Shown here in pieces: positions 1-64,000 of a stretch of 64,000 nucleotides of DNA. The notes below the pieces were generated by a model. The model searched no databases, had not been told where the DNA came from, and worked only from the letters and a program-made list of their open reading frames with translations. The stretch's first letter is position 1; every line of letters starts with the position of its first letter. Origin of the DNA: Thuidium tamariscinum (lineage: Eukaryota > Streptophyta > Bryopsida > Hypnales > Thuidiaceae). A program made the position numbers and the translations under genes. The stretch lies in assembly GCA_947034885.2 (NCBI GenBank), contig OX344755.2, positions 9,984,501 to 10,048,500 of the forward strand, read 5' to 3'.

Positions 1-407
1 CCTCCAACTTTCCAATATCTGGAAAATATGTAGAAAATATGTGAGTTGAGAAATAGCTTGCCTTCAGTCTCCCAGGTACCTACCGTACACAGCAAATCCT
101 GGGTGGTAATAGGGTGCTCTACCTTCAGAGAATCCACAAGGGGTACGTGGCATGCCAGTGGTGGGCAGTAATGACCGAAGAAAACACGATCTCTCTTTTT
201 CCGAGAATTGAGACTTGAGAGGTGGCAATCAGGAAATAACACGTGGACCAGTAAGACCACGTGGCTGTCTTTTCGACATTGGACTTGTAAGTAAAATGGA
301 AATATAAAGTACAGCACTCCATTACAGTCTGAAAAATGTAACGGAAAAGCCAAATTGCCATTGCCAGATGGGGCCGTCCGATTGGTTGCTTATCATTGAC
401 AGATGTG
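1..407. other. AT-rich stretch, nothing recognised
   Basis: No gene, repeat end or RNA gene could be recognised here. The only open frames are short and lack domains. Confidence 0.5.
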
Positions 408-600
408 GTTATTATTATTCCTACGTGGTTGTTATTATTATTGTTATATAATAATAATAATAATAATAAGAATAGTAATAATAATCATTATTATTATTCG
501 AGTTCTCTCTGAAAATTGTCATCCACCTCTGCAATGAAATTTCATTTCATTTGTGCCCAAAAATAATAATAAATAATAATAATAAATAAATAATAAATAA
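408..600. repeat. ATT/AAT microsatellite cluster
   Basis: Runs of ATT and AAT trinucleotides occur at about 408-499 and again, mixed with AAAT, at about 556-600. They are simple low-complexity repeats. Confidence 0.9.
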
Positions 601-677
601 TTGTCATCCACATTGTCAAAAAACTGTCATTGTCAGTCAAGTTTGTGATTTGAATGTCATCCCAAAATGATTGCAAA

Positions 678-1029
678 CACAAGAAGATTTCTGGCCTCCA
701 AGAAGACTGTTTCAGGGACGTTCCCAGAAACTGTTCCCACCGCTGCAGACCAGCTCCCTGCTCGTCTGAATTTTGGAATTTTGAAAAAAAAAAAAAAAAA
801 ATTTGAAAAATTTTCAGGATGTGTAAAAACGAAAAAAAAAATGATTCAAAAAAAAATTTCAAGAATTTTTAAATTTTTTTAAAATATTTAATTTAATTAC
901 TGAATTAATTAGTATTTTCTGATGTGGCATTTGCTTGACTACATCAGCACTGCATTCCCATCATTCCCAATGTGTTCCCAGCATTTGGGAACTTGCAATC
1001 TTGTAAACCAGCTGAAGATCCTCTTATGC
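678..1029. mobile_element. MITE, family F (hAT-like), TSD about 8 bp
   Basis: The right end reads CCTCTTATG and the left end is the diverged inverted form CACAAGAAG. The element is bounded by TTGCAAAC at 671-678 and 1030-1037, an 8-bp direct repeat whose exact register is off by one base. The interior is AT-rich with poly-A runs. Relatives with cleaner CATAAGAGG/CCTCTTATG ends lie at 12901-13207 and 45916-46229. The 8-bp duplication suggests hAT, but this is not proven. Confidence 0.65.
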
Positions 1030-1120
1030 TTGCAAACTTTGAATTCATATTTGCAATCAAGGACCCTAAATTTGTGTATAGAGGTGAAGAATACATGTAG
1101 AATAAATATAGTACAAGATA

Positions 1121-1754
1121 AAGAAGAAGGCTTTTAAATGGAGGAGGTTTTCAAATGGTGTCCTACCTTAAATGTATAATATTTGAACATGTTGCCTTTT
1201 CATAGCCTTCAATAGTGTATTGAAAGTGTACATTTTAGCTAGGACACCCTTCTAGAGCCCTATGCCTTTTCAACTTGAGAGTTTGATAACTAATTCCACA
1301 AAGCTCCAAAAAATATGAAATGATTTGGATTAGATGTCAATTCCACTTGTCTTCCAAGGACTAGGGGATGACACTTCCCATTTTTTAATAACCTATGTGC
1401 GGCGGAATATAGGGTACATTTAAATAATCTTAGGTAAAATTTATAAGAAATTTACATATAAAATAGGGGACATTAAAAAGGCAAAGTGTTTTAAAAATAA
1501 AATAGGGATGATAATAAGGCTGATTTTTCCGCTTTATGGTAAAATAGGGGCTCTTTTAATGTTGCCAAGTAATGATTACAAGTAATTGATAGCCCCCCTA
1601 AAAATACCCCACCGCCGCACGTGGGTCCCCCAAATATACAAGAAGTGTCCTCCCCGGGTCCAAGGAAAATATATTGAAAAATATTCCAAAATATTTCACT
1701 TCCCTAAAATTCAATTTTAGCCCTTTAGATGGGTGATTATTGAGCCTTCTACTT
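1121..1754. mobile_element. MITE, family B (TA target), interrupted by a hAT-like insertion
   Basis: This matches the cleaner copy at 57724-58042 in its interior and in both degenerate ends, which resemble AGGTAGAAGGCTC and its inverse. It is flanked by TA at 1119-1120 and 1755-1756. Without the 298-bp insert at 1361-1658 and one 8-bp duplication its length is about 328 bp, close to the 319 bp of the other copy. Ends and TA duplication point to a Tc1/mariner-like group. Confidence 0.75.
1361..1658. mobile_element. hAT-like MITE nested in family B, perfect 8-bp TSD
   Basis: The 8-bp direct repeat TCCAAGGA flanks the element at 1353-1360 and 1659-1666. The ends CTAGGGGATGACACTTC and CCCGGGGAGGACACTTC (right end inverted) match at 14 of 17 positions, and a GTGCGGCGG motif recurs further in on both arms. 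The uninterrupted family-B copy at 57724-58042 lacks this block at the matching position, so it is an insertion. Confidence 0.85.
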
Positions 1755-1756
1755 TA

Positions 1757-2214
1757 GTGGGGTGATTTTTTTCCATAATTACTGTGCAAAACACAAAATT
1801 CACCATGTTTGGCCCAATTTAAAGGACCTTTTCTTTCCCCCAAAAGAGATGGTGACCATTGCATTAAAAAAACACAAAGAAAGGGAACAACTATCTAAGC
1901 TCTCTAAGATGGGATAACTTTGGAGGAGGGATGGACAATAAGTGCTATTCAAGTTTGTAGATATTACCAAAACAAAAGACTTGGTTCCCACACCAAGTAT
2001 CTCAAAATTCTTAGCTAATGCAACAATACCTCTTTGAAGGATGTTTGAGCATCTTGCATTTGGACACTTTACAATCGAAACATTAGTGGCTCTCTCTATC
2101 TATTGAAGTTATTGACTATAATTTTTTCAAGCACATTGTGTCTTGGTTTTAGACTATCCCTTAGGAGTAATTGAAGTGGGCCTAGCAAGGTAAATTTTAG
2201 TTTTTTAAGAATAA
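1757..2214. other. Unassigned AT-rich spacer
   Basis: No coding domain, clear repeat end or RNA gene was recognised in this spacer. Confidence 0.4.
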
Positions 2215-2580
2215 AAGTGAAAAAAAGAGCCCCCTATTTAGGATTCTGTTGAGGATGTGCTCTAGACCTACATAACATTTAGTAGCATGCCATATCTCTA
2301 CAGTGATGATGAGGCATATTCCACACCCAACCAATTAGTTACTGATGAACACTATTGGGTGTGGTATATTCCACACCATCACTGTAGAGCCAAGGCAATG
2401 CCAACCTTGCTACTGAATGTTATGTACAACAACAAATATGAGACCTCCAATTACAAATATGAATTCAGAATTTCGCAAAAGAATTATTTGAAAAAAAATA
2501 AAAAAATTCCTACGTTTTCCCTTGAGGTAAATCCGCCCTGCTGGGCCCACTTCGATTGGAGGATTTAGCGTCCTGCGGCT
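2215..2580. repeat. Dispersed repeat family H, copy 1
   Basis: The core carries the family signatures: a tract near 2238 resembling GCCCCCTA, and an ATATGAATTCA block near 2457. Related copies lie near 10915, 13800, 27300, 28010 and at 61632-61876. The last of these has an 8-bp target duplication, so the family is probably hAT-like. This copy is interrupted by the foldback element at 2271-2424. Confidence 0.55.
2271..2424. mobile_element. Foldback MITE, TA target
   Basis: The 154-bp element is almost entirely an inverted repeat. Outer arms are CATAACATTTAGTAGCA and the inverse of TGCTACTGAATGTTATG. Inner arms begin CTCTACAGTGATG and end CATCACTGTAGAG, with further pairing across ATTCCACACC. 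TA flanks both sides (2269-2270 and 2425-2426). It sits inside family-H copy 1. Confidence 0.75.
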
Positions 2581-2836
2581 TTCTCAATCACAACGGCACT
2601 ACGGTAGTGTCGAAGATTTTTTAGTATGCGGGAGGGGAGCATGCAGAAGATTGGTATGGATTGATTTCATTCATATTTTTCAATATTATTTCATATTCAA
2701 TACACATTTTTTCTCCCTCCAAAAAAGCACTCTATTTCTTACTTTCCCTGCCAAAAACTTTGAAAATCCTCCTACACGACTTAAAGCAACATATGTTTTC
2801 ATCTCATTAAAAAAAATGCAGTATAAAATTTTCCTC

Positions 2837-3828
2837 GGTGGAAGCACCCAAAACCGTCCAAATAAGGAATTCAGCATAGTTGGAGGGAGATTTTCCTAAG
2901 ACTGATATTTTTCTAGTATTAGCGAGTGAAAATCATGAATATTCAAAAAAAGAAATAGAATTTTCGGGCATTGTATGTAATTTCTATGTTTTTTTTTGAA
3001 GTGATGGCTCCCTAGACCACTGAAAGTGTGCAATATAGGAGAGGGTTCTAAAACTGAGCAGGCTTTTGCAACCATCCAATAGGGGCTCTGAAATGGACAT
3101 GTGAACTTTGGAAAAATGAACTCTGGATTACAATAGAGCTTGATGAGATTTGTTTTTACTTCTTCAATGGATGGTTTAAACCAGTCTTGGTTCATTTCTA
3201 AACTAAGTAGCTAGGTGCCTACTAATTTAATTCAAAATTAGAATTCATTGTTCAACTACCTTCGTACAAGTATTGAAAAATCTGAAATAATGATTAAATC
3301 AAGCATTCATTTCAAATTTTGAAAGGGACACTTTAGAAACCATTTCAATTACTTTACACATTTAGCAATGCTAGTTTTTGAACAAGCCCTGATTTTTTTT
3401 TCAAAATATGCATGGATGGGTTTCCAAGGGCCTATGATCACAAATAGGGACCTACACCAGATTGTGTTTGAAAATTCATAACTAATTCAATAATGCTTCA
3501 AAAAATATGAAACGAGTTGTATTAGATTCCTCATCTATTTCTCTTTGATTGAAAAATAAACTAAAAATATTTTCATCTCAGGAGATACATGAAAAAGGCG
3601 GACCAGCCCTTAGATGAGCGGTTTCTGAGCCTCCTCCCTTAGGTGCACCCAAAATTGAACCCTGCAAAAATCAACACCCAGCCAACCAGATTTTCCTATG
3701 TGTCCTTCAATTGTGTCAACAAATTACAATCACACATGTGGCAAATACATTAACTACACTCTAAGGACATATTTGAGTGACTCTACAGTCCGGTGCAAGG
3801 TACATGGATGGGAATGGGTGTTTTTCCC
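2837..3828 (-). mobile_element. Family A repeat, copy A1, interrupted by family B
   Basis: The two family-A halves are at about 2837-3035 and 3641-3828. Terminal motifs are GGTGGAAGCACCCA on the left and TGGGTGTTTTTCCC on the right. Joined, the halves correspond to the roughly 385-bp copies at 17487-17873 and 55481-55862. The TA at the junction in intact copies is where the inner element lies. Confidence 0.85.
3036..3639. mobile_element. Family B-related element nested in A1 at a TA
   Basis: The right half resembles family B, sharing the block with ATATGAAACGA and the terminal stretch GAGCCTCCTCCCT. In intact family-A copies the matching position reads CAGTAGGTG, so TA was duplicated at 3034-3035 and 3640-3641. 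At about 604 bp this is longer than the usual 320-bp family B, and the left half is less recognisable. Confidence 0.65.
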
Positions 3829-4388
3829 TTAGTTGCAAAACGGCAGCAACGAAATAGAGTGATGAGCAGTGATGAGGCTTGAGATCAGTGATCATTCTAC
3901 ACCCTGAGAATCAAGGATGGATAATGTCTTTCGCTGAGAGAAATGAAGAATTGGCAACGTAAGAATTGAGAGGCTGAAAGCTCCAAATCAAATCTTTGTC
4001 CACGTCAATGATAAAGAGGTTGCACGTGTATATCACAACAAAATATCAGCTCTCAAGTAACAAGGTACCTCAAAGGACAGTTCTAAGTTGATAGCTTCCT
4101 GAGGCAAGGTGAGATCAGCCATCCAAAGGTGTCAACAAAAACTATAACAAATTGAGTTTCTTTCAACAGCTTGTGGAGCGCAGATATAACTCCATTCAGA
4201 TCTGTTGTAACCCACTGAAAGATTATCGTAGTGATATTAGCTTAGGTCTGCAACATTCCAATGTTAAAAGTTACAAGACAATTTGCAAAAAATAAATGAC
4301 AATTTGCTATCACACTCTTCTGAATGTGTCATGGTTTGTAAGTTCTGCAACCGCATTGAGCACGCACACACAAATTCGTCAAGAAATA
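3829..4388. other. Unassigned spacer
   Basis: No gene or mobile element could be recognised in this spacer. Confidence 0.4.
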
Positions 4389-4478
4389 CTCCCTCTGTCC
4401 CACTGAAAGCTTCCTAATTAGGCTGATTTACAGCCTTTGCAGAAAGAAATTGGGAATCTTCAAGTGGGACACAGGGAG
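4389..4478. mobile_element. Stowaway-type MITE (90 bp)
   Basis: The terminal inverted repeats are CTCCCTCTGTCCCACTGAA and its near-perfect inverse, TTCAAGTGGGACACAGGGAG. TA flanks the element at 4387-4388 and 4479-4480. CTCCCTC ends with a TA duplication are the hallmark of Stowaway (Tc1/mariner) MITEs. Confidence 0.9.
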
Positions 4479-4480
4479 TA

Positions 4481-5428
4481 TGAATTAAGAATAGGAAGTG
4501 TCGAAGCTTGAGGTGTGGAAAATCCAGCCAGCACCACGTCGCAGGGAGACAACCTTTGACATGGATTCGAATGCAACACACAATCAGTCAACAATGGGAG
4601 CACACAGGGAAGTAATGGTAACAGATTACAATTTAACATTGTCACAAGTTAAAGTTTGATCGAAGAATATGCATACATGGGTGTGTTTTTAATCCTCTGT
4701 CACAATCAACATGTTTCACCATGCTGTGGACGCTAGCTACTTCCACGAACGATGCGTACCTCCGATCCTCTCTGCTTTTTTCTCTAAACCCTAATTGACA
4801 TTAGTTCCACTCTATTCCAATAGCCTGCACGTCGGCACAGACAATCACTACACCACCACTGCTCTAGCTGCGAACTGAATGGATCCATCTAGCTACTACA
4901 ACCCTCCATGGAGAAATCTCATCACAACAATACCTATACACACACCCCCTAACCCTAAAGATTGAACAGCATACCCATCTTCTGCGTGCTCCCCTCCCGG
5001 AAACTGAAAAATGTGATTGAGAAACGGTTTCTTCAAGTATGTACCTGAGGTGGTAAAACAGGGAGTCAACGAGTCCTCCGGCACGACCCAGAAGTGGGTT
5101 CCAATGGATTTGCAAGCTTTACTCACATTCTCACTTCGTTTGTTGTTTCCTTTATACAAAATAGCCTCTGCCAACTACTCTACAGCTGCCGCCGCATGTA
5201 AGTCTGCTGAGCAGCTGTTGATGGCCAATTCCATTCTCATGACAAAGATCACCCTCCTCTGCTGTTGTAGAATTCAGAACACCGGCCTGTGGTTACAAAA
5301 TCAGATCTTCCGAAAGGAAAGGACGCAAGCACAACCATGTCGCAGTTGATATACAAGGCTGCATGGAAGGGTAGTCCGATAGGTCGCATTCGATATATAC
5401 GGCGTGATTAGCCTTTCGATCAAGCTCT
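4481..5428. other. 3' flank of the ERD7-like gene
   Basis: This lies downstream of the minus-strand ERD7-like stop codon. It may hold the 3' UTR, but I could not fix a polyadenylation signal. Short open frames on both strands (for example 5017-5349) have no recognisable domain. Confidence 0.4.
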
Positions 5429-7429
5429 TCAATCCATTTGCATGTTCGCTCGAGGTTGGAAACTGAATGGCACCTGCGGTTGTTGCGCCAAATGCTGCTT
5501 GTGCTGGTACTGCTGAAATGGACTTGGACCTCTTGGACCCGGTGCAATTAAAGCGGTAAAATTCCCGGCCGGCGCAAAAGGCGGCAGCTGGACCATCGGC
5601 CTCTCCGCTTGGTTCCGCATCTGCTCCGCCGAGGTCGGGAACAATTGCGATGTATGCAATTGCTGTCCACTGTGCACACTCGCAGATGACAACAGATTCA
5701 AAGGCACAGACTGCGGGAGCTGCCCAGATTGCGCAGATTGCAAGCCTTGTGTTAGTTGCAGAGCTTGTGCAGATTGCGGGCCTTGTGGAGACAGCGAAAT
5801 CTCGTGTTGAAGATCTGGCGCGGATCGGCTTTGCTTCATGGATCGAATGGACGCCGTCGACTCGTTTTGATCATCTCGCCATCTGGTAGAGGAGCTCGCG
5901 CTCTGTCCGCTGGCGGTTCGCGAGCTGAGCGCCGTAGATGCGGCCGTCATTCTCAGCAACATGTGCACGCCCATCTTATTTAACGTCCATGCAGTATTGA
6001 CGACGTTTCCAAAAGCACCAAAGCCGTCTTGCAGCACCTGCCCAGCTTCCGCTCCGAACCGGTCCTGCACAATATCGGTGCCGACCTTCTGCGTCACGTC
6101 GTAGAGCGACTTCCCTGCGGTCTCCACGGCTTCCACCACTCTCCCGAACGCATCCACACTCGCGACAGCCACGTCGCGGGGAGATTCGTCAACAGTGTAA
6201 ATCGGACCACTAGTCTGGACTTGGGTTCCATTCATGTCGAAGCCGAGCGTTTTAGACACATGTCCGGTGGCCGAGATAGCGCCTTTCAGAAGTGTTCGAG
6301 ACATCAACTTCGCGACAGCGGACATGCGACGCGCTTGCTGCATACGCTTCAGCATGCGAGGGCTCACGCCCCCACCAGCGTCGTGGGGGTCGGGGGAGTT
6401 GTCCGGGTCCTTGCGCTTCATTAAAGAGTTTGCACCGTGCTTGATGCCGAGAGCGGCCCAATCTCCGCCCATCACGATTGAGCTCGCCACGATGGTAGAA
6501 GTGCTGTCGATGCTTCGCGCCACGCGCGAGCTTAAAGTTTCTACTTGTGGAGCGACCGCCGTCCAAAACCCTGGGTCGTCTCTTCGTCCGTTGGATGCAA
6601 ATTGCACTGCCGATCACAGAACAGTTAGGTCAATTCCAATTCAAACATAAGGCAGAAAACACCGTCGAAAATCTCATCCAGAGGGGCTGGAAATCGATCT
6701 CTACACACTTATCAATCAACAACAGTTTTTTAATCAATCGAGCATATGAGTGACGACCTTCACCGAACTCCTGTAGTTCCGATACTGAAGTTGAGGTGAC
6801 GAAGTGCTCTAAACGCATTGCCTCCCTAAAATCATGGACCACCTTTACAGAATTCAGAATCCACAATCGCCCAATGCGTGTGCAGAGTTGGGGAGGGGCG
6901 CAGCTTCTACGTTGCCTCGATCAGGGTGCGTAGACATTGCAGCATTACCTAACTGCACGGAGGTTGAAGGATAGAAGACAGACTGTGAGGATTACATTGC
7001 CATAAATCCATTACCTGCTTTCGCGATTTCATGATGCGTTTCGAATGTACTGTACTCAGCCAGAATAGACTCCAAATGCTGCAACGCGCCAATCTGTGTG
7101 CTATCCGGTAAAATCATGCCGTAGACGAGCCCCGGGAGCGCAAATGTGTAGCGTCTGTTCCACACCTTCAACACGGGCGCGTCTTTTCCCACCGGCCACT
7201 GCACCTCGCCGACATTCGCGACCACCACGGCTAACGGGGACTGCGACTGCTTCAAGAGCTTCAAGGAGAAGTCGCCGCTCGTCATGAGCAGGCTCTCCTC
7301 GCCGTCGATGAGGTGGAGCTGCGCGCCTCGGATGTTGATCAACTCGCGCTGGCTACCCATCCTGACCCTTTGGGCACCGCGTTCGAGGCCACTCGAAGAT
7401 GAAGTTAAGTTATACAATTCTCCGCCCAT
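5429..7429 (-). CDS. ERD7: ERD7/senescence-domain protein, two exons
   Basis: Exons are 7429-7015 and 6606-5429. The 408-bp intron has a GT donor after GCAG at 7015 and an AG acceptor at 6608-6607. The split codon is GTG (Val139), giving about 530 residues from the ATG at 7429. Exon 1 encodes the plant ERD7 N-terminal module: GAQLHLIDGEE, then VGEVQWPVGKDAPVLKV, then LESILAEYSTF. Exon 2 carries the Senescence domain (shared with spartin): WTAVAPQVE, an alanine/glycine-rich helical stretch, and GFGAFGNVVNTAWTLNKMG. In Arabidopsis this family is a membrane-lipid-binding, stress-induced group needed for cold lipid remodelling. The C-terminal 150 residues are a Q/S/P-rich low-complexity tail not typical of the family. 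The exon join is inferred from phase and homology, without transcripts. No transmembrane segment is evident. Confidence 0.9.
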
Positions 7430-8899
7430 GCCAAGAGGCCGGCACTGCTTCCTCCCTGAACTTCCTCAATTGGAAAATCCCAAAGCTGCCTACCGAAACT
7501 ACTACAGTCTGCTACCTAATCTGCGCATGCACACGCGAAAGTCAGTTCGTTACTTCACAAGCCACAAGCTGCTGCGATCAAAACGTACACAAGCATGGCT
7601 CTCAAGAGCTGCACCGCAGTATGTTAGTCAATACCACCCGTCACTCCCAACCCCTTCATTCCAAATTTGCATTCGAAATGCATGCTTCTGATCACTGACA
7701 TGATTGAACACCTCCGAAAACACACATTCACAACGACACGTACAACAGGTCCGAGGTCTCCATTCGGCAGTATGCAAGCACTGCCCAGACTCTTTACCTA
7801 CCAAACCGCCGCTCGAAACAAAACCTGAAAAAACTATAATTGCGCATTCCGTAACCAAGACTTTCATTAAGTGGGCTTCAAGTCCCCGTCCGTTCTCCCT
7901 CCTCCCCCCCCGGTCCAAGCTCCCTCAGAATCAATCAATAACAAACCTACTCCACATTCCTCAAGCTTAATATATTCAATTCCGGTCGCCCACAATCCCC
8001 TCGCTCACCATGCACGATTCTAAACCTTGCCGATCACTTCCTCACTCGATTTCAAACTGCAGAGGTCAGGAATAACGTACAAGTTGCAGTAATGGCGACT
8101 CGAACTGCAAGCTGGAATGGACGACGTCGATCAATCAGCGCCGTGAAGTGACAGGACATGATACTGTACAATCCGTGGTTTCTGCTGCTGCTAGAGGTTT
8201 GCGAAATGCTTGCTGCTGAGAGAGAGAGCGATTCCATAAGCCAGGCACGCAACAAGCTTTTCTGCAGACGGAATGGCCGTAACTGAGGTGGCTCGAAACG
8301 GGGATTGAAGTTTGAAAGACAGCAGGTTGCAAGGGAGAGATAACTTAACTTCCCGGGGGCGAAGCAGATATTCCTGCTGGGGCTTGCCGCTTGAATCGGA
8401 CAGATGCCTCTCCGCCGGAGACACGTGCCTCCGCGGGTGCCAGCGCATGCCCCTCCCGTGCGACTAGTGTCGCGCTGCGGCCTGGACATCAGGGTCCCAG
8501 GAGGGCTGGGGACTGAATATTCGCTCTTCCCGAAGGCCTGACTCATCAGCATACCGGGACACCCAATGGATCAGAAACTTACTGTACTGGGGCACCCAAC
8601 TCCAACGGAGTGTCGCCACCAGGGCCCGGGAAAGTTAAAACCCGCAACCGACTTGACACGACAGATTCACCACACGACAGATTCACTACCAGAAATTCTT
8701 GCGGCTAGTCTTTTCCCCACCTCGAACTACCTAAGCACCTTTCTGGGAGGGCACTGTACAGCACAGTAACTTAGTGCAGAACAGATTCCCCACAATACTG
8801 GGCAGTACAGGAATTTAGTGCACAACAGTAACACCGCAGTACTGTGCAGTACATCAACTTAGTGTTGGGCTTGATGAGCCCAAGTCTTTTTTAGGGTTT
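7430..8899. other. Upstream region of the ERD7-like gene
   Basis: This moderately GC-rich region is probably promoter and 5' leader. It contains a GA-rich run near 8218-8228. A block of related short segments around 8755-8860 repeats CAGTAC and TTAGTG motifs. The open frames (for example 8052-8552 minus) have biased composition and no domain. Confidence 0.4.
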
Positions 8900-8900
8900 A

Positions 8901-10064
8901 GGGAGAAACACCCATTCCCGTCCATGTACCTTGCAGTGGATTGTAGAGTCATTCAAATATGTCCCTAGAGTGCAGTTAACGTACTTGCCACATGTGTGAT
9001 TGTAATTTGCTGACACAATTGAAGGACACATAGGAAAATCTAGTTGGCTTAGTGTTGATTTTCGTAAGGTTCAGTTTTGGGTGCACCTATTGCACACTTT
9101 TCAATGGTCTAGGGAGTCATCACTTCAAACAAATATAGAAATTATACACAATGTCCAAAAATTTTATTTCTTTTTTTGAATATTCATGATTTCCACTCGC
9201 TAATACTAGAAAAATATCAGTTTTAGGAAAATCTCCCTCCAACTATGCTGAATTCCTTATTGGGACGGTTTTGGGTGCTTCCACCAACCGTCACTTGGGA
9301 ATTTTTGGGTTTCACGCATCCCGAGACGGACATCTGCAGACGGACACAGGCACTCCGTCAGCTGTATGGGGGAATGCCACACAGACTCCTGGGGGCCTAC
9401 AGTAGATTCGGCAAGGCGGTAGGAGGCGGGCAGCCCGGGCAGTCCGGGCAGCTTGCTCGGGCAGCTGTGGTCCTTCTGCGACAAGTGGACTGGTCAGTTG
9501 ATATCCGGGGTGCCTGCCCTTGCCACGTGTTGGACTCTCAGTCAGTGATGAGCTGGGCACCAGACAGAAGGGCCCACTCTGTGGGGCTGGCCGGAGTTCA
9601 GATTTTAACACTTGGGCACTCCCACTCTGACTGAAGGAACTCTGACTGAAGGAGCCCAATTGGCTTTCTGTGGCTCATGTACAGTGGAAACACCCAAAAC
9701 CGTCCAAATAAGGAATTCAGCATAGTTGGAGGCAGAGTTTTCTAATAATGATATTTTTGTAGTATTAGCGAGTGAAAATCATGAATATTAAAAAAAAACT
9801 AGATTTTTCAGACACAGTATGTAATTTCTACAAATTTTCAAAGTGTTGGCTCCCTAGACCTGCGGAACCGTCCTGTAGGTGCCCCCAAAACTAAACCCTG
9901 GAAAAATTAGCACTGAGCCAACCAGATTTTCTTATGTGTCCTTCTATTGTGTCAGCAAATTACAATCACACATGTGGCAAACACATTAACTACACTCTAG
10001 GGACATATTTGGGTGAGTCTATGGTCCACTACAAGGAACAGGTGCGGGAATGGGTGTTTTGCCC
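8901..10064. mobile_element. Composite: two inverted family-A copies around a GC-rich core
   Basis: Copy A2 (8901-9285, plus) and copy A3 (9684-10064, minus) form inverted arms of about 385 bp. Between them lies a GC-rich core (9286-9683). The outer ends are GGGAGAAACACCC and GGGTGTTTTGCCC, and TTA lies directly outside both (8898-8900 and 10065-10067). This could be one long-TIR element with cargo, or two independent insertions. The core recurs in inverted form next to copy A4 at 17874-18655. Confidence 0.6.
9286..9683. repeat. GC-rich core block (GGGCAG-rich)
   Basis: The core contains iterated GGGCAG/CCGGGCAGT units and a segment around 9477-9530 (GACAAGTGGACTGGTCA, then GATATCCGGGG). The same segments occur in reverse orientation around 18180-18300. 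Open frames on both strands overlap and have no known domain, so I do not call a gene. It may be captured sequence. Confidence 0.6.
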
Positions 10065-10074
10065 TTAAGCTTAA

Positions 10075-10295
10075 CCCTGAAGCACTCCGACGTCCATATT
10101 GTGGATGATGAACAGAGGGCTTCAAGGCATTGTTTCATTCAATTAACTTGGCATTTATCAAATGTAACACTTGAATTTAGAAAAGACAAACTTCCTTAAT
10201 GTCCAAATTCATTAAATTTTGGTAAATGATGTATCTGTACAAAGCCATAAGTGAAAATGTGCAAAAATTCTAAAAAGGATTGAGACGTTTCAGGG
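10075..10295. mobile_element. TTAA-flanked MITE with CCCTGAA ends
   Basis: TTAA lies on both sides (10071-10074 and 10296-10299). The ends are CCCTGAAGC and, inverted, CCCTGAAAC. A TTAA duplication with ends beginning CCC is the signature of piggyBac-type elements. At 221 bp there is no coding capacity. Confidence 0.75.
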
Positions 10296-10299
10296 TTAA

Positions 10300-10800
10300 G
10301 TTAGGCATCATCAAATCTTCTTCATACTACATGATTGTACAGCATGGATTGAAGCAATAACAATTAACCCTTATGATAGAGGGATCCATAACCAATAAAA
10401 TAAGCACATCTAGACATGACCTAGGCAAGTGCAAAGCAAAGCAAAGCAAATATATTCAGAGGTGCATTGACAAAAATGATGAAGATTATAAAGATTTTGG
10501 TAATTTTATCTCTTGAATTGAAATTACTATGAATTTTGAAAGGCAAAAGTTGGGCTTGACCTATAACCAACATCTAGAGTTATCCAATTTCCATCATTCA
10601 AGAATACTTTTTCACTAATTACTTCCTACATTTATGCTCACTTATGTGTCATTAGCTTATTGGTCCAAGCCTTGAAAAAGTACAAAGACACACATTCCAA
10701 GGAGAAAACAAAAATCCATTCTAATCTTCTTTGGAATAGGGTACCCTATTTATTGTTGATGGGGCATGTGTTGAGAATGGGTCCCTCTACTATAACCCTG
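10300..10800. repeat. Family I repeat, copy 1 (degenerate)
   Basis: The interior matches the family-I copy at 56978-57404: an AT-rich block with AATTGAAATTACTAT near 10515, and the paragraph ending in a GGGTCCCT-like stretch. Terminal repeats are no longer clear here. Confidence 0.5.
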
Positions 10801-10914
10801 AAACACTGGACCTATAAAGATAACCACTGATTTTATGCCTCAGTGCCCGTCACTCAGGGTTTTGTCTAAAGTAGTGCGATGAGCCGATTGTGGAGCTACA
10901 GGCAAGGATGAAAG

Positions 10915-11115
10915 TAAAAAAAAGCCCCTTAGTTTGTGCCGTGTTAATGTGCATGTTAGCAACTCTTCAAATGAATTTGGGATCTCTGATTGCAAATATG
11001 AGCTCAAAATTTAAAAATTTGATTTTGTGCAACAAATAAAATGTTCCAACATTTTTCCTAGAATAAAAACGTAGGGTGGGGTGGGGTGGGGTGGGGGACA
11101 CAATGGCCTCCGCAA
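10915..11115. repeat. Family H repeat, copy 2, with a GGGGT run
   Basis: It shares the family-H AGCCCCTTAGTTTG block and the GCAAATATGAG core. A short GGGGT tandem run sits at about 11074-11097. Confidence 0.5.
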
Positions 11116-11174
11116 TTAACTCGTTGCACTACTATAGATGCAAACTATCACTTAGTTCATTATCAATTTAGTAC

Positions 11175-11468
11175 TTGTGTGCCATTGCCACAATCAAATC
11201 AAAGCAAAAGTTATTTTCTAATTTTTGAGTGTATAAAACTTTGAAATTCAATAACATTCTCATCCTAAGTCAAAGTGCCACAAAATAAAGTCCATGCACT
11301 TTTCCTCATTGAGAGCTTTTTGATAGTACCAAGATTTTGACCAAAATCAAAGTAAAAGTAATTTTTGAATTTTTGAAAACCAAAAATAATTTTAAACACC
11401 ATAGCTTTTCCAACATAGGTCAGAACGCCATGCATCAAAGCCCATGCACCCCTTCTGATGGTACCAAG
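11175..11468. repeat. Tandem pair of about 145-bp units
   Basis: Two related units (about 11175-11330 and 11331-11468) share AATCAAAG(C/T)AAAAGT and TAATTTTTGA. Both end with a CCATGCAC block and then a TACCAAG stretch. Confidence 0.55.
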
Positions 11469-11514
11469 CACACAACCGGGGGACGCATGGGCCGGGAGAT
11501 TTCAACGTGACAAA

Positions 11515-13795
11515 TAAAACAAAATAAAAGAATATACCATGTTAATTTAATATATAGATATGTATGAAATTTTTTATATTTATTTTCCAAAGATGAAGCT
11601 ATATGTCTTCATCACTTCATGAAATTTTTAGACTTTTTTGATGAAACTGATTTTTACAAGAATTTTTTTCTTAAAGTGAAGGAAAATCATATTAGATAGA
11701 GAATTATTTTGAAAAATCTGAAAATTACACCATGGGTATAAATTACAAGGACTAACGTCATGGTACAAATTCAAATCCATGGTATTCTATAATTAGAGTA
11801 TAGAAGACATCAAAAATATATTTGAAGGTCAAAATTGCAATAGAATATTCAATATTCCAATTTTTTTCAAAATTCCAATTCGAGTTGAAACTACAATAGA
11901 TGACCTTCACTTCATTAGTTAGGCTCAAAAAATATCATTTTTGTGAAGAAATTTCAGATTTAGAGCAAAGAGCCACAACTTCCCAAAATACATTGAAAAT
12001 AGCATATATTGGGATTGGTTTGTTTTACTAATTTCTTGTTCACTTGATAACAAACACTCACAAGACTATAGAGTGAATTAGGAACTCTTTATAATCCTTT
12101 GTGAAGGGTCAAGAACAAAAAATGGATGAAAAATTGCTTTCAATTTCCTTCCACACTATTGTAAAATCATCCAAACACCACAAAATGGCATTGTCAGCAT
12201 TAAAAGGTTAAGGGCAAATCTATAACCACTAGTTTCAAGCCTCGTTGTTCATTATTGAATTTGTTGCCATTTTGGAACTAGATATGTATGAAAAGTTTTA
12301 ATTTTTTTTCATAGATGAGAGTACTTGTTGTCTCTACTTCGCAAAAAAACTTAGAATTTTTGGAGGAAAATTGAATTTTATGGAGAATTGATTTTTGAGG
12401 AGAATTTTTGAAGTAAAGTGAAGAAAAATCATATCAAATAGAAAATTATCTCTAAAAATCTAAAAAATTCACGGTATGTATACATTACAGTCACAATCAT
12501 CATAGTGTAAACTCAATTTCTATGCCCCTCCTACAATTAGAATGTGTTGGACATTGAAAATATATCCAAAATTCAAACCACAATAAAATATTCAATATTA
12601 CAAATTTATACAAAATTCAAATTGGAGTAGAAACTAGAGTATAGGATCTTGATTTCATTAGTTTGGCTCAAATTCAAAAAATATAATTTTTTACTTACTT
12701 CTCAATTATTTGAACACCAACATTTGTTGGACTAAAAATTCGATTGGATACTCTTTGTAACTCAATATGAAAGGTCAACAAAAGAAAGTGGATGAAAGAA
12801 CTATTTATACTCTCTTTTTATAACCCTAGACTATCATCCAAATGTCACAAAGTGGCACTAGCGGCAATCCAAGGTTAACCTTTATAAGACATATCTATAA
12901 CATAAGAGGATTTTTCAGGGCTTCAGGAGACCGTTTCAGCCATGTTCCCCTGTCTGCGAATGCGTCAGATAAAAAAATAAAAAAATAAAAAAATAAAAAA
13001 ATAAAAATAAAATAAAATTTTTATATTAAAATATTATTAAATAAATTTTTTTTTAAATTTTAAAAATAATATTAAAATATTAATTAAATATGATTATTTG
13101 ATGTGGCAGCCTCTTGGCCACATCAGATCGCCTCAGTGGTAGCATTCAGAGAGTTCCCATGGCCTGATAACTCACGGTCTTCCGGAGTAGCTAAAAATCC
13201 TCTTATGCCACTGGTTTCAAGCCTAATTCCCCATCACTCAATTTGTTGCCATTTTAGAACTAGATATGTATGAGAAATTCTTTGTTTATTTTTCCACATA
13301 TGAAATTATATGTCTTCTACACTTTACAAAAAAATTTAGATTTTTTGTGAAGAATTGATTTTCTTAAGAATTTCTAAAGAAAAAGTGAAGAAAAAATCAC
13401 ATCAAATAAAAAATTATTTCAAAAAATCTGAAAATTTCACAATGGGTTTATATTACACTAACACTAGAACAGAGGACCTCGTCATTTTGTTATTTGGACT
13501 CAAATTCAAAAAATATCATTTTTGTAGAGAAATTTCAAATTTCAAGCAAAGAACAACAACTTCCCAAATACAAAAAATAGCATGTTTTGTGATTCATTTT
13601 TTTTTCTAACTTCCCATTCACATGAAGACAAACATTAGTAAGACTACAAAATAAACTAGGTACTCTTCATAACCCTCAATAATAGGTCAACAAGCAAAAA
13701 ATGGATTAAAAAACACTTTTAGTCTCTCTCTAGATCATCTTTTGGTCATTAAAAAACCACAAATTGACACTAGCAAGGTAAAGGGGTTAAGTAGC
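11515..13795. repeat. Three diverged tandem copies of a 0.6-0.7 kb AT-rich unit
   Basis: The units are roughly 11515-12205, 12206-12878 and 12879-13795 (the last containing the MITE at 12901-13207). Shared landmarks are ACTAGATATGTATGA, AGTGAAG(A/G)AAAATCA, ATCAAATA and a terminal GGTTAA stretch. No open frame spans a unit. The array looks old and non-coding. Confidence 0.75.
12901..13207. mobile_element. MITE, family F, in the third tandem unit
   Basis: Inverted ends are CATAAGAGGATTTTT and AAAAATCCTCTTATG. The interior is rich in AAATAAA. The second tandem unit has uninterrupted sequence at the matching point (near 12217), showing the insertion. No clear target duplication remains. Confidence 0.75.
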
Positions 13796-13799
13796 AATA

Positions 13800-14090
13800 A
13801 GTTATCATAAGACCCCTACAAAATGGCCACGGTGAACTAACCCCCTTGCTCAGTCACTCAAGAAAACATTGAAATATTTTATTTTCTATGGATGATAAAA
13901 TTCATATTTGCAATAAGAGGTCCTAAATTAGCTAGGAGAGGTATACTACTCTACTTGGTAAATTAATCAAGCACAAAATAGGGGGTTCTTATTTTTACTT
14001 CCACCCTTGGAATGACTTGGTATAATTGAGCAAAGAGGCAAGTTTACTTAGACCTAGAAAATGGACTACTATAGGTAATGCTTAAGAACT
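13800..14090. repeat. Family H repeat, copy 3
   Basis: It shares the ATATTTGCAATAAGAGG core, the AAATTAGCTAGGAG block and the AATAGGGGG tract with the copies at 27300 and 61632. Ends are not well defined. Confidence 0.5.
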
Positions 14091-14393
14091 AGGAGGCTTG
14101 AGAGCATTATAAGACAAAAGGCCAATTCTAAAAATTCATCTTAGGCATTCACATTATTACTTTTTTGAATTTAAGGGTGTGAAAAGAAGGGCTACATTAC
14201 GACACTTTTCTAACTATCCAATGAATGGTGACAAATTTGCCTTAAAAACTAGAGTTGACAATATGGGTTCACTGTTTCATCTTCTCTATCTTTTTCTAAG
14301 TTGTCTTTGATCAAGAGTCAGTAATTACTATCGATAAATGCTTAGGAGGATAGCATTACAAAAAAACTGAATCCTACACAAGGTTGTTAACTA

Positions 14394-14571
14394 CAGTTTG
14401 ATTTTCTACTATAGTGCAATTATAAGAAGAAAAAAAATTGAAAAAAGTTGAAAAAAAATGAGTTTTTAAAAAGTGCCAATCTATGGGGCATTGATGTGGT
14501 ACTACATTTTGTTTAAATAGTTTTTTTATTTTTTATTTTATTTTAATTGCACTACTATTGTAGTAGTTTCA
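14394..14571. repeat. Small foldback repeat
   Basis: A stretch near 14408-14426 (CTACTATAGTGCAATTA) pairs with its inverted form near 14544-14570. The loop is AT-rich. Target duplications are not clear. Confidence 0.4.
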
Positions 14572-14581
14572 TAGCCATCTA

Positions 14582-14854
14582 AGGTAGGTACACCCAAAAT
14601 GGCATCTAACCTTAAAGTGCCATCTACAATGTGCATACATTTCCAAAATCAGTCATGTACCTAGATTGTAGATATATAGCGCTTTTAGAAACAGACTTTG
14701 ATTGTTAATAACTTTTGCATACGGTATCCAAATCCTTTGTTCTTTGGTGCGTTGAAACATGCTTTCACTCACCATCAAGATGGTATAAAAATCTGAAGAG
14801 CGTAATAACAGGAACTAGGCACAGTAAGAATGGCACTTTTAGGTGTACCCACCT
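14582..14854 (+). mobile_element. MITE, family E (TA target), copy 1
   Basis: The ends are AGGTAGGTACACCCAAAA and, inverted, AGGTGGGTACACCTAAAA. TA flanks both sides (14580-14581 and 14855-14856). Length is 273 bp, equal to the two other copies at 26823-27095 and 47659-47931. The class is Tc1/mariner-like by its TA duplication. Confidence 0.85.
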
Positions 14855-14884
14855 TATAAGGTCCAAGTTTTTTGTAATGATAGG

Positions 14885-15560
14885 CTACTAAATACATCAT
14901 CAAATTCAACTTGTGGTGTGGTGGATATAACTAGGCAATAAATGGTGGGGTGAAAGTTCCAAACGCTTGCATATACAAATACATCAAATTTAAGGATGCA
15001 ATTGTAATGAGGTTGTATTGTTCAATTATATTGTTTTCGTTGTGTTATCTTGGTCAAAATTACATTGAAATCTATCAATTATTTGATTATGTTGATTTGG
15101 ATAAAAAAATTGTTAGATTCAATCATTCATCAAGAACATGAACTTTAAGAGGCATTGGGATATAGATAAGACAAAAGCAATTCAACAATAGAGTAAGAAT
15201 ATGAAGTAGGATTCACATTAGGAATTTAAAAAATATCACTTGATTGAATACCAAAGCTATAAAGACAACTCTTCACATTAGTCTAGCCCACAAGATGTTA
15301 ATCTAAAGAAAATAGAGCATTCAAAGCAATCAAAATAGTAGACTACATCAGGATGTTCCTTGCACAATTTATGAAGTATTAGATTTTGTACTCACAAAAA
15401 AAGGCAAGCATTTAAACTCATAATAATGAAGAAATGAAAAAGGGATCTAAGAAGAACCATTCAACAAATACCAATTTGTCTTTTGGAATTTTCATAGTGT
15501 ACCTAGACAAAATAGATAGAGGGGACATGAATGCAACCCTATCTAATAGTATGACTCATT
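14885..15560 (-). pseudogene. Decayed partial copy of the NHX antiporter gene
   Basis: Stretches here align collinearly with the NHX gene on the same strand. 14890-15015 matches the intron 13/exon 14 junction (35396-35520), including GTTCCAAAC. 15105-15180 matches intron 12 near 35955-36030. 15190-15560 matches exon 12, intron 11 and exon 11 (36055-36440). Introns are included, so it arose by DNA duplication and not from mRNA. The exon 13 equivalent is missing, and no frame stays open. It lies about 20 kb from the intact gene. Confidence 0.75.
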
Positions 15561-17270
15561 AAGTTCTTATAGATCAATCTCTAGCCACTTAAGAATAGAG
15601 TGGTCAATAGTTGTGTAAAAGGTTTCATATTTGGACGTATACATGCAATATTCTTTGTTAATTCCAATTATGTGAACATGGCATCAACTTTTCAACTTTT
15701 AACAACTTAATTTGGTTGTTTTCAAATAATGAATCATTTTTTATTGAGGAATTAGATAAGGTTAGTTGTTTAGTATGTTGTATTGTTTATAAGCATTTAG
15801 ACCATAAACATTTTATTTATATATCAATCCTAAGCAATACCTTATAAAAGCCACCAGAGTACCATTTGAAGAAGATGAAACTTCCTAAAGTCTTTTGATT
15901 TTATATAAGTTTGATTATTGTTCTTAAGTCCATCCTAAATGAGTTGGAAGAATCCTTGGCCTTCAAATGGTGAAGGACACAGTGAAGGATTATACCAAGT
16001 TTAGCTCCTACCAAGGTTGCAATCTTAATTAGTAAATTCAATTTGAAACTCCTTTTTTGCATTACAAGAATCCAACAGTTTAGTTGGGGCTAATTTTATG
16101 GAGGAAATTGGCCAATGAAAAATTGATATTGAAGTAAACAAATTAGAACATTTTTGTGATAGAAAAGATGCAACTTGTAACAAGTAGGAAAACCAGTCTA
16201 TTTTTATAGAAGGAAGAAACTAATTAGAAAAAGTCCAAAAAAATTCTAAACCCTAGCCCTAATGTGACTAACATTGGTCACTCTTTATTTTCAACCCTAA
16301 CATTTTTCCAATCCCTGTCAGTTTGGCAAAATATGAAGAAGTTGGTCTACAATAAGAAAAGTTATAAATATTAGACATTTTCAAGCTTTGTCATAAGCTA
16401 CAATAAATATTTCTATAACAAACAAAAATATTAGCTAGTCCACCATAGGTCAAAATATTCCAATGGTGCACATTTCAAACTTGGATATGTAGACAACTAG
16501 TATAGCTTTGCCTATGATGGGCTAGCTGACATTTTGCTTGGCATAGGTAGAATTACCTTATGGATTGATTAATTGAAATTTTGCCTTTTGCATGAAATGT
16601 ATTCTTTTTATTCTAATGTAGAATCTTTCCTTCTCTTTATTTTTATAATACCAAAAAAGTCCATCTGAGGTTTGAACCGCCAACTTTCATAACATTGTTA
16701 ATTAGGGACTCTTATTCCATGTCATAAGAGGGATAATTCCCTCCGAGATGTGTGGGATGAAATTTAGTTATAATCCTAAGCATCCAATTGGTTATATGGG
16801 TATAAATTTTATTCCATCTAATTGGTTGTTATTTAAATATGTTGAGTTGGGCCAATCTCTATCTTAGGAAAATTCAAAGTCTAGAGTGAAACATTTAAAA
16901 AAGATTGTCAACATCTCATGACCTACCATTAGAGGCTTGAATATGTAGAGGGAGCAAAAAGCCCCTCATCCCCATAAAAGGTAACAATGTTATGGTCAAT
17001 TTTTTTCCAGAAGCATTTAGAGCAAAATGAAGTCTGTGTACTTTAGCCCTAGAATGCCATTGCGGACACTAAGTGATTGATGGATGATAGAGAATTCTTG
17101 CATGTGACAAAAGTACAATTGTTCATTGACCCCAAAAATTTTGTGCAAAAAGATGAGTTCATGATCAATAGTTTGGTCTTTAATAAATACTTTTGAGAGT
17201 TTTTTGGTAGATGATTCACACAATTTCAAAAACCATGATTTCCATAGAGACTAGTCCATCCTTGTAGAAT
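15561..17270. other. AT-rich stretch, nothing recognised
   Basis: No gene, RNA gene or repeat ends were recognised. It may contain further decayed sequence beyond the NHX-derived segment, but I could not align it by eye. Confidence 0.4.
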
Positions 17271-17475
17271 TAACCCTTCAACGATGAATAGGTGACTGTG
17301 AAAATCATGAATTTTGATATTGTGAGAATTATTGGTTAAAAAAATCCAAAGCTCTCATTGAAAGTTAAAGCATTGTAGAAGATTTTCCCTTTCCACCCTA
17401 ATTCCAACAATGAATAGTTGCATTTATGTTATATACAAAAAGATTCTCTATCCTTCATCACTAGAAAATCGGACC
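17271..17475. repeat. Remnant of a TTAA element and a dispersed block
   Basis: TTAACCCTTCAACGATG at about 17270-17287 resembles the left end of the TTAA elements at 25756 and 61901. The block 17340-17475 is related to 27130-27245, sharing TTGTAGAAGAT and AATAGTTGCA. Confidence 0.5.
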
Positions 17476-17486
17476 TATGTATTGTA

Positions 17487-17873
17487 GGGAGAAACACCCA
17501 TTCCCATCCTTGTACCTTGTTGTGGACTATAGAGTCACTCAAATATGTCCCTAGAATGCAATTAATGTATTTGCCACATGTGTGATTGTAATTTTCTAAC
17601 ACGATTGAAGGACACATAAGAAAATCTGGTTGGCTGAGTGCTGATTTTCGCAGGGTTCAGTTTTGGGTGCACCTACTGCACACTTTCAGTGGTCTAGGGA
17701 GCCATCACTTCAAAAAAACATAGAAATTACATACAATGTCCGAAAATTCTATTTCTTTTTTTGAATATTCATGATTTTCACTCGCTAATACTTAAAAAAA
17801 CATCAGTTTAAGGAAAAGAATTTCCTCCAACTAGGCTGAATTCCTTATTGGGACGGTTTTCGGTGCTTCCACC
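17487..17873 (+). mobile_element. Family A repeat, copy A4 (complete)
   Basis: This 387-bp copy runs from GGGAGAAACACCCATTC to GGTGCTTCCACC and is flanked by GTA on both sides. It contains the sequence AATTAATGT, the uninterrupted form of the piggyBac target in copy A6. It also has the intact TA where family B entered copy A1. Confidence 0.85.
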
Positions 17874-18655
17874 GTACCAGCACTTCAAAATCCCGGCAGT
17901 GTACTGTACAGTGCATGTTCCCGTCTCCCCATTGGAGATGCCATCTTCCCCTCCACGATGTTCACGACGTGGGGCTTGCACATTATTGCGCCTCCTGAGA
18001 GAGAGCCTTGAAATCCATAACTGCCGAGTGTGAATGAGGGCCTTGAAATAAGTTATGCCGTCCCCGGGGCAGGCCGGCCAATGGGGCCGCCAGGGTGCCC
18101 AACAGCCCAAGTGTTAGGCCCCCACTGAGCGGTCCTTTCCGGTCCCCAGGATCATCCGAATCTAACTCGTGGCACGGACTGGCAGGCGCCCCGGATATCA
18201 GTTGACCAGTCCACTTGTCGCAAGGGAAGGACCACAGATGCTGCCCGCTCCCCAAGCTGCCCGAACTGCCCAAGCTCCTGGCTCTGCCCGGACTGCCCGA
18301 ACTGCCCGGCTCCTGGCTTCACTCAGGCCCGAAGCCGTTCCCCAAATAGCCGAGGTCGATGTGGCATTCCCCCATACAGTACAGGTCTGTTTGTCTGGAT
18401 TTGGGTGGGGGTGGGGAAAAGTAAAGAAAGAAAGAGTTCCCAAGAGGAATGTCCAACCAGGACTCCGGGCAGTCTGGGGGTGGGCCCCTGGAGTGAATGT
18501 GGGATTGGCCCAAAAGGGTGACCCTGCATGGGATAGTCGGTTCGACTTGAAGGGGAGGGAGGCAACCCATTTCCAACCACTTATTATTAAGCAATCAATC
18601 GAGCACATATATATATGGAGTGTGGGTACGTCGAGGGATAAAAATTCCCCCACGT
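17874..18655. repeat. GC-rich block, inverted relative of 9286-9683
   Basis: Around 18060-18400 the reverse complement matches the 9286-9683 core, including the CGGATATC/GGTCAACTGATATCC region and iterated GGGCAG units. Overlapping open frames on both strands reflect high GC content and show no known domain. Confidence 0.6.
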
Positions 18656-18656
18656 A

Positions 18657-19390
18657 AGGTAGAACCACCTATTCTCAACCAAGGACCGGTACCCAACATG
18701 TAGGATGCAGCTATTTCCGACCTACGCTAAGGAGAGATTTTTTACAGTCAGCGTTTGGAATGTGTTCTTTCCTCATTTTTGAAGGTCAGCGCTCGGAAGG
18801 TCATGACATGTGTCTCAAAGTTTGTCATAAAGTGTGTTGGAAGTACCGATGGGAAAAGTAGTCGTTTGAATGATCAAAACTAGAAAGAGCCTAGGCATTG
18901 GCTACAAGTTCAAAGCACTTTGGGGCTTCCGAAAATCATAGTAATTTCAATCTTGGAAATAAAATTATGAAAAATTTGCAATCTCTATATTTCCTATTTT
19001 TTGACACAAGGAAAATTTGCATAGCCTCATGTTCACTTCATGATCTACTCCAAAATTGCTTAAGTGATCAAGTATGGGTGGTTCTATCCTATACAAATGG
19101 ATTTGAAAACGATTGCGTATTTTTCAATTTCTCAAAACAAAGTTATCATGAATTTTGTAGTAGAAGATTGAGTTCAATCCTAATCAGGTCACATAGGTCT
19201 TTTATTTTCGATGAGGGGCTAGTTGCAATAATGAGAGATTTGTAGACAATCATAATGTGCTACAACTTTGTTGGGAACTACATAATAAATGATCACTATT
19301 CATCTTCAATTGCATGGAAAGTGAACACCCTCTATTACCAAACTAGGGCACTAGGGTAGTGATTAGGAATGGGTTGCCTCCTATTTATAG
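18657..19390 (-). repeat. Family I-related element, copy 2
   Basis: The left end AGGTAGAACCACCTAT follows TA at 18655-18656 and matches the end of the copy at 56978-57404. An interior block near 18940-18990 is the reverse complement of 57065-57125. The right end is degenerate. Confidence 0.55.
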
Positions 19391-20559
19391 GGTCTATGAT
19401 GAGTTAGTTGTTTTTAGAAGAGTGAATATTCATGGAGTTGTTTGAGTAGTGAGTAGAACACTAATATACTAAATGACTCTACTAATTTGGAATTAGGGAA
19501 AGGAAATTAAAAATACATATTTCATATATTGTAGTCATAAAAATTTCTCATGGGTTTCAAAACATGTGTCAAAGTTAGGTTTAACTAAGAATAATATAAA
19601 AAAAACATAACAACAAACTTCATCAAACTTTAGTTCTGGAGCTTCAAGGAATATGGTCTTGTATTTTTTCCAAACTCCAATTAATTGTCCGACATTGAGT
19701 GTGTGTATGAAAAGGGGGGGGGGGGAGAATCTATTTTTTCCAAAAAGAATTGCACATATTGAGTCCATGTCAATCAATAGATCTCAATTGTTTCTATGCA
19801 AAGCTACTAAGGTAACTACTTTCTAAAATCAAGACTATTGAAAAAAGGATTATTTATAACTACAAAATATGATTGCAGTGAGTTATAAAATCTCAAAATA
19901 TGACTACAATGAGTCATAAAGTCTCAAAATATGACCCACACCAAAATCATTGTAGATGATTCAAAACATGGCTTAGTCCACTTTTTACCAACAAGTCATA
20001 TTGGACATCATTCATATTAGCAATTGTATACATTAATTGGCAACAATGATAGTGTATGAGTATAAAGTGTTAGCATGTGAGCCTTGAATATATATAAGTA
20101 GATATCATGCAACCATTGAAGGTGTTTATAATATAAACACCTATAATATAGGTATTTATAGCAAATATGTATTATTATCATAGAAGGTTACTATAATACA
20201 AATACTTATATCATAGGTGTATAATCCTCTAGGTTCATGGGCCGTGTCATGGGTTCACACTTCTAAACTCACTTAATAACTTCCCTCTACCGGATGATAT
20301 AATTAGCCATTTTTTTTGCTAATGTGGTGTACAAGTTGACTATTCTTAGAGGCTTGACTTTCTCTTGAGCTGTCCAAGTAGGAAAAAAAACATATATGGC
20401 ATATGAATCTATTTAGTTACATTTTTGTTGATGTAGAATATGACTAAATAGAGTCGTTTTTTTGGCTGACGTGGCATATAATTTTGTGCAATCATATTTC
20501 TTAGTACTAATAAATATAATTCTTATTGGTCATATTTTTTATATTGTAGAAAACATTAG
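19391..20559. repeat. AT-rich region with short local repeats
   Basis: Units of about 27-30 bp containing AAAATATGA and AGTCATAAAGTCTC repeat at about 19857-19940. A short palindrome with TATAATATAAACACC sits near 20123-20145. No gene was recognised. Confidence 0.45.
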
Positions 20560-20845
20560 GAGAAATTTTGGGGAATAGAGGGTCATTTTAAGCCAGTTTT
20601 TCATCTTCTTCCCGTAGCAAGGAGGGAATGGCTAACTATTGCAAGCCCTCATATAATCAAAATAAATAAAATTTTAAATGGTCCTAAAATTGAAAAAAAG
20701 CTAGAAAAAATTCAAAATGTGACATGGCCATCTCTTGACGACATCAAATTTTAGCAATAGCACAGTTCTTAGAGTTTTCCATTGTGTGGGAACTCACAGT
20801 CTTCTGTAGAGTCAAATCTCCTCTAATGTGACTCGTTTGAGTCAT
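20560..20845. repeat. Degenerate family F relative
   Basis: The right end near 20815-20835 (AAATCTCCTCTAATG) and the adjoining GGGAACTCACAGTCTTC block resemble the right part of the family-F copy at 12901-13207. The left end is unclear. Confidence 0.4.
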
Positions 20846-21719
20846 TTTTTACTAATGTGGTAAATGACCCTTGCAAGTTGTATTTTTTGTTGATTTTTAA
20901 ATATGACTCATGCGAATCATGTTTTTGGATGATGCGGTAGTTCATATGGAAGTTTATGTAAATACTTTTATGATTGAATGTAGTTATATCTTCAAAAATT
21001 TAGAGTATCATTTATGGCATGATTGTATACATTATGTGATTACAAAAAGTCATATTTTGGCCAAGATATATTGTGAAATATTACTCAAACAAAAGATATT
21101 TTGTATAAGTTAGTTGAATTTTTTAGATTAATATGCATGATTTGTAAATGGAGTGAATGAGGTTTACAATAGCTTATGTCATAAACTACATTTATTCTTT
21201 CCATGCATTCTAAATAGATATGGCCCATTAGAATCATGCATCAACATGGTTTAGTAGCTAAGTAAAAAAGTCTATCTAATTAAAAGTAAGTCCATTTGAT
21301 TTTTGAGATGCACAAGAGTTAGTCATGTTAGAAAGTGAAATGCAAAAATGAACGTGTCTCTTCTCAATGACATTTACTAGTCCCTAATACAAAACACATC
21401 ACAAGCACTCTTTATAAATGTATATTCCTGCATGCCCATAGGACCTATACTCCTTACACAAATGTGTGGATTTTGCTTCTCTAATGTTGTAAAAAGCTTC
21501 TTATAACTTCATTCCAACCTTCGGTACCTACATGTACAATCAAGAAGGTTAATTTTTAGTGAATGAAAAATATAGCTAAACCTTCAAAAATTTAAGGCAA
21601 TACAAATTATGTAGTACAAGTTTAAGGTAAGAAAAAATCATATTCACTATATCTCTAAAAGTTGCAAATAAATAAGAAGAAAGAATAGCAGTGATGATAG
21701 AAGGACCAACTAGAAAAAA
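20846..21719. other. AT-rich spacer, nothing recognised
   Basis: No gene or repeat ends were recognised here. Confidence 0.4.
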
Positions 21720-22130
21720 GCGACAAGTGCTAAGTGCTAACAACAAGCAAGAGATAAAATGCAACAAGATACAACAAAAACAAGATTAAGCAAGAAATAA
21801 AATTTAAGATACAAAAAGAAATATAAGTTAAGATACAACAAAATGCAACAAATAGTAGAAAGCAAGAATTAAAATGCAACAAGAAGCATATGCTAGGATG
21901 CAACAAGATAAAAACTAGAAGAACTGAAGAAACAAGTAAAACTAAAAAAACAAGAAAAATTAGGAAACAAGAAGTAAAACTAAGAAGTAACAAGCAAAAA
22001 GTACTAGTAAAGAGCAAGAACTAAGAAGCAATAAGAAGTAAGAACTAAGAAGCAATAGGGATTAAGAAACTAAAAGAAGTAAGAGCTAAAAGGCAACAAG
22101 AAGCAAAACCTAAGATACAACAAGAAACAA
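21720..22130. repeat. Purine-rich degenerate minisatellite
   Basis: Iterated variants of AACAAGAA, AAATGCAACAAG and AACTAAGAAGCAA run for about 400 bp on the plus strand. The 95-codon open frame on the minus strand here is a by-product of this repetition. Confidence 0.75.
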
Positions 22131-22338
22131 TGAATAAGCAAAAAACAGTCAAACACTCTACTTTGAAGAAGTGACTATAAACAATGGCAACTATGGTTTT
22201 TAAACCCTAGTCATGTGACTTGATTCAACCATGGACATGACCTTCTTTAGTCATGTGACTTGATATAGGCATGTGATTGCCCAAATATGGCTACATTGTA
22301 CAGTGGGGTACCAATCAAAATGTCGTTTTCGAATTCGT

Positions 22339-22860
22339 AGTGAAAAAATTTCAGTACTACCAACTTTGAAAGCCTCCCAAGAGTTCAAAAATTGGTATTT
22401 TACCACGAAAATTTTACCAAAGAATTATCTTTAAGTTAATTATATGTATGCCAAATTTCAAGGCCAAAAGATTCATCAAAAAGAAGTTATCCAAAATCTA
22501 CCACCATTGGTAGTTGTGGAAATTTTTTCACTGCTACCAAGTTTGATAGCCTCCCAAAGATTGAATTTTTTTTTTTTTGCCATGAAATTTTTGTCATGAA
22601 ACAGTCTCTATATTTTTAATATGTATAAAAAATTTCAAGGTAATATTTTTTTTAAAGAAGATATTTGAAATCTCCCAATAGGTGTAGGTTTGAGAAAATT
22701 TTCACAATTTCCAACTTTGACACCCTTCCAAGGGCTGAAAAATTGGTTTCTTACCATGAATTTTTTTTTGTGAAGTCATCTCTATGTTGATAATATGTTC
22801 TCTAAATTTTAAGTTCAAATGAATTACCAAGAAAAAGATATACAATATCTCCCAACATGT
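22339..22860. repeat. Three tandem units of about 174 bp
   Basis: The units start near 22339, 22513 and 22687. Each has a CC(A/T)ACTTTGA- or CCAAGTTTGA-like motif, then CTTCCAAG or CTCCCAA(G/A), then a poly-T run and AAATTTCAAGG/AAATTTTAAG. They are diverged and non-coding. Confidence 0.7.
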
Positions 22861-22865
22861 GTATG

Positions 22866-25339
22866 ACTACAAAACTTGATTGATGAAAAAATATGGCTAC
22901 CACATATGATTGGACGTTCCTCAAATATGTTCTATATCATTCTCTATGAAGTATTTTGGCATTCCTAATGGTTGTATACTATACACTTGTGAAGTATAAG
23001 GCCAAAATATAACTTGTAGTCATATTTGTAGTGATTTTTTTTCCAAGTTGTTGGTGTTGAAAAATATGATTGTGAACACTTACCAATCATCCTTACTCAT
23101 ATTTCCAATCATAAAATATCCATTTTTAACTAATCCAACTACTACAAATCATTGTGTACAATGTACTCCCAATATTTATAAGATACTATGATTTTTTTGA
23201 AAAGACTTGTTTTTAGTACTTTGGAAATTTGTAATTTTTTCATACAATGTCTAAATAATGCATTCAAAAAGAATCTCGAACATCCTTTTGATTATCAACA
23301 AAAACCAATGAAAAGTTTTTCAATATAATAATGGAGACTATGTTGAATTGCTTATTTGTGCTATTTTAGGGAAAGTTACTATACCTTAATTGTTTTTTGT
23401 AAGCTTAGTGTCCAAAATCAATGTTATATCCAAAATTGTAATGAATTTGCCATGATGTAACTAAAATACTTCAATACTATACTCATACTCTATAAGTACT
23501 AACATCAAATAGCCCATGGTGGTCAAATGACCTATAGTAGACACCTAGGGAATGACTCCATTGTGATTATTTTCAATATGTGAATTTTAGGCTACAACAA
23601 GTGTCTTATTAGAGAGTGATGGAGTGATTAGTAACCTTATTAGGAATTTCCAACTTTTGAGTGAAAAATTTATGATAACAATTGACTTTTTAAGCTTTTC
23701 ATGTTAGGCTTCTATGATTGCATTTGGTAGTAAGATGAGCATCATGGATTCAAATTTTGTTGGTTTGGGTGTAGTCTACAAACTCTTTTGGGCCATAATG
23801 TAGTGAACACTTCCAAAAATTCCTATCAAACTCATACTTTGTTGAAAAAATATAATTTCAATTGCACTTATTGTTTCTTACCCTTGTCTTTATCTAAGGA
23901 AAATATTGAGAAAATTTCAACAATAGTGTAATGCCAAACTCCTAATTCTAACAACTATACGCTATTTGACCTTATTGCAATATAGTAGTAGCAATTCCAC
24001 TAAAGGTTCAAGGTTTTTAGCCAAATGTTCTTTTTTGGAAGATATTCTTTGAGTTTACAATGAGGGCATAAAAAAACTAAGTAGAAACCAATCAAAATTT
24101 ATTCAATTTTAGGATCAATGTACAATAGTGTATTTTTCTGGCAAAACTTCACCCCAATTGTTAGAATTTTGACCTCTGCTAAGGTAGAGTAGCTTAATTC
24201 TGTCTGCAATCTATTTTTGTCATCCTATATTTGGCCCCATTTCTTCCCATGCCAACATCCAAATTAATCCAAAAATGAGCCAATTTTATGTAGAAATCTG
24301 AGAAAATCAATGTATTTATGTCATTTATGGTAACGTGGCAATAACTAATTGGTGAACATCTAGATGCTTATAGGGAGATAAGAAGGAGGTTATGGGTGGT
24401 TATTAGGATGTTTATGACCCTAGTCTTGGGCACTTTTGTAATTTAGGGCAGCATACTTCAAAAATTCATAGAAATTACAATTTTCATCAAAAAATTATAA
24501 TTCGACTTGGGTTTGATTTGTGGAACATACGCACACTTTTGATAAATATGTGTCCCTCTTGAGATTGGCCCCAAGATAGTCAGATTGCAAATCAAGGTGG
24601 TAATAGGTTGGTCTACCATAGTTCGTTGCTCCCAAAATTGGCCTCTACGGAAGGCCAACAACGGGGGTATTGCAAAAACGAAAAGCCCTGTAGCAGTGAT
24701 CCCAAAACTGGCTAAATTTTTCTCATTTTCTACGTAATTTTTCCATGCCCTTTATATAAATTTTAGAAAATCTTCCAAAAATGAACATCTAGCTAAAAAC
24801 CCGGAAACTGTTTTGAGATCATTGCCGTGTAGTGGCCGATAATGAATGAACCTCTAAGCGTTCGTTCATCCATCCATGGCCACGAAGGATGTGGATCAAT
24901 GATCTCATAATTGTTTTTGGAATTTAGTGCAATATGCTACCTTTCAAGATAAATAGGCATCAACTTTGGCTATCTTAAGAGTGAGTAGTAGCAGAATAAA
25001 ATAGAAAAGAAAGGATTTTGTAAGTTGTGAAGGATTACTAGGAGTATTATAAGACAAAACTAACTAAATATATGCTAATTCTACTATAGAAGAAGTTGTA
25101 AATTGGCTATTAAATTTTATTGTTTGTGGTAATTTTGACTAAAACGGATCCATTAAAGGCCCTTTTTTACAATGAAATAGTAGCGCAAGGATTTTTTTTG
25201 GTAGAAATCGAGTGAAATTTAGCCAGTTTTGAAAACGTTGATGTGGATGATGATGGAATGAATGAACTGGAGGTTCGGTTCAGTTGTGAATGAAAACTAG
25301 TGCTGATTCTTCATTCATCCAACTGCTGTGCATGGACTG
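22866..25339. other. AT-rich spacer, nothing recognised
   Basis: This is about 2.5 kb of low-GC sequence without an open frame beyond 67 codons. I saw no repeat ends or RNA genes. Confidence 0.4.
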
Positions 25340-25755
25340 AGACACGCAAAGCGCCCAGGATAATAAGTTAAGTCGGTTATCTGCATGCCGGCTTTTCAGT
25401 GCATTCCGGGCCTGCCGTGGGAAACGCACCCGGCCCGGTCCCGGTCCCGGTGCCGGCATCAACCAATCCAGGGCCGCTGACTGGGACGAATCCCATCTGC
25501 TGGTGTGGAGGGAGACCTTTCTTTTGGGAGGGGCTTACCAGATTTGCAGGAGCCCTGGCTTTACTTGGGCCGGCGAGGCCGAAATAGTAAGTCCGGTTCA
25601 AGGAACCCCGGGTGGGAAATAGTAAGTTAGTTGGCCAATCTAGCCATCTGGCAAATCTCACATCCCAGGGGATTCTCTGATTATCTGGAAACCCCAAAGA
25701 AAGGAAGGAAGGACAGAGTCCCCCACCCCCCATGACCGTGGCCACTTATTTTCTT
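25340..25755. other. Isolated GC-rich block
   Basis: GC content rises sharply here. A CCGGTCCCGGTCCCGGT run sits near 25434, and AATAGTAAGT is repeated near 25584 and 25618. Open frames overlap on both strands and show no known domain. It ends at the TTAA of the next element. Confidence 0.45.
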
Positions 25756-25800
25756 AACCCTTGAACGACGGACTAGTGGCCGTGGAAATCATGTGAAGGT
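25756..25800 (+). mobile_element. Left end of a TTAA element, cut off by family A
   Basis: TTAACCCTTGAACGACGGA starts at about 25755. It resembles the left end of the complete element at 61905-62247. Sequence continues for only about 40 bp before family-A copy A5 begins, and I could not find its right end. Confidence 0.5.
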
Positions 25801-25802
25801 AA

Positions 25803-26493
25803 GGGAGAAACACCCATTTCCGTCCCTTTACCTATTCCTAGTTCCTAGAGTGTCACTAACTCTGTTCATAATAGGGTTTTTTTTTCCATTTCTTGTGAAG
25901 TGTCAAAGTGGCGCTATTTCATTTGATTGTAGAGCTCCAAATCTCAACATTCATCCATATATTACATAAAAAGTATCATATTAGCACATAATACATATCT
26001 ATCATTCTATTGTCATCCATTATTTGGCGATTTCATCCACTATTTAAATTTTTTTTGAAGTTTATTGGCGATTTGATCCAAAATTTCACTGTTTTTTTCC
26101 TATAGGCTTGGTGCCAAGCCAAAAAATTTGGTGCAATTTTGCACCAAATCGCCAGAAAAAAGAACCCTGGTCCATAAGTGTTCATTAAAGTATCTGACAA
26201 ATGTTTAACTCTAATTTGCTGACGCAGTTGTAAGACACATGTATAATTTTCATTCACTGACAACTGAATTCAGTAGAGTTCAGTTGAGGGTACACCTATA
26301 GGACGGTTCCAGTGGTCTAAGGAGCCAACTCTTTGAAAATTTGTAGAAATTACATACTGATTCCGAAAAATTTAATTTGTTTTTTGAATATTCATGATTT
26401 TCTCTCGCTAATACTAGAAAAAAAATCTGTTTTAGAAAAATATGCCTCCAACCATGCTGAATTCCTTATTCGGACGGTTTTGGGTGTTTCCAC
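25803..26493 (+). mobile_element. Family A repeat, copy A5, interrupted by a hAT-like MITE
   Basis: The left part (25803-25871) and right part (26170-26493) match other family-A copies, with ends GGGAGAAACACCC and GGGTGTTTCCAC. The 298-bp block at 25872-26169 has no counterpart in those copies. Confidence 0.8.
25872..26169. mobile_element. hAT-like MITE nested in A5
   Basis: The ends are TAGGGTTTTTTTT and, inverted, CAGGGTTCTTTTTT. They are flanked by GTTCATAA (25864-25871) and GTCCATAA (26170-26177), a 7/8 duplication. (T/C)AGGG ends and 8-bp duplications fit hAT. The interior repeats a TTGGCGATTT motif and its inverse. Confidence 0.75.
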
Positions 26494-26495
26494 TA

Positions 26496-26795
26496 TAGAA
26501 GGCTCTAAAAGTGAGCGTTGCTCTAAAAGTGATCATACCACAAGGGTATATTTTGGTTTCTGCAATGTACTTGTGGTGTGTATTTCAACAGGTGGTCGCT
26601 TGTAGTGACCACTGCGTTTGAACTTTTAAAATCCGTACCTAATTCTACATAGGTCTCCAAAAGATGAAACAACTTGGGTTCGATGCCAGTTCCATTTTCC
26701 TTCCTATGAAAATTTACCAGAAATTGATTTAAGGAGTTTCACTTCCTTGAAAAGGAAATCAACTCTTAAATGGTCGCTTTTAGAGTAGACTACCT
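26496..26795. mobile_element. MITE, family C (TA target), uninterrupted copy
   Basis: The left end has GGCTCTAAAAGTGA and the right end is the inverse of AGGTAGTCTACTCTAAAAGC. The interior matches, in reverse orientation, the core of the heavily interrupted copy at 61622-63451, and supplies its empty sites. Confidence 0.7.
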
Positions 26796-26822
26796 TGTTT
26801 TGATACTGGGTGATGTCATCTA

Positions 26823-27095
26823 AGGTGGGTACACCTAAAAGTGCCACTTATTTGTATTGTGCCTAGTTACTCTTATTAGGCTGTTGAAAATTTTCATACA
26901 ATCTTGTTGGTAAGTGAAAGCACGTTCCAACACACTAAAAAACACAACATTTGGATACAATATGCAAAAGTTATTAAAGGTCAAAGTTTGTTTCTAAGGA
27001 GCCATCTATAGTATGCATACATTAGTGATTTTGAAAATGTACACAAATCGTAGATGGCACTTTTGGAAATGGTGCGCTTTTGGATGTACCTACTT
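26823..27095 (-). mobile_element. MITE, family E, copy 2
   Basis: Ends are AGGTGGGTACACCTAAAAG and, inverted, AAGTAGGTACATCCAAAAG. TA lies at 26821-26822 and 27096-27097. Length is exactly 273 bp, as in the other two copies, but in reverse orientation. Confidence 0.85.
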
Positions 27096-27129
27096 TACTC
27101 TGCATAAGCCAAATATACTCATAGGAAGT

Positions 27130-27245
27130 CCAAGTATTGTAGAAGATCTCCCCTTTCTACCCCTAATACCGAAGATAAATAGTTGCACTTTTGTTCTATA
27201 AGGGAAGATTCTTTGTCATTCATCAACTACAAAACATCTGCCTTA
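27130..27245. repeat. Dispersed block shared with 17340-17475
   Basis: It shares TATTGTAGAAGAT, a CCC-rich stretch, AATAGTTGCA and a CATTCATCA-like end. The nature of the parent repeat is unknown. Confidence 0.45.
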
Positions 27246-27299
27246 GCATTTTAGCGTTAAATTGTTTCTTGCATACAAATGAAACGGAGACCGTGGCCA

Positions 27300-27569
27300 C
27301 TTGGAAAGTCCCTCCCTTTGTAGGGGGGTGGGATGAATCCAGCTCCTTGGAAAAATGCTGAATTTTTTTATTTTCCATGCATGATAATATTTGCGAATTT
27401 GGAGTTCAGGTTTGCAATTAGAGGCCCCAAATTCTCTTAGGGGAGGTGCTTGAGGTAAATGAATCAAACACAAACAGAAATAGGGGACTTTTTTTTACTT
27501 GCACCCCTTGAATGAGTTGTAGGGGATGAGCGAGGGGGGTAGTTCAACCTGACCTTTTGTAGTAGGATG
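27300..27569. repeat. Family H repeat, copy 4
   Basis: It shares the ATGCTGAATTTTTT start, the AGAGGCCCCAAATT core and the AAATAGGGG tract with the copies at 13800 and 61632. Confidence 0.55.
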
Positions 27570-27968
27570 TTAAACCCCTATAGGACCAGGGACAAAAAAA
27601 CACTTAAGAATTGTCATTTCAATAGCAAAGAGAAAAAAACCCTCAAAAATACTTGAAGTATTTTTTTGCACATCTAATTGTAGGATCTTATACCTAACTA
27701 GTATGAGAGTATGTAGAAAAAAATTCAAAATTTTTGATAGCACAAATTGCAAAATTTGTGCATTTAAAGAGGAAAAACAAGTTTTTTTTAGTACATTGAT
27801 GGATTGGATTATCTTGTGGTAACATGTGGTAGATTTGTCAGAATGTGAGAGCATTTTTCTTGTAAAGTAGCAAGTTGCAATGCTGGGAGCCTTTGTTTGG
27901 GGGGAAAGCAAAAGGGTGCCCTTTAGCATTGGTGAACAATGTTATGGATTTCTTTTGAGACATTTAAA
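27570..27968. other. Spacer with a possible TTAA-element left end
   Basis: TTAAACCCCTATAGGACC at 27570-27587 resembles the left end of the element at 62393-63315. The matching right end was not found. No gene was recognised. Confidence 0.35.
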
Positions 27969-28565
27969 AGGTAGAAACATCTAAAAGTGATATTTTATGT
28001 TCTTGAACATCTAAAAAATGATCCGGGTGGATTGGCCCCCTCGCTCGGCCTTACCATGTCTTATCAGAGTTGCAATCAAAACAAAAAGCCCCCTAGTTTG
28101 GATTGTGATCACCCCTACTTTCTTCACCCCCTTGCTAATTTTGGGTCTTTGATCGCAAATATGAATTCAAAATTTTCAAAAAGAAATTTATGTGAAAAAA
28201 AAATTATAGCATTTAATCCAAGTGGTTGAGCAAGGAGTCAGTTCTCCCTGCCCCTAAAAAATGGCCTTGAATGAACACTTCGAAGGTTCAAAACCACAAC
28301 TTTCAAATGCAACCAAAGAATTTTTTTGAAGCAATTAATGAATGTTTGAGACATTTTATTCTTTAAAAGTCTCCATTGAAGGTGAATCTATTGTTTTTAA
28401 ATACAAGCTATCCTATGTTTTCAACTATGAGAATTTGGAAATATTACTAGAATGTCAAAACTACTAAACCACTTAGATTGCATTTTTCTTGAATTTGCTC
28501 AATAATCTCCTTGACCTTGAAAATAGCGGTACTAAAAAAGGTATTGAATTTAGATGTTTCTACCT
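27969..28565. mobile_element. TA-type element with AGGTAGAAACATCTAAA ends
   Basis: Inverted ends AGGTAGAAACATCTAAA and TTTAGATGTTTCTACCT bound 597 bp, with TA directly after the right end. A family-H block (about 28010-28270, reverse orientation) is nested inside. The AGGTAG start is shared with families B, C and I. Confidence 0.6.
28010..28270 (-). repeat. Family H repeat, copy 5, nested
   Basis: Reverse orientation relative to copy 1 is not certain. Shared landmarks are AGCCCCCTAGTTTG, GATCGCAAATATGAATTC and the flanking GGGTGGATTGGCCCC stretch. It lies within the 27969-28565 element. Confidence 0.5.
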
Positions 28566-28793
28566 TAGATTGCATCTTTGTCAATTGTTTAGTTCAACCT
28601 TGTAGCAAAAATAAGAACTTTGAAAAATCAAAACAATCCTAAATCAACCCTATGCACTTTCACAATAGTTTTTGTAAAATTGACTACAAATACAAAATCA
28701 CAATTCTTACCAAATTGCAATTTCACAAATATTTTCTCTAGCTTAAAACAAGTGTCCACATGTTTATATTATACCACTTTTCGTTGATCATAA
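28566..28793. other. AT-rich spacer
   Basis: No gene or repeat was recognised between the TA-type element and family-A copy A6. Confidence 0.35.
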
Positions 28794-29388
28794 GGGCAAA
28801 ACACCCATTCCCGCACCTGTTCCTTACAGTGGACTATAGATTCACCCAAATGCATCAATAGACTTCCCTTAACCCCTCACCGCCTGAGGTGACCAAAACT
28901 GTCCCCTGCGAATTATTCGGACTGTCTCCACGCAGAGGAGAAGGTGAAAATTGTTGCGACTTTGCCGTGGTGAGGATTAGGGTTCAGTTTAGAATCAGCT
29001 CAAATCGTTTGCGGACAATTTGCGTGTACAATTCTTCCGTAGCTACTCATTGAATCAACCGATATCTGAAATCGGACATGGCGGTTTGTACAAATTCACC
29101 GGCAATTGCCGGTCCCAGACCGTTGGCATTGGATGCTGCCGCACAGGGACGGCAGTGTGGTACTCCATGGAGAGCTCCACTCTCCCTACTGTTTTTGCGA
29201 TGGGAGCTTGGATTGGTTGCACAATGTGGAGGACGAGGGTGCACGGAGTTTGTTGTAGGGTTCAATTTCGTACTCGTCCTGTATAGAAATGGTTGAGAGG
29301 AGTGGAGGGTTTTGCTTTGGCCATCATTTCTGCGAGGTTGGAGCTCTTGTGGTCTGTTCCAACAGAGGTTGTGCGCACCCCACCTCCT

Positions 29389-31188
29389 ATGCTCATGATC
29401 GTGGACGAAAGTTGCGGCGGGATACAACGATGGCCAGCGCCTTGCATAATGGAGCCGCTACAGTCGATGAGGTACAAGAAATCCAATGCACACTTTATGA
29501 ATGGGCGATTGCTGCAAGCGGAAACCCTGTTGTTGCGCAAGCAGTGGTCAATTGTCTGCATCAATGGCACTTATTTGAGTTGGAGAAGCCCAGTTCGCTT
29601 GCTTGGACAGAGTATCCTTGTAATTCTAGGTGGCGGCATTTGTGTTATACACACATTGCTCGTGCTTTGGGTTGGAAGCAAAGAATTTCTGAGGGAGATC
29701 CGAGAGGAATTCCTGCCCCTGTCTACGCCTTCATACGGACAAAGCTTTGGCCAGATTTACCAGTTGGCGATGAAGGCCCAGGCGAGATTGCAAGCTGCTG
29801 AGCGGGCTCAAGACCTGCAATCACAAGGGAATTTACAAGTTCTTCTGGAATTACCAGCTACCACACAACCAACAACAACATTGGAACTGGAGATAGTAAG
29901 TCCCGTCCATGACCACGAAGAGGAATTCATATCACAGTCCGATTTAGGGATTCCACGAGGTACACTTGCACGAAGATTTGGCAGGGGAGGGCCACGGGGA
30001 AGGCAAGGCAATCGACGAGGAGGGAGAACAGGTGGTCAATTCAACGGAGTGGTAGCAGTATCAACTGACCAGTTTAGCGATGGAGTACAATTCATCAATG
30101 CAGACAATGCTACTCGAGGTGGAGGAAGAGGTGTTGCGAATGGTCGTGCCAAAGGGAAGGGACGTGCTGCCCATAGTCGAGGTGCACCAAGAGGGTGGAT
30201 TCCGCCACCAATACAGCCGAATTCCACCTCCCCCCCTTCACTAAGACCGAGAGGACCACCAAGGGCGCGAGTACTGGATTCACCTCAATCACACGGCCAT
30301 CCATCCCGACGTGCTCGAGTTTCGCACAGCCCAAGGACACTTGGAGGTAGATCATCACCACAACACCTTCGAAGCAGCAGCTCTCCAATCACACCTCAAA
30401 ATCAGACACAAAATTCACCATTGGCCAATTCAACTCGAGAAGACTCCAACCACAGAGTTCAAGGACGTAAACAAGGGCGACTGAGGAACCTTCAGGGAGC
30501 GTTTGATAGGGCAGCACGAGTGGAAGAATGGATTCCTGATCTCACTACAGTGGACAATGGATTCGTACCTGATTTGGATCGTGCACACATTGCAAATGTA
30601 AATAACGGAGTGGAAGAGACACCACTATTGGGAGACGTAGCTCTTCCAATTCCCATGCACACACTTCCGTGTCAAGAAAATGGGCCCAACAACCGACAAG
30701 GAACAATATTGCCCGAGGGTGTGTGGGTGCGACTCGAATCCCTTGGATATGAATCACGGCAATGGGGAGGATTGGACGCATTCTTTGGAGATCCAGTGTT
30801 GGCACTATGGGTTGGAGATGTGCAATATTTTGGGATTCAATTTGGTGGAGGTGTTGGTTACCACCAGGTGAAAGTAACCGATTGCCTTTGCTTGGATTGG
30901 CGATTGTGGCCACATTTGCCTCAAAGTGGTGGACATACCACTCCGAATGCGCACCTTATTTCAGCGATCCATGATGGAACAACCACTGCGCTTCTCCAAT
31001 CAAGCGGCACTGCTATGTCAATTGGTGAATCCGTCTCTCAAATTGATAGCCAACATAGGCAAGGGCCAATGTTCGAATGTACTCCTCCGAGAGCAGGGCG
31101 AAGCAATGGAACAGCCATCGACTGTACACATTACGAGAGTCTTCATCAATACGATGGGTGGACATCAGATTCCCAGGATGCATCATGA
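29389..31188 (+). CDS. Upstream RGG-rich ORF of the piggyBac element
   Basis: The frame is open from about 29293 but begins with a non-ATG codon. The first ATG is at 29389 and later ones are at 29443 and 29777. It stops with TGA at 31186-31188. The centre (around 29960-30190) is basic and RGG-rich: GRGGPRGRQGNRRGGRTGG, then KGKGRAAHSRGAPRGW. This is followed by a P/S/R-rich disordered part. The last 180 residues have no family I recognise. The stop is followed at once by the in-frame transposase ATG. RGG segments often bind RNA or DNA, so a nucleic-acid-binding helper is possible, but this is inference. A second frame is also open at 29430-29801, so the true 5' structure, including any splicing, is unsettled. 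A GTAAGT hexamer lies at 29896-29901. Confidence 0.55.
   Translation: MLMIVDESCGGIQRWPAPCIMEPLQSMRYKKSNAHFMNGRLLQAETLLLRKQWSIVCINGTYLSWRSPVRLLGQSILVILGGGICVIHTLLVLWVGSKEFLREIREEFLPLSTPSYGQSFGQIYQLAMKAQARLQAAERAQDLQSQGNLQVLLELPATTQPTTTLELEIVSPVHDHEEEFISQSDLGIPRGTLARRFGRGGPRGRQGNRRGGRTGGQFNGVVAVSTDQFSDGVQFINADNATRGGGRGVANGRAKGKGRAAHSRGAPRGWIPPPIQPNSTSPPSLRPRGPPRARVLDSPQSHGHPSRRARVSHSPRTLGGRSSPQHLRSSSSPITPQNQTQNSPLANSTREDSNHRVQGRKQGRLRNLQGAFDRAARVEEWIPDLTTVDNGFVPDLDRAHIANVNNGVEETPLLGDVALPIPMHTLPCQENGPNNRQGTILPEGVWVRLESLGYESRQWGGLDAFFGDPVLALWVGDVQYFGIQFGGGVGYHQVKVTDCLCLDWRLWPHLPQSGGHTTPNAHLISAIHDGTTTALLQSSGTAMSIGESVSQIDSQHRQGPMFECTPPRAGRSNGTAIDCTHYESLHQYDGWTSDSQDAS
29430..29801 (+). CDS. Small overlapping ORF in the piggyBac leader (123 aa)
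   Basis: The ATG at 29430 has a strong context (A at -3, G at +4). The predicted protein has ordinary globular composition (VDEVQEIQCTLYEWAIAAS, then YTHIARALGWKQRI) and may be the real N-terminal coding frame here in place of the other one. It could be a separate protein or an exon joined to the downstream frame. No known domain was recognised. Confidence 0.4.
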   Translation: MASALHNGAATVDEVQEIQCTLYEWAIAASGNPVVAQAVVNCLHQWHLFELEKPSSLAWTEYPCNSRWRHLCYTHIARALGWKQRISEGDPRGIPAPVYAFIRTKLWPDLPVGDEGPGEIASC

Positions 31189-32931
31189 ATGGCGGAATAC
31201 CGCGACTTCACAGGTAATTCCTCTGACGATGAAAACTCTGATTGGGAAATTCTCAGTGTCAGTGACGATGCATTGGAAAACGATGCAGAGGTAGACCTCG
31301 TTGCTTACAAGGAATGGGGGTACCTTCATCAAGACCAGAAGGAAGCTCTTGAGAGGACTCGAGCTTTGTATGCTGATAGTGAGTGGACAGAAGAGACATC
31401 TATATTGGACAACAACACCGCTGATTTTCGGGGACCTTGCCCTGGGCCTACGCAACGCTTCCAACGGACGAAACAACCCCCTCGTTATTTTTTTGATTTA
31501 TGGTGGGATGATTTGACAATAGCTGAACTAGTAAAACAGACGAATGTATATGCTTGCCAGCAGTGCACTAACAAAAACGACCCTAGGAGAAGAGGTCGCC
31601 CTGCTGGTTGCAACGGTGGCCCGAAATGGAAAGACACGACTGTTATGGAGTTCCGAGCATTCTTAGGTATTGTAATTCTCATGGGTTGCAAGCTATGTCC
31701 GTCTGTTCGACATTATTGGAGTAAAGATCCATTTTGGAAGTGTGCATTGATTCCTCAAGTTATGAGTAGGGATCGCTTCGAGTGCCTCTTCCGTTGCCTT
31801 CACTGCGTGAATAACTCTACCCTGTGCCAAGATAAGAAGGCTGAGCAGTACGATAAGATTGGCAAGGTTCGATGGGTGCTAGAGCAGTTTGTCACTCGAT
31901 CAAAAGAGCTCTTCAATTGTGAAAAATTCCTCACCTGCGACGAGATAATGATAGCTTACCGCGGTCACTTTTCCCCAATTCGTCAGTATATCCCTGCAAA
32001 ACCAACTAAATATGGTATAAAATGTTGGGCTGCCGTTTCAAACCCCAGCAGGTACATATACAATGTGATTCCTTACCTTGGCAAGAATGGGGATGAGGTC
32101 GAATCATTGCTTGGTGAAAAGGTTATTCATCAATTGACCAGCGGTTTGAGTCACAGATCCCATACGGTGGTCTGTGATAATTTCTTTACCTCGCCACAAT
32201 TGTTTCACAATCTACTAGATCGAGGCATCTTTGCCACTGGGACGGTGCAGGGTAGACGTGTTGGATTTCCTTCAATCTTGCAAGGAATGAAGCGTGGTGA
32301 CCATCCGAGGAGCACCTTATTCTGGCGTATGCATAAATCTCACAAAATGGCAGCAACGACATGGTATGACTCGAAGCCAGTTTCCTTTCTTAGCACGTCT
32401 GCAAATCCCACGGGTGAAGCCATAGCATTGCGGTGGTTACGTGGTGAACGGCAGGAAATTCCTACAAGTCCACAACAGGCGGAGTATCAACTACATATGA
32501 AGGGTGTAGATTTGATCGATCAGATGCGACGTGATTACACAACCCAGTTCCACTCTCGGAAGTGGTGGCACAAGTTGTTCTTTTTTACACTGGACTCATC
32601 GCTTCAAAACGCTTGGGTGCTATATCGTGATGATCAGCTGCGTCGTGGAGAGAGGTGTAGTGGTGGACGGCTTGGCTTTTACATTGCTGTGGCGAAGTCT
32701 CTTATTGAGCGTGCTGTTTCACTCCCTCGAACATGCAGCTTGAATAACATTCACCCGAATGCCATTCATTATACTGTGCAGCTCCCTGGTGGTTTGCGTC
32801 GGAGGTGTCGGGTTTGTAAAAAAAAACAGCGTCGCGTTTGCAGAGCCTGCCAATGGTTGCCGTGTTGTGATGAACCATGCTTCGCTAAGCTCCACTCACA
32901 AAGAAAGTGGGCCTTACGCCTCTCTCAGTAA
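31189..32931 (+). CDS. PiggyBac transposase (580 aa, intact)
   Basis: The enzyme cuts and reinserts the element at TTAA. The acidic N-terminus (SSDDENSDWE, residues 11-20) is typical of the family. The DDD core is complete. D251 lies in TCDEIMIAYRG, followed by IPAKPTKYGIK. D330 lies in VVCDNFFTSPQLFHNLL. D441 and D444 lie in KGVDLIDQMRRDY, matching D268, D346, D447 and D450 of the cabbage-looper enzyme. The C-terminal cysteine-rich domain, which binds the end repeats, spans about residues 540-568 (C540, C543, C551, C554, C559, C560, C564). Length is close to the 594 aa of the type member. There is no internal stop or intron. The ATG abuts the TGA of the upstream ORF in the same frame, so expression may use reinitiation, an internal promoter or splicing. 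Confidence 0.95.
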   Translation: MAEYRDFTGNSSDDENSDWEILSVSDDALENDAEVDLVAYKEWGYLHQDQKEALERTRALYADSEWTEETSILDNNTADFRGPCPGPTQRFQRTKQPPRYFFDLWWDDLTIAELVKQTNVYACQQCTNKNDPRRRGRPAGCNGGPKWKDTTVMEFRAFLGIVILMGCKLCPSVRHYWSKDPFWKCALIPQVMSRDRFECLFRCLHCVNNSTLCQDKKAEQYDKIGKVRWVLEQFVTRSKELFNCEKFLTCDEIMIAYRGHFSPIRQYIPAKPTKYGIKCWAAVSNPSRYIYNVIPYLGKNGDEVESLLGEKVIHQLTSGLSHRSHTVVCDNFFTSPQLFHNLLDRGIFATGTVQGRRVGFPSILQGMKRGDHPRSTLFWRMHKSHKMAATTWYDSKPVSFLSTSANPTGEAIALRWLRGERQEIPTSPQQAEYQLHMKGVDLIDQMRRDYTTQFHSRKWWHKLFFFTLDSSLQNAWVLYRDDQLRRGERCSGGRLGFYIAVAKSLIERAVSLPRTCSLNNIHPNAIHYTVQLPGGLRRRCRVCKKKQRRVCRACQWLPCCDEPCFAKLHSQRKWALRLSQ

Positions 32932-33099
32932 TCTTACGGTTTGTTGTTTCTTGTTTGTTTGCGTAGAGTGGTTGTTGCGAACTTCTCCTGCATCCCCGGG
33001 ATCAGAGTCGAAGAGTGGAGGGCACTGTCGACGACGTCGACTAGTATCTGCAAGGCACTTAAAGTGACGACACCTTTGATCGTCGAGGCTGCCGCATTC

Positions 33100-33156
33100 T
33101 TGCACCTTCGACAGTGTTGCCAGTCGATCTTGCACCTTCGACAACGTGCCAGTCGA
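33100..33156 (+). repeat. Two 30-bp direct repeats in the piggyBac 3' part
   Basis: TTGCACCTTCGACA starts at 33100 and again at 33130, each followed by a GCCAGTCGA stretch. Subterminal repeats in piggyBac elements can serve as transposase sites. That role is inferred. Confidence 0.7.
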
Positions 33157-33496
33157 CCTCGAATTCTAAGAATATTGTTTTTCATTTACAGGACAACCAC
33201 CAGTGTAGTTAGCATCGTTTAGTTTTTGTGAATTTTAGCTACGTGGTAGCTTTTGCCCAAGCTGCATGCGCCTTGCAGATTTGAATACTTACAGGTCGTA
33301 GAACGGACTCAGTCGGGGACTCAGTGACAATTTTTGGGGACGTTGGGCTGCTCAGACATTATCGTGGCCTTTGATGTGCTCACAGGACCTTATGGCCAAA
33401 TTTTGTGAATTTTGAGCGATGTTTGTGGTTGCAATTCGGTTTTATACTTTTGTCGAACCTGTCACCCTGTTTTGCTTGCTACTTGTAACCGCAGGG

Positions 33497-33559
33497 AACC
33501 GCCGTGGGAACCTCAGCGTCCGGTCATGGTAGTGTGCTCAACCGGTTCCCACGGTGGTT
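33497..33559. repeat. Inverted repeat in the piggyBac 3' part
   Basis: AACCGCCGTGGGAACC (33497-33512) pairs with GGTTCCCACGGTGGTT (33544-33559) at 15 of 16 positions across a 31-nt loop. It could be a transcript hairpin, a terminator or a subterminal binding site. Confidence 0.75.
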
Positions 33560-34266
33560 TTAGCCACCTTCAACCACATTACAAATTCGCTCAGGATCAC
33601 GTTACTTGAATTTTTGTTCTGTAATTTTGGGAAGTGAAGCAAGAGGTGCTTTCCTTGCTTCACACCAATTTTAGATTCCTCCTGAGAACTATAGCCCTCG
33701 CTACAGGTGTTGAAGCACTCGGCACTGACACAAAAGTCCGTGTGTTTTCGGATTTCGGATCCAATCGGACCTTCGCATCGGCTAATCTGATCACTCGATT
33801 TTCAATCAAGACTTTGCTTTGAGCCCCGAAGTATGCCTACTTTCCATCGCTACGGTTACTTTCTGTCAATTTCCGTTTTGCAGCATGCATCTGTGTGTTT
33901 AGTTCGACCCTCCTCAGAACCTCCTCCGACGGTGCGTTTGAGTGTGGGCGGTGAGGGGTTAATGTATTCACCACATGTATGATTGTAATTTGCTGACACA
34001 ACTGAAGGATACATAGGAAAATTTGGTTGGCTGAGTACTGATTTTCACAGGGTTCAATTTTGGGGGCACCTACAAGACGGTTCCACAAATCTAGGGAGCC
34101 AACACTTTGAAAATTTGTAGAAATTACATACTATATCCAAAAAATTTAATATTTTTTTTGAATATTCATGATTTTCACTCACTAATACTAGAAAAATATT
34201 ATTTTTAGAAAACATTGCCTCCAACTATGCTGAATTCCTTATTTGGACGGTTTTGGGTGTTTCCAC

Positions 34267-35085
34267 TGTATAGTAAAGTGAATAATTTCAAAAGGATCCC
34301 AGTTTTATATCATCACAATCAATGAATGAAGACCATTGTATGTGTTCATTGCAATGTATTATAAAAAAAATTGGGCCTTAAAGAAAAAAAGTCTCCATGC
34401 AACCTACTCAAAACTACTGAAAAAAACATGAGTTTCCAATCCAGACACCTACTTCAAGACAAAGGGAGTAATCAATATCTACGAAGCTGCTTAATACCCT
34501 AAACCCAAAATAATGACCTTCGTACAAGCAAAACATGAATGAGGAGCTGCATCACCGTGATAATATTAATCCACAAAGCACCGATCAGAGCTGAGGAACC
34601 AGGATCTGAACCTGTCCATCAAGACAGGAGAATTGGAAATGTAAACCCAAAGAACCAACCACCAAATGCGGCATAATTTAATTAATTAATTTTTAATAAA
34701 TAACAGACTTGCCTTAGTAAACATTGGCCTCAATTTTCGACAAATTCAGATCCTCTACATTCAATTTCACCACCAGCCGGGTGCCAAATTCATAAACTAC
34801 AGGTTGGGTTACCGGGCCATGGGCCACTAGGGTAGGGAGCCCTATCATAGTGCATTAAAGGGTTTGCCATTCTGTATCTGAAGTATCAGACCACCAATCC
34901 GGCTAATAAATTGAAACCCACGTACCAAGCTAAGAAAGTGAATTCACTTCACCGTTCAATGTACACAATTCCTATTTTGGAATTTCATTTCAACAACAAA
35001 GTATAAAATAACAGATGGATGTTACTTTAGCCATACCGATTGCCTTGGACCCTTTCCCTGCACATTAACACACCTTACTTGGGGT
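34267..35085. other. 3' flank of the NHX gene
   Basis: This lies downstream of the minus-strand NHX stop and probably includes its 3' UTR. No further gene was recognised. Confidence 0.4.
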
Positions 35086-38000
35086 TTAGTTCTGGCGTTC
35101 ATCTTCGTCTCCGTCTTCAAGGAGTGTTTCTTCTATTGGTGATTCCATGCCGCGCCTGGACATCAGTCGCACATACCCTCTGCCACCAAACGTGGGCCTC
35201 ATGTAAGCATCATCAAACCTTCTCCATGCGGCGTGGATGGTGGATCTTGACGCCGTAAGCAACTCCCTTAAGGACTGGAAACGCGTGAGATCACGAAATA
35301 ATGGGTCCAAGGCCTCATTCTCTCCATCCTGCTCGTGGTCTCCAATTAAGAGATGGTAATCACCATCAAGAGAGGCTTTGGGAGATAGGCCGCCAGATAC
35401 ATCGCTGAAGTGTGACCTGTGGTGGGGTGGGTATAGCCAGGCAATCAGGGGTGGGGTTAAAGTTCCAAACACCTGCAAATACACCAACACATGGGATTCA
35501 GAACGTGATCGTGATGAGGCCAAGGAAAGACTGAGATGAACTCGTAAGAAGATACCGGCTAGTATTTATTAACACTATGAATAATATGTTCGGGTTTCTT
35601 ACGATGGTGCTGATGATGACCACAGTAATAGTAGTGGTGATCAAGGAGGCGTCTTGGATGGTTTTACTCTCGTTACCATCCATGGTGAACTGCACACAAA
35701 CAAGAATCGGTCATGCAGATCAAAACAGCAACTTGGAGCACAAACAAAAGCAGGGCAACACCAATGAGGAGGGCTGGAACACCCATACCCTTTCTACTTT
35801 TGTGCACTATTCTGCTTATACCTTTCCTCAACATAGTGCTTCAATTTCAGCAAACTGCTCTACAAGAAAGGTTGCATTTTGAAGATTCTAGAATTGCTTT
35901 GGAAGAATAAAGCACATGATAACAATGAATGAATGAATAGAAAACGTCATGATGATATTTCGCCCAATATCTTGTCGTTCATCCAAAGTATGAACTTTAG
36001 GGGACATAGGGGTAAAAGATATGACAGAAACACCCAATAACAAAGCAAGAACTTGAGGTAGGATTCAAATGAGGAATAAGAAAAGTCACCTGATTGAACG
36101 CTAGAGCTATGGAGACAGCTCCTCGCATTAGTCCAGCCCACCAGATGATAATCTGAAGAAATCGAAGCATTCCAAGCAATCAAAAAAGAAAGCTACGTCA
36201 CCATGTTTCTTGCACAATACACTTGCAGTACATAAAGTAATTGATTTTACCCTCACAAAAACAAGAAAAAAGTAGGCAAGTATCCAAACTAGTGATAATA
36301 AAGAGATGGGAAGAGGATCTGGAAGGTACCATTTGACGAACACCAATTTTGGATCCTGCAGACCTTGTAATGTAGTTGGACAAAATGGAAAGCGGGAACA
36401 CAAATGCAGCCCTTCCTAACAGGATGAAGCTAATCAAGCTACCAAAAAGCCCAAGAGATTGCAAGAAACTGGAAACCACACAACCACGTCACATGTTAGA
36501 AGAACCTAGCACAAAGATGGATATCAAAGATGAAAACATACTTGCAAGTATCAAGATACTTCAAAACTTTCAAGCACTCCAACTACGGGTTTAAATAGTT
36601 ATGAGTCAACAAGCACCTAATTCACGAAAGAACTAATGAGAAGAATTCAAGACCAAAGGTCGTATTCAAATTAATACCTAGATTGGGTCATCCTCCACTT
36701 GTCGATATCCAGTGCATCCATTCCAACATATAAAAAGATGAATGTCTCTGCGATGAATGACATGGTAGCAAAAAAATGCCTGCAATTAACCAAAGCACGC
36801 CATAACAACAATGAAGTTGATGTTAGAACTACATGGTGCTTAAAAATATCAGGAAGGGATTTCAATTGAAGAAAACATTTAGACCAAAATGACAAATACT
36901 TACCAAAAAACGGAATGCGCAAACAAGACTGACATTCTCACACATGAATCTCTAGCAAGCTCAAGAAGGGAGCGAAAGGCTAGGTTAAAATAGAGGTACA
37001 ACAAGGAAACACGTACTTGGTTGTGGTCCGAGAATGCACAGTGACATTATGCCAAGTATAATGGGACATCACAATGCCACAAAAAAACACAGAGAGAATT
37101 CCACTCAAATAGAAAAGCTGCAATAAATAACAAAACAAAAGTAAGATACATAGATACAAAGATCGACTGTTTCCGCAAATTGCAACAATCTTTCGGAAAA
37201 CACCTTTCCTCACGAACTGATTAAAAAAATGTAATCTCTTATTATATAGGCACATGGATACTGAACCCGACCTCTGCCAAGACATAAGAGAGGTACGCCA
37301 TCATTATCATGATCGCTATCTCACGATCGGTGGAGTGCCTGCACTCCATGAAGAACAGAATTAAATGAAATGCACAATCTCCAGTCAGCAAATACAAAAG
37401 AGTCACTCTCAACACAACTGATCAATGTGTTTATACATATGCAAATGAAACAACCTGCCGCACAACACACAAACACGAAACAATCAATCTCACCTGCCAA
37501 AATACATAGTCTTGATGATATATGCGCTTATCAAGCCCGACTGCAAATCACACTAACAGGTCAAAACATTGCCATGGATAAAAAAAACCTAGTAAGCTAA
37601 GCCCTATGACTATAAAGTAGCATCAGTTGCATGAATATATTAAGCATACACCCGTTGCACTAGCCTAAAAGGTCTTTGGCCTGATTCTTCCAGCCTGACA
37701 TTCGGACACTGGAAAACAAGAAATGAGCTCAATCGTTTCAACAATCCATACTGCTTGCCATGTCCAAACGCCTAATGCATCCTAAAATCAAGTTGACATG
37801 TTTCTTAGTTAGCATTTCTGGCAAGCAACCAATGTAATCCATCTTACTTATCCCACCAGCCCACATCTGCCAGGCAACCCACACCATAGCTTTGAATAAA
37901 AGAGACGCAGCTGGCTCGAGAACCAAGAAACAGAATCAGGTCGAACTGGTGGACAAAAGATGCTCACCACAATTCCCAGAATGCAACTCGAGAAGAACAA

Positions 38001-39939
38001 ATACAAGACACTGCCTGCAATTTCGAAGCCCTCTAAAGGAGTAAAATTGTCAAAGTTGTAGGTTTGAACAGCCCGAAATAGAACCACGGAAGTGGCATCG
38101 TTCACAACTCCTTCTCCAAATACCAGACTGTAAAGCAAAGGCGTCTGATCCTGGTTGAGCACCTGCCAACAAGGATACATAAAACTTAAGGATAACGAAA
38201 ACAATGAAAGAATACATTTTCCTTACACCATTTCGTTCAGCTCATAGTCGAGATGTGTTTTCAGATGCGTAAGAAACAAGTGTCATAAGAAAACATTTAA
38301 GGACAGAGGGCTTGGATAGCCTTCCCAGCTTCGCTAACCTAGACGTAATTCTTACTGAAGCACTAAAGTCACCCAGTCCAGTACAACAGGTTTTAATTAT
38401 GAAAAGGGAGTTATCGTAAGCACCACATGAACCGTTAGTGACGATTTAAAGAACACAAGGATATGCAACACGTAAGACCCAAGCTTGAAAGGAATTACGG
38501 TACAGTTGACCAGGAAAAGCCAGCTTGCCGAAGAAATGTGGCACGTTACATATTGACGCGTATACCGGACTAATCCGAACCACTATGTGCTAGAAACAAT
38601 AACTGATAACATGGGATTCCAGACTAAGAATGTGCACTAGGTCAGCGGATGATAAAGAATCGAACCTTCCCTTCTCTACCGAATCGTATTTCTATCAAAA
38701 ATTAGATTGGACTTGCAAGAGGGAGAGCCACATCACACAGAACTCACCTGCAATGTGCAGACAGAGTCGGTTGCAGAAAAAATGACTCCAACAGCTGCCA
38801 CCCCATCCCAACTCAAACTCAGAGAACACCCAAACAGAAATGAACAACTAGTCTTCAACTGAGTGAGATTACAGGATTCCAAAAAAACTCCCAGCAAAGT
38901 CGGAAAGAACAACGGACAAGACATACGCATCACTAAGTCAATACAGTATAGGAGAAAATTGTGCACAATTGATACAAAAAATATGATAATGAGTTCAGGG
39001 AGATGTTGAATTCGCACCAAGGATGTCTCGTATGGATAAGCTGTCAAGCCCTAGCTTCCGGAATAACCACCAGGTTCCTGCAATTAATAAAGTAACGTGT
39101 AATTCAAAAAACAGTGTCATTCAGGAATCGATTCTATGATGACTTTTTCTTTCTCCATGAACATGGAACCTTAATGATCTAGACAAAATCAAATAGGAGG
39201 TACTATCCCTCCGAAAAGACCGATCTCTTCCGAAAAATAGCCTTCATACCTGTTGAGATGATTGCGAAAGAAATGAATACTCCAACAACCCCGAACAACA
39301 TGATAGTTATGAAGTTTTCAAAGAATTGTTTTTTCTTCACTGAGAATCTGCAACCAGAGAAAGTTGTGTCACTACAGTGCAGAAACAACTGCCGGAGCAG
39401 ATACAATCCAAACAATCTGCCTCGCCGACAATAATAAAAAAAATCCAGACCGACAAAGGTGAACATACCCGGCATTGAAGATTATAGGCGGGAGAAGGTA
39501 TATGAAGAAAAGCTCCCCGTCAAATTTCAGAACATGCGAACTTTGACCTTTGCTTGAAATCAAAACGATAACTCCGGTACAAAGTCCCTGCACAATTCAC
39601 AATTCAAAAGACGACAGCTCGGATCTCTCCTTTCATTGAAAACAGCGATTCTACTAACCCTAATTGACACCTCGAGGCAAAACAGGAGGCATGCAAACGT
39701 TACAAGATCGCGCGGAATTCCCCTGCGAGAGATTCACCAGGCCTCACCAGAAGAAGCGCCGTAATGGACTCATTCATCCACCGATTCTCCTCCAAGAGGT
39801 GTCCAAGAACGATACAGGCGCACAGCAGAAACACAAACAGACAGATCGAAACCACGTTCACATGGTCCGCGTCGTCCCTGAGAGTTGCCGTTTTCAGCAA
39901 CAACGAATGAGTCACGCCAACGGCGTGTCCCACCGCCAT
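35086..39939 (-). CDS. NHX: Vacuolar-type NHX Na+(K+)/H+ antiporter, 14 exons
   Basis: Exons, 5' to 3', are 39939-39748, 39587-39469, 39347-39250, 39077-39018, 38794-38748, 38162-37968, 37540-37494, 37338-37272, 37117-37017, 36779-36678, 36468-36330, 36152-36090, 35689-35603 and 35472-35086. Every junction is GT-AG and all phases agree, giving 567 residues from the ATG at 39939. The protein follows Arabidopsis NHX1 throughout. Landmarks are the amiloride-binding LFFIYLLPPI (90-99), ATD at 164-166, GEGVVNDATS with N193/D194 (cation site), DLSGIL-like YLSGIL, MSHYTWHNVT, and RGAVSIALAFN. Exon 8 ends with a weak donor (GTCGGG). NHX1-type proteins exchange Na+ or K+ for H+ at the tonoplast for salt tolerance, pH and turgor. 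Vacuolar location is inferred from subgroup similarity. The gene is divergent from the PheRS gene. Confidence 0.95.
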
Positions 39940-40436
39940 AATTTCCCCTTCCTGAACCTCCTCCGAGACGGGAATTTCGAGCACAGCAGGTCCTCAAGGA
40001 AGGAGTTTCAAAGAATGATTCTCGTCCAGTGAAGCTCCGCCGTGAAGCGCCTCTGCAAAAACACCAACAAACACAGGAGCGCAAGTTCAGCCTTCGGAGC
40101 CAGGATGGTTCCGATTTTCCTCCAACTACCGAGGTTGAAAACGGCGAAGTATCGACTGATAATTGATACCATGTTGTGGTCCCTTCCGGGTATCGTCAGG
40201 GTGTATTCCGGGCATCCACAGGATATCATCAACGACAAAGAAAAGGAACGAGCGAGCTTGCTATCCCCACAGCAGAAAGGAAGCCCCCTCGCCCGCTTCG
40301 ACCACAAGCTCGCGGAGGAGCAGCGTGGCCGCCTGCACGGGCTGGATCGATTGCAGTCTTACGCTCAGGATTGCAGCATTTCGACCAACAACCAATTCTT
40401 CCGCCAGGCCACAAATCCATCAGTTACTTCAATGGA
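39940..40436. promoter_or_regulatory. Shared divergent promoter region, NHX / PheRS
   Basis: About 0.5 kb separates the NHX ATG (39939, minus) from the PheRS ATG (40437, plus). Both 5' leaders and both promoters must lie here, or within the first exons. The PheRS frame is open upstream to 40176 without an ATG. No core promoter box could be assigned with confidence. Confidence 0.55.
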
Positions 40437-41834
40437 ATGTATGCATTGAGGAGCTCAGTGTCGTCTGTGCTTCGCGGCAGAGCACAGACTGGACCTCCCG
40501 TTCTCGCGATGGCGGCGTCTCTGCGCATTTCGTTGTTCAGTCCCAATCTCTTCGTCGCCTCATCAGGCACCTCATCAGGTTCTCTTAAACCAATTTTTTC
40601 AATTGGGTCCGCGAAATTGGACGCTACCCGTGCTTCGGGACAGAAATTGAGTTGGCAAGCTGAGTGTGTGAGGCGAGGGTTCGCAACTGCCGCGTCGTCT
40701 GCTGTTGATGTTGGCGGATTGACAATCAGCCGCGACGAGGTCGTGCGCGAAGACGACCCTTCTAACAACGTCCCCGACTCCGTCTTCTCCAAGATCGGCA
40801 TGCAGCTCCACACTCGTGAGAATCACCCTCTCGGCATTCTCCGCAATGCCATCTACGGCTACTTCGACGAAAACTTTCCAGATGTTTTCAAGAAATTCGA
40901 CACGCTCAGCCCCGTCGTGTCCGTGAAGGCGAATTTTGACGACGTACTAACCCCCCCGGACCACGTGAGCCGGAGCTACAACGACACTTACTACGTTGAC
41001 GCAACCACCGTCCTTCGTTGCCACACGAGCGCACATCAAGCTGAGATGCTTCGGGAAGGGCATACGCATTTCTTGGTCACCGGGGACGTGTACCGTCGGG
41101 ACGCCATCGATGCCACGCATTACCCTGTTTTCCACCAGATGGAGGGGTTCCGTGTGTTCAACCCTAGTGAATGGGAAGCTGCGGGAAGCGATGATGGAAC
41201 TGCATTCGCCGCACAAGAGCTCAAGAAAACGCTGGAAGGGTTAGCTCGTCGCCTGTTTGGAGAAGTCGAGATGCGGTGGGTTGATTGCTATTTTCCTTTC
41301 ACCGATCCTTCTTTTGAGCTTGAGATTTTTTTTCAAGGGAAGTGGATGGAGGTGCTGGGATGTGGAGTCACGGAGCAAGCTATTCTTAAGAATAATGGAC
41401 GTGATGGGACGGTGTCCTGGGCGTTTGGGCTTGGCTTGGAGCGGCTGGCGATGGTGCTGTTTGATATACCTGATATTAGGTTATTCTGGTCGAACGATTC
41501 ACGGTTTACGTCGCAGTTCAAGTCCGGGCAATTGGGGACGAAATTCAAACCCTACTCCAAGTACCCACCGTGTTACAAGGACATCAGCTTCTGGATCAGC
41601 GAGCAGTTCACGGAGAATAATCTGTGTGAGGTTATAAGAGGGATTGCGGGCGATTTGGCGGAGGAGGTGGTGTTGATAGATGAGTTTACAAACCCTAAAA
41701 AGGGTTTGACGAGCCATTGTTACCGAATTGCGTACCGGTCCATGGAGCGGTCGCTCACGGACGACGAGATTAATGGGCTGCAATTGCAAGTGCGGGAGCA
41801 GGTGGAAAGCAAGCTCAAGGTTACACTCAGATAA
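40437..41834 (+). CDS. PHERS: Organellar phenylalanyl-tRNA synthetase, intronless
   Basis: This monomeric class II enzyme charges tRNA-Phe in mitochondria and plastids. The ATG at 40437 gives 465 residues. The first about 85 ([17 protein letters not shown] onward) are rich in S, R and A and lack acidic residues, like a targeting peptide. A second ATG at 40509 could give a shorter form. The catalytic core has HTSAHQAE (196-203), GDVYRRD (216-222), [12 protein letters not shown] (motif 2, 228-238), FELEIFF (293-299), and motif 3 [14 protein letters not shown] (329-342). The C-terminal anticodon-binding FDX-ACB domain runs from [12 protein letters not shown] (about 375) to the end. The body is very close to the Arabidopsis dual-targeted enzyme. 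The coding sequence is one exon, unlike the multi-exon Arabidopsis gene, and no retroposition hallmark was seen. Confidence 0.95.
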
Positions 41835-42524
41835 GAGAATGCCTGCACTCTTCTTAAACATGCACAGGAGCTCTGATTAGGCATTGTAATTGAGACGATT
41901 AGTGAGTGTGTGCATAGAATTTTGTGTTATACCATTGCATTTCTTTTGTCTGCAGAGTGTGATGCATTCTGTGTGTGCATCACTTCACATCCTTTACACG
42001 ATTTATTCGTAGAAATTCTTGTTTTGACAAGTATGAGACTAGCGGTGACGAGATTTTGTATTGTTTGAATACGATAAGGAGGTTAAGCATTGACTTCTGC
42101 TCCCTGTAAATTTCCTTTGAACGCTTGGTTCATGACCATGTACCAGAAGTTTGTGCTTGGTAACTGTGTCATGTTTGGGGGATCTTACTTGACATGAGGT
42201 TGTTTTGTTTATTATTGGACAAGTCTCTGTTTGTCATGTAAGGAATTTTTGATGACCTCTAACATGGAGCATAGCTGTTTTCTTCTTTGAGTCAACGTCT
42301 TCTGTGATTTGAATAACGAAGTGGAGTTTCAATTACACAAACACAAGCTTTAACCTGTTCAAGCAATTTGATGATTTCATGAAGTTTGATGTATTTGTTC
42401 TAACAACCATATGGGTTTATGTGTGTCATTCGTTTAATACGAAGATTCACCGAGACTCTACCGTTAATCAAAGAAGATGAGATGGATGAAAGAAATTATT
42501 CTGGCGAGTTTGTAAGGTGAGTCC
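41835..42524. other. 3' flank of the PheRS gene
   Basis: Probable 3' UTR followed by spacer. No gene was recognised. Confidence 0.4.
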
Positions 42525-42702
42525 TCTAACCTTCCTGGAACAGTTGCTTGCTTGAAAGGGGATGCTAACTGAGGCCTGTCCAAGCATAAATGGTGCAAAT
42601 TTCTGCCTCCCAGCATTTGCAACTTCAATCTGCATCAAAAGTGGAGCAACTGTCATAGAGCGGCATTCAAAAGTTGGATCATTTGCATTGAGAGAGCTGT
42701 AG
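42525..42702 (-). pseudogene. Isolated exon-like segment
   Basis: On the minus strand an AG acceptor (TTCTACAG) precedes about 178 bp of open frame ending AGGAAG before a GTTAGA donor. The peptide (ECRSMTVAPLLMQIEVANAG, then RQKFAPFMLGQ) has normal protein composition. I cannot name the family, and no neighbouring exons were found, so it may be a stranded or captured exon, or chance. Confidence 0.3.
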
Positions 42703-42934
42703 AATGGCAATTAATTCATAAAGGACCGTGGTTGATTTGGGGAGTGTGCGAGACATTTTCTAGTCCCAAGCTATACTTGGAAAAAAATACCAAAACATGG
42801 TGCATTCGAGAGATGTGACCATACCGATGGAATTGACATCAATGCATGGGTCTAAATTTTGTGGCAATTGAGTTTATCATATCATTCATTGCACAATTTG
42901 AAAAATGATTCAAAATCCGAAGTATTTTCTTTAA

Positions 42935-43545
42935 CCATAAATGCCCAAGGCACCAAAATTTGGTGTTTGCAGAGCTTTGAAGTTTAATAAAACCTAACCA
43001 AGTTTCTATTTTTAGAAAAAAATTTGAAGTCTAGTTTTGGTGTCAAAAATGAATGATAGTGATTTTTCTACTCAAGATTTTGTACAAGGGTACCATTGCA
43101 ATCTTGACTTTCCATAGTGTTGAGAGCTCTTGAAAATGAGCCTCAAATATACTAGATCTTGGAGAAAAAATTACATTCAAAATCATTTACAAAAATTGTA
43201 GAGTAGATTTTGAGAAGCTATAAAGTGATTGGAGTTATGCATGTTAGGTTCTTCAATCTTGTATTTTTTTGGTCACCAACTTTCAGATTCCACTTTTGAA
43301 TAGAAGTTAGAAAGACTTCACATCACTTTTGTAGTTTTAACACCCTCATGGTCAAACATTGTAATCTTTCACTCTATAAGTGATATTGTTGTGTTTTCTT
43401 TTCCTATGTGATCTCTAACATGTCTAGTTTGAATTTGTATGGTTACAATTCAAAAAAAATTGATACAATTTATCAAAATGTTGGCATTTTGTTCAAGTTA
43501 GAGCAATTTCAAAGAAGCTCAAAACAAGCCTTGGACATTTAGGGG
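42935..43545 (+). mobile_element. TTAA-flanked MITE, family D
   Basis: TTAA lies at 42931-42934 and 43546-43549. The ends are CCATAAATGCCCAAGGC and, inverted, CCCCTAAATGTCCAAGGC. The 611-bp interior is non-coding. A second copy in reverse starts at 63481 and leaves the window. Confidence 0.85.
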
Positions 43546-43549
43546 TTAA

Positions 43550-45915
43550 AATAATGAATTTCAGAGTTCGTCATCTCATGGACTCAGTTCTCTAATTTTG
43601 TTTTCAAAATTTTTACTCTAAATTTTGAATTCTTATTTCTTTCAGCGACAATTACTTTGGCACATTTTTACTATGATGAGACTATTGTGGTGTTTTATTT
43701 TCTTGGAACACACCTTTATTACTATGACTATGATGAGATTGAGGACAAAACTATTGTAATGTTTTATTTTATGTGGACACATCCTTTAATCCTTATCATC
43801 AAAGTAGTTACTCTAAATGTTTTAAAGATGGAATATAGTTTTAAAGTAATCTTGTCTTCAAAATTTGTATTGTTTCCAAGTGTAATTTTAACAATACAAA
43901 TATGAACGTAAATTTATGATTTAAGGCAAAATGTTGTCTTTCTTTTGCTTGTTTTGTTTAGAGACCATGTGCATATAGAAATTCTTTGATTGATGTCAAT
44001 GAATGTCTTCATTTGACTATTGGAAAATCCTTAAAGAAGAAGGTGTATAAAGGCAATTTTATAAGATATGAACCTAGTTGCCTTAAAATGCCACAATAAA
44101 TAAGAATTGACTAAGTGAATGACTTTAAAAGAAACTATAAAAAAGAAAAAATGCACCTGTTCATTAGAAAATCTAATACTTTTTGGCTAACTACCTCAGT
44201 GACAAGGATGTGTTCTAGTATCAAGATAAATTTTGAAACTATTCTTGTCTTTACTCCCTTATAAAGTCACATAATGATAAATTTGCAATTGAATTGGAAA
44301 ATAATGGACTTTATGTAAATTCAAAGATTTACACCTTGTAGGAATGGTATACATATGGAATTCAACTTTTGAATTTTAAGAGAATACTACTAGATAGAAA
44401 ACAAATGACCAATCGATTTCATAAAATAAAATATGCATTTCAAAATCCCTACCTCACTTTTCAATCCTTAACAAGTATAAATTATTAGTATTTAAGATCC
44501 ATTACTTTAATCCCACATTGTTATGTTTTAGGACAATTTGGTGCTCAGTTAAAACTTAATGTTTCAAATTTGGTATCAAATTGAGAACTTTTAAAACTAT
44601 CATTTGCTAGGATAGATTAAATTTTTTTGGTCATAAATGTAGTACTAACATTGCTACATTGGTTTTACAATTTTGAAAATTCCTATTTGTAAATGCAAAA
44701 TCTATTAAAAAAATCAATAAAATATGCTTAATACATATATTCTTACATTTGATTTTAAAAAATTTCAAATAAATAAATGACAAGAATTGAAAAATTACTT
44801 CTAAATTTTTCACATGTATCCAAATTAATTTATGAATAGGTTTTGACATGGTAAAGTAATTTTTGACAATACCACTCTAACTCTTGCCTTATTATGCATT
44901 GGAGACAATGGTAGATCATAGTAAATATTGACAACCAACAATGTTTCATCATTTTCTTCATGGAAAAAGTAAACTATTGACTTATTAATCATTTGTTTTT
45001 ATGCATCCTTTCAAGCACCAATATCTCCAACAAAAATCTTCAATTTCATTCATTCAACTATTTTAAGAATATCCTTGTTAGTTTCCAAAGATCTTTAAAA
45101 TATTGATTTTCCAAAATTTTCTTTGTAAATATCTTATACTTTAGTTTAAAGAATGTAAAAGTTTTACTACAAAAACTCACTTTTATAGTTCAAAATATTT
45201 ATTTCCAATATGACAACAATAAATAGAAAACTCCAAAGTCATTTAATCCACAAAAGACAATGCCAAATTTCTACATTAAATTTAGAACAAATCAACCTAT
45301 TGAAGATCACTCAATAATTTAGTTTGACACACTAGAAAAATTTTGGACTCTCTCCACCAAGGTTCGATAAGTTAATCTATTTCTAGAGCCTTGACAAAAC
45401 AAAATCTCTAGAAAAAAAAAAGATTCACCTCGTATAAATATCCGGACCGATAACAATATATGTGTTTTCTATTGAGTAGTTGTTAGAGGAAGATACTTGC
45501 TACACCCTTCTTCCACTTGCTATAACTACCAATATTTGTAAATCAATGCTTTAACAATTGGATGTACCAATAATGAGGAACGATAACACAAAAGTTATTT
45601 GGCAACCCAAACAAATGTAATCCAAAGTTCCCTTTGACTTCTATGGTCACCTTTATCCATCTCTCTAAGGTTTTGGTCCTATATTCACTCCGCGCTAGGC
45701 CACTTGTGGTTGGTGGGTTGTATTTTATTTTTCTTGCAATGAAATCTTATTTTGTTTGTGTCAAAAGAAAAAGAGTTCCTTCCACCACTTCTTAGCATCC
45801 CTCTAGAAAGTTCAAATTTTCTCTAATGAACCGATTTTATTTAAAGAGAGGATATCCATTGTTCACTTTCCAATTTTACTAATAAACATTATTTAAAATA
45901 GTGCAATGGTAGATC
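43550..45915. other. AT-rich spacer, nothing recognised
   Basis: No gene, RNA gene or repeat end was recognised in this 2.4-kb low-GC stretch. Confidence 0.4.
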
Positions 45916-46229
45916 CATAAGAGGATTTTCAGCTGGTTTACAAGACTCCGAGTTCCCAAACGTTGGGAATGCATTGGGAACTCAATACTGATGTGGTCGA
46001 GCGACTGTCACGTCAGAAAATACTAATTAATTAATTATTTAATATTTTAAAAAAATTAAAAAAATCATTTTCTTTCTTTTTTAAACATTTAAATTTTTTT
46101 TAAATTATTGTTATTATTTTTTTCAAAATTCAAAAATTCAGACCAGCAAGGGGTTGGTCTGCATTAGTGGGAACAGTTTTTGGGAATACTCCTGAAACAG
46201 TCTTCTTGGGGGCTAGAAATCCTCTTATG
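45916..46229. mobile_element. MITE, family F, copy 3
   Basis: The ends are CATAAGAGGATTTTCAGC and, inverted, CATAAGAGGATTTCTAGC. Short GGGAAC/GTTCCC and CTGAAACAG motifs are shared with the copies at 678 and 12901. The centre is A/T runs. No target duplication is visible. Confidence 0.75.
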
Positions 46230-46357
46230 CTACCAACCAAATGGATCCAATCTACGGGTCATTGTTCACAACTTCTATTTGAAAGACATCACTAAATTAT
46301 TCCTTGACACACGTTGCATGATCCAACACATCAATCTCCACATTTTTTGGAAACTTA

Positions 46358-46478
46358 GGGCCACTTCACACTACGACTGTCCAAGTGGAAAGGCTGTGAT
46401 ATTCTCAAATCTAATTGGTGGAAATCATGGTTTCTACCATGGCCTCTTCGACTTGGACAGCCAAGTGTGAAGTGGCCC
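46358..46478. mobile_element. Tourist/Harbinger-like MITE (121 bp)
   Basis: Inverted ends GGGCCACTTCACACT and AGTGTGAAGTGGCCC are perfect over 15 bp. They are followed inward by GTCCAAGT on both arms. TTA flanks both sides (46355-46357 and 46479-46481). A TTA duplication with GGGCC ends is typical of PIF/Harbinger MITEs. Confidence 0.9.
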
Positions 46479-46824
46479 TTAACAAGAGTTAAAAGCTTTG
46501 GAACTTCAAGCTGAGTGTGGCCTTGAATTGCCGTGCATTGTGCTGTCCTGTGAGTGTCCTGCCAAGGACTTCATGGGACAACAAGTACTGTCCTATACAA
46601 GTAAATGAGCTTCGGAAGTTTGGAATTAAATGTCCTTTGTTTTGTTTTTTGGGAAACAAATGAAAAGGAATTTCATTGCAATTAAATGTCCTTTGGAAAC
46701 AGACCGGAGCTTGGCAGTAATGGGCGCAGGACAATTGAGACTGATGGCGAAATATTGGGCAAGTACTTCATAACTGGTGAAACTGTCCAAGCTGGAGAGA
46801 TGTGGACGGTGATATCGGTCATTT

Positions 46825-47105
46825 AAGCTTAAATAGTTAAATGGCAAATTTCGTTAAAATGGCGAGAATCTATATACCATTTCCAATTAAATGGTGAATT
46901 TCATTAAAATGGTAGTATTTCATACACCATTTTTCAGATTGTGTGGCTTAGTAAACTATCTAGGACTGGTATAGATTTCAAACCATGCAGTCTAAACCAT
47001 CTAGGATGGTTAAAGGTTTTAGACTTTGCAGTCTAAACCCTAGAAATGCTAAAGTTGTGGAATGACTACCACTTTAACAAAATTCCCCATTTTAAGCCTT
47101 TAGAG
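46825..47105. repeat. Imperfect foldback repeat
   Basis: A left arm near 46825-46862 (TTAAATGGCAAATTTCGTTA) pairs imperfectly with a right arm near 47070-47102. Inside, TAAACCATCTAGGATGGTT forms a further palindrome. Target duplication is uncertain. Confidence 0.5.
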
Positions 47106-47656
47106 CACTCGCTTAACTTCCCACGCATAGTTACACAGTAACTTACATAATTATCATTGTAGCTGCCCATTCTTTGCTACTTTGTTTCCTCACAATCTAT
47201 CATGTCACAGAGATACAATGGCTGATTGAAGTTAGGTGGTTTGGATTTGAGAACTAGAAAATACAAATGAAGGAAGTAATTGCTTACTTTAGAGAGTTGA
47301 TGATTGGACAAAACGAGGATATTAACATGTATATAATGGGGCAGAATCTATGCCTCAATAACAAACTCTCATCAATTCACTCCAAATTAGTGTCAAATTG
47401 ATGCAAATCAGTCAGTTCATTCAAGTAAATGAAGTTAGTAGTTGGTATAAGTGAAGTCATTATGGATTGGATTGGGCATGTGTTGAGTTGCAACTCAGAA
47501 CGTGTGAAAGACAAACCCATCTGAATTTATCCAATAACAAAATAACATGCGGAGCTAGTATATTTTCACTAAGAACTAGTAATTGCAAGCTAGTTTTCAT
47601 GGGGATCGTGTAACTTCAAGCTAGTTTTCTCATACCAACTATGTCCCCGGGTTACT
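47106..47656. other. Unassigned spacer
   Basis: No gene or repeat end was recognised. Confidence 0.4.
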
Positions 47657-47658
47657 TA

Positions 47659-47931
47659 AGGTGGGTACACCCAAAAGCACAGCTGACTTTAAAGCACCAC
47701 CTACATTTGGTGTACATTTCCAAAATCAATTATGTACAGAGGTTGTAGATGGTGCTTTCAAAAACAGACTTGGAACCTTAATAACTTTTGCATACTGCAT
47801 CCAAATAATGTGTTCTTTGGTGCATTGGAATGTGCTTTCACTTGCTAACAAGGCTATATGAAAATCTGAACAGCTTTGTAATAGTACCTAGGCACAGTAC
47901 CAATAAATGGCACTTTTCGGTGTACCCACCT
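47659..47931 (+). mobile_element. MITE, family E, copy 3
   Basis: The ends AGGTGGGTACACCCAAAAG and, inverted, AGGTGGGTACACCGAAAAG are nearly perfect. TA lies at 47657-47658 and 47932-47933. Length is 273 bp, and the interior matches the copy at 14582-14854 in the same orientation. Confidence 0.9.
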
Positions 47932-47933
47932 TA

Positions 47934-49486
47934 CTGGCTGTCATGGGGCAATGCAACATCAAATTACAGGCATACGAACACAACTTGATCTACAATCTGC
48001 AAAAATGACAAAGCAAGCTTTGTCGATCAGTGTTTCGATGTCCATTTCGATTGCCTGCTGGAGAGTTTTACTTGAACCGTGTCCACCTCAAATGCCATGT
48101 ACGTCAACGACAAAACAAAACTGGAGTTCTGGACCCAGCCGACGGCTACAGTCGGTTCACATGTTCACACCAGAAATTCATTAATTCACCACAAAAAAAA
48201 AATGGGATGCAAACTAAACAGATGCAATTAATGAGAAGGTCTTGTGCTGTACTGCATTTAAGGTCGTTGTCTGGCCATTCACGAACTGATCGGTCACATG
48301 AGAGCATCTTCTTCTCCTCCTCTCCGTGTCATCTTATTAATTGATTTTGTTGCCTATCCTGAGGCCGGACTGAGATTTGTATCCCAGTTGCAGACTCGAC
48401 TAACTTACTGGTTGGGTTTCATGGTGGACAACGGTGGCACACCCTGACAGAGGCGTAGGCACAGAAATTAAGAGAATTCTGGCCGCTCTGCAGCCATGAG
48501 TGCGCATATTTTGTCACAGGTAATTAGCATGGTTCAAGTCGATCAGAGCCTCAACCAGTTCTTAGGCAGTCTTAAACTTGATTTTCATCGTTAGTTCAAG
48601 TTGCTAAAACCACTGCTAAATACGCTAACTATTCAGATTTAACACTCTGATATAATTTCCTTCAGTTGGTTTGTAGCTAGTAAGGATTCTGACTGGGTGC
48701 AAGTAAACTTAAGCTGAAATTAGCCACATTTGTGAGCCCACGTGCGAATTAATGAACACACAGGTCTCCGAATTATCAACCTGTGAACACTATTAACGTT
48801 GCCTGAATTAACGTTGTCTTAATTGTTTCTTTCATTGTGTCGAGCAATATGTAGCAGTTTCGGTTTTTTGAAAACACTCCAATGACGGTGACAGAAGCAG
48901 AGAGCTTCAAATCATGGGCTTTTAAAGCTTGATCGAGCTAGTTGCAAACATGCAGTGGTCATCTGAACGAAATACAATCCGGGTTTCGAAGTTGTACTGC
49001 ACTCGGATAGTTGGTGAGATGTTGAATCAAGACAGCTTTTCAAACTGCAGAGTTTCTGTCATGGAATGAGAATCTGCGCCTGCAAGCAAGCACCAGTTCG
49101 TATTCTCTTTTGAGTACATCAATCTCGACACTACACTATTTATTATTTTTAGTTTCGCCGTACAATTTTCGATACGGAGTTACGTCGCTGATTTAATACT
49201 TAGAAAGTGACTTGACTCAGAGAAAGCAAGACAGCACCGAGATTCCTTCGTTGAGCATTTACAAGACACGTTTTGCTTGAGTTTCGAAAGACAGATCTCA
49301 CCACTGAAAGTTTTGTAACAACTCGATCTTCTTTGTTCTTCAGCTTCTTTTGAAACACTCACTGATGCCTCATCAGCTTCATTGTCTCTGAATCTGTGTC
49401 AATGTTGGCCGCTCTCGCACTTCCTTGCAGCAATGGCAAGGTACCTCAAAGTTCAGGTTCCGCTACGAGTCATGCTTCCAAATATA
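47934..49486. other. Spacer upstream of the CNGC gene
   Basis: No domain-bearing frame was seen. It probably includes distal promoter sequence of the CNGC gene. Confidence 0.4.
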
Positions 49487-49695
49487 CTCCCTCCGTCCAG
49501 AAAAAAAGTGTCCTAATAGGACCTCATATTTTTAAGGCTGTTTTTCTGTCCAATTTTGTTTAGGTCGCAATGAACACATGCAAAGCTCTTGATCTAAAAT
49601 TTGGAACCTTCTGAATATATGCCTTCTTAACAATAAGATCAATAAAAATGGGTAATCAACTAACACTGTGGACACATATTTTGGGGAGGAGAGAG
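49487..49695. mobile_element. Stowaway-type MITE in the CNGC promoter
   Basis: The left end is CTCCCTCCGTCC and the right end, inverted, is CTCTCTCCTCCCC. TA lies at 49485-49486 and 49696-49697. It shares GCAATGAACACATGCAA with the copy at 52667. It ends about 125 bp before the CNGC start codon. Confidence 0.85.
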
Positions 49696-49819
49696 TACAC
49701 GGGATGTGAATTAGAAATCGTGAATCTTAAGAATATTGATTTTCTCGTGGGACAAGTGGCTGTAGAGTGCACTTCGCGCTTGTGCAAACAAAGGAGCTGC
49801 CATTTCATCCTCGAAGAAG

Positions 49820-52800
49820 ATGGAATACCATCGATTCTACAGCTCGTCTTCACTTGAGTCCGTTCAAAGCAGTGGCGAGCCTAATCTGTGTTACGCCTGC
49901 ACTGGAGAAGGCCCTCCAGGTTTCCATTCCGCAGTTTGCGACAAGTGCCCCGGCGATTCGTCTCTCACCGGCGATTCCAACGCTGCTTCCGCCGCAGCCA
50001 ATGCGTTTTTCAGGTTCCTTCGCTACACAAATTTCCTGTTCAGATTCAAATCACTAGACTGAAGAAAATCTGCATCCGGATCAACACGTTTGTTTGGTTT
50101 TGCAAGGCCTGATTCAGGCATCTTCTTACAAAATTGTGTGAATTCAGACGACAACTAGAATTCACTCTCTACATTAACCTTGGAATGTTGCTGATAACAC
50201 CAAAACGTCATTCCATAGTAGACGTTCAATCATGTTGCTATTAAACGTTGCCCGAAGTGCACAACTTTTTCGAACATGCTTGATTAAAAACGCTTTGGCA
50301 TGCTTGCTACAGAATGTTCCACGATTTTCACGTCTGCTGAGAAATACTGCTGTAGCATCTTCCCAAGTGTTGCTAAAAATATTTCTTGAAAACGTTGTCT
50401 CAAAATGTTGCTGTAAACGTTGCTACACCTTCCAAGTTTTCATAGTACACGGATTTGATTCACACACTGTTTTCTAATACTGTTAACTTCTGCATTTGCC
50501 ATTAGAACAAGTTAGGAATTTTCTTCAATCAAGTTACTAAACTGGCATTGAGGGGGGGACGCATTCAGGACTACGAATCCCAAGTCGAAGTGGATATTCG
50601 GCAAGGTGCTGGATCCACGAAAGGATACCATTCGGCGGTACAACCAATGGTTCGTCCTGTCCTGCGTGCTTGGGGCCGCCGTGGATCCTCTCTTCATATC
50701 CGTGCTCTCCATCCACAAAAACCTGTCCTGCTTATACATCCAGAGAGGGTATGCAATTGTTGTCACAATCTTAAGGTGCTCGGTGGATGTCGTGTACCTG
50801 TGGCACATGTGGCTCCAGCTGAAACTGGCTTATATTTCCAAGGAGTCTTTGGTTCTGGGGCAAGGAGAGCTGGTGTGGGACGCTCGGATGGTGGCCAGGC
50901 AGTACCTCCTTCCGCTTCGACGGTTTTGGTTCGATCTTTTTGTCCTCCTTCCTGTACCACAGGTAAAAAGATTTCAAAGATTTATCATTCACAATGTAGC
51001 TTCTGCCAATGCAAATTGCCTTCCTCTCCTTCGATCCAAATCCAACAAACGTCCCTACTGCAACTCTCAAGTTCTTGGAATCGGTTTGGTAATCACACCC
51101 AATCAAAATCCATTTCTAAAACCAACCTCTACTGATTCTTATTTAAAACGTATCAAAGATGTATAACCTCTGTTTCATGAGAGGCTAGGGTCGATTTTGG
51201 GGACACCTGTTTTCACACTTCCAGATTTTTTCTCTAGTGTAATCGTTGAATGTCCAAAAATTGCAATTTGGAATTATTCCCCTTTGGACACGGAAGACCC
51301 GACGATAACCTAGAAAGTTATCACAATCGGAACCAGAACCATGCTCAAAAGCTTATTCAGACCATTATACGTTAGAAACCTTAATTTTCTGTGCGAAGAT
51401 CGTTTAACCAGATATATCTACATGAAATTTATCAACATCCAGTTCAATTGCTGAATGTGTGGTCACTGGCCTGTTGGTTTGCAGGTGATGATTTGGGTGA
51501 TTCTCCCAGACATGATCGCCAAGGGTGGCGACACAACGCAGATAATGAATTACATGCTGCTAGTGTTCTTGCTCCAGTACATTCAAAGGTGGTGCGCTTC
51601 ATGTTCATCGGCTGGCGTCTGCAACATGTCACAGGCTACATCTTTGGTAGCGCCGCCTGGGGCTTCGTCTTGAATCTGGCAGTGTACTTTTGCTCTGCAC
51701 ATGTACGTACCCATATTTGGTTTGTGTCAAGCCCCTCATTCATGTTTTGCAAAGTTAGGTCATACAGAACCTTTCTTTCCTGCAAATTTTGAACCAACAC
51801 ATGCAATGTTCCCCCCTGATCTGGAGATTAAAAAAAAAATTGGCCCCATCAGTATTAGTTTTTTTCACAGAATGATCAATCGAACGGGCCAATTTAAACC
51901 ATGAAACCTTGGTTTGTTTTAAGGGTTTTCAAGTTCTTCACGCTGTCCAGAATGGATGCTATTTCAGAACGTGAAGTCCCTATGAACCAAAGCATTCATG
52001 ATTCGTTCGTAGGTCATACTGAATCTTTCTTTTGTGCAATTTTCGCATACGTTTTTTATCAACGCATTCAACGCTTTCACCTGATTCTGGTGATAAAAAC
52101 GTTTGGCCCCATCTCCATTAGGATTTTCACAGAATGATCAATCAAATGGACCATTTAAAACCTATGAATCCTTAGTCTCTTATAAGGTGTTTTTCTAAGG
52201 TATTTCAATTTTTCTTGATGCAGTCCAAAACCATGGATGCTATCTTAGAATAATTTTCAAATCACGTACTGAAACTTGTTAAGAATTTTTTGTCTTCGTA
52301 CCTGGCAGGTTGCAGGGTCTATATGGTACCTCCTGGCAGTCCAACGCGTGGAAACCTGCATATACCTCCAATGCCAAAGCATGATCAACTGTCAAGATGC
52401 CTACATGGGCTGCCCCAATTCCATCTCGACTGGAGTTCAACCCTTGCATGACACAAGCAGAATGGCCTGGGCTCGAGACCCCACGTTTGACTCGCAATGC
52501 CTCAAGCGAGGAACACACTCCCTCACTGGCAATTTCAGTTTCGGTATTTACGCACTTGCAGTTCCCATTGTCGGCGATGTCAACACTCCTGTGAATAGAA
52601 TTGTGCTTCCACTCTTCTGGGGTATAATGACCATGAGGTATCCCTTGAGATCCTCTCTCCATGATACTCCCTCCATCCTGAAATGAATTGTCCACTTTGA
52701 ATATCATGTTTTCCTAAGGGTTTTTTGAGGAGGTCAAAGAAATATACTTCCTTGTGGCTAATTTTACTTAGGTTGCAATGAACACATGCAACGTTCTTCA

Positions 52801-55327
52801 TCAATTCTAATGATATAAAAGTTAAAAAATTTCTTGATGATGTTTTTTACAATATGATCAATCAAATTGTCTCAAAAAAATACCAAAACAATTGTGGACA
52901 ATCATTTCGGGACAGAGGGAGTACTATTTATCAGAGTTTGCTCAATTACTATTTCCAGTTTCAGCCTCTTTGGTTGACCCTTCAAATGTGGGTTTGCATG
53001 TCGCAGCTCGTTCGGCAATGCTCTGTATCCTACAGATCACCTCGTGGAGGTGTTTTTCAGCATCCTTGTCATCACCTGCGGCCTCCTCTTGTTTACAATG
53101 CTCATCGGCAATATACAGGTGGACTCTACTTTTGTGGAAAGCAAAAATGAAAACCCTAAACCCCCCAACTTTGAATGGCAAAATTCTTCATGTTCAGTTC
53201 CTAGGCATTTGATTCATTTTCGTCCTCATGCTGAGTTTACGTAATATGCTAATACAGTCCAAATGGTGTTATTTCCTCAACAATCATAACATTCTTGAAC
53301 AGGAAGGAAATTATTCCTCTCAACAGTTGAGGAAGGACCTTGCCTCCATGTTCAAAAATGCTGTGAATTCTAGTGTGATGTTATTATTATTACAGCATGA
53401 ACTTGATGTTACATTAGTAACTACTAAGCTATCACGATACCATGACTTGACATTATTGTAATGTTGATCCAATGACCAATGATAGTAACATCAACTTCAA
53501 TTAGTAACTTCGTCAATCTAATAGGGATCATCTGGGAGGTATTGATATATTCTCTGTTAAAGATGTCGATGGAACCCCTTAGGTTCGTATGTACTCAAAG
53601 AAAATGCCATAAACTAATTATTCTAAACGCTAAACCTAACTTTTCCAGGTATTTCTGCATTCCATCACCGCCAAGAAGGTCAAGTCACAATTACATGCTC
53701 GTGATGTGGAGTGGTGGATGCGAAGACGGCAATTACCAAATCCACTACGACAACGCGTGCGCCAATATGAACGCCAGATCTGGGCTGCCACCCGCGGAAT
53801 CGACGAGGGAGCCACCATTCGACATCTTCCCGAGGGTTTGCGACGCGATATCAAGCGCCATCTCTGCCTTGACCTCGTTCGCCAAGTACGCTGAACACAT
53901 GAACACAAACCTTAAACCCTAAACCCTAAAAACATGTGATGTCAAGTCAGACAAGTGATAATCTAGCAGGCCTGGTCTTCAAATGTGGAAATAACAGATA
54001 TGATTATATTTGTCGCAGGTGCCACTATTCAAACAAATGGATGACCAAGTCCTCAACAACATATGTGAACGCCTCAAGCCCAGGGTTTTTATCAAGAATG
54101 AGACTGTAAGTTTAGACACAGATTAGCGATTGTGAAATCACTGTGAAATTGACTATGAATTTGTTAAAGTGGGGCTCATTTGTTAACCTTACTGTCCCAT
54201 TCCACCCATACAACCTTCGATATTACATCTAACATGGTAAATTAACGCTAGAAGGAGTAGATAATCGTCCACATTCTTTCCCAATACCTTCGATGATAAT
54301 TTTTCTGAAAAAAATCACTTGACAAAAAATTAGGCTCAATGCACTTTTTTCGAAAGTCACGAATGCTTCTCGGTAGAAAGTGATGGACATTGGATTGCCA
54401 AGCAAGTTCAGGTTTAGGATTTAGAACGTGAAAATGGAAACCTCAACATGTCTTCTTCACTCATTAACAAATTTAGAAATTTACAGATTGCATTGCCACG
54501 CAATTTCAGGGTTATAGAATGTGAACCTTCCCGTGTACGATTCACGTACTAACGAAATCGGCAGAAAACGACAGATTGCATTGCCATGCAATTTTCAGGG
54601 TTAGGGTTTAGGACTTGACAAAGGAAACATCTGGTTCACGTACTAGCAAATTCAGTAGGAAGTGACAGATTGTATTGTTACGGGCTAGTATTTCGGATTT
54701 GACGATGCAAAACTTCACACATCTGGTTCCCGCATTAGCAAAATTCAGTAGGAAGCCACAGATTGCATTGTTAAGGTAAGGGTTTTGAACTTGACATTGG
54801 AAAGCTTCCCACACCTTGTTCACGTATTGTCAAATTCCGTAGGAAGCAACAGATTGCATTGTCCAAATGACGGTCTCGAGCTCAACGACGTCAACCTAAC
54901 CAATCCCCGTCCCGTCTTCCAGGTCTCCAACGAAGGCGAGCCAGTCCGCCAGATGCTATTCCTCGTCCGCGGCTCCATGGAAAGCTCCTACCGCTTACGC
55001 CACAACAACACCACAAGCTCCTGCCTCCTCTCCCCAGGCCAGTTCTGCGGGGAAGAGCTCATCTCCTGGTGCTTCACCAAGCCTCTCCACGAACACCTCC
55101 CTCTCTCCAACGCCACGCTCACGACGCGCAAGGTCACCGAGGCCTTCGCCCTGGACGCCCAGGACCTCAAGTACATCACTCAACACTTCCGGCATAAATT
55201 CGCGAATGAAACGCTGAGGAGAGCCGTGCGGTTCTACTCCTCGAGCTGGCAGACGTGGGCGGCGGTGACTATTCAGTTGGCGTGGCAGAGACACCGAGCG
55301 AGGCAGATTCATGAAAGCTCGCGATAG
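49820..55327 (+). CDS. CNGC: Cyclic nucleotide-gated channel, CNGC19/20 type, 8 exons
   Basis: Exons are 49820-50013, 50569-50962, 51485-51702, 52309-52637, 53007-53118, 53649-53885, 54019-54105 and 54923-55327, all GT-AG. The N-terminus has a cysteine cluster (CYACTGE, then CDKCPGD) like group IVA members. FGKVLDPRKD and FVLSCVLGAAVDPLF begin S1. The pore loop is PLFWGIMTMSSFGNALYP, spliced across exons 4/5. EVFFSILVITCGLLLFTMLI is S6. The C-linker has WWMRRRQLP and WAATRGI. The nucleotide-binding domain has FLVRGSMES and PGQFCGEELISWCF, and a calmodulin-type IQ segment (AVTIQLAWQRHRAR) ends the protein. Exon 3 reads LLQYIQ in one frame and KVVRFMFIGW in another. One A seems missing from the AAA run at 51585-51587, so the gene is either newly broken or has a sequence error. 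All other exons stay in phase (about 658 aa if exon 3 were in frame). Confidence 0.9.
51757..52240. repeat. Tandem duplication within CNGC intron 3
   Basis: Two units (about 51757-51962 and 52010-52240) share GGTCATAC, TTTGGCCCCATC or TTGGCCCCATC, CACAGAATGATCAATC and ATGGATGCT. They make up most of the 606-bp intron. Confidence 0.7.
52667..52921. mobile_element. Stowaway-type MITE in CNGC intron 4
   Basis: The ends are CTCCCTCCATCCTGAAATGA and, inverted, CTCCCTCTGTCCCGAAATGA. TA lies at 52665-52666 and 52922-52923. The inner GTGGACAAT and ATTGTCCAC stretches also pair. It lies between the exon 4 donor (52637) and the exon 5 acceptor. Confidence 0.92.
54375..54865 (+). repeat. About 90-bp tandem repeat in CNGC intron 7
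   Basis: ACAGATTGCATTG or ACAGATTGTATTG recurs near 54485, 54573, 54667, 54760 and 54849. Between occurrences are AGGGTTAGGG- or GGATTT-like and TTCACGTACTA-like motifs. The last unit stops about 60 bp before exon 8. Confidence 0.8.
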
Positions 55328-55480
55328 CCAACGCCCATTACGACCCGTCTTCATCGTCTCCGACATCAAGCTCCCGAGAGCTAGACGTCGGAACGACATG
55401 TACTTCTGTTGAAGATTTTAGAACGTCCCAGTTTGAGAAGGCTTGGAAGTTGCATGTTTCTTCGTATAGAAGCAACTTAC

Positions 55481-55862
55481 GGTGGAAACACCCAAAACCG
55501 TCCAAATAAGGAATTCAGCATAGTTGGAGGCAGCTTTTTCTATAAATAATATTTTTCTAGTATTAGCAAGTGAAAATCAAGAATATAAAAAAAAAATTAG
55601 ATTTTCAAATGCAATATGTAATTTCTATGATTTCTCAAAGAGTTGGCTCCCTAAATCGTTGAAAACTGTTCAATAGCTGCCGCCAAAGTTGAACACTCCT
55701 AAAATGAGTAGTGACCCAATTAGATTTTGGTATGTGTCTTTAATATGAGTAAAAAAATTATAGTCAAACATTTGGTGAATAGATTCATTAAAATCTAGGA
55801 ACACAATTAGATGAATCTAGAATCCAATGCAAGGTACAAGTGCAATATTGGGTGTTTCTCCC
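55481..55862 (-). mobile_element. Family A repeat, copy A7
   Basis: This 382-bp copy runs from GGTGGAAACACCCAAAACC to GGGTGTTTCTCCC. TTAC lies directly outside both ends (55477-55480 and 55863-55866). It starts about 150 bp after the CNGC stop codon. Confidence 0.85.
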
Positions 55863-55866
55863 TTAC

Positions 55867-56975
55867 TTGAATCATTTGGATTTGGAGCGAGCCCCACTTT
55901 TGGTCATTTAAACATGTTTGTAACAATTTTTGTTGAACTTATGGAAATAGTCTGAATCCATCAGTACAAAATCCATCTTTATCACAAGCTTTTAAAACAA
56001 TATGCTTGTGATTTTTTATCTCATGTGTCTATCAATATATTATATTGTTATAGTAAAAAATCAGTAAAAGAAACTACCAAAAATTAAGGGGAAAAAATAG
56101 AGACTTTTAATACCAACAATTATCGATACTTTACAATTAAAAGATTGACATTATGAATATGTTTGATCCAAGGACATTATCTATAAAGGTTATGGAGGTG
56201 TTGATTATATAAAAGTAGGTAGAATCCTTCTACTTTTTTATTCCAGAGAAAGAAAGCATTCAATTCATAGAGTTTCCTATAAGTGCAATATGAAAAAGAT
56301 GAAGTACATTCATGTAATTCTACCAAAAAAGTATTTCTTGTCTACTTTTGAATAATGTCACTAACTTGGTTATCTCAATGCTTCATGATTTTTGTACAAG
56401 GTTTTAAATGAATTCATGTCTATTTAAAAAAAATTCATATTAAGAAAATTAGGTGTTTTGTATATGAAATCTTGCCAAGTGATATTTTATTTTACTTCAA
56501 TACCAATAGCTTTAAATCCACATTAATTTATTTCCAAGGTAATTTCACATAATTCTAATCTCTTCCTAAAATTGATCCATCAAAAAATATATAAGAAGTT
56601 ATTACAATACTTTGCAAACAAGTACTAAAATCTAAATTATTATCAAAAAAAAATCCTAAATCTCAAACATGTACACATCTCAACAAATCATTACTATTTG
56701 ATCATTCATAAGCCATTGTTTGGCTTAGGTGACTTTACAAAGTGAAGGAATTAGCCTTGAAAGGACGAGATCTATTATCTAGGTACTTTCTCAAAAATGA
56801 TCAATAGGACCAAGGTGACTTTTAGACCAATAAGTGGATTCTTCATTTGTCTAATGAAATCTGAAAAGTCATTCACTATGTCAGCTAGTTTTTGAACTTT
56901 ACAAGGTTAAGTTCACAAGTTCAATCAAAGTGAAATCCTCATTATTTTGTTGATTATATTGTTGGTCATATAAGG
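55867..56975. other. AT-rich spacer, nothing recognised
   Basis: No gene or repeat end was recognised. Confidence 0.4.
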
Positions 56976-56977
56976 TA

Positions 56978-57404
56978 GAACCACCTATACCCAATTTATC
57001 ACTTAAACAATTCTGGAAGAAATCATGAGGAATATGAATCTATGTAAATTTTTTCCATATAGCAAGATAAAAAAGATGGAGATTGCAAATTTTTCATAAT
57101 TTTATTCCTAAAATTGAAATTACTATAATTTTTAGAAGCCAAAAAGTGCTTTGAACCCATAGCCAATGTCTAAAGTCTTCTAATTCGGATCATAGCCACG
57201 ACTACTTTCTCAATCAATACTTCCCACACACTTTATGACACTTTGGAACATGTGTCATGACCTTATTAGTCCCAACCTTGAAAATGAGGGAAAAGTACAT
57301 TCCAAACTTTGATTGTAAATCTCTCCTAGCCTTGGTTGGAGATAGCCACATCCTATAAGTTGGGTATGGGTCCTTGATTGGAAATAGGTGGTTCTACCTT
57401 ACAA
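56978..57404 (+). mobile_element. Family I MITE (TA target), complete copy
   Basis: Inverted ends AGGTAGAACCACCTAT and ATAGGTGGTTCTACCT are perfect over 16 bp. TA flanks both sides. Interior blocks recur, partly inverted, at 10300-10800 and 18657-19390. Confidence 0.85.
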
Positions 57405-57406
57405 TG

Positions 57407-57721
57407 TTCAAGTCCCAAAATAGAATGGCCTCCATTATTATGTGAACCAAAACCTTGCACTCTTGACAGTTGGACACACCTAATAATGGTGGGTCCATCT
57501 GCTTTGACTCGTTGATGTTCAAAGATAATAATCTCAGAGAAAGCTGAAACAGTGCAAAGTCAACGCTTCAAACTGAAGCAAAAACGTGAGGTAGAGGAAA
57601 GAGTGCAAAAGCAGTGACGAGGATAATCAATCTGAACTTAATAGTCACCGTCCCCGAAGGCTCTAATTTTGAAGGGTCCCACAATTCAAAATGGAAGCAA
57701 AGAACAACGGCATAAAGCGGA
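57407..57721. other. Unassigned spacer
   Basis: No gene or repeat end was recognised. Confidence 0.4.
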
Positions 57722-57723
57722 TA

Positions 57724-58042
57724 AGGTAGAAGGCTCTTAAGCGGGTTCTAAAATGGTGCCCTACCTTAAATGTAGGTATTTGAACATGTTTTTTTTCATA
57801 GCCTTCAACAGTGTACTGACAGTGTACATTTTAGCTAGGGCGCCATTTTAGAGCCCTATGCCCTTTCAACTTCAAAATTTGATAATTAATTCCACAAGCT
57901 CCAAAAAATATGAAACGACTTGGGTTAGATGTCAATTCCACTTGTCTTTCAAGGAAAATGTACTGAAAAATATTTCAAGATGTTTCACCTCCCCAAAATT
58001 CAGTTCCAGCCCTTAGATGGGCGATTACTGAGCCTTCTACCT
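57724..58042 (+). mobile_element. MITE, family B (TA target), complete copy
   Basis: The ends are AGGTAGAAGGCTC and GAGCCTTCTACCT, perfectly inverted over 13 bp. TA lies at 57722-57723 and 58043-58044. It is 319 bp and uninterrupted, and serves as reference for the copies at 1121 and 3036. Confidence 0.9.
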
Positions 58043-58257
58043 TATCATTCTCAAACACAGAATTAATACAAGTACCAAATATCAAGTCGAATCCATTAGA
58101 AACACAAACAAAACTAATAAGCCCACACGGCAGGCAAAAAGAATGAGATTTAGCAGTAGTAAAAATACAGGGTTTAAAGGATGACAGAATTGAGCATCTC
58201 TATGTCAAGCCATAACAGGCCCGCGAATGAAATTAGAGCAATAAATGATACTAATAA

Positions 58258-60799
58258 TCATACTATATTGAGTTCCTCCCTGGAAGCAGTCCGCCGACTT
58301 TGCAGCAATCTCCGATCAGGTGTAAGCTTGGCACTGGCTATCCCAGAAGAAGCTAACATTTGTAACCCTTCAACCTCAAGAGAGCTGGTAGGAGGTTCAC
58401 CTGAAAATGCTGGGTAATAGGCCCCTGGCTGCGGGCTTTGTGGTGTCTTTGTTTCACCTGCAAACAACAGTCGCTCTAGTTACAAAAAGCCCCTCCAAAA
58501 ATGTCTGACATTCATACTTCGGTAGAGGCCCGTGACATAACAAAACATCACCAGGCCGCTACAATTCACACCATGTTCGAACTGACAGTCATTACACTTA
58601 TGCTTGGCGGTCAAATATACTCAGAACACTATGAGCCTTGATGTCTTTTGCTGGAACCATGCCCCAAGTGCTCATTTCCATGGGCATATTCAATATTTTC
58701 GAACATTAATCAGGTAGGAGAATTTCGAAAACATTCGGTTTAGTGAAAAGATTCACGGTTGAGTTAATTGGATAAGCCAAAACGATGCACGAATTGAGTT
58801 AGTCATTGAGGCAGGCTTTCAGAAATGCTTAGCAAGACAAACCAGGAGACTCACCACGGGCTTGATTGCGCAGATGTGCGTGCAACCACATAGCAGGTGA
58901 ACCCGAAGTTGATACAGGCATGTACCCACGCCGTCTGATTCGCATTTGCCTCCACTGATACCCAGTCACGCCCACCAGAACGAACACTAGCACCAACAAA
59001 ACTACCACCGTTATAGTAAGACTAGGGGCATACCCAGTGATACCTCCAGAACCCCTTTCTTTCTTCTCCACAGGATCCAATGCTCCCGCCTCCCACAACG
59101 CAGCACCCAAGGTCCACGAAAAATCCCCTGAACCTATTTGAATTTGCGCGTCCTTTAGATGCAAACCATCTCGAAGTAGCGCCGTCACGTACGGTGACCG
59201 GAAGCAATACTGTTCAATACTAGGCTGCGGATCTACACTCCTTTCCGCTTCTTTCCAAGGCATTTTACAAAACTTCTGACCTTTCGCAAGCAGGTCCACC
59301 AGAGGCGCGTCTTGAGACAACCCAAAGAATTTATAAACAACGTAAAACCCTGCAAGCCCGTAGAACTGCCCATGGGGATACGGCTGGTGCTTGCCAAGCG
59401 CGCAAGGACGATCACTGCAGCGGGAAGAGGAATTGATGATCCCCCCCGCCAACGTTTGGCAAGCTTCCCAATCTGGGGCTCCCAGCAACTCGATTTGCGC
59501 GCCAGTGGCGACCTCAGTAGAAGGGGCATGGCGTGGTCCAGCGTTCGGAAGCGGAGGAAGCACGCAGTGAGTGGAGCACTTATACTTCTCTCGGTACCCT
59601 GTTTGCAAGCATGGATGCTCTAACTCAATGAGTCCATTCTTGACATGTTTTCCTTTCCGAGTGGCATTCTGTGACCTCAGCAACGCCGCAACCGACTTCT
59701 CAAACGCATCGTTCAAACCAAACCCCGCATGGGAGGCTGCGTACAGATGGTGATCAGTAGTGCCCACGCTTAAATTCACCCCGTAGTTCCCATGCGGCAC
59801 GTCTCTCGGTTCAAACGTGACTTCCAACGAAGATCCTCCCAGATCCAGGGTCCCGAAATTGGACTTCTCCGGCATGTTGGCCCCTAGTCTTCCAAATTTG
59901 TAATTAAGAGCAATCCAGCCGTAGTAAGCCTCCTCAATGCCCTTGATCACCTTCACAGACGACTTCTTGCATTTAAAAGGCGACTGAGCAAGCACAGACC
60001 ACGCTTGCTCCAGGATCCACTCACGCTGATTCTCAGGAAGCCTGCGCAGTCCCGCGGTGGCCAAGAGGAACACCTGCGTGTTAGGGTATGCATGCCTGGG
60101 GATATGCCTCCCCGCCCAATCCAGCAGCGGCCCTAAGGCAGTTTCGATTCCCGTGCGGTTGTGATACAGCTTGTCCAGCCCAGGCTCCGTCTCCACTCGC
60201 TTATACAATCGCTGCTGCCCGTTCACAACTTGCATAGGTGCGCCAGGAAGATGCGTATTCGTGGTCGGATCCACCATAACGGGGAGCGGGTCCTTGGGAG
60301 AGCGTGCCCAACCATGGACGTGCACTCGCGTGCCGGTACTCCCCCCGTCGAGAACAATCGCGAATTGCAATGTTTCCCTCTGCAAGTACGCTCTCCCGAG
60401 AAGGAATCCGAAATAAACTAACGTGAATGCTAACACGACAAGCACAGTAATTGACAAACCTCGGTACCACCAACGACGACCGGAGGGTGGACTCCCAGGA
60501 TACGGCGTCCCGTCGCTCCCTAACGGCCCGCTCCTGCTCGGCTTTGTAACCCTAGGCGCAGCAGATCCAGAATTTGGAGGCCCCGGCGGAGGTGCGGAGC
60601 CGTCTCCGAGATCCTCCACGGGCACTTTCCAGTAAGTGGAAAACGACGGCACGGACACGGAGCTTCGCAACCCGCTCTCTCGTCTGTACCGCCCGGCTCT
60701 TACAGGCGTGGGAATTGCGGAGGAGGTGGAGGAGGACGGCAACGGGGGTTGCGACAAATATTGCAAAGCAGCATCGGGTTTACCGATTCCCGCGCCCAT
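58258..60799 (-). CDS. APY7: Apyrase (GDA1/CD39), two-membrane-span type, two exons
   Basis: Exons are 60799-58855 and 58457-58258, joined in phase 1 (CGT G / GT), giving about 714 residues. The open frame continues a little upstream but has no ATG before 60799. The enzyme hydrolyses nucleoside di- and triphosphates in the Golgi or outside the membrane. A membrane span at about 112-135 follows a long P/S-rich N-terminus. Apyrase conserved regions are VLDGGSTGTRVH (149-160), LLATAGLRRLP (245-255), GIEEAYYGW (287-295), GTLDLGGSSLEV (316-327) and GSGDFSWTLGA (556-566). A second span lies at about 594-614, followed by a basic tail. The two spans and length match the plant APY7 subgroup (linked to pollen wall formation in Arabidopsis), so the symbol is by similarity. 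The last exon adds a short tail without domains. Confidence 0.92.
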
Positions 60800-61619
60800 A
60801 TCCGAACTCCAAGACGATGACAACCCGCGTGTACTTCACACGCTCCGACAACACCCCAGTTTAAGCCCATTGCCTGCCTGTCCAGCACCAAGCATCTTCA
60901 CCTTCCCAACCCTAAGTTCAGAAGTGCGGAAACGACCTCACTCAAGGCTCCGAGCCGATAGCCCTCACCACAGAACAATCGACGACGACGGTGTCTGTCC
61001 TTGACTGAGCCATCGCCAAATGCCGCAATCAACTTTCTGACGCACGCAACTGAACCTTTTCCCCACGGCGACAAATCGGAATTCCTACTTTGGTTTTCCT
61101 TCGTCTTCGTCTTCGTCCTCTTCTTCTTCTTCTTCTTCTTCACAGCTGAACCATTGCGGTAAGTTCAACTCACGTGATGGCGAAAATAATGTTGAAAGTC
61201 TGGGCATCCCAAGATGCCGGCAATCGAGGAGAATCAATCCACATTCTGCACTAGACAATGATCGCCCACTCCCGTCGCGCCCGTGCCCTAAAACCCTGCC
61301 ACTGAAGAGTGAGAGAGTGAGAGAGAGAGAGAGAGAGACGAACAACGTTCCCATGGGGTTCCCGCGTCCCCACGTGCACAGGGAACAGGTTCCCCGTCAA
61401 AGGAAGAGCGTCGGTGCCTTGGTGCCTAGCCCAGTTCAGTTCCATATGTCAGATCATATGCACCAGCCATTCGCCCTTAACCTGAATCCCATACAGTATT
61501 CCATAACTGGGGGACAGTGAGGATTTGGTTGAGATCGATGGAACAGGAAGCTAGGAGGTCTATAAAGCGCCCATGTAAGGCTGTTGGAAATTAATTTGGA
61601 GAGGTCAGACTTCTTTCAA
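60800..61619. promoter_or_regulatory. Apyrase upstream region with pyrimidine tracts
   Basis: On the gene's coding strand there is a GAA/GA-rich run (complement of 61092-61142) and a CT-rich run (complement of about 61308-61338). CT-rich patches near transcription starts are common in plant promoters. The start site was not determined. Confidence 0.5.
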
Positions 61620-61631
61620 TAAGGTAGTATG

Positions 61632-61876
61632 AAGCGCGCTAAAGAATACCATCGAAACCCTCGGGGAAAAACGCTGAAATTTTTTATTTTTTGCATTTTT
61701 TATTTTTTCAAATTCTGAATTCAGATTTAGAATCAGAGACCCCAAATTAGCTAGGGGGATCCTAAATGTACCAAAAAACCCAACACAAATATAAACCCCA
61801 AATCCTTGTCGACCCCTAGTAAATGAGATTTGCCCCACTGGACCCCCTTTCGATGGTATTCTTTAACGTTCTGCGG
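61632..61876 (+). mobile_element. Family H element with 8-bp TSD, nested in family C
   Basis: GTAGTATG flanks it at 61624-61631 and 61877-61884, a perfect 8-bp duplication of the family-C end. TTAAAGAATACCATCGAAA-type arms are inverted at 61641-61659 and 61849-61867. The interior has the family-H CCCCAAATTAGCTAGGGGG stretch. An 8-bp duplication suggests hAT. Confidence 0.85.
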
Positions 61877-61904
61877 GTAGTATGCTCTAAAAGTGATCAT
61901 TTAA

Positions 61905-62247
61905 CCCTTGAACACCGGATTGGTTCCCGTAGAAAATGCCCATCTATAAGTCTGTGTTCAGTGTCAGAGAAGACCGCATGAGAAACTATTGTGCAAGTGA
62001 CCTTCCCATGATGCCCTCTTCGTAAATTGTAAGAGGGCAGCATGGACCTGAAAACTATGCGCTTGCATCTACCGATGTGAGTAGCAAACCTAAAAATATA
62101 AAAGAAGTTCACGGTGCTATTTTTTGCTTGGTATGACCTCCACAATCGCATTGGAAAAAAAATGGATGAAAAACGGTCTTGAGATAAGCAGCAAATGAAA
62201 TTTTTGTCATCCATCGGACGCAGAATGTCCTCCATGTCATTCAAGGG
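61905..62247 (+). mobile_element. TTAA-flanked MITE, CCCTTGAA ends, nested in family C
   Basis: TTAA lies at 61901-61904 and 62248-62251. The ends are CCCTTGAAC and, inverted, CCCTTGAAT. The uninterrupted family-C copy (26496-26795, inverted) reads CATTTAAGAGTTG at this point, the empty TTAA site. Confidence 0.9.
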
Positions 62248-62392
62248 TTAAGAGTTGATTGCCTTTGAAGGGAAGCTGAACTCCTTGAATCAATTTTCAG
62301 TAAATTTTCATAGGAAGGAAAATGGAATTGGCATCTAACCCAAGTTGTTTCGCCTTTTTTGGACATGTGTAGAATTACTTATGAATTTTTAA

Positions 62393-63315
62393 CCCCTAAA
62401 GGACCAAAGTGCCTTTTTTAGCAACATAGCAATTTTTAGCATGTACGTGTGACTAAAGATTTCCATTTTTTGGAACCAAAATTTAACAGAAGATGTGGAC
62501 GAGGAGTATCTTTAAAAGCCTAACAATTTTCGTGACTTTTAACTAAGTGGTTGAAAAGTTATTGCATAATATGTTGTTTGTTTTTCAACTCGGGCAATTT
62601 GGGCAGACAAAAAAAATCATTTTTTTTTTAAACCAAAATTCGAAATTGGTATTATAGATTTATATGTACATGGAAAGCTTTGAATCATTCCATTTGGATT
62701 AATAAGTCAAAAGTTATGAAGAATTTTAGTTTGCGGGTAGTTATGGATTCTCTACTCTAAAATAAGCTTTGAAGTCCTTTATTTTACTCAATTTTCAATA
62801 TTTTTGGAAAAAAATAAAAACATTGGATGTAGGTTGTTTGTTACAACATTTGAACCATTGGGATTGACAATTTTCAATTCAATAAATAAATTGTTAACAA
62901 TTTAGTATTTTGAATCATTCTCTATTTCTTTCTACTTACTATTTTTTTTGTACATGTTGTACAATTTCAAATGATTTGAAAATTTTCAAGCATGTAGCTA
63001 ATTTGAATTGAAGAATGAATCCAAAGATTAACAACCATTTTGGACATTTTTCATACAAATGTGGCCTTCTCAAGTGCAGCTACCCGGATTTTCACAATGT
63101 TAAAAAAAGGATTCTTGTAACTTCAAACACTAGTATCTTGCAATCTACATGGCAAAACTTTCTGAAATTTTTTCTACATATTTACAAACAAGTGCACTAG
63201 AAGATCCTACGGTTACATTATTCCAAAAATGTTTTTTTCTAAAATTTGGTAGTTGTCCTAGAAATGACAATTTTAGAGCAGTTTTGGTGAAAACATAGTC
63301 AAAAACCTTTAGGGG
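62393..63315 (+). mobile_element. TTAA-flanked element, CCCCTAAAGG ends, nested in family C
   Basis: TTAA lies at 62389-62392 and 63316-63319. The ends CCCCTAAAGG are perfectly inverted over 10 bp. The uninterrupted family-C copy has TTTTAAAAGTTC at the matching place. The 923-bp interior is AT-rich and non-coding. Confidence 0.85.
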
Positions 63316-63480
63316 TTAAAGTTCAAACATAGTGGTCACTAAAAGCGTCCACCTATTGAAATATACACCACTAATAAATTGTAGAAAACAAAATGTATCC
63401 ATGTGTCATGATCGCTTTTAGAACAGCGCTTGCTTTTAGAACATACTACCTTAATTTTCTTTGGAATATCCATACCTTAA

Positions 63481-64000
63481 CCCCTAAATGTCCAAGGCTT
63501 GTTTTGAGCTTCTTGGAATTTGACCTAAGTTGAAAAAAATGTCAACATTTTGATAAGTTGTATCAATTTTTTAAAATTGTAACCGTACAAATTTAAAGTA
63601 GACATATTTGAGATTGCATACAAAAAGGAAAACACAGCAACATCACTTATGGAATGAAAGATTACAATGTTTGACCCTAAGGGTGTTAAAACTGCAAAAA
63701 TGATGTCAAGTCTTTCTATCCACTTTTCACAAGTCAAATCTGAAAAGTTGGTGACCATAAAAATATGTAGTTGAAAGATCTAACATACATAACTCAAATC
63801 AAATTATGGCCTCTCAAAATCTACTTTACAATTTTTGTAAATGAATTTTAAATGTGATTTTTTCTCAAAGATTTAGTGTATTTGAGGCTTATTTCCAAGA
63901 GCTCTCAACACTACGGAAAGTCAAGATTGCAATGGGTATCCTTGCACAAAAAATCTTGAATAGAAAAATCACTATCATTCATTTTCAAGATCATATTTTT
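63481..64000 (-). mobile_element. TTAA MITE, family D, copy 2, leaving the window
   Basis: TTAA at 63477-63480 precedes CCCCTAAATGTCCAAGGC. The sequence is the reverse complement of the family-D copy at 42935-43545 as far as the window edge. By length its other end would lie about 90 bp beyond. Confidence 0.85.

Follow-up and report, generated by a model that had tools for sequence, protein, structure and literature searches.

A window of 64,000 nucleotides (C7:9984501-10048500) from a genome of 363 Mb and 19 contigs contains a TTAA-flanked element that a preliminary description had read as a complete, young piggyBac transposon in a plant. PiggyBac elements are 'cut-and-paste' transposons known mainly from animals and fungi. 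The locus raises the question of whether the element belongs to this superfamily, whether it has been active recently in its host, and whether its lineage is a newcomer to the genome.

Structure and setting of the element

The element occupies positions 28873-33958 of the forward strand (5,086 bp). It is flanked by TTAA target duplications at 28869-28872 and 33959-33962 and bounded by terminal inverted repeats of 12 bp: CCCCTCACCGCC on the left (28873-28884, forward strand) and, on the right, GGCGGTGAGGGG, which is exactly its reverse complement (33947-33958, assigned to the reverse strand). Both the duplications and the inverted ends were perfect, as first described. PiggyBac ends typically begin with CCC, and the window element combines a TTAA duplication, inverted ends starting with CCC and a DDE_Tnp_1_7 domain with a DDD triad. 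Its membership in the superfamily is clear.

The transposase core is encoded on the forward strand by an open reading frame at 31189-32931 (580 aa), which contains the DDD catalytic domain and matched the Pfam profile PF13843 at 1e-76. The three catalytic aspartates, D251 (31939-31941), D330 (32176-32178) and D441 (32509-32511), all on the forward strand, were present in 48, 47 and 46 respectively of the 48 aligned rows. An AlphaFold2 model calculated from 48 sequences, drawn from a set of 64 comprising the window protein and P0001-P0063, was of good quality (pLDDT 86), and a model from seven sequences was poor (pLDDT 53). The best sequence match in the PDB was 6x67 (1.7e-33), with 9c0f at 7e-28, and a fold search with the predicted model gave the same order, 6x67 (E 1.3e-27) followed by the piggyBat structure 9c0f (E 7e-24). 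Fold matches to giant-virus proteins were weaker than the PDB matches and reflect only the common DDE fold. Towards the C-terminus, residues 540-569 (32806-32895, forward strand) form a cysteine-rich segment of seven cysteines and one histidine; its alignment to 9c0f scored 3.6 bits, which is not significant alone, and the segment gave no Pfam zinc-finger match at E values up to 1. The Kolobok superfamily also uses a TTAA target. The profile and fold comparisons speak against a Kolobok identity: PF13843 was the sole Pfam match (E up to 1) and the nearest solved folds were those of piggyBac and piggyBat.

The element lies within a host repeat of approximately 390 bp (family A), and interrupts it between a left part at 28793-28868 and a right part at 33963-34270, both on the forward strand. 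When the two flanks were joined they aligned to further repeat copies with no gap at the point where they meet. Five copies in the window cross the insertion point (8900-9284, 9680-10075, 17486-17876, 55478-55865 and, in part, 3640-3831), four of which carry TTAA at this position and the fifth (55865-) TGAA. The uninterrupted forward copy at 17486-17876 has its empty TTAA at 17562-17565, and the uninterrupted inverted copy at 9680-10075 (reverse strand), which also contains the TTAA, is the closest to the target copy at 87% identity. The empty site proposed from insertion in a dispersed repeat was consequently borne out in the form of paralogous, non-allelic copies. Excision of piggyBac elements is typically precise and leaves no footprint; the empty sites seen for this element were paralogous ones only. 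A possible further TTAA insertion of approximately 325 bp lies at the same point in the repeat copy at 25802-26497; it has no clear inverted ends and no claim is made for it.

The window also contains ordinary plant genes. The one at 40167-41834 encodes an organelle-type plant phenylalanyl-tRNA synthetase, and others encode a senescence-domain protein and an apyrase (GDA1/CD39); a cyclic-nucleotide-binding match fell short of the Pfam cut-off. A tree was built from 30 synthetase proteins, made up of the window sequence and 29 of the 120 listed relatives, and in it the window gene clustered with Physcomitrium and others, adjoining Sphagnum (9 rows, 98/92). This gene tree suggests that the host is a moss and, together with the PF13843 transposase, the TTAA and the ends, agrees with the original reading of a piggyBac in a plant. 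Contamination, one of the findings that had been named as overturning that reading, is very unlikely because the element is nested in a host repeat and piggyBac loci occur on each of the contigs C1 to C10.

Copies, lineages and origin

The preliminary description had proposed a search for further copies sharing the ends and a comparison of their identity. A whole-element DNA search of the 363-Mb genome (35 of 35 candidates scored) gave five full-length copies of this family, family I (the window copy, L009, L063, L064 and L065), and no further full-length copy. Each is 5,086 bp in length with no indels and has TTAA on both sides, and the five lie in five different flanks. They differ pairwise at 10-16 of 5,086 positions (0.20-0.32%; 99.7-99.8% identical), and 31 of the 32 variable columns are private to a single copy. 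Four private columns of L065 are adjacent and may represent one event. Beyond the five copies the search returned three internally deleted derivatives at 76-92% identity and partial matches mostly at 64-75%. The claim that the element is young is supported by this small divergence, and that of recent activity by near-identical copies, each at its own TTAA, with a star-like pattern of differences. On the sequence evidence, family I looks like the product of one source that multiplied briefly, after which the copies decayed independently in a way that resembles deamination of methylated cytosine. With mutation rates of 7e-9 to 9.4e-9 the 0.12% change per copy would correspond, as an order of magnitude, to approximately 0.1-0.2 million years or generations.

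In 26 of the 32 variable columns the departure from the majority letter is C>T or G>A; 10 of these changes lie in CG, 8 in CHG and 8 in CHH contexts. CG and CHG together account for 18 of the 26 changes, compared to 36% of the cytosines of the element (binomial p 5e-4). As the differences are mostly of this type and enriched in CG and CHG, silencing of the copies by DNA methylation after insertion is likely, a reading based on 26 changes among the five copies, with 8 in CHH. By homology to solved piggyBac transposases, the protein would bind the CCCCTCACCGCC ends, excise the element by means of its aspartate triad and integrate it at TTAA sites, and the five copies are likely to have spread by such cut-and-paste transposition from one recently active source. 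The best explanation for the locus, in which confidence is high, is a piggyBac element whose five full-length copies likely spread in this way and were then likely silenced. The activity of family I may have ended, because there are only five full-length copies and three of these are broken.

The 16-base word TTAACCCCTCACCGCC, consisting of the TTAA and the element end, occurred exactly 376 times in the 363-Mb genome. The reversed control word did not occur, so that the occurrences cannot be attributed to chance. Among 100 places listed there were 34 facing pairs and 32 unpaired words. The pairs enclosed exactly 961 bp in 18 cases and 958-979 bp in 24, with three of 872 bp, two of 72 bp and one of 5,086 bp. 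All 20 elements fetched had TTAA on both sides, as expected from their selection by the exact word; this count covers elements with exact ends. Twelve copies of 958-961 bp differed by a mean of 3.0% (0.3-4.7%). BLAST did not match the copies of this length to the 5-kb element, which means that the short elements share little with it beyond the ends. Of the unpaired places 30 were fetched (L029-L058): 21 hold relatives of the 961-bp type, with main stretches at approximately 75-97% identity, one (L039) holds a transposase at 60%, and in eight none of five references matched over at least 60 bases. It is likely from the common ends, which do not amount to proof of mobilisation, that the 961-bp-type elements have been moved in trans by transposases of this kind.

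Family I is one of several lineages in the genome. At least 116 loci exceeded the PF13843 family cut-off in a search that scored 116 of 659 candidates, and the same search of fourteen control genomes gave no match. A search with the transposase as query gave at least 76 matches (75 of 774 candidates scored), with matches of 36-72% identity dispersed over the genome and many of them interrupted by stops. Eleven of the PF13843 loci had nearly equal scores and a common open frame of 1,023 codons, and these constitute family II. A DNA search (40 of 119 candidates scored) recovered 11 full-length copies at approximately 100% identity, with the next relatives partial and at 67-71%, and the alignments ended at TTAAs in every copy. 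Between L073 and L074 there is a single mismatch in 5,099 aligned positions (99.98% identity), and the mismatches to L073 estimated from bit scores were approximately one in eight of the ten other copies and approximately two and three in the remaining two. If the change between L073 and L074 is L073's own, most family-II copies are, by these bit scores, likely to be identical to one another, and on sequence grounds the family is likely to be active now. The family-II transposase has 33% identity to that of the window element, and the ends of the family have 10 of the first 12 bases in common with CCCCTCACCGCC; both start with CCC. A third lineage is represented by L067, of 5,488 bp with perfect 14-bp ends at TTAA. 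Only imperfect ends were found for L068, and L066 had no convincing ends within the stretch fetched. The transposases of L067 and L068 are 39% and 36% identical to the window transposase.

The relationship of these lineages to other piggyBac proteins was examined by building the transposase tree that had been suggested at the outset. In a tree of 42 transposases, which used 37 of the 63 database proteins, the five moss elements (including L067 and L068) and the environmental proteins P0001-P0006 formed one clade with 100/100 support, apart from the 31 other sequences, among them three named animal sequences. A separate tree of 62 of the 63 database proteins (P0047 left out) again placed the window protein and P0001-P0006 together at 100/100. 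The presence of several deep lineages in one genome, grouped at 100/100, argues against the suggestion of a recent acquisition where the clade is concerned, and indicates long residence with repeated bursts and not one recent transfer. Single families, for example family I, may have entered recently.

The alternative that the clade as a whole is a newcomer, acquired by horizontal transfer from an animal, a fungus or another distant host, is considered unlikely. It would account for the near-identical full-length copies without full-length intermediates in families I and II, for the transposase GC3 of 0.459, which is lower than that of two host genes (0.618 and 0.578), and for the lack of a plant among the few named rows of the 63 database relatives, most of which are nameless. 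However, the clade of five moss elements and P0001-P0006 stands apart from 31 rows, and the transposase matches at 36-72%, genome-wide and often with stops, look like the product of long residence. Long residence is preferred. It is more probable than not that a naturally active piggyBac system operates in this moss: a clade marked by its long extension at the N-terminus and by a conserved additional module upstream, in which several lineages have gone through separate recent bursts, the latest of them (family II) still under way, with methylation and cytosine deamination silencing the older copies. The evidence for two or more recent bursts across the genome is of greater interest than the window copy by itself.

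The long frame and the upstream module

Upstream of the core, the transposase frame is open back to 29287 except for one stop codon in the window copy at 31186-31188 (forward strand). The whole frame at 29287-32931 comprises 1,214 codons. Counted from stop to stop, it is open in L063 and L064; the window copy, L009 and L065 each have a stop in it, at a different codon in each copy. The long frame does not have the size of the Trichoplusia ni type (approximately 600 residues), which is approached by the 580-aa core alone. Between 29782 and 31185 on the forward strand it encodes an N-terminal extension, which is rich in RGG and proline and then continues into a conserved stretch. The extension had no relative in the database search, no Pfam family and nothing meaningful in the PDB. 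The window copy is not autonomous as it stands, because its frame is broken by the stop, and the description of the element as complete accordingly holds for its ends and not for the gene of this copy.

A second coding segment, module A (109 aa), lies upstream at 29430-29756 on the forward strand, in a frame that differs from that of the transposase. Segments resembling module A were found in all eight other moss elements tested, with best non-self E values of 3e-37 to 2e-7, that of L068 being detected only with the L067 version as query; a query with the window version alone did not detect module A in family II. The module stands in a +1 relation to the transposase frame in seven of nine elements and in the same frame in two (L069 and L072), where the relation for L071 was worked out by hand and some of the nine elements may share one lineage. 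A private lesion was rejected as the cause of the frame change near 29773, since the change is common to all five family-I copies, which have no indels. As these copies share it and the module recurs in moss elements, the change probably marks an exon boundary or a second protein rather than damage. Programmed +1 shifting is not universal, given the two elements in which the frames coincide. Module A is most likely the first exon of the transposase, with a separate protein as the alternative.

The stop at 31186-31188 could be functional, such that the upstream frame yields a protein separate from the 580-aa transposase, or such that the stop is read through. An ATG follows directly after the stop codon and the 580-aa part spans the piggyBac core, as this would require, but the stop is private to the window copy and a sense codon is found in the other four full-length copies of family I. 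The codon is moreover Trp in all five database relatives that cover it (P0001 and P0003-P0006) and in the moss element L066, and a functional stop is very improbable. Slimmer still is the chance that the insertion in the window is an ancient remnant no longer able to move, or a domesticated gene maintained by selection on the host. The open 580-codon core frame with its ATG right behind the stop could give rise to a shortened protein; however, the perfect ends and TTAA, the lack of indels and the 0.2-0.3% divergence among five copies are not those of a remnant, and private stops in three of the five copies argue against selection for the protein. The least credible reading puts the near-identical copies down to assembly artefacts or contamination: copies up to 99.98% alike would be expected of duplicated contigs, but each of the five family-I copies has flanks of its own, with TTAA at both ends, the 11 family-II alignments stop at TTAAs beyond which the sequence differs (flanks read for two), and the window copy breaks a host repeat in register. 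A recently active transposon, with a gene since broken in the window copy, remains the preferred interpretation.

Significance and comparison with known systems

PiggyBac is a main tool for animal genome engineering. If the interpretation is true, the moss would be the first land plant in which a live piggyBac has been demonstrated, and it would supply a TTAA cut-and-paste tool of native plant origin. With more than 100 transposase loci, two young, near-identical families with open frames and 376 exact end words of one family, many of them in short elements, it would widen the host range of live piggyBac elements, and from its copies one could follow, copy by copy, how a plant DNA transposon is silenced and decays. 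What is new here is the occurrence in a moss, the probable activity, the long extension at the N-terminus and the conserved upstream module.

The closest characterised system is the piggyBac of Trichoplusia ni (6x67/6x68), which was the best PDB match to the window transposase in both sequence and fold. The two have the DDD triad and the TTAA target in common, and the ends of the T. ni element start with CCC, as do those of the window element. One difference is the moss host; the identity is approximately 23% over the fold alignment, the end sequence differs, and the 6x67 chain has 594 residues while the moss frame has 1,214 codons stop to stop. The piggyBat of 9c0f, a bat element, shares the fold and the superfamily with the window transposase at approximately 22% identity. 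Much closer is P0001, a JGI metagenome protein on a contig of 2.7 kb, which is 60% identical to the window transposase over 81% and has the same Trp motif, with a likeness that extends upstream of the window stop. No relative was found in the viral and genome contig collections scanned.

Among the papers listed by searches of an open-access library, none describes in its title or abstract opening a full-length piggyBac from any land plant, mosses included. PiggyBac appears in Table 2 of PMC4438587 among the superfamilies present in all groups studied, land plants included, and is named in a list of plant superfamilies in PMC10794571. The abstract of PMC10813416 refers to piggyBac isolated from insects, fungi and plants, and PMC6890710 gives 1,230 pieces labelled 'PiggyBac' with a total of 122 kb in Ceratopteris, an average of approximately 100 bp. 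The excerpt of PMC10619864 contains only the word 'piggybacking'. In their available parts, the four plant surveys and reviews (PMC4438587, PMC6890710, PMC10794571 and PMC10813416) give class labels or general statements and no full-length, TTAA-flanked plant element, in contrast to the copies described here. A parallel is found in PpTc1 and PpTc2 of Physcomitrella, which are presented in the available part of PMC4054914 as recently amplified moss copies of an animal and fungal transposon group, although these elements belong to another superfamily, Tc1/mariner, with a DD34E motif.

A second piggyBac family and two facing transposase matches

The second piggyBac family (family II) was represented by 11 full-length copies with approximately 100% identity over 5,088 bp, each carrying an open frame of 1,023 codons. 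Copies were retrieved as L073 (positions 1245-6343) and L074, at genome positions C2:19453544-19458642 and C5:1287720-1292818. Family II is the best candidate for ongoing transposition.

In the genome-wide search with the window transposase, two matches of equal score were observed at C8:23933584-23935260 (-) and C8:23940791-23942467 (+), in opposite orientation with their starts facing each other across approximately 5.5 kb. An inverted or nested arrangement of the two is possible.

Sequence details of family I and a short element

Among the full-length copies of family I, the family of the window element, L065 alone differed from the window sequence at four adjacent bases (33409-33412), adjoining a TTTTGTGAATTTT repeat, and the change may be one small templated event. 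Downstream of the transposase, a 30-bp direct repeat (TCTTGCACCTTCGACA...) is present in about two copies at 33098-33159, which are possible binding sites. L010 (genome C1:722046-722125) is a 72-bp element between TTAAs, hardly more than its two ends; two of the 34 facing pairs of TTAA-plus-end words among the matches listed have this length.

The host repeat and its other interruptions

The dispersed repeat holding the window piggyBac insertion is approximately 390 bp long, with seven copies in the 64-kb window: 8900-9284, 9680-10075, 17486-17876, 55478-55865 and the interrupted 28793-34270 (piggyBac), 2838-3831 and 25802-26497. The insert at 3039-3639, of approximately 600 bp, has outer ends judged similar by eye, GGAGAGGGTTCTAAAACTGAGC with an imperfect inverted partner. 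A third copy is split by approximately 325 AT-rich bases (25860-26184), which have no clear inverted ends, at the TTAA point that corresponds to the piggyBac insertion site. The repeat itself terminates in imperfect 13-bp inverted ends (GGGAGAAACACCC / GGGTGTTTCCACC) and, with a duplication that is not clean, looks like a MITE.
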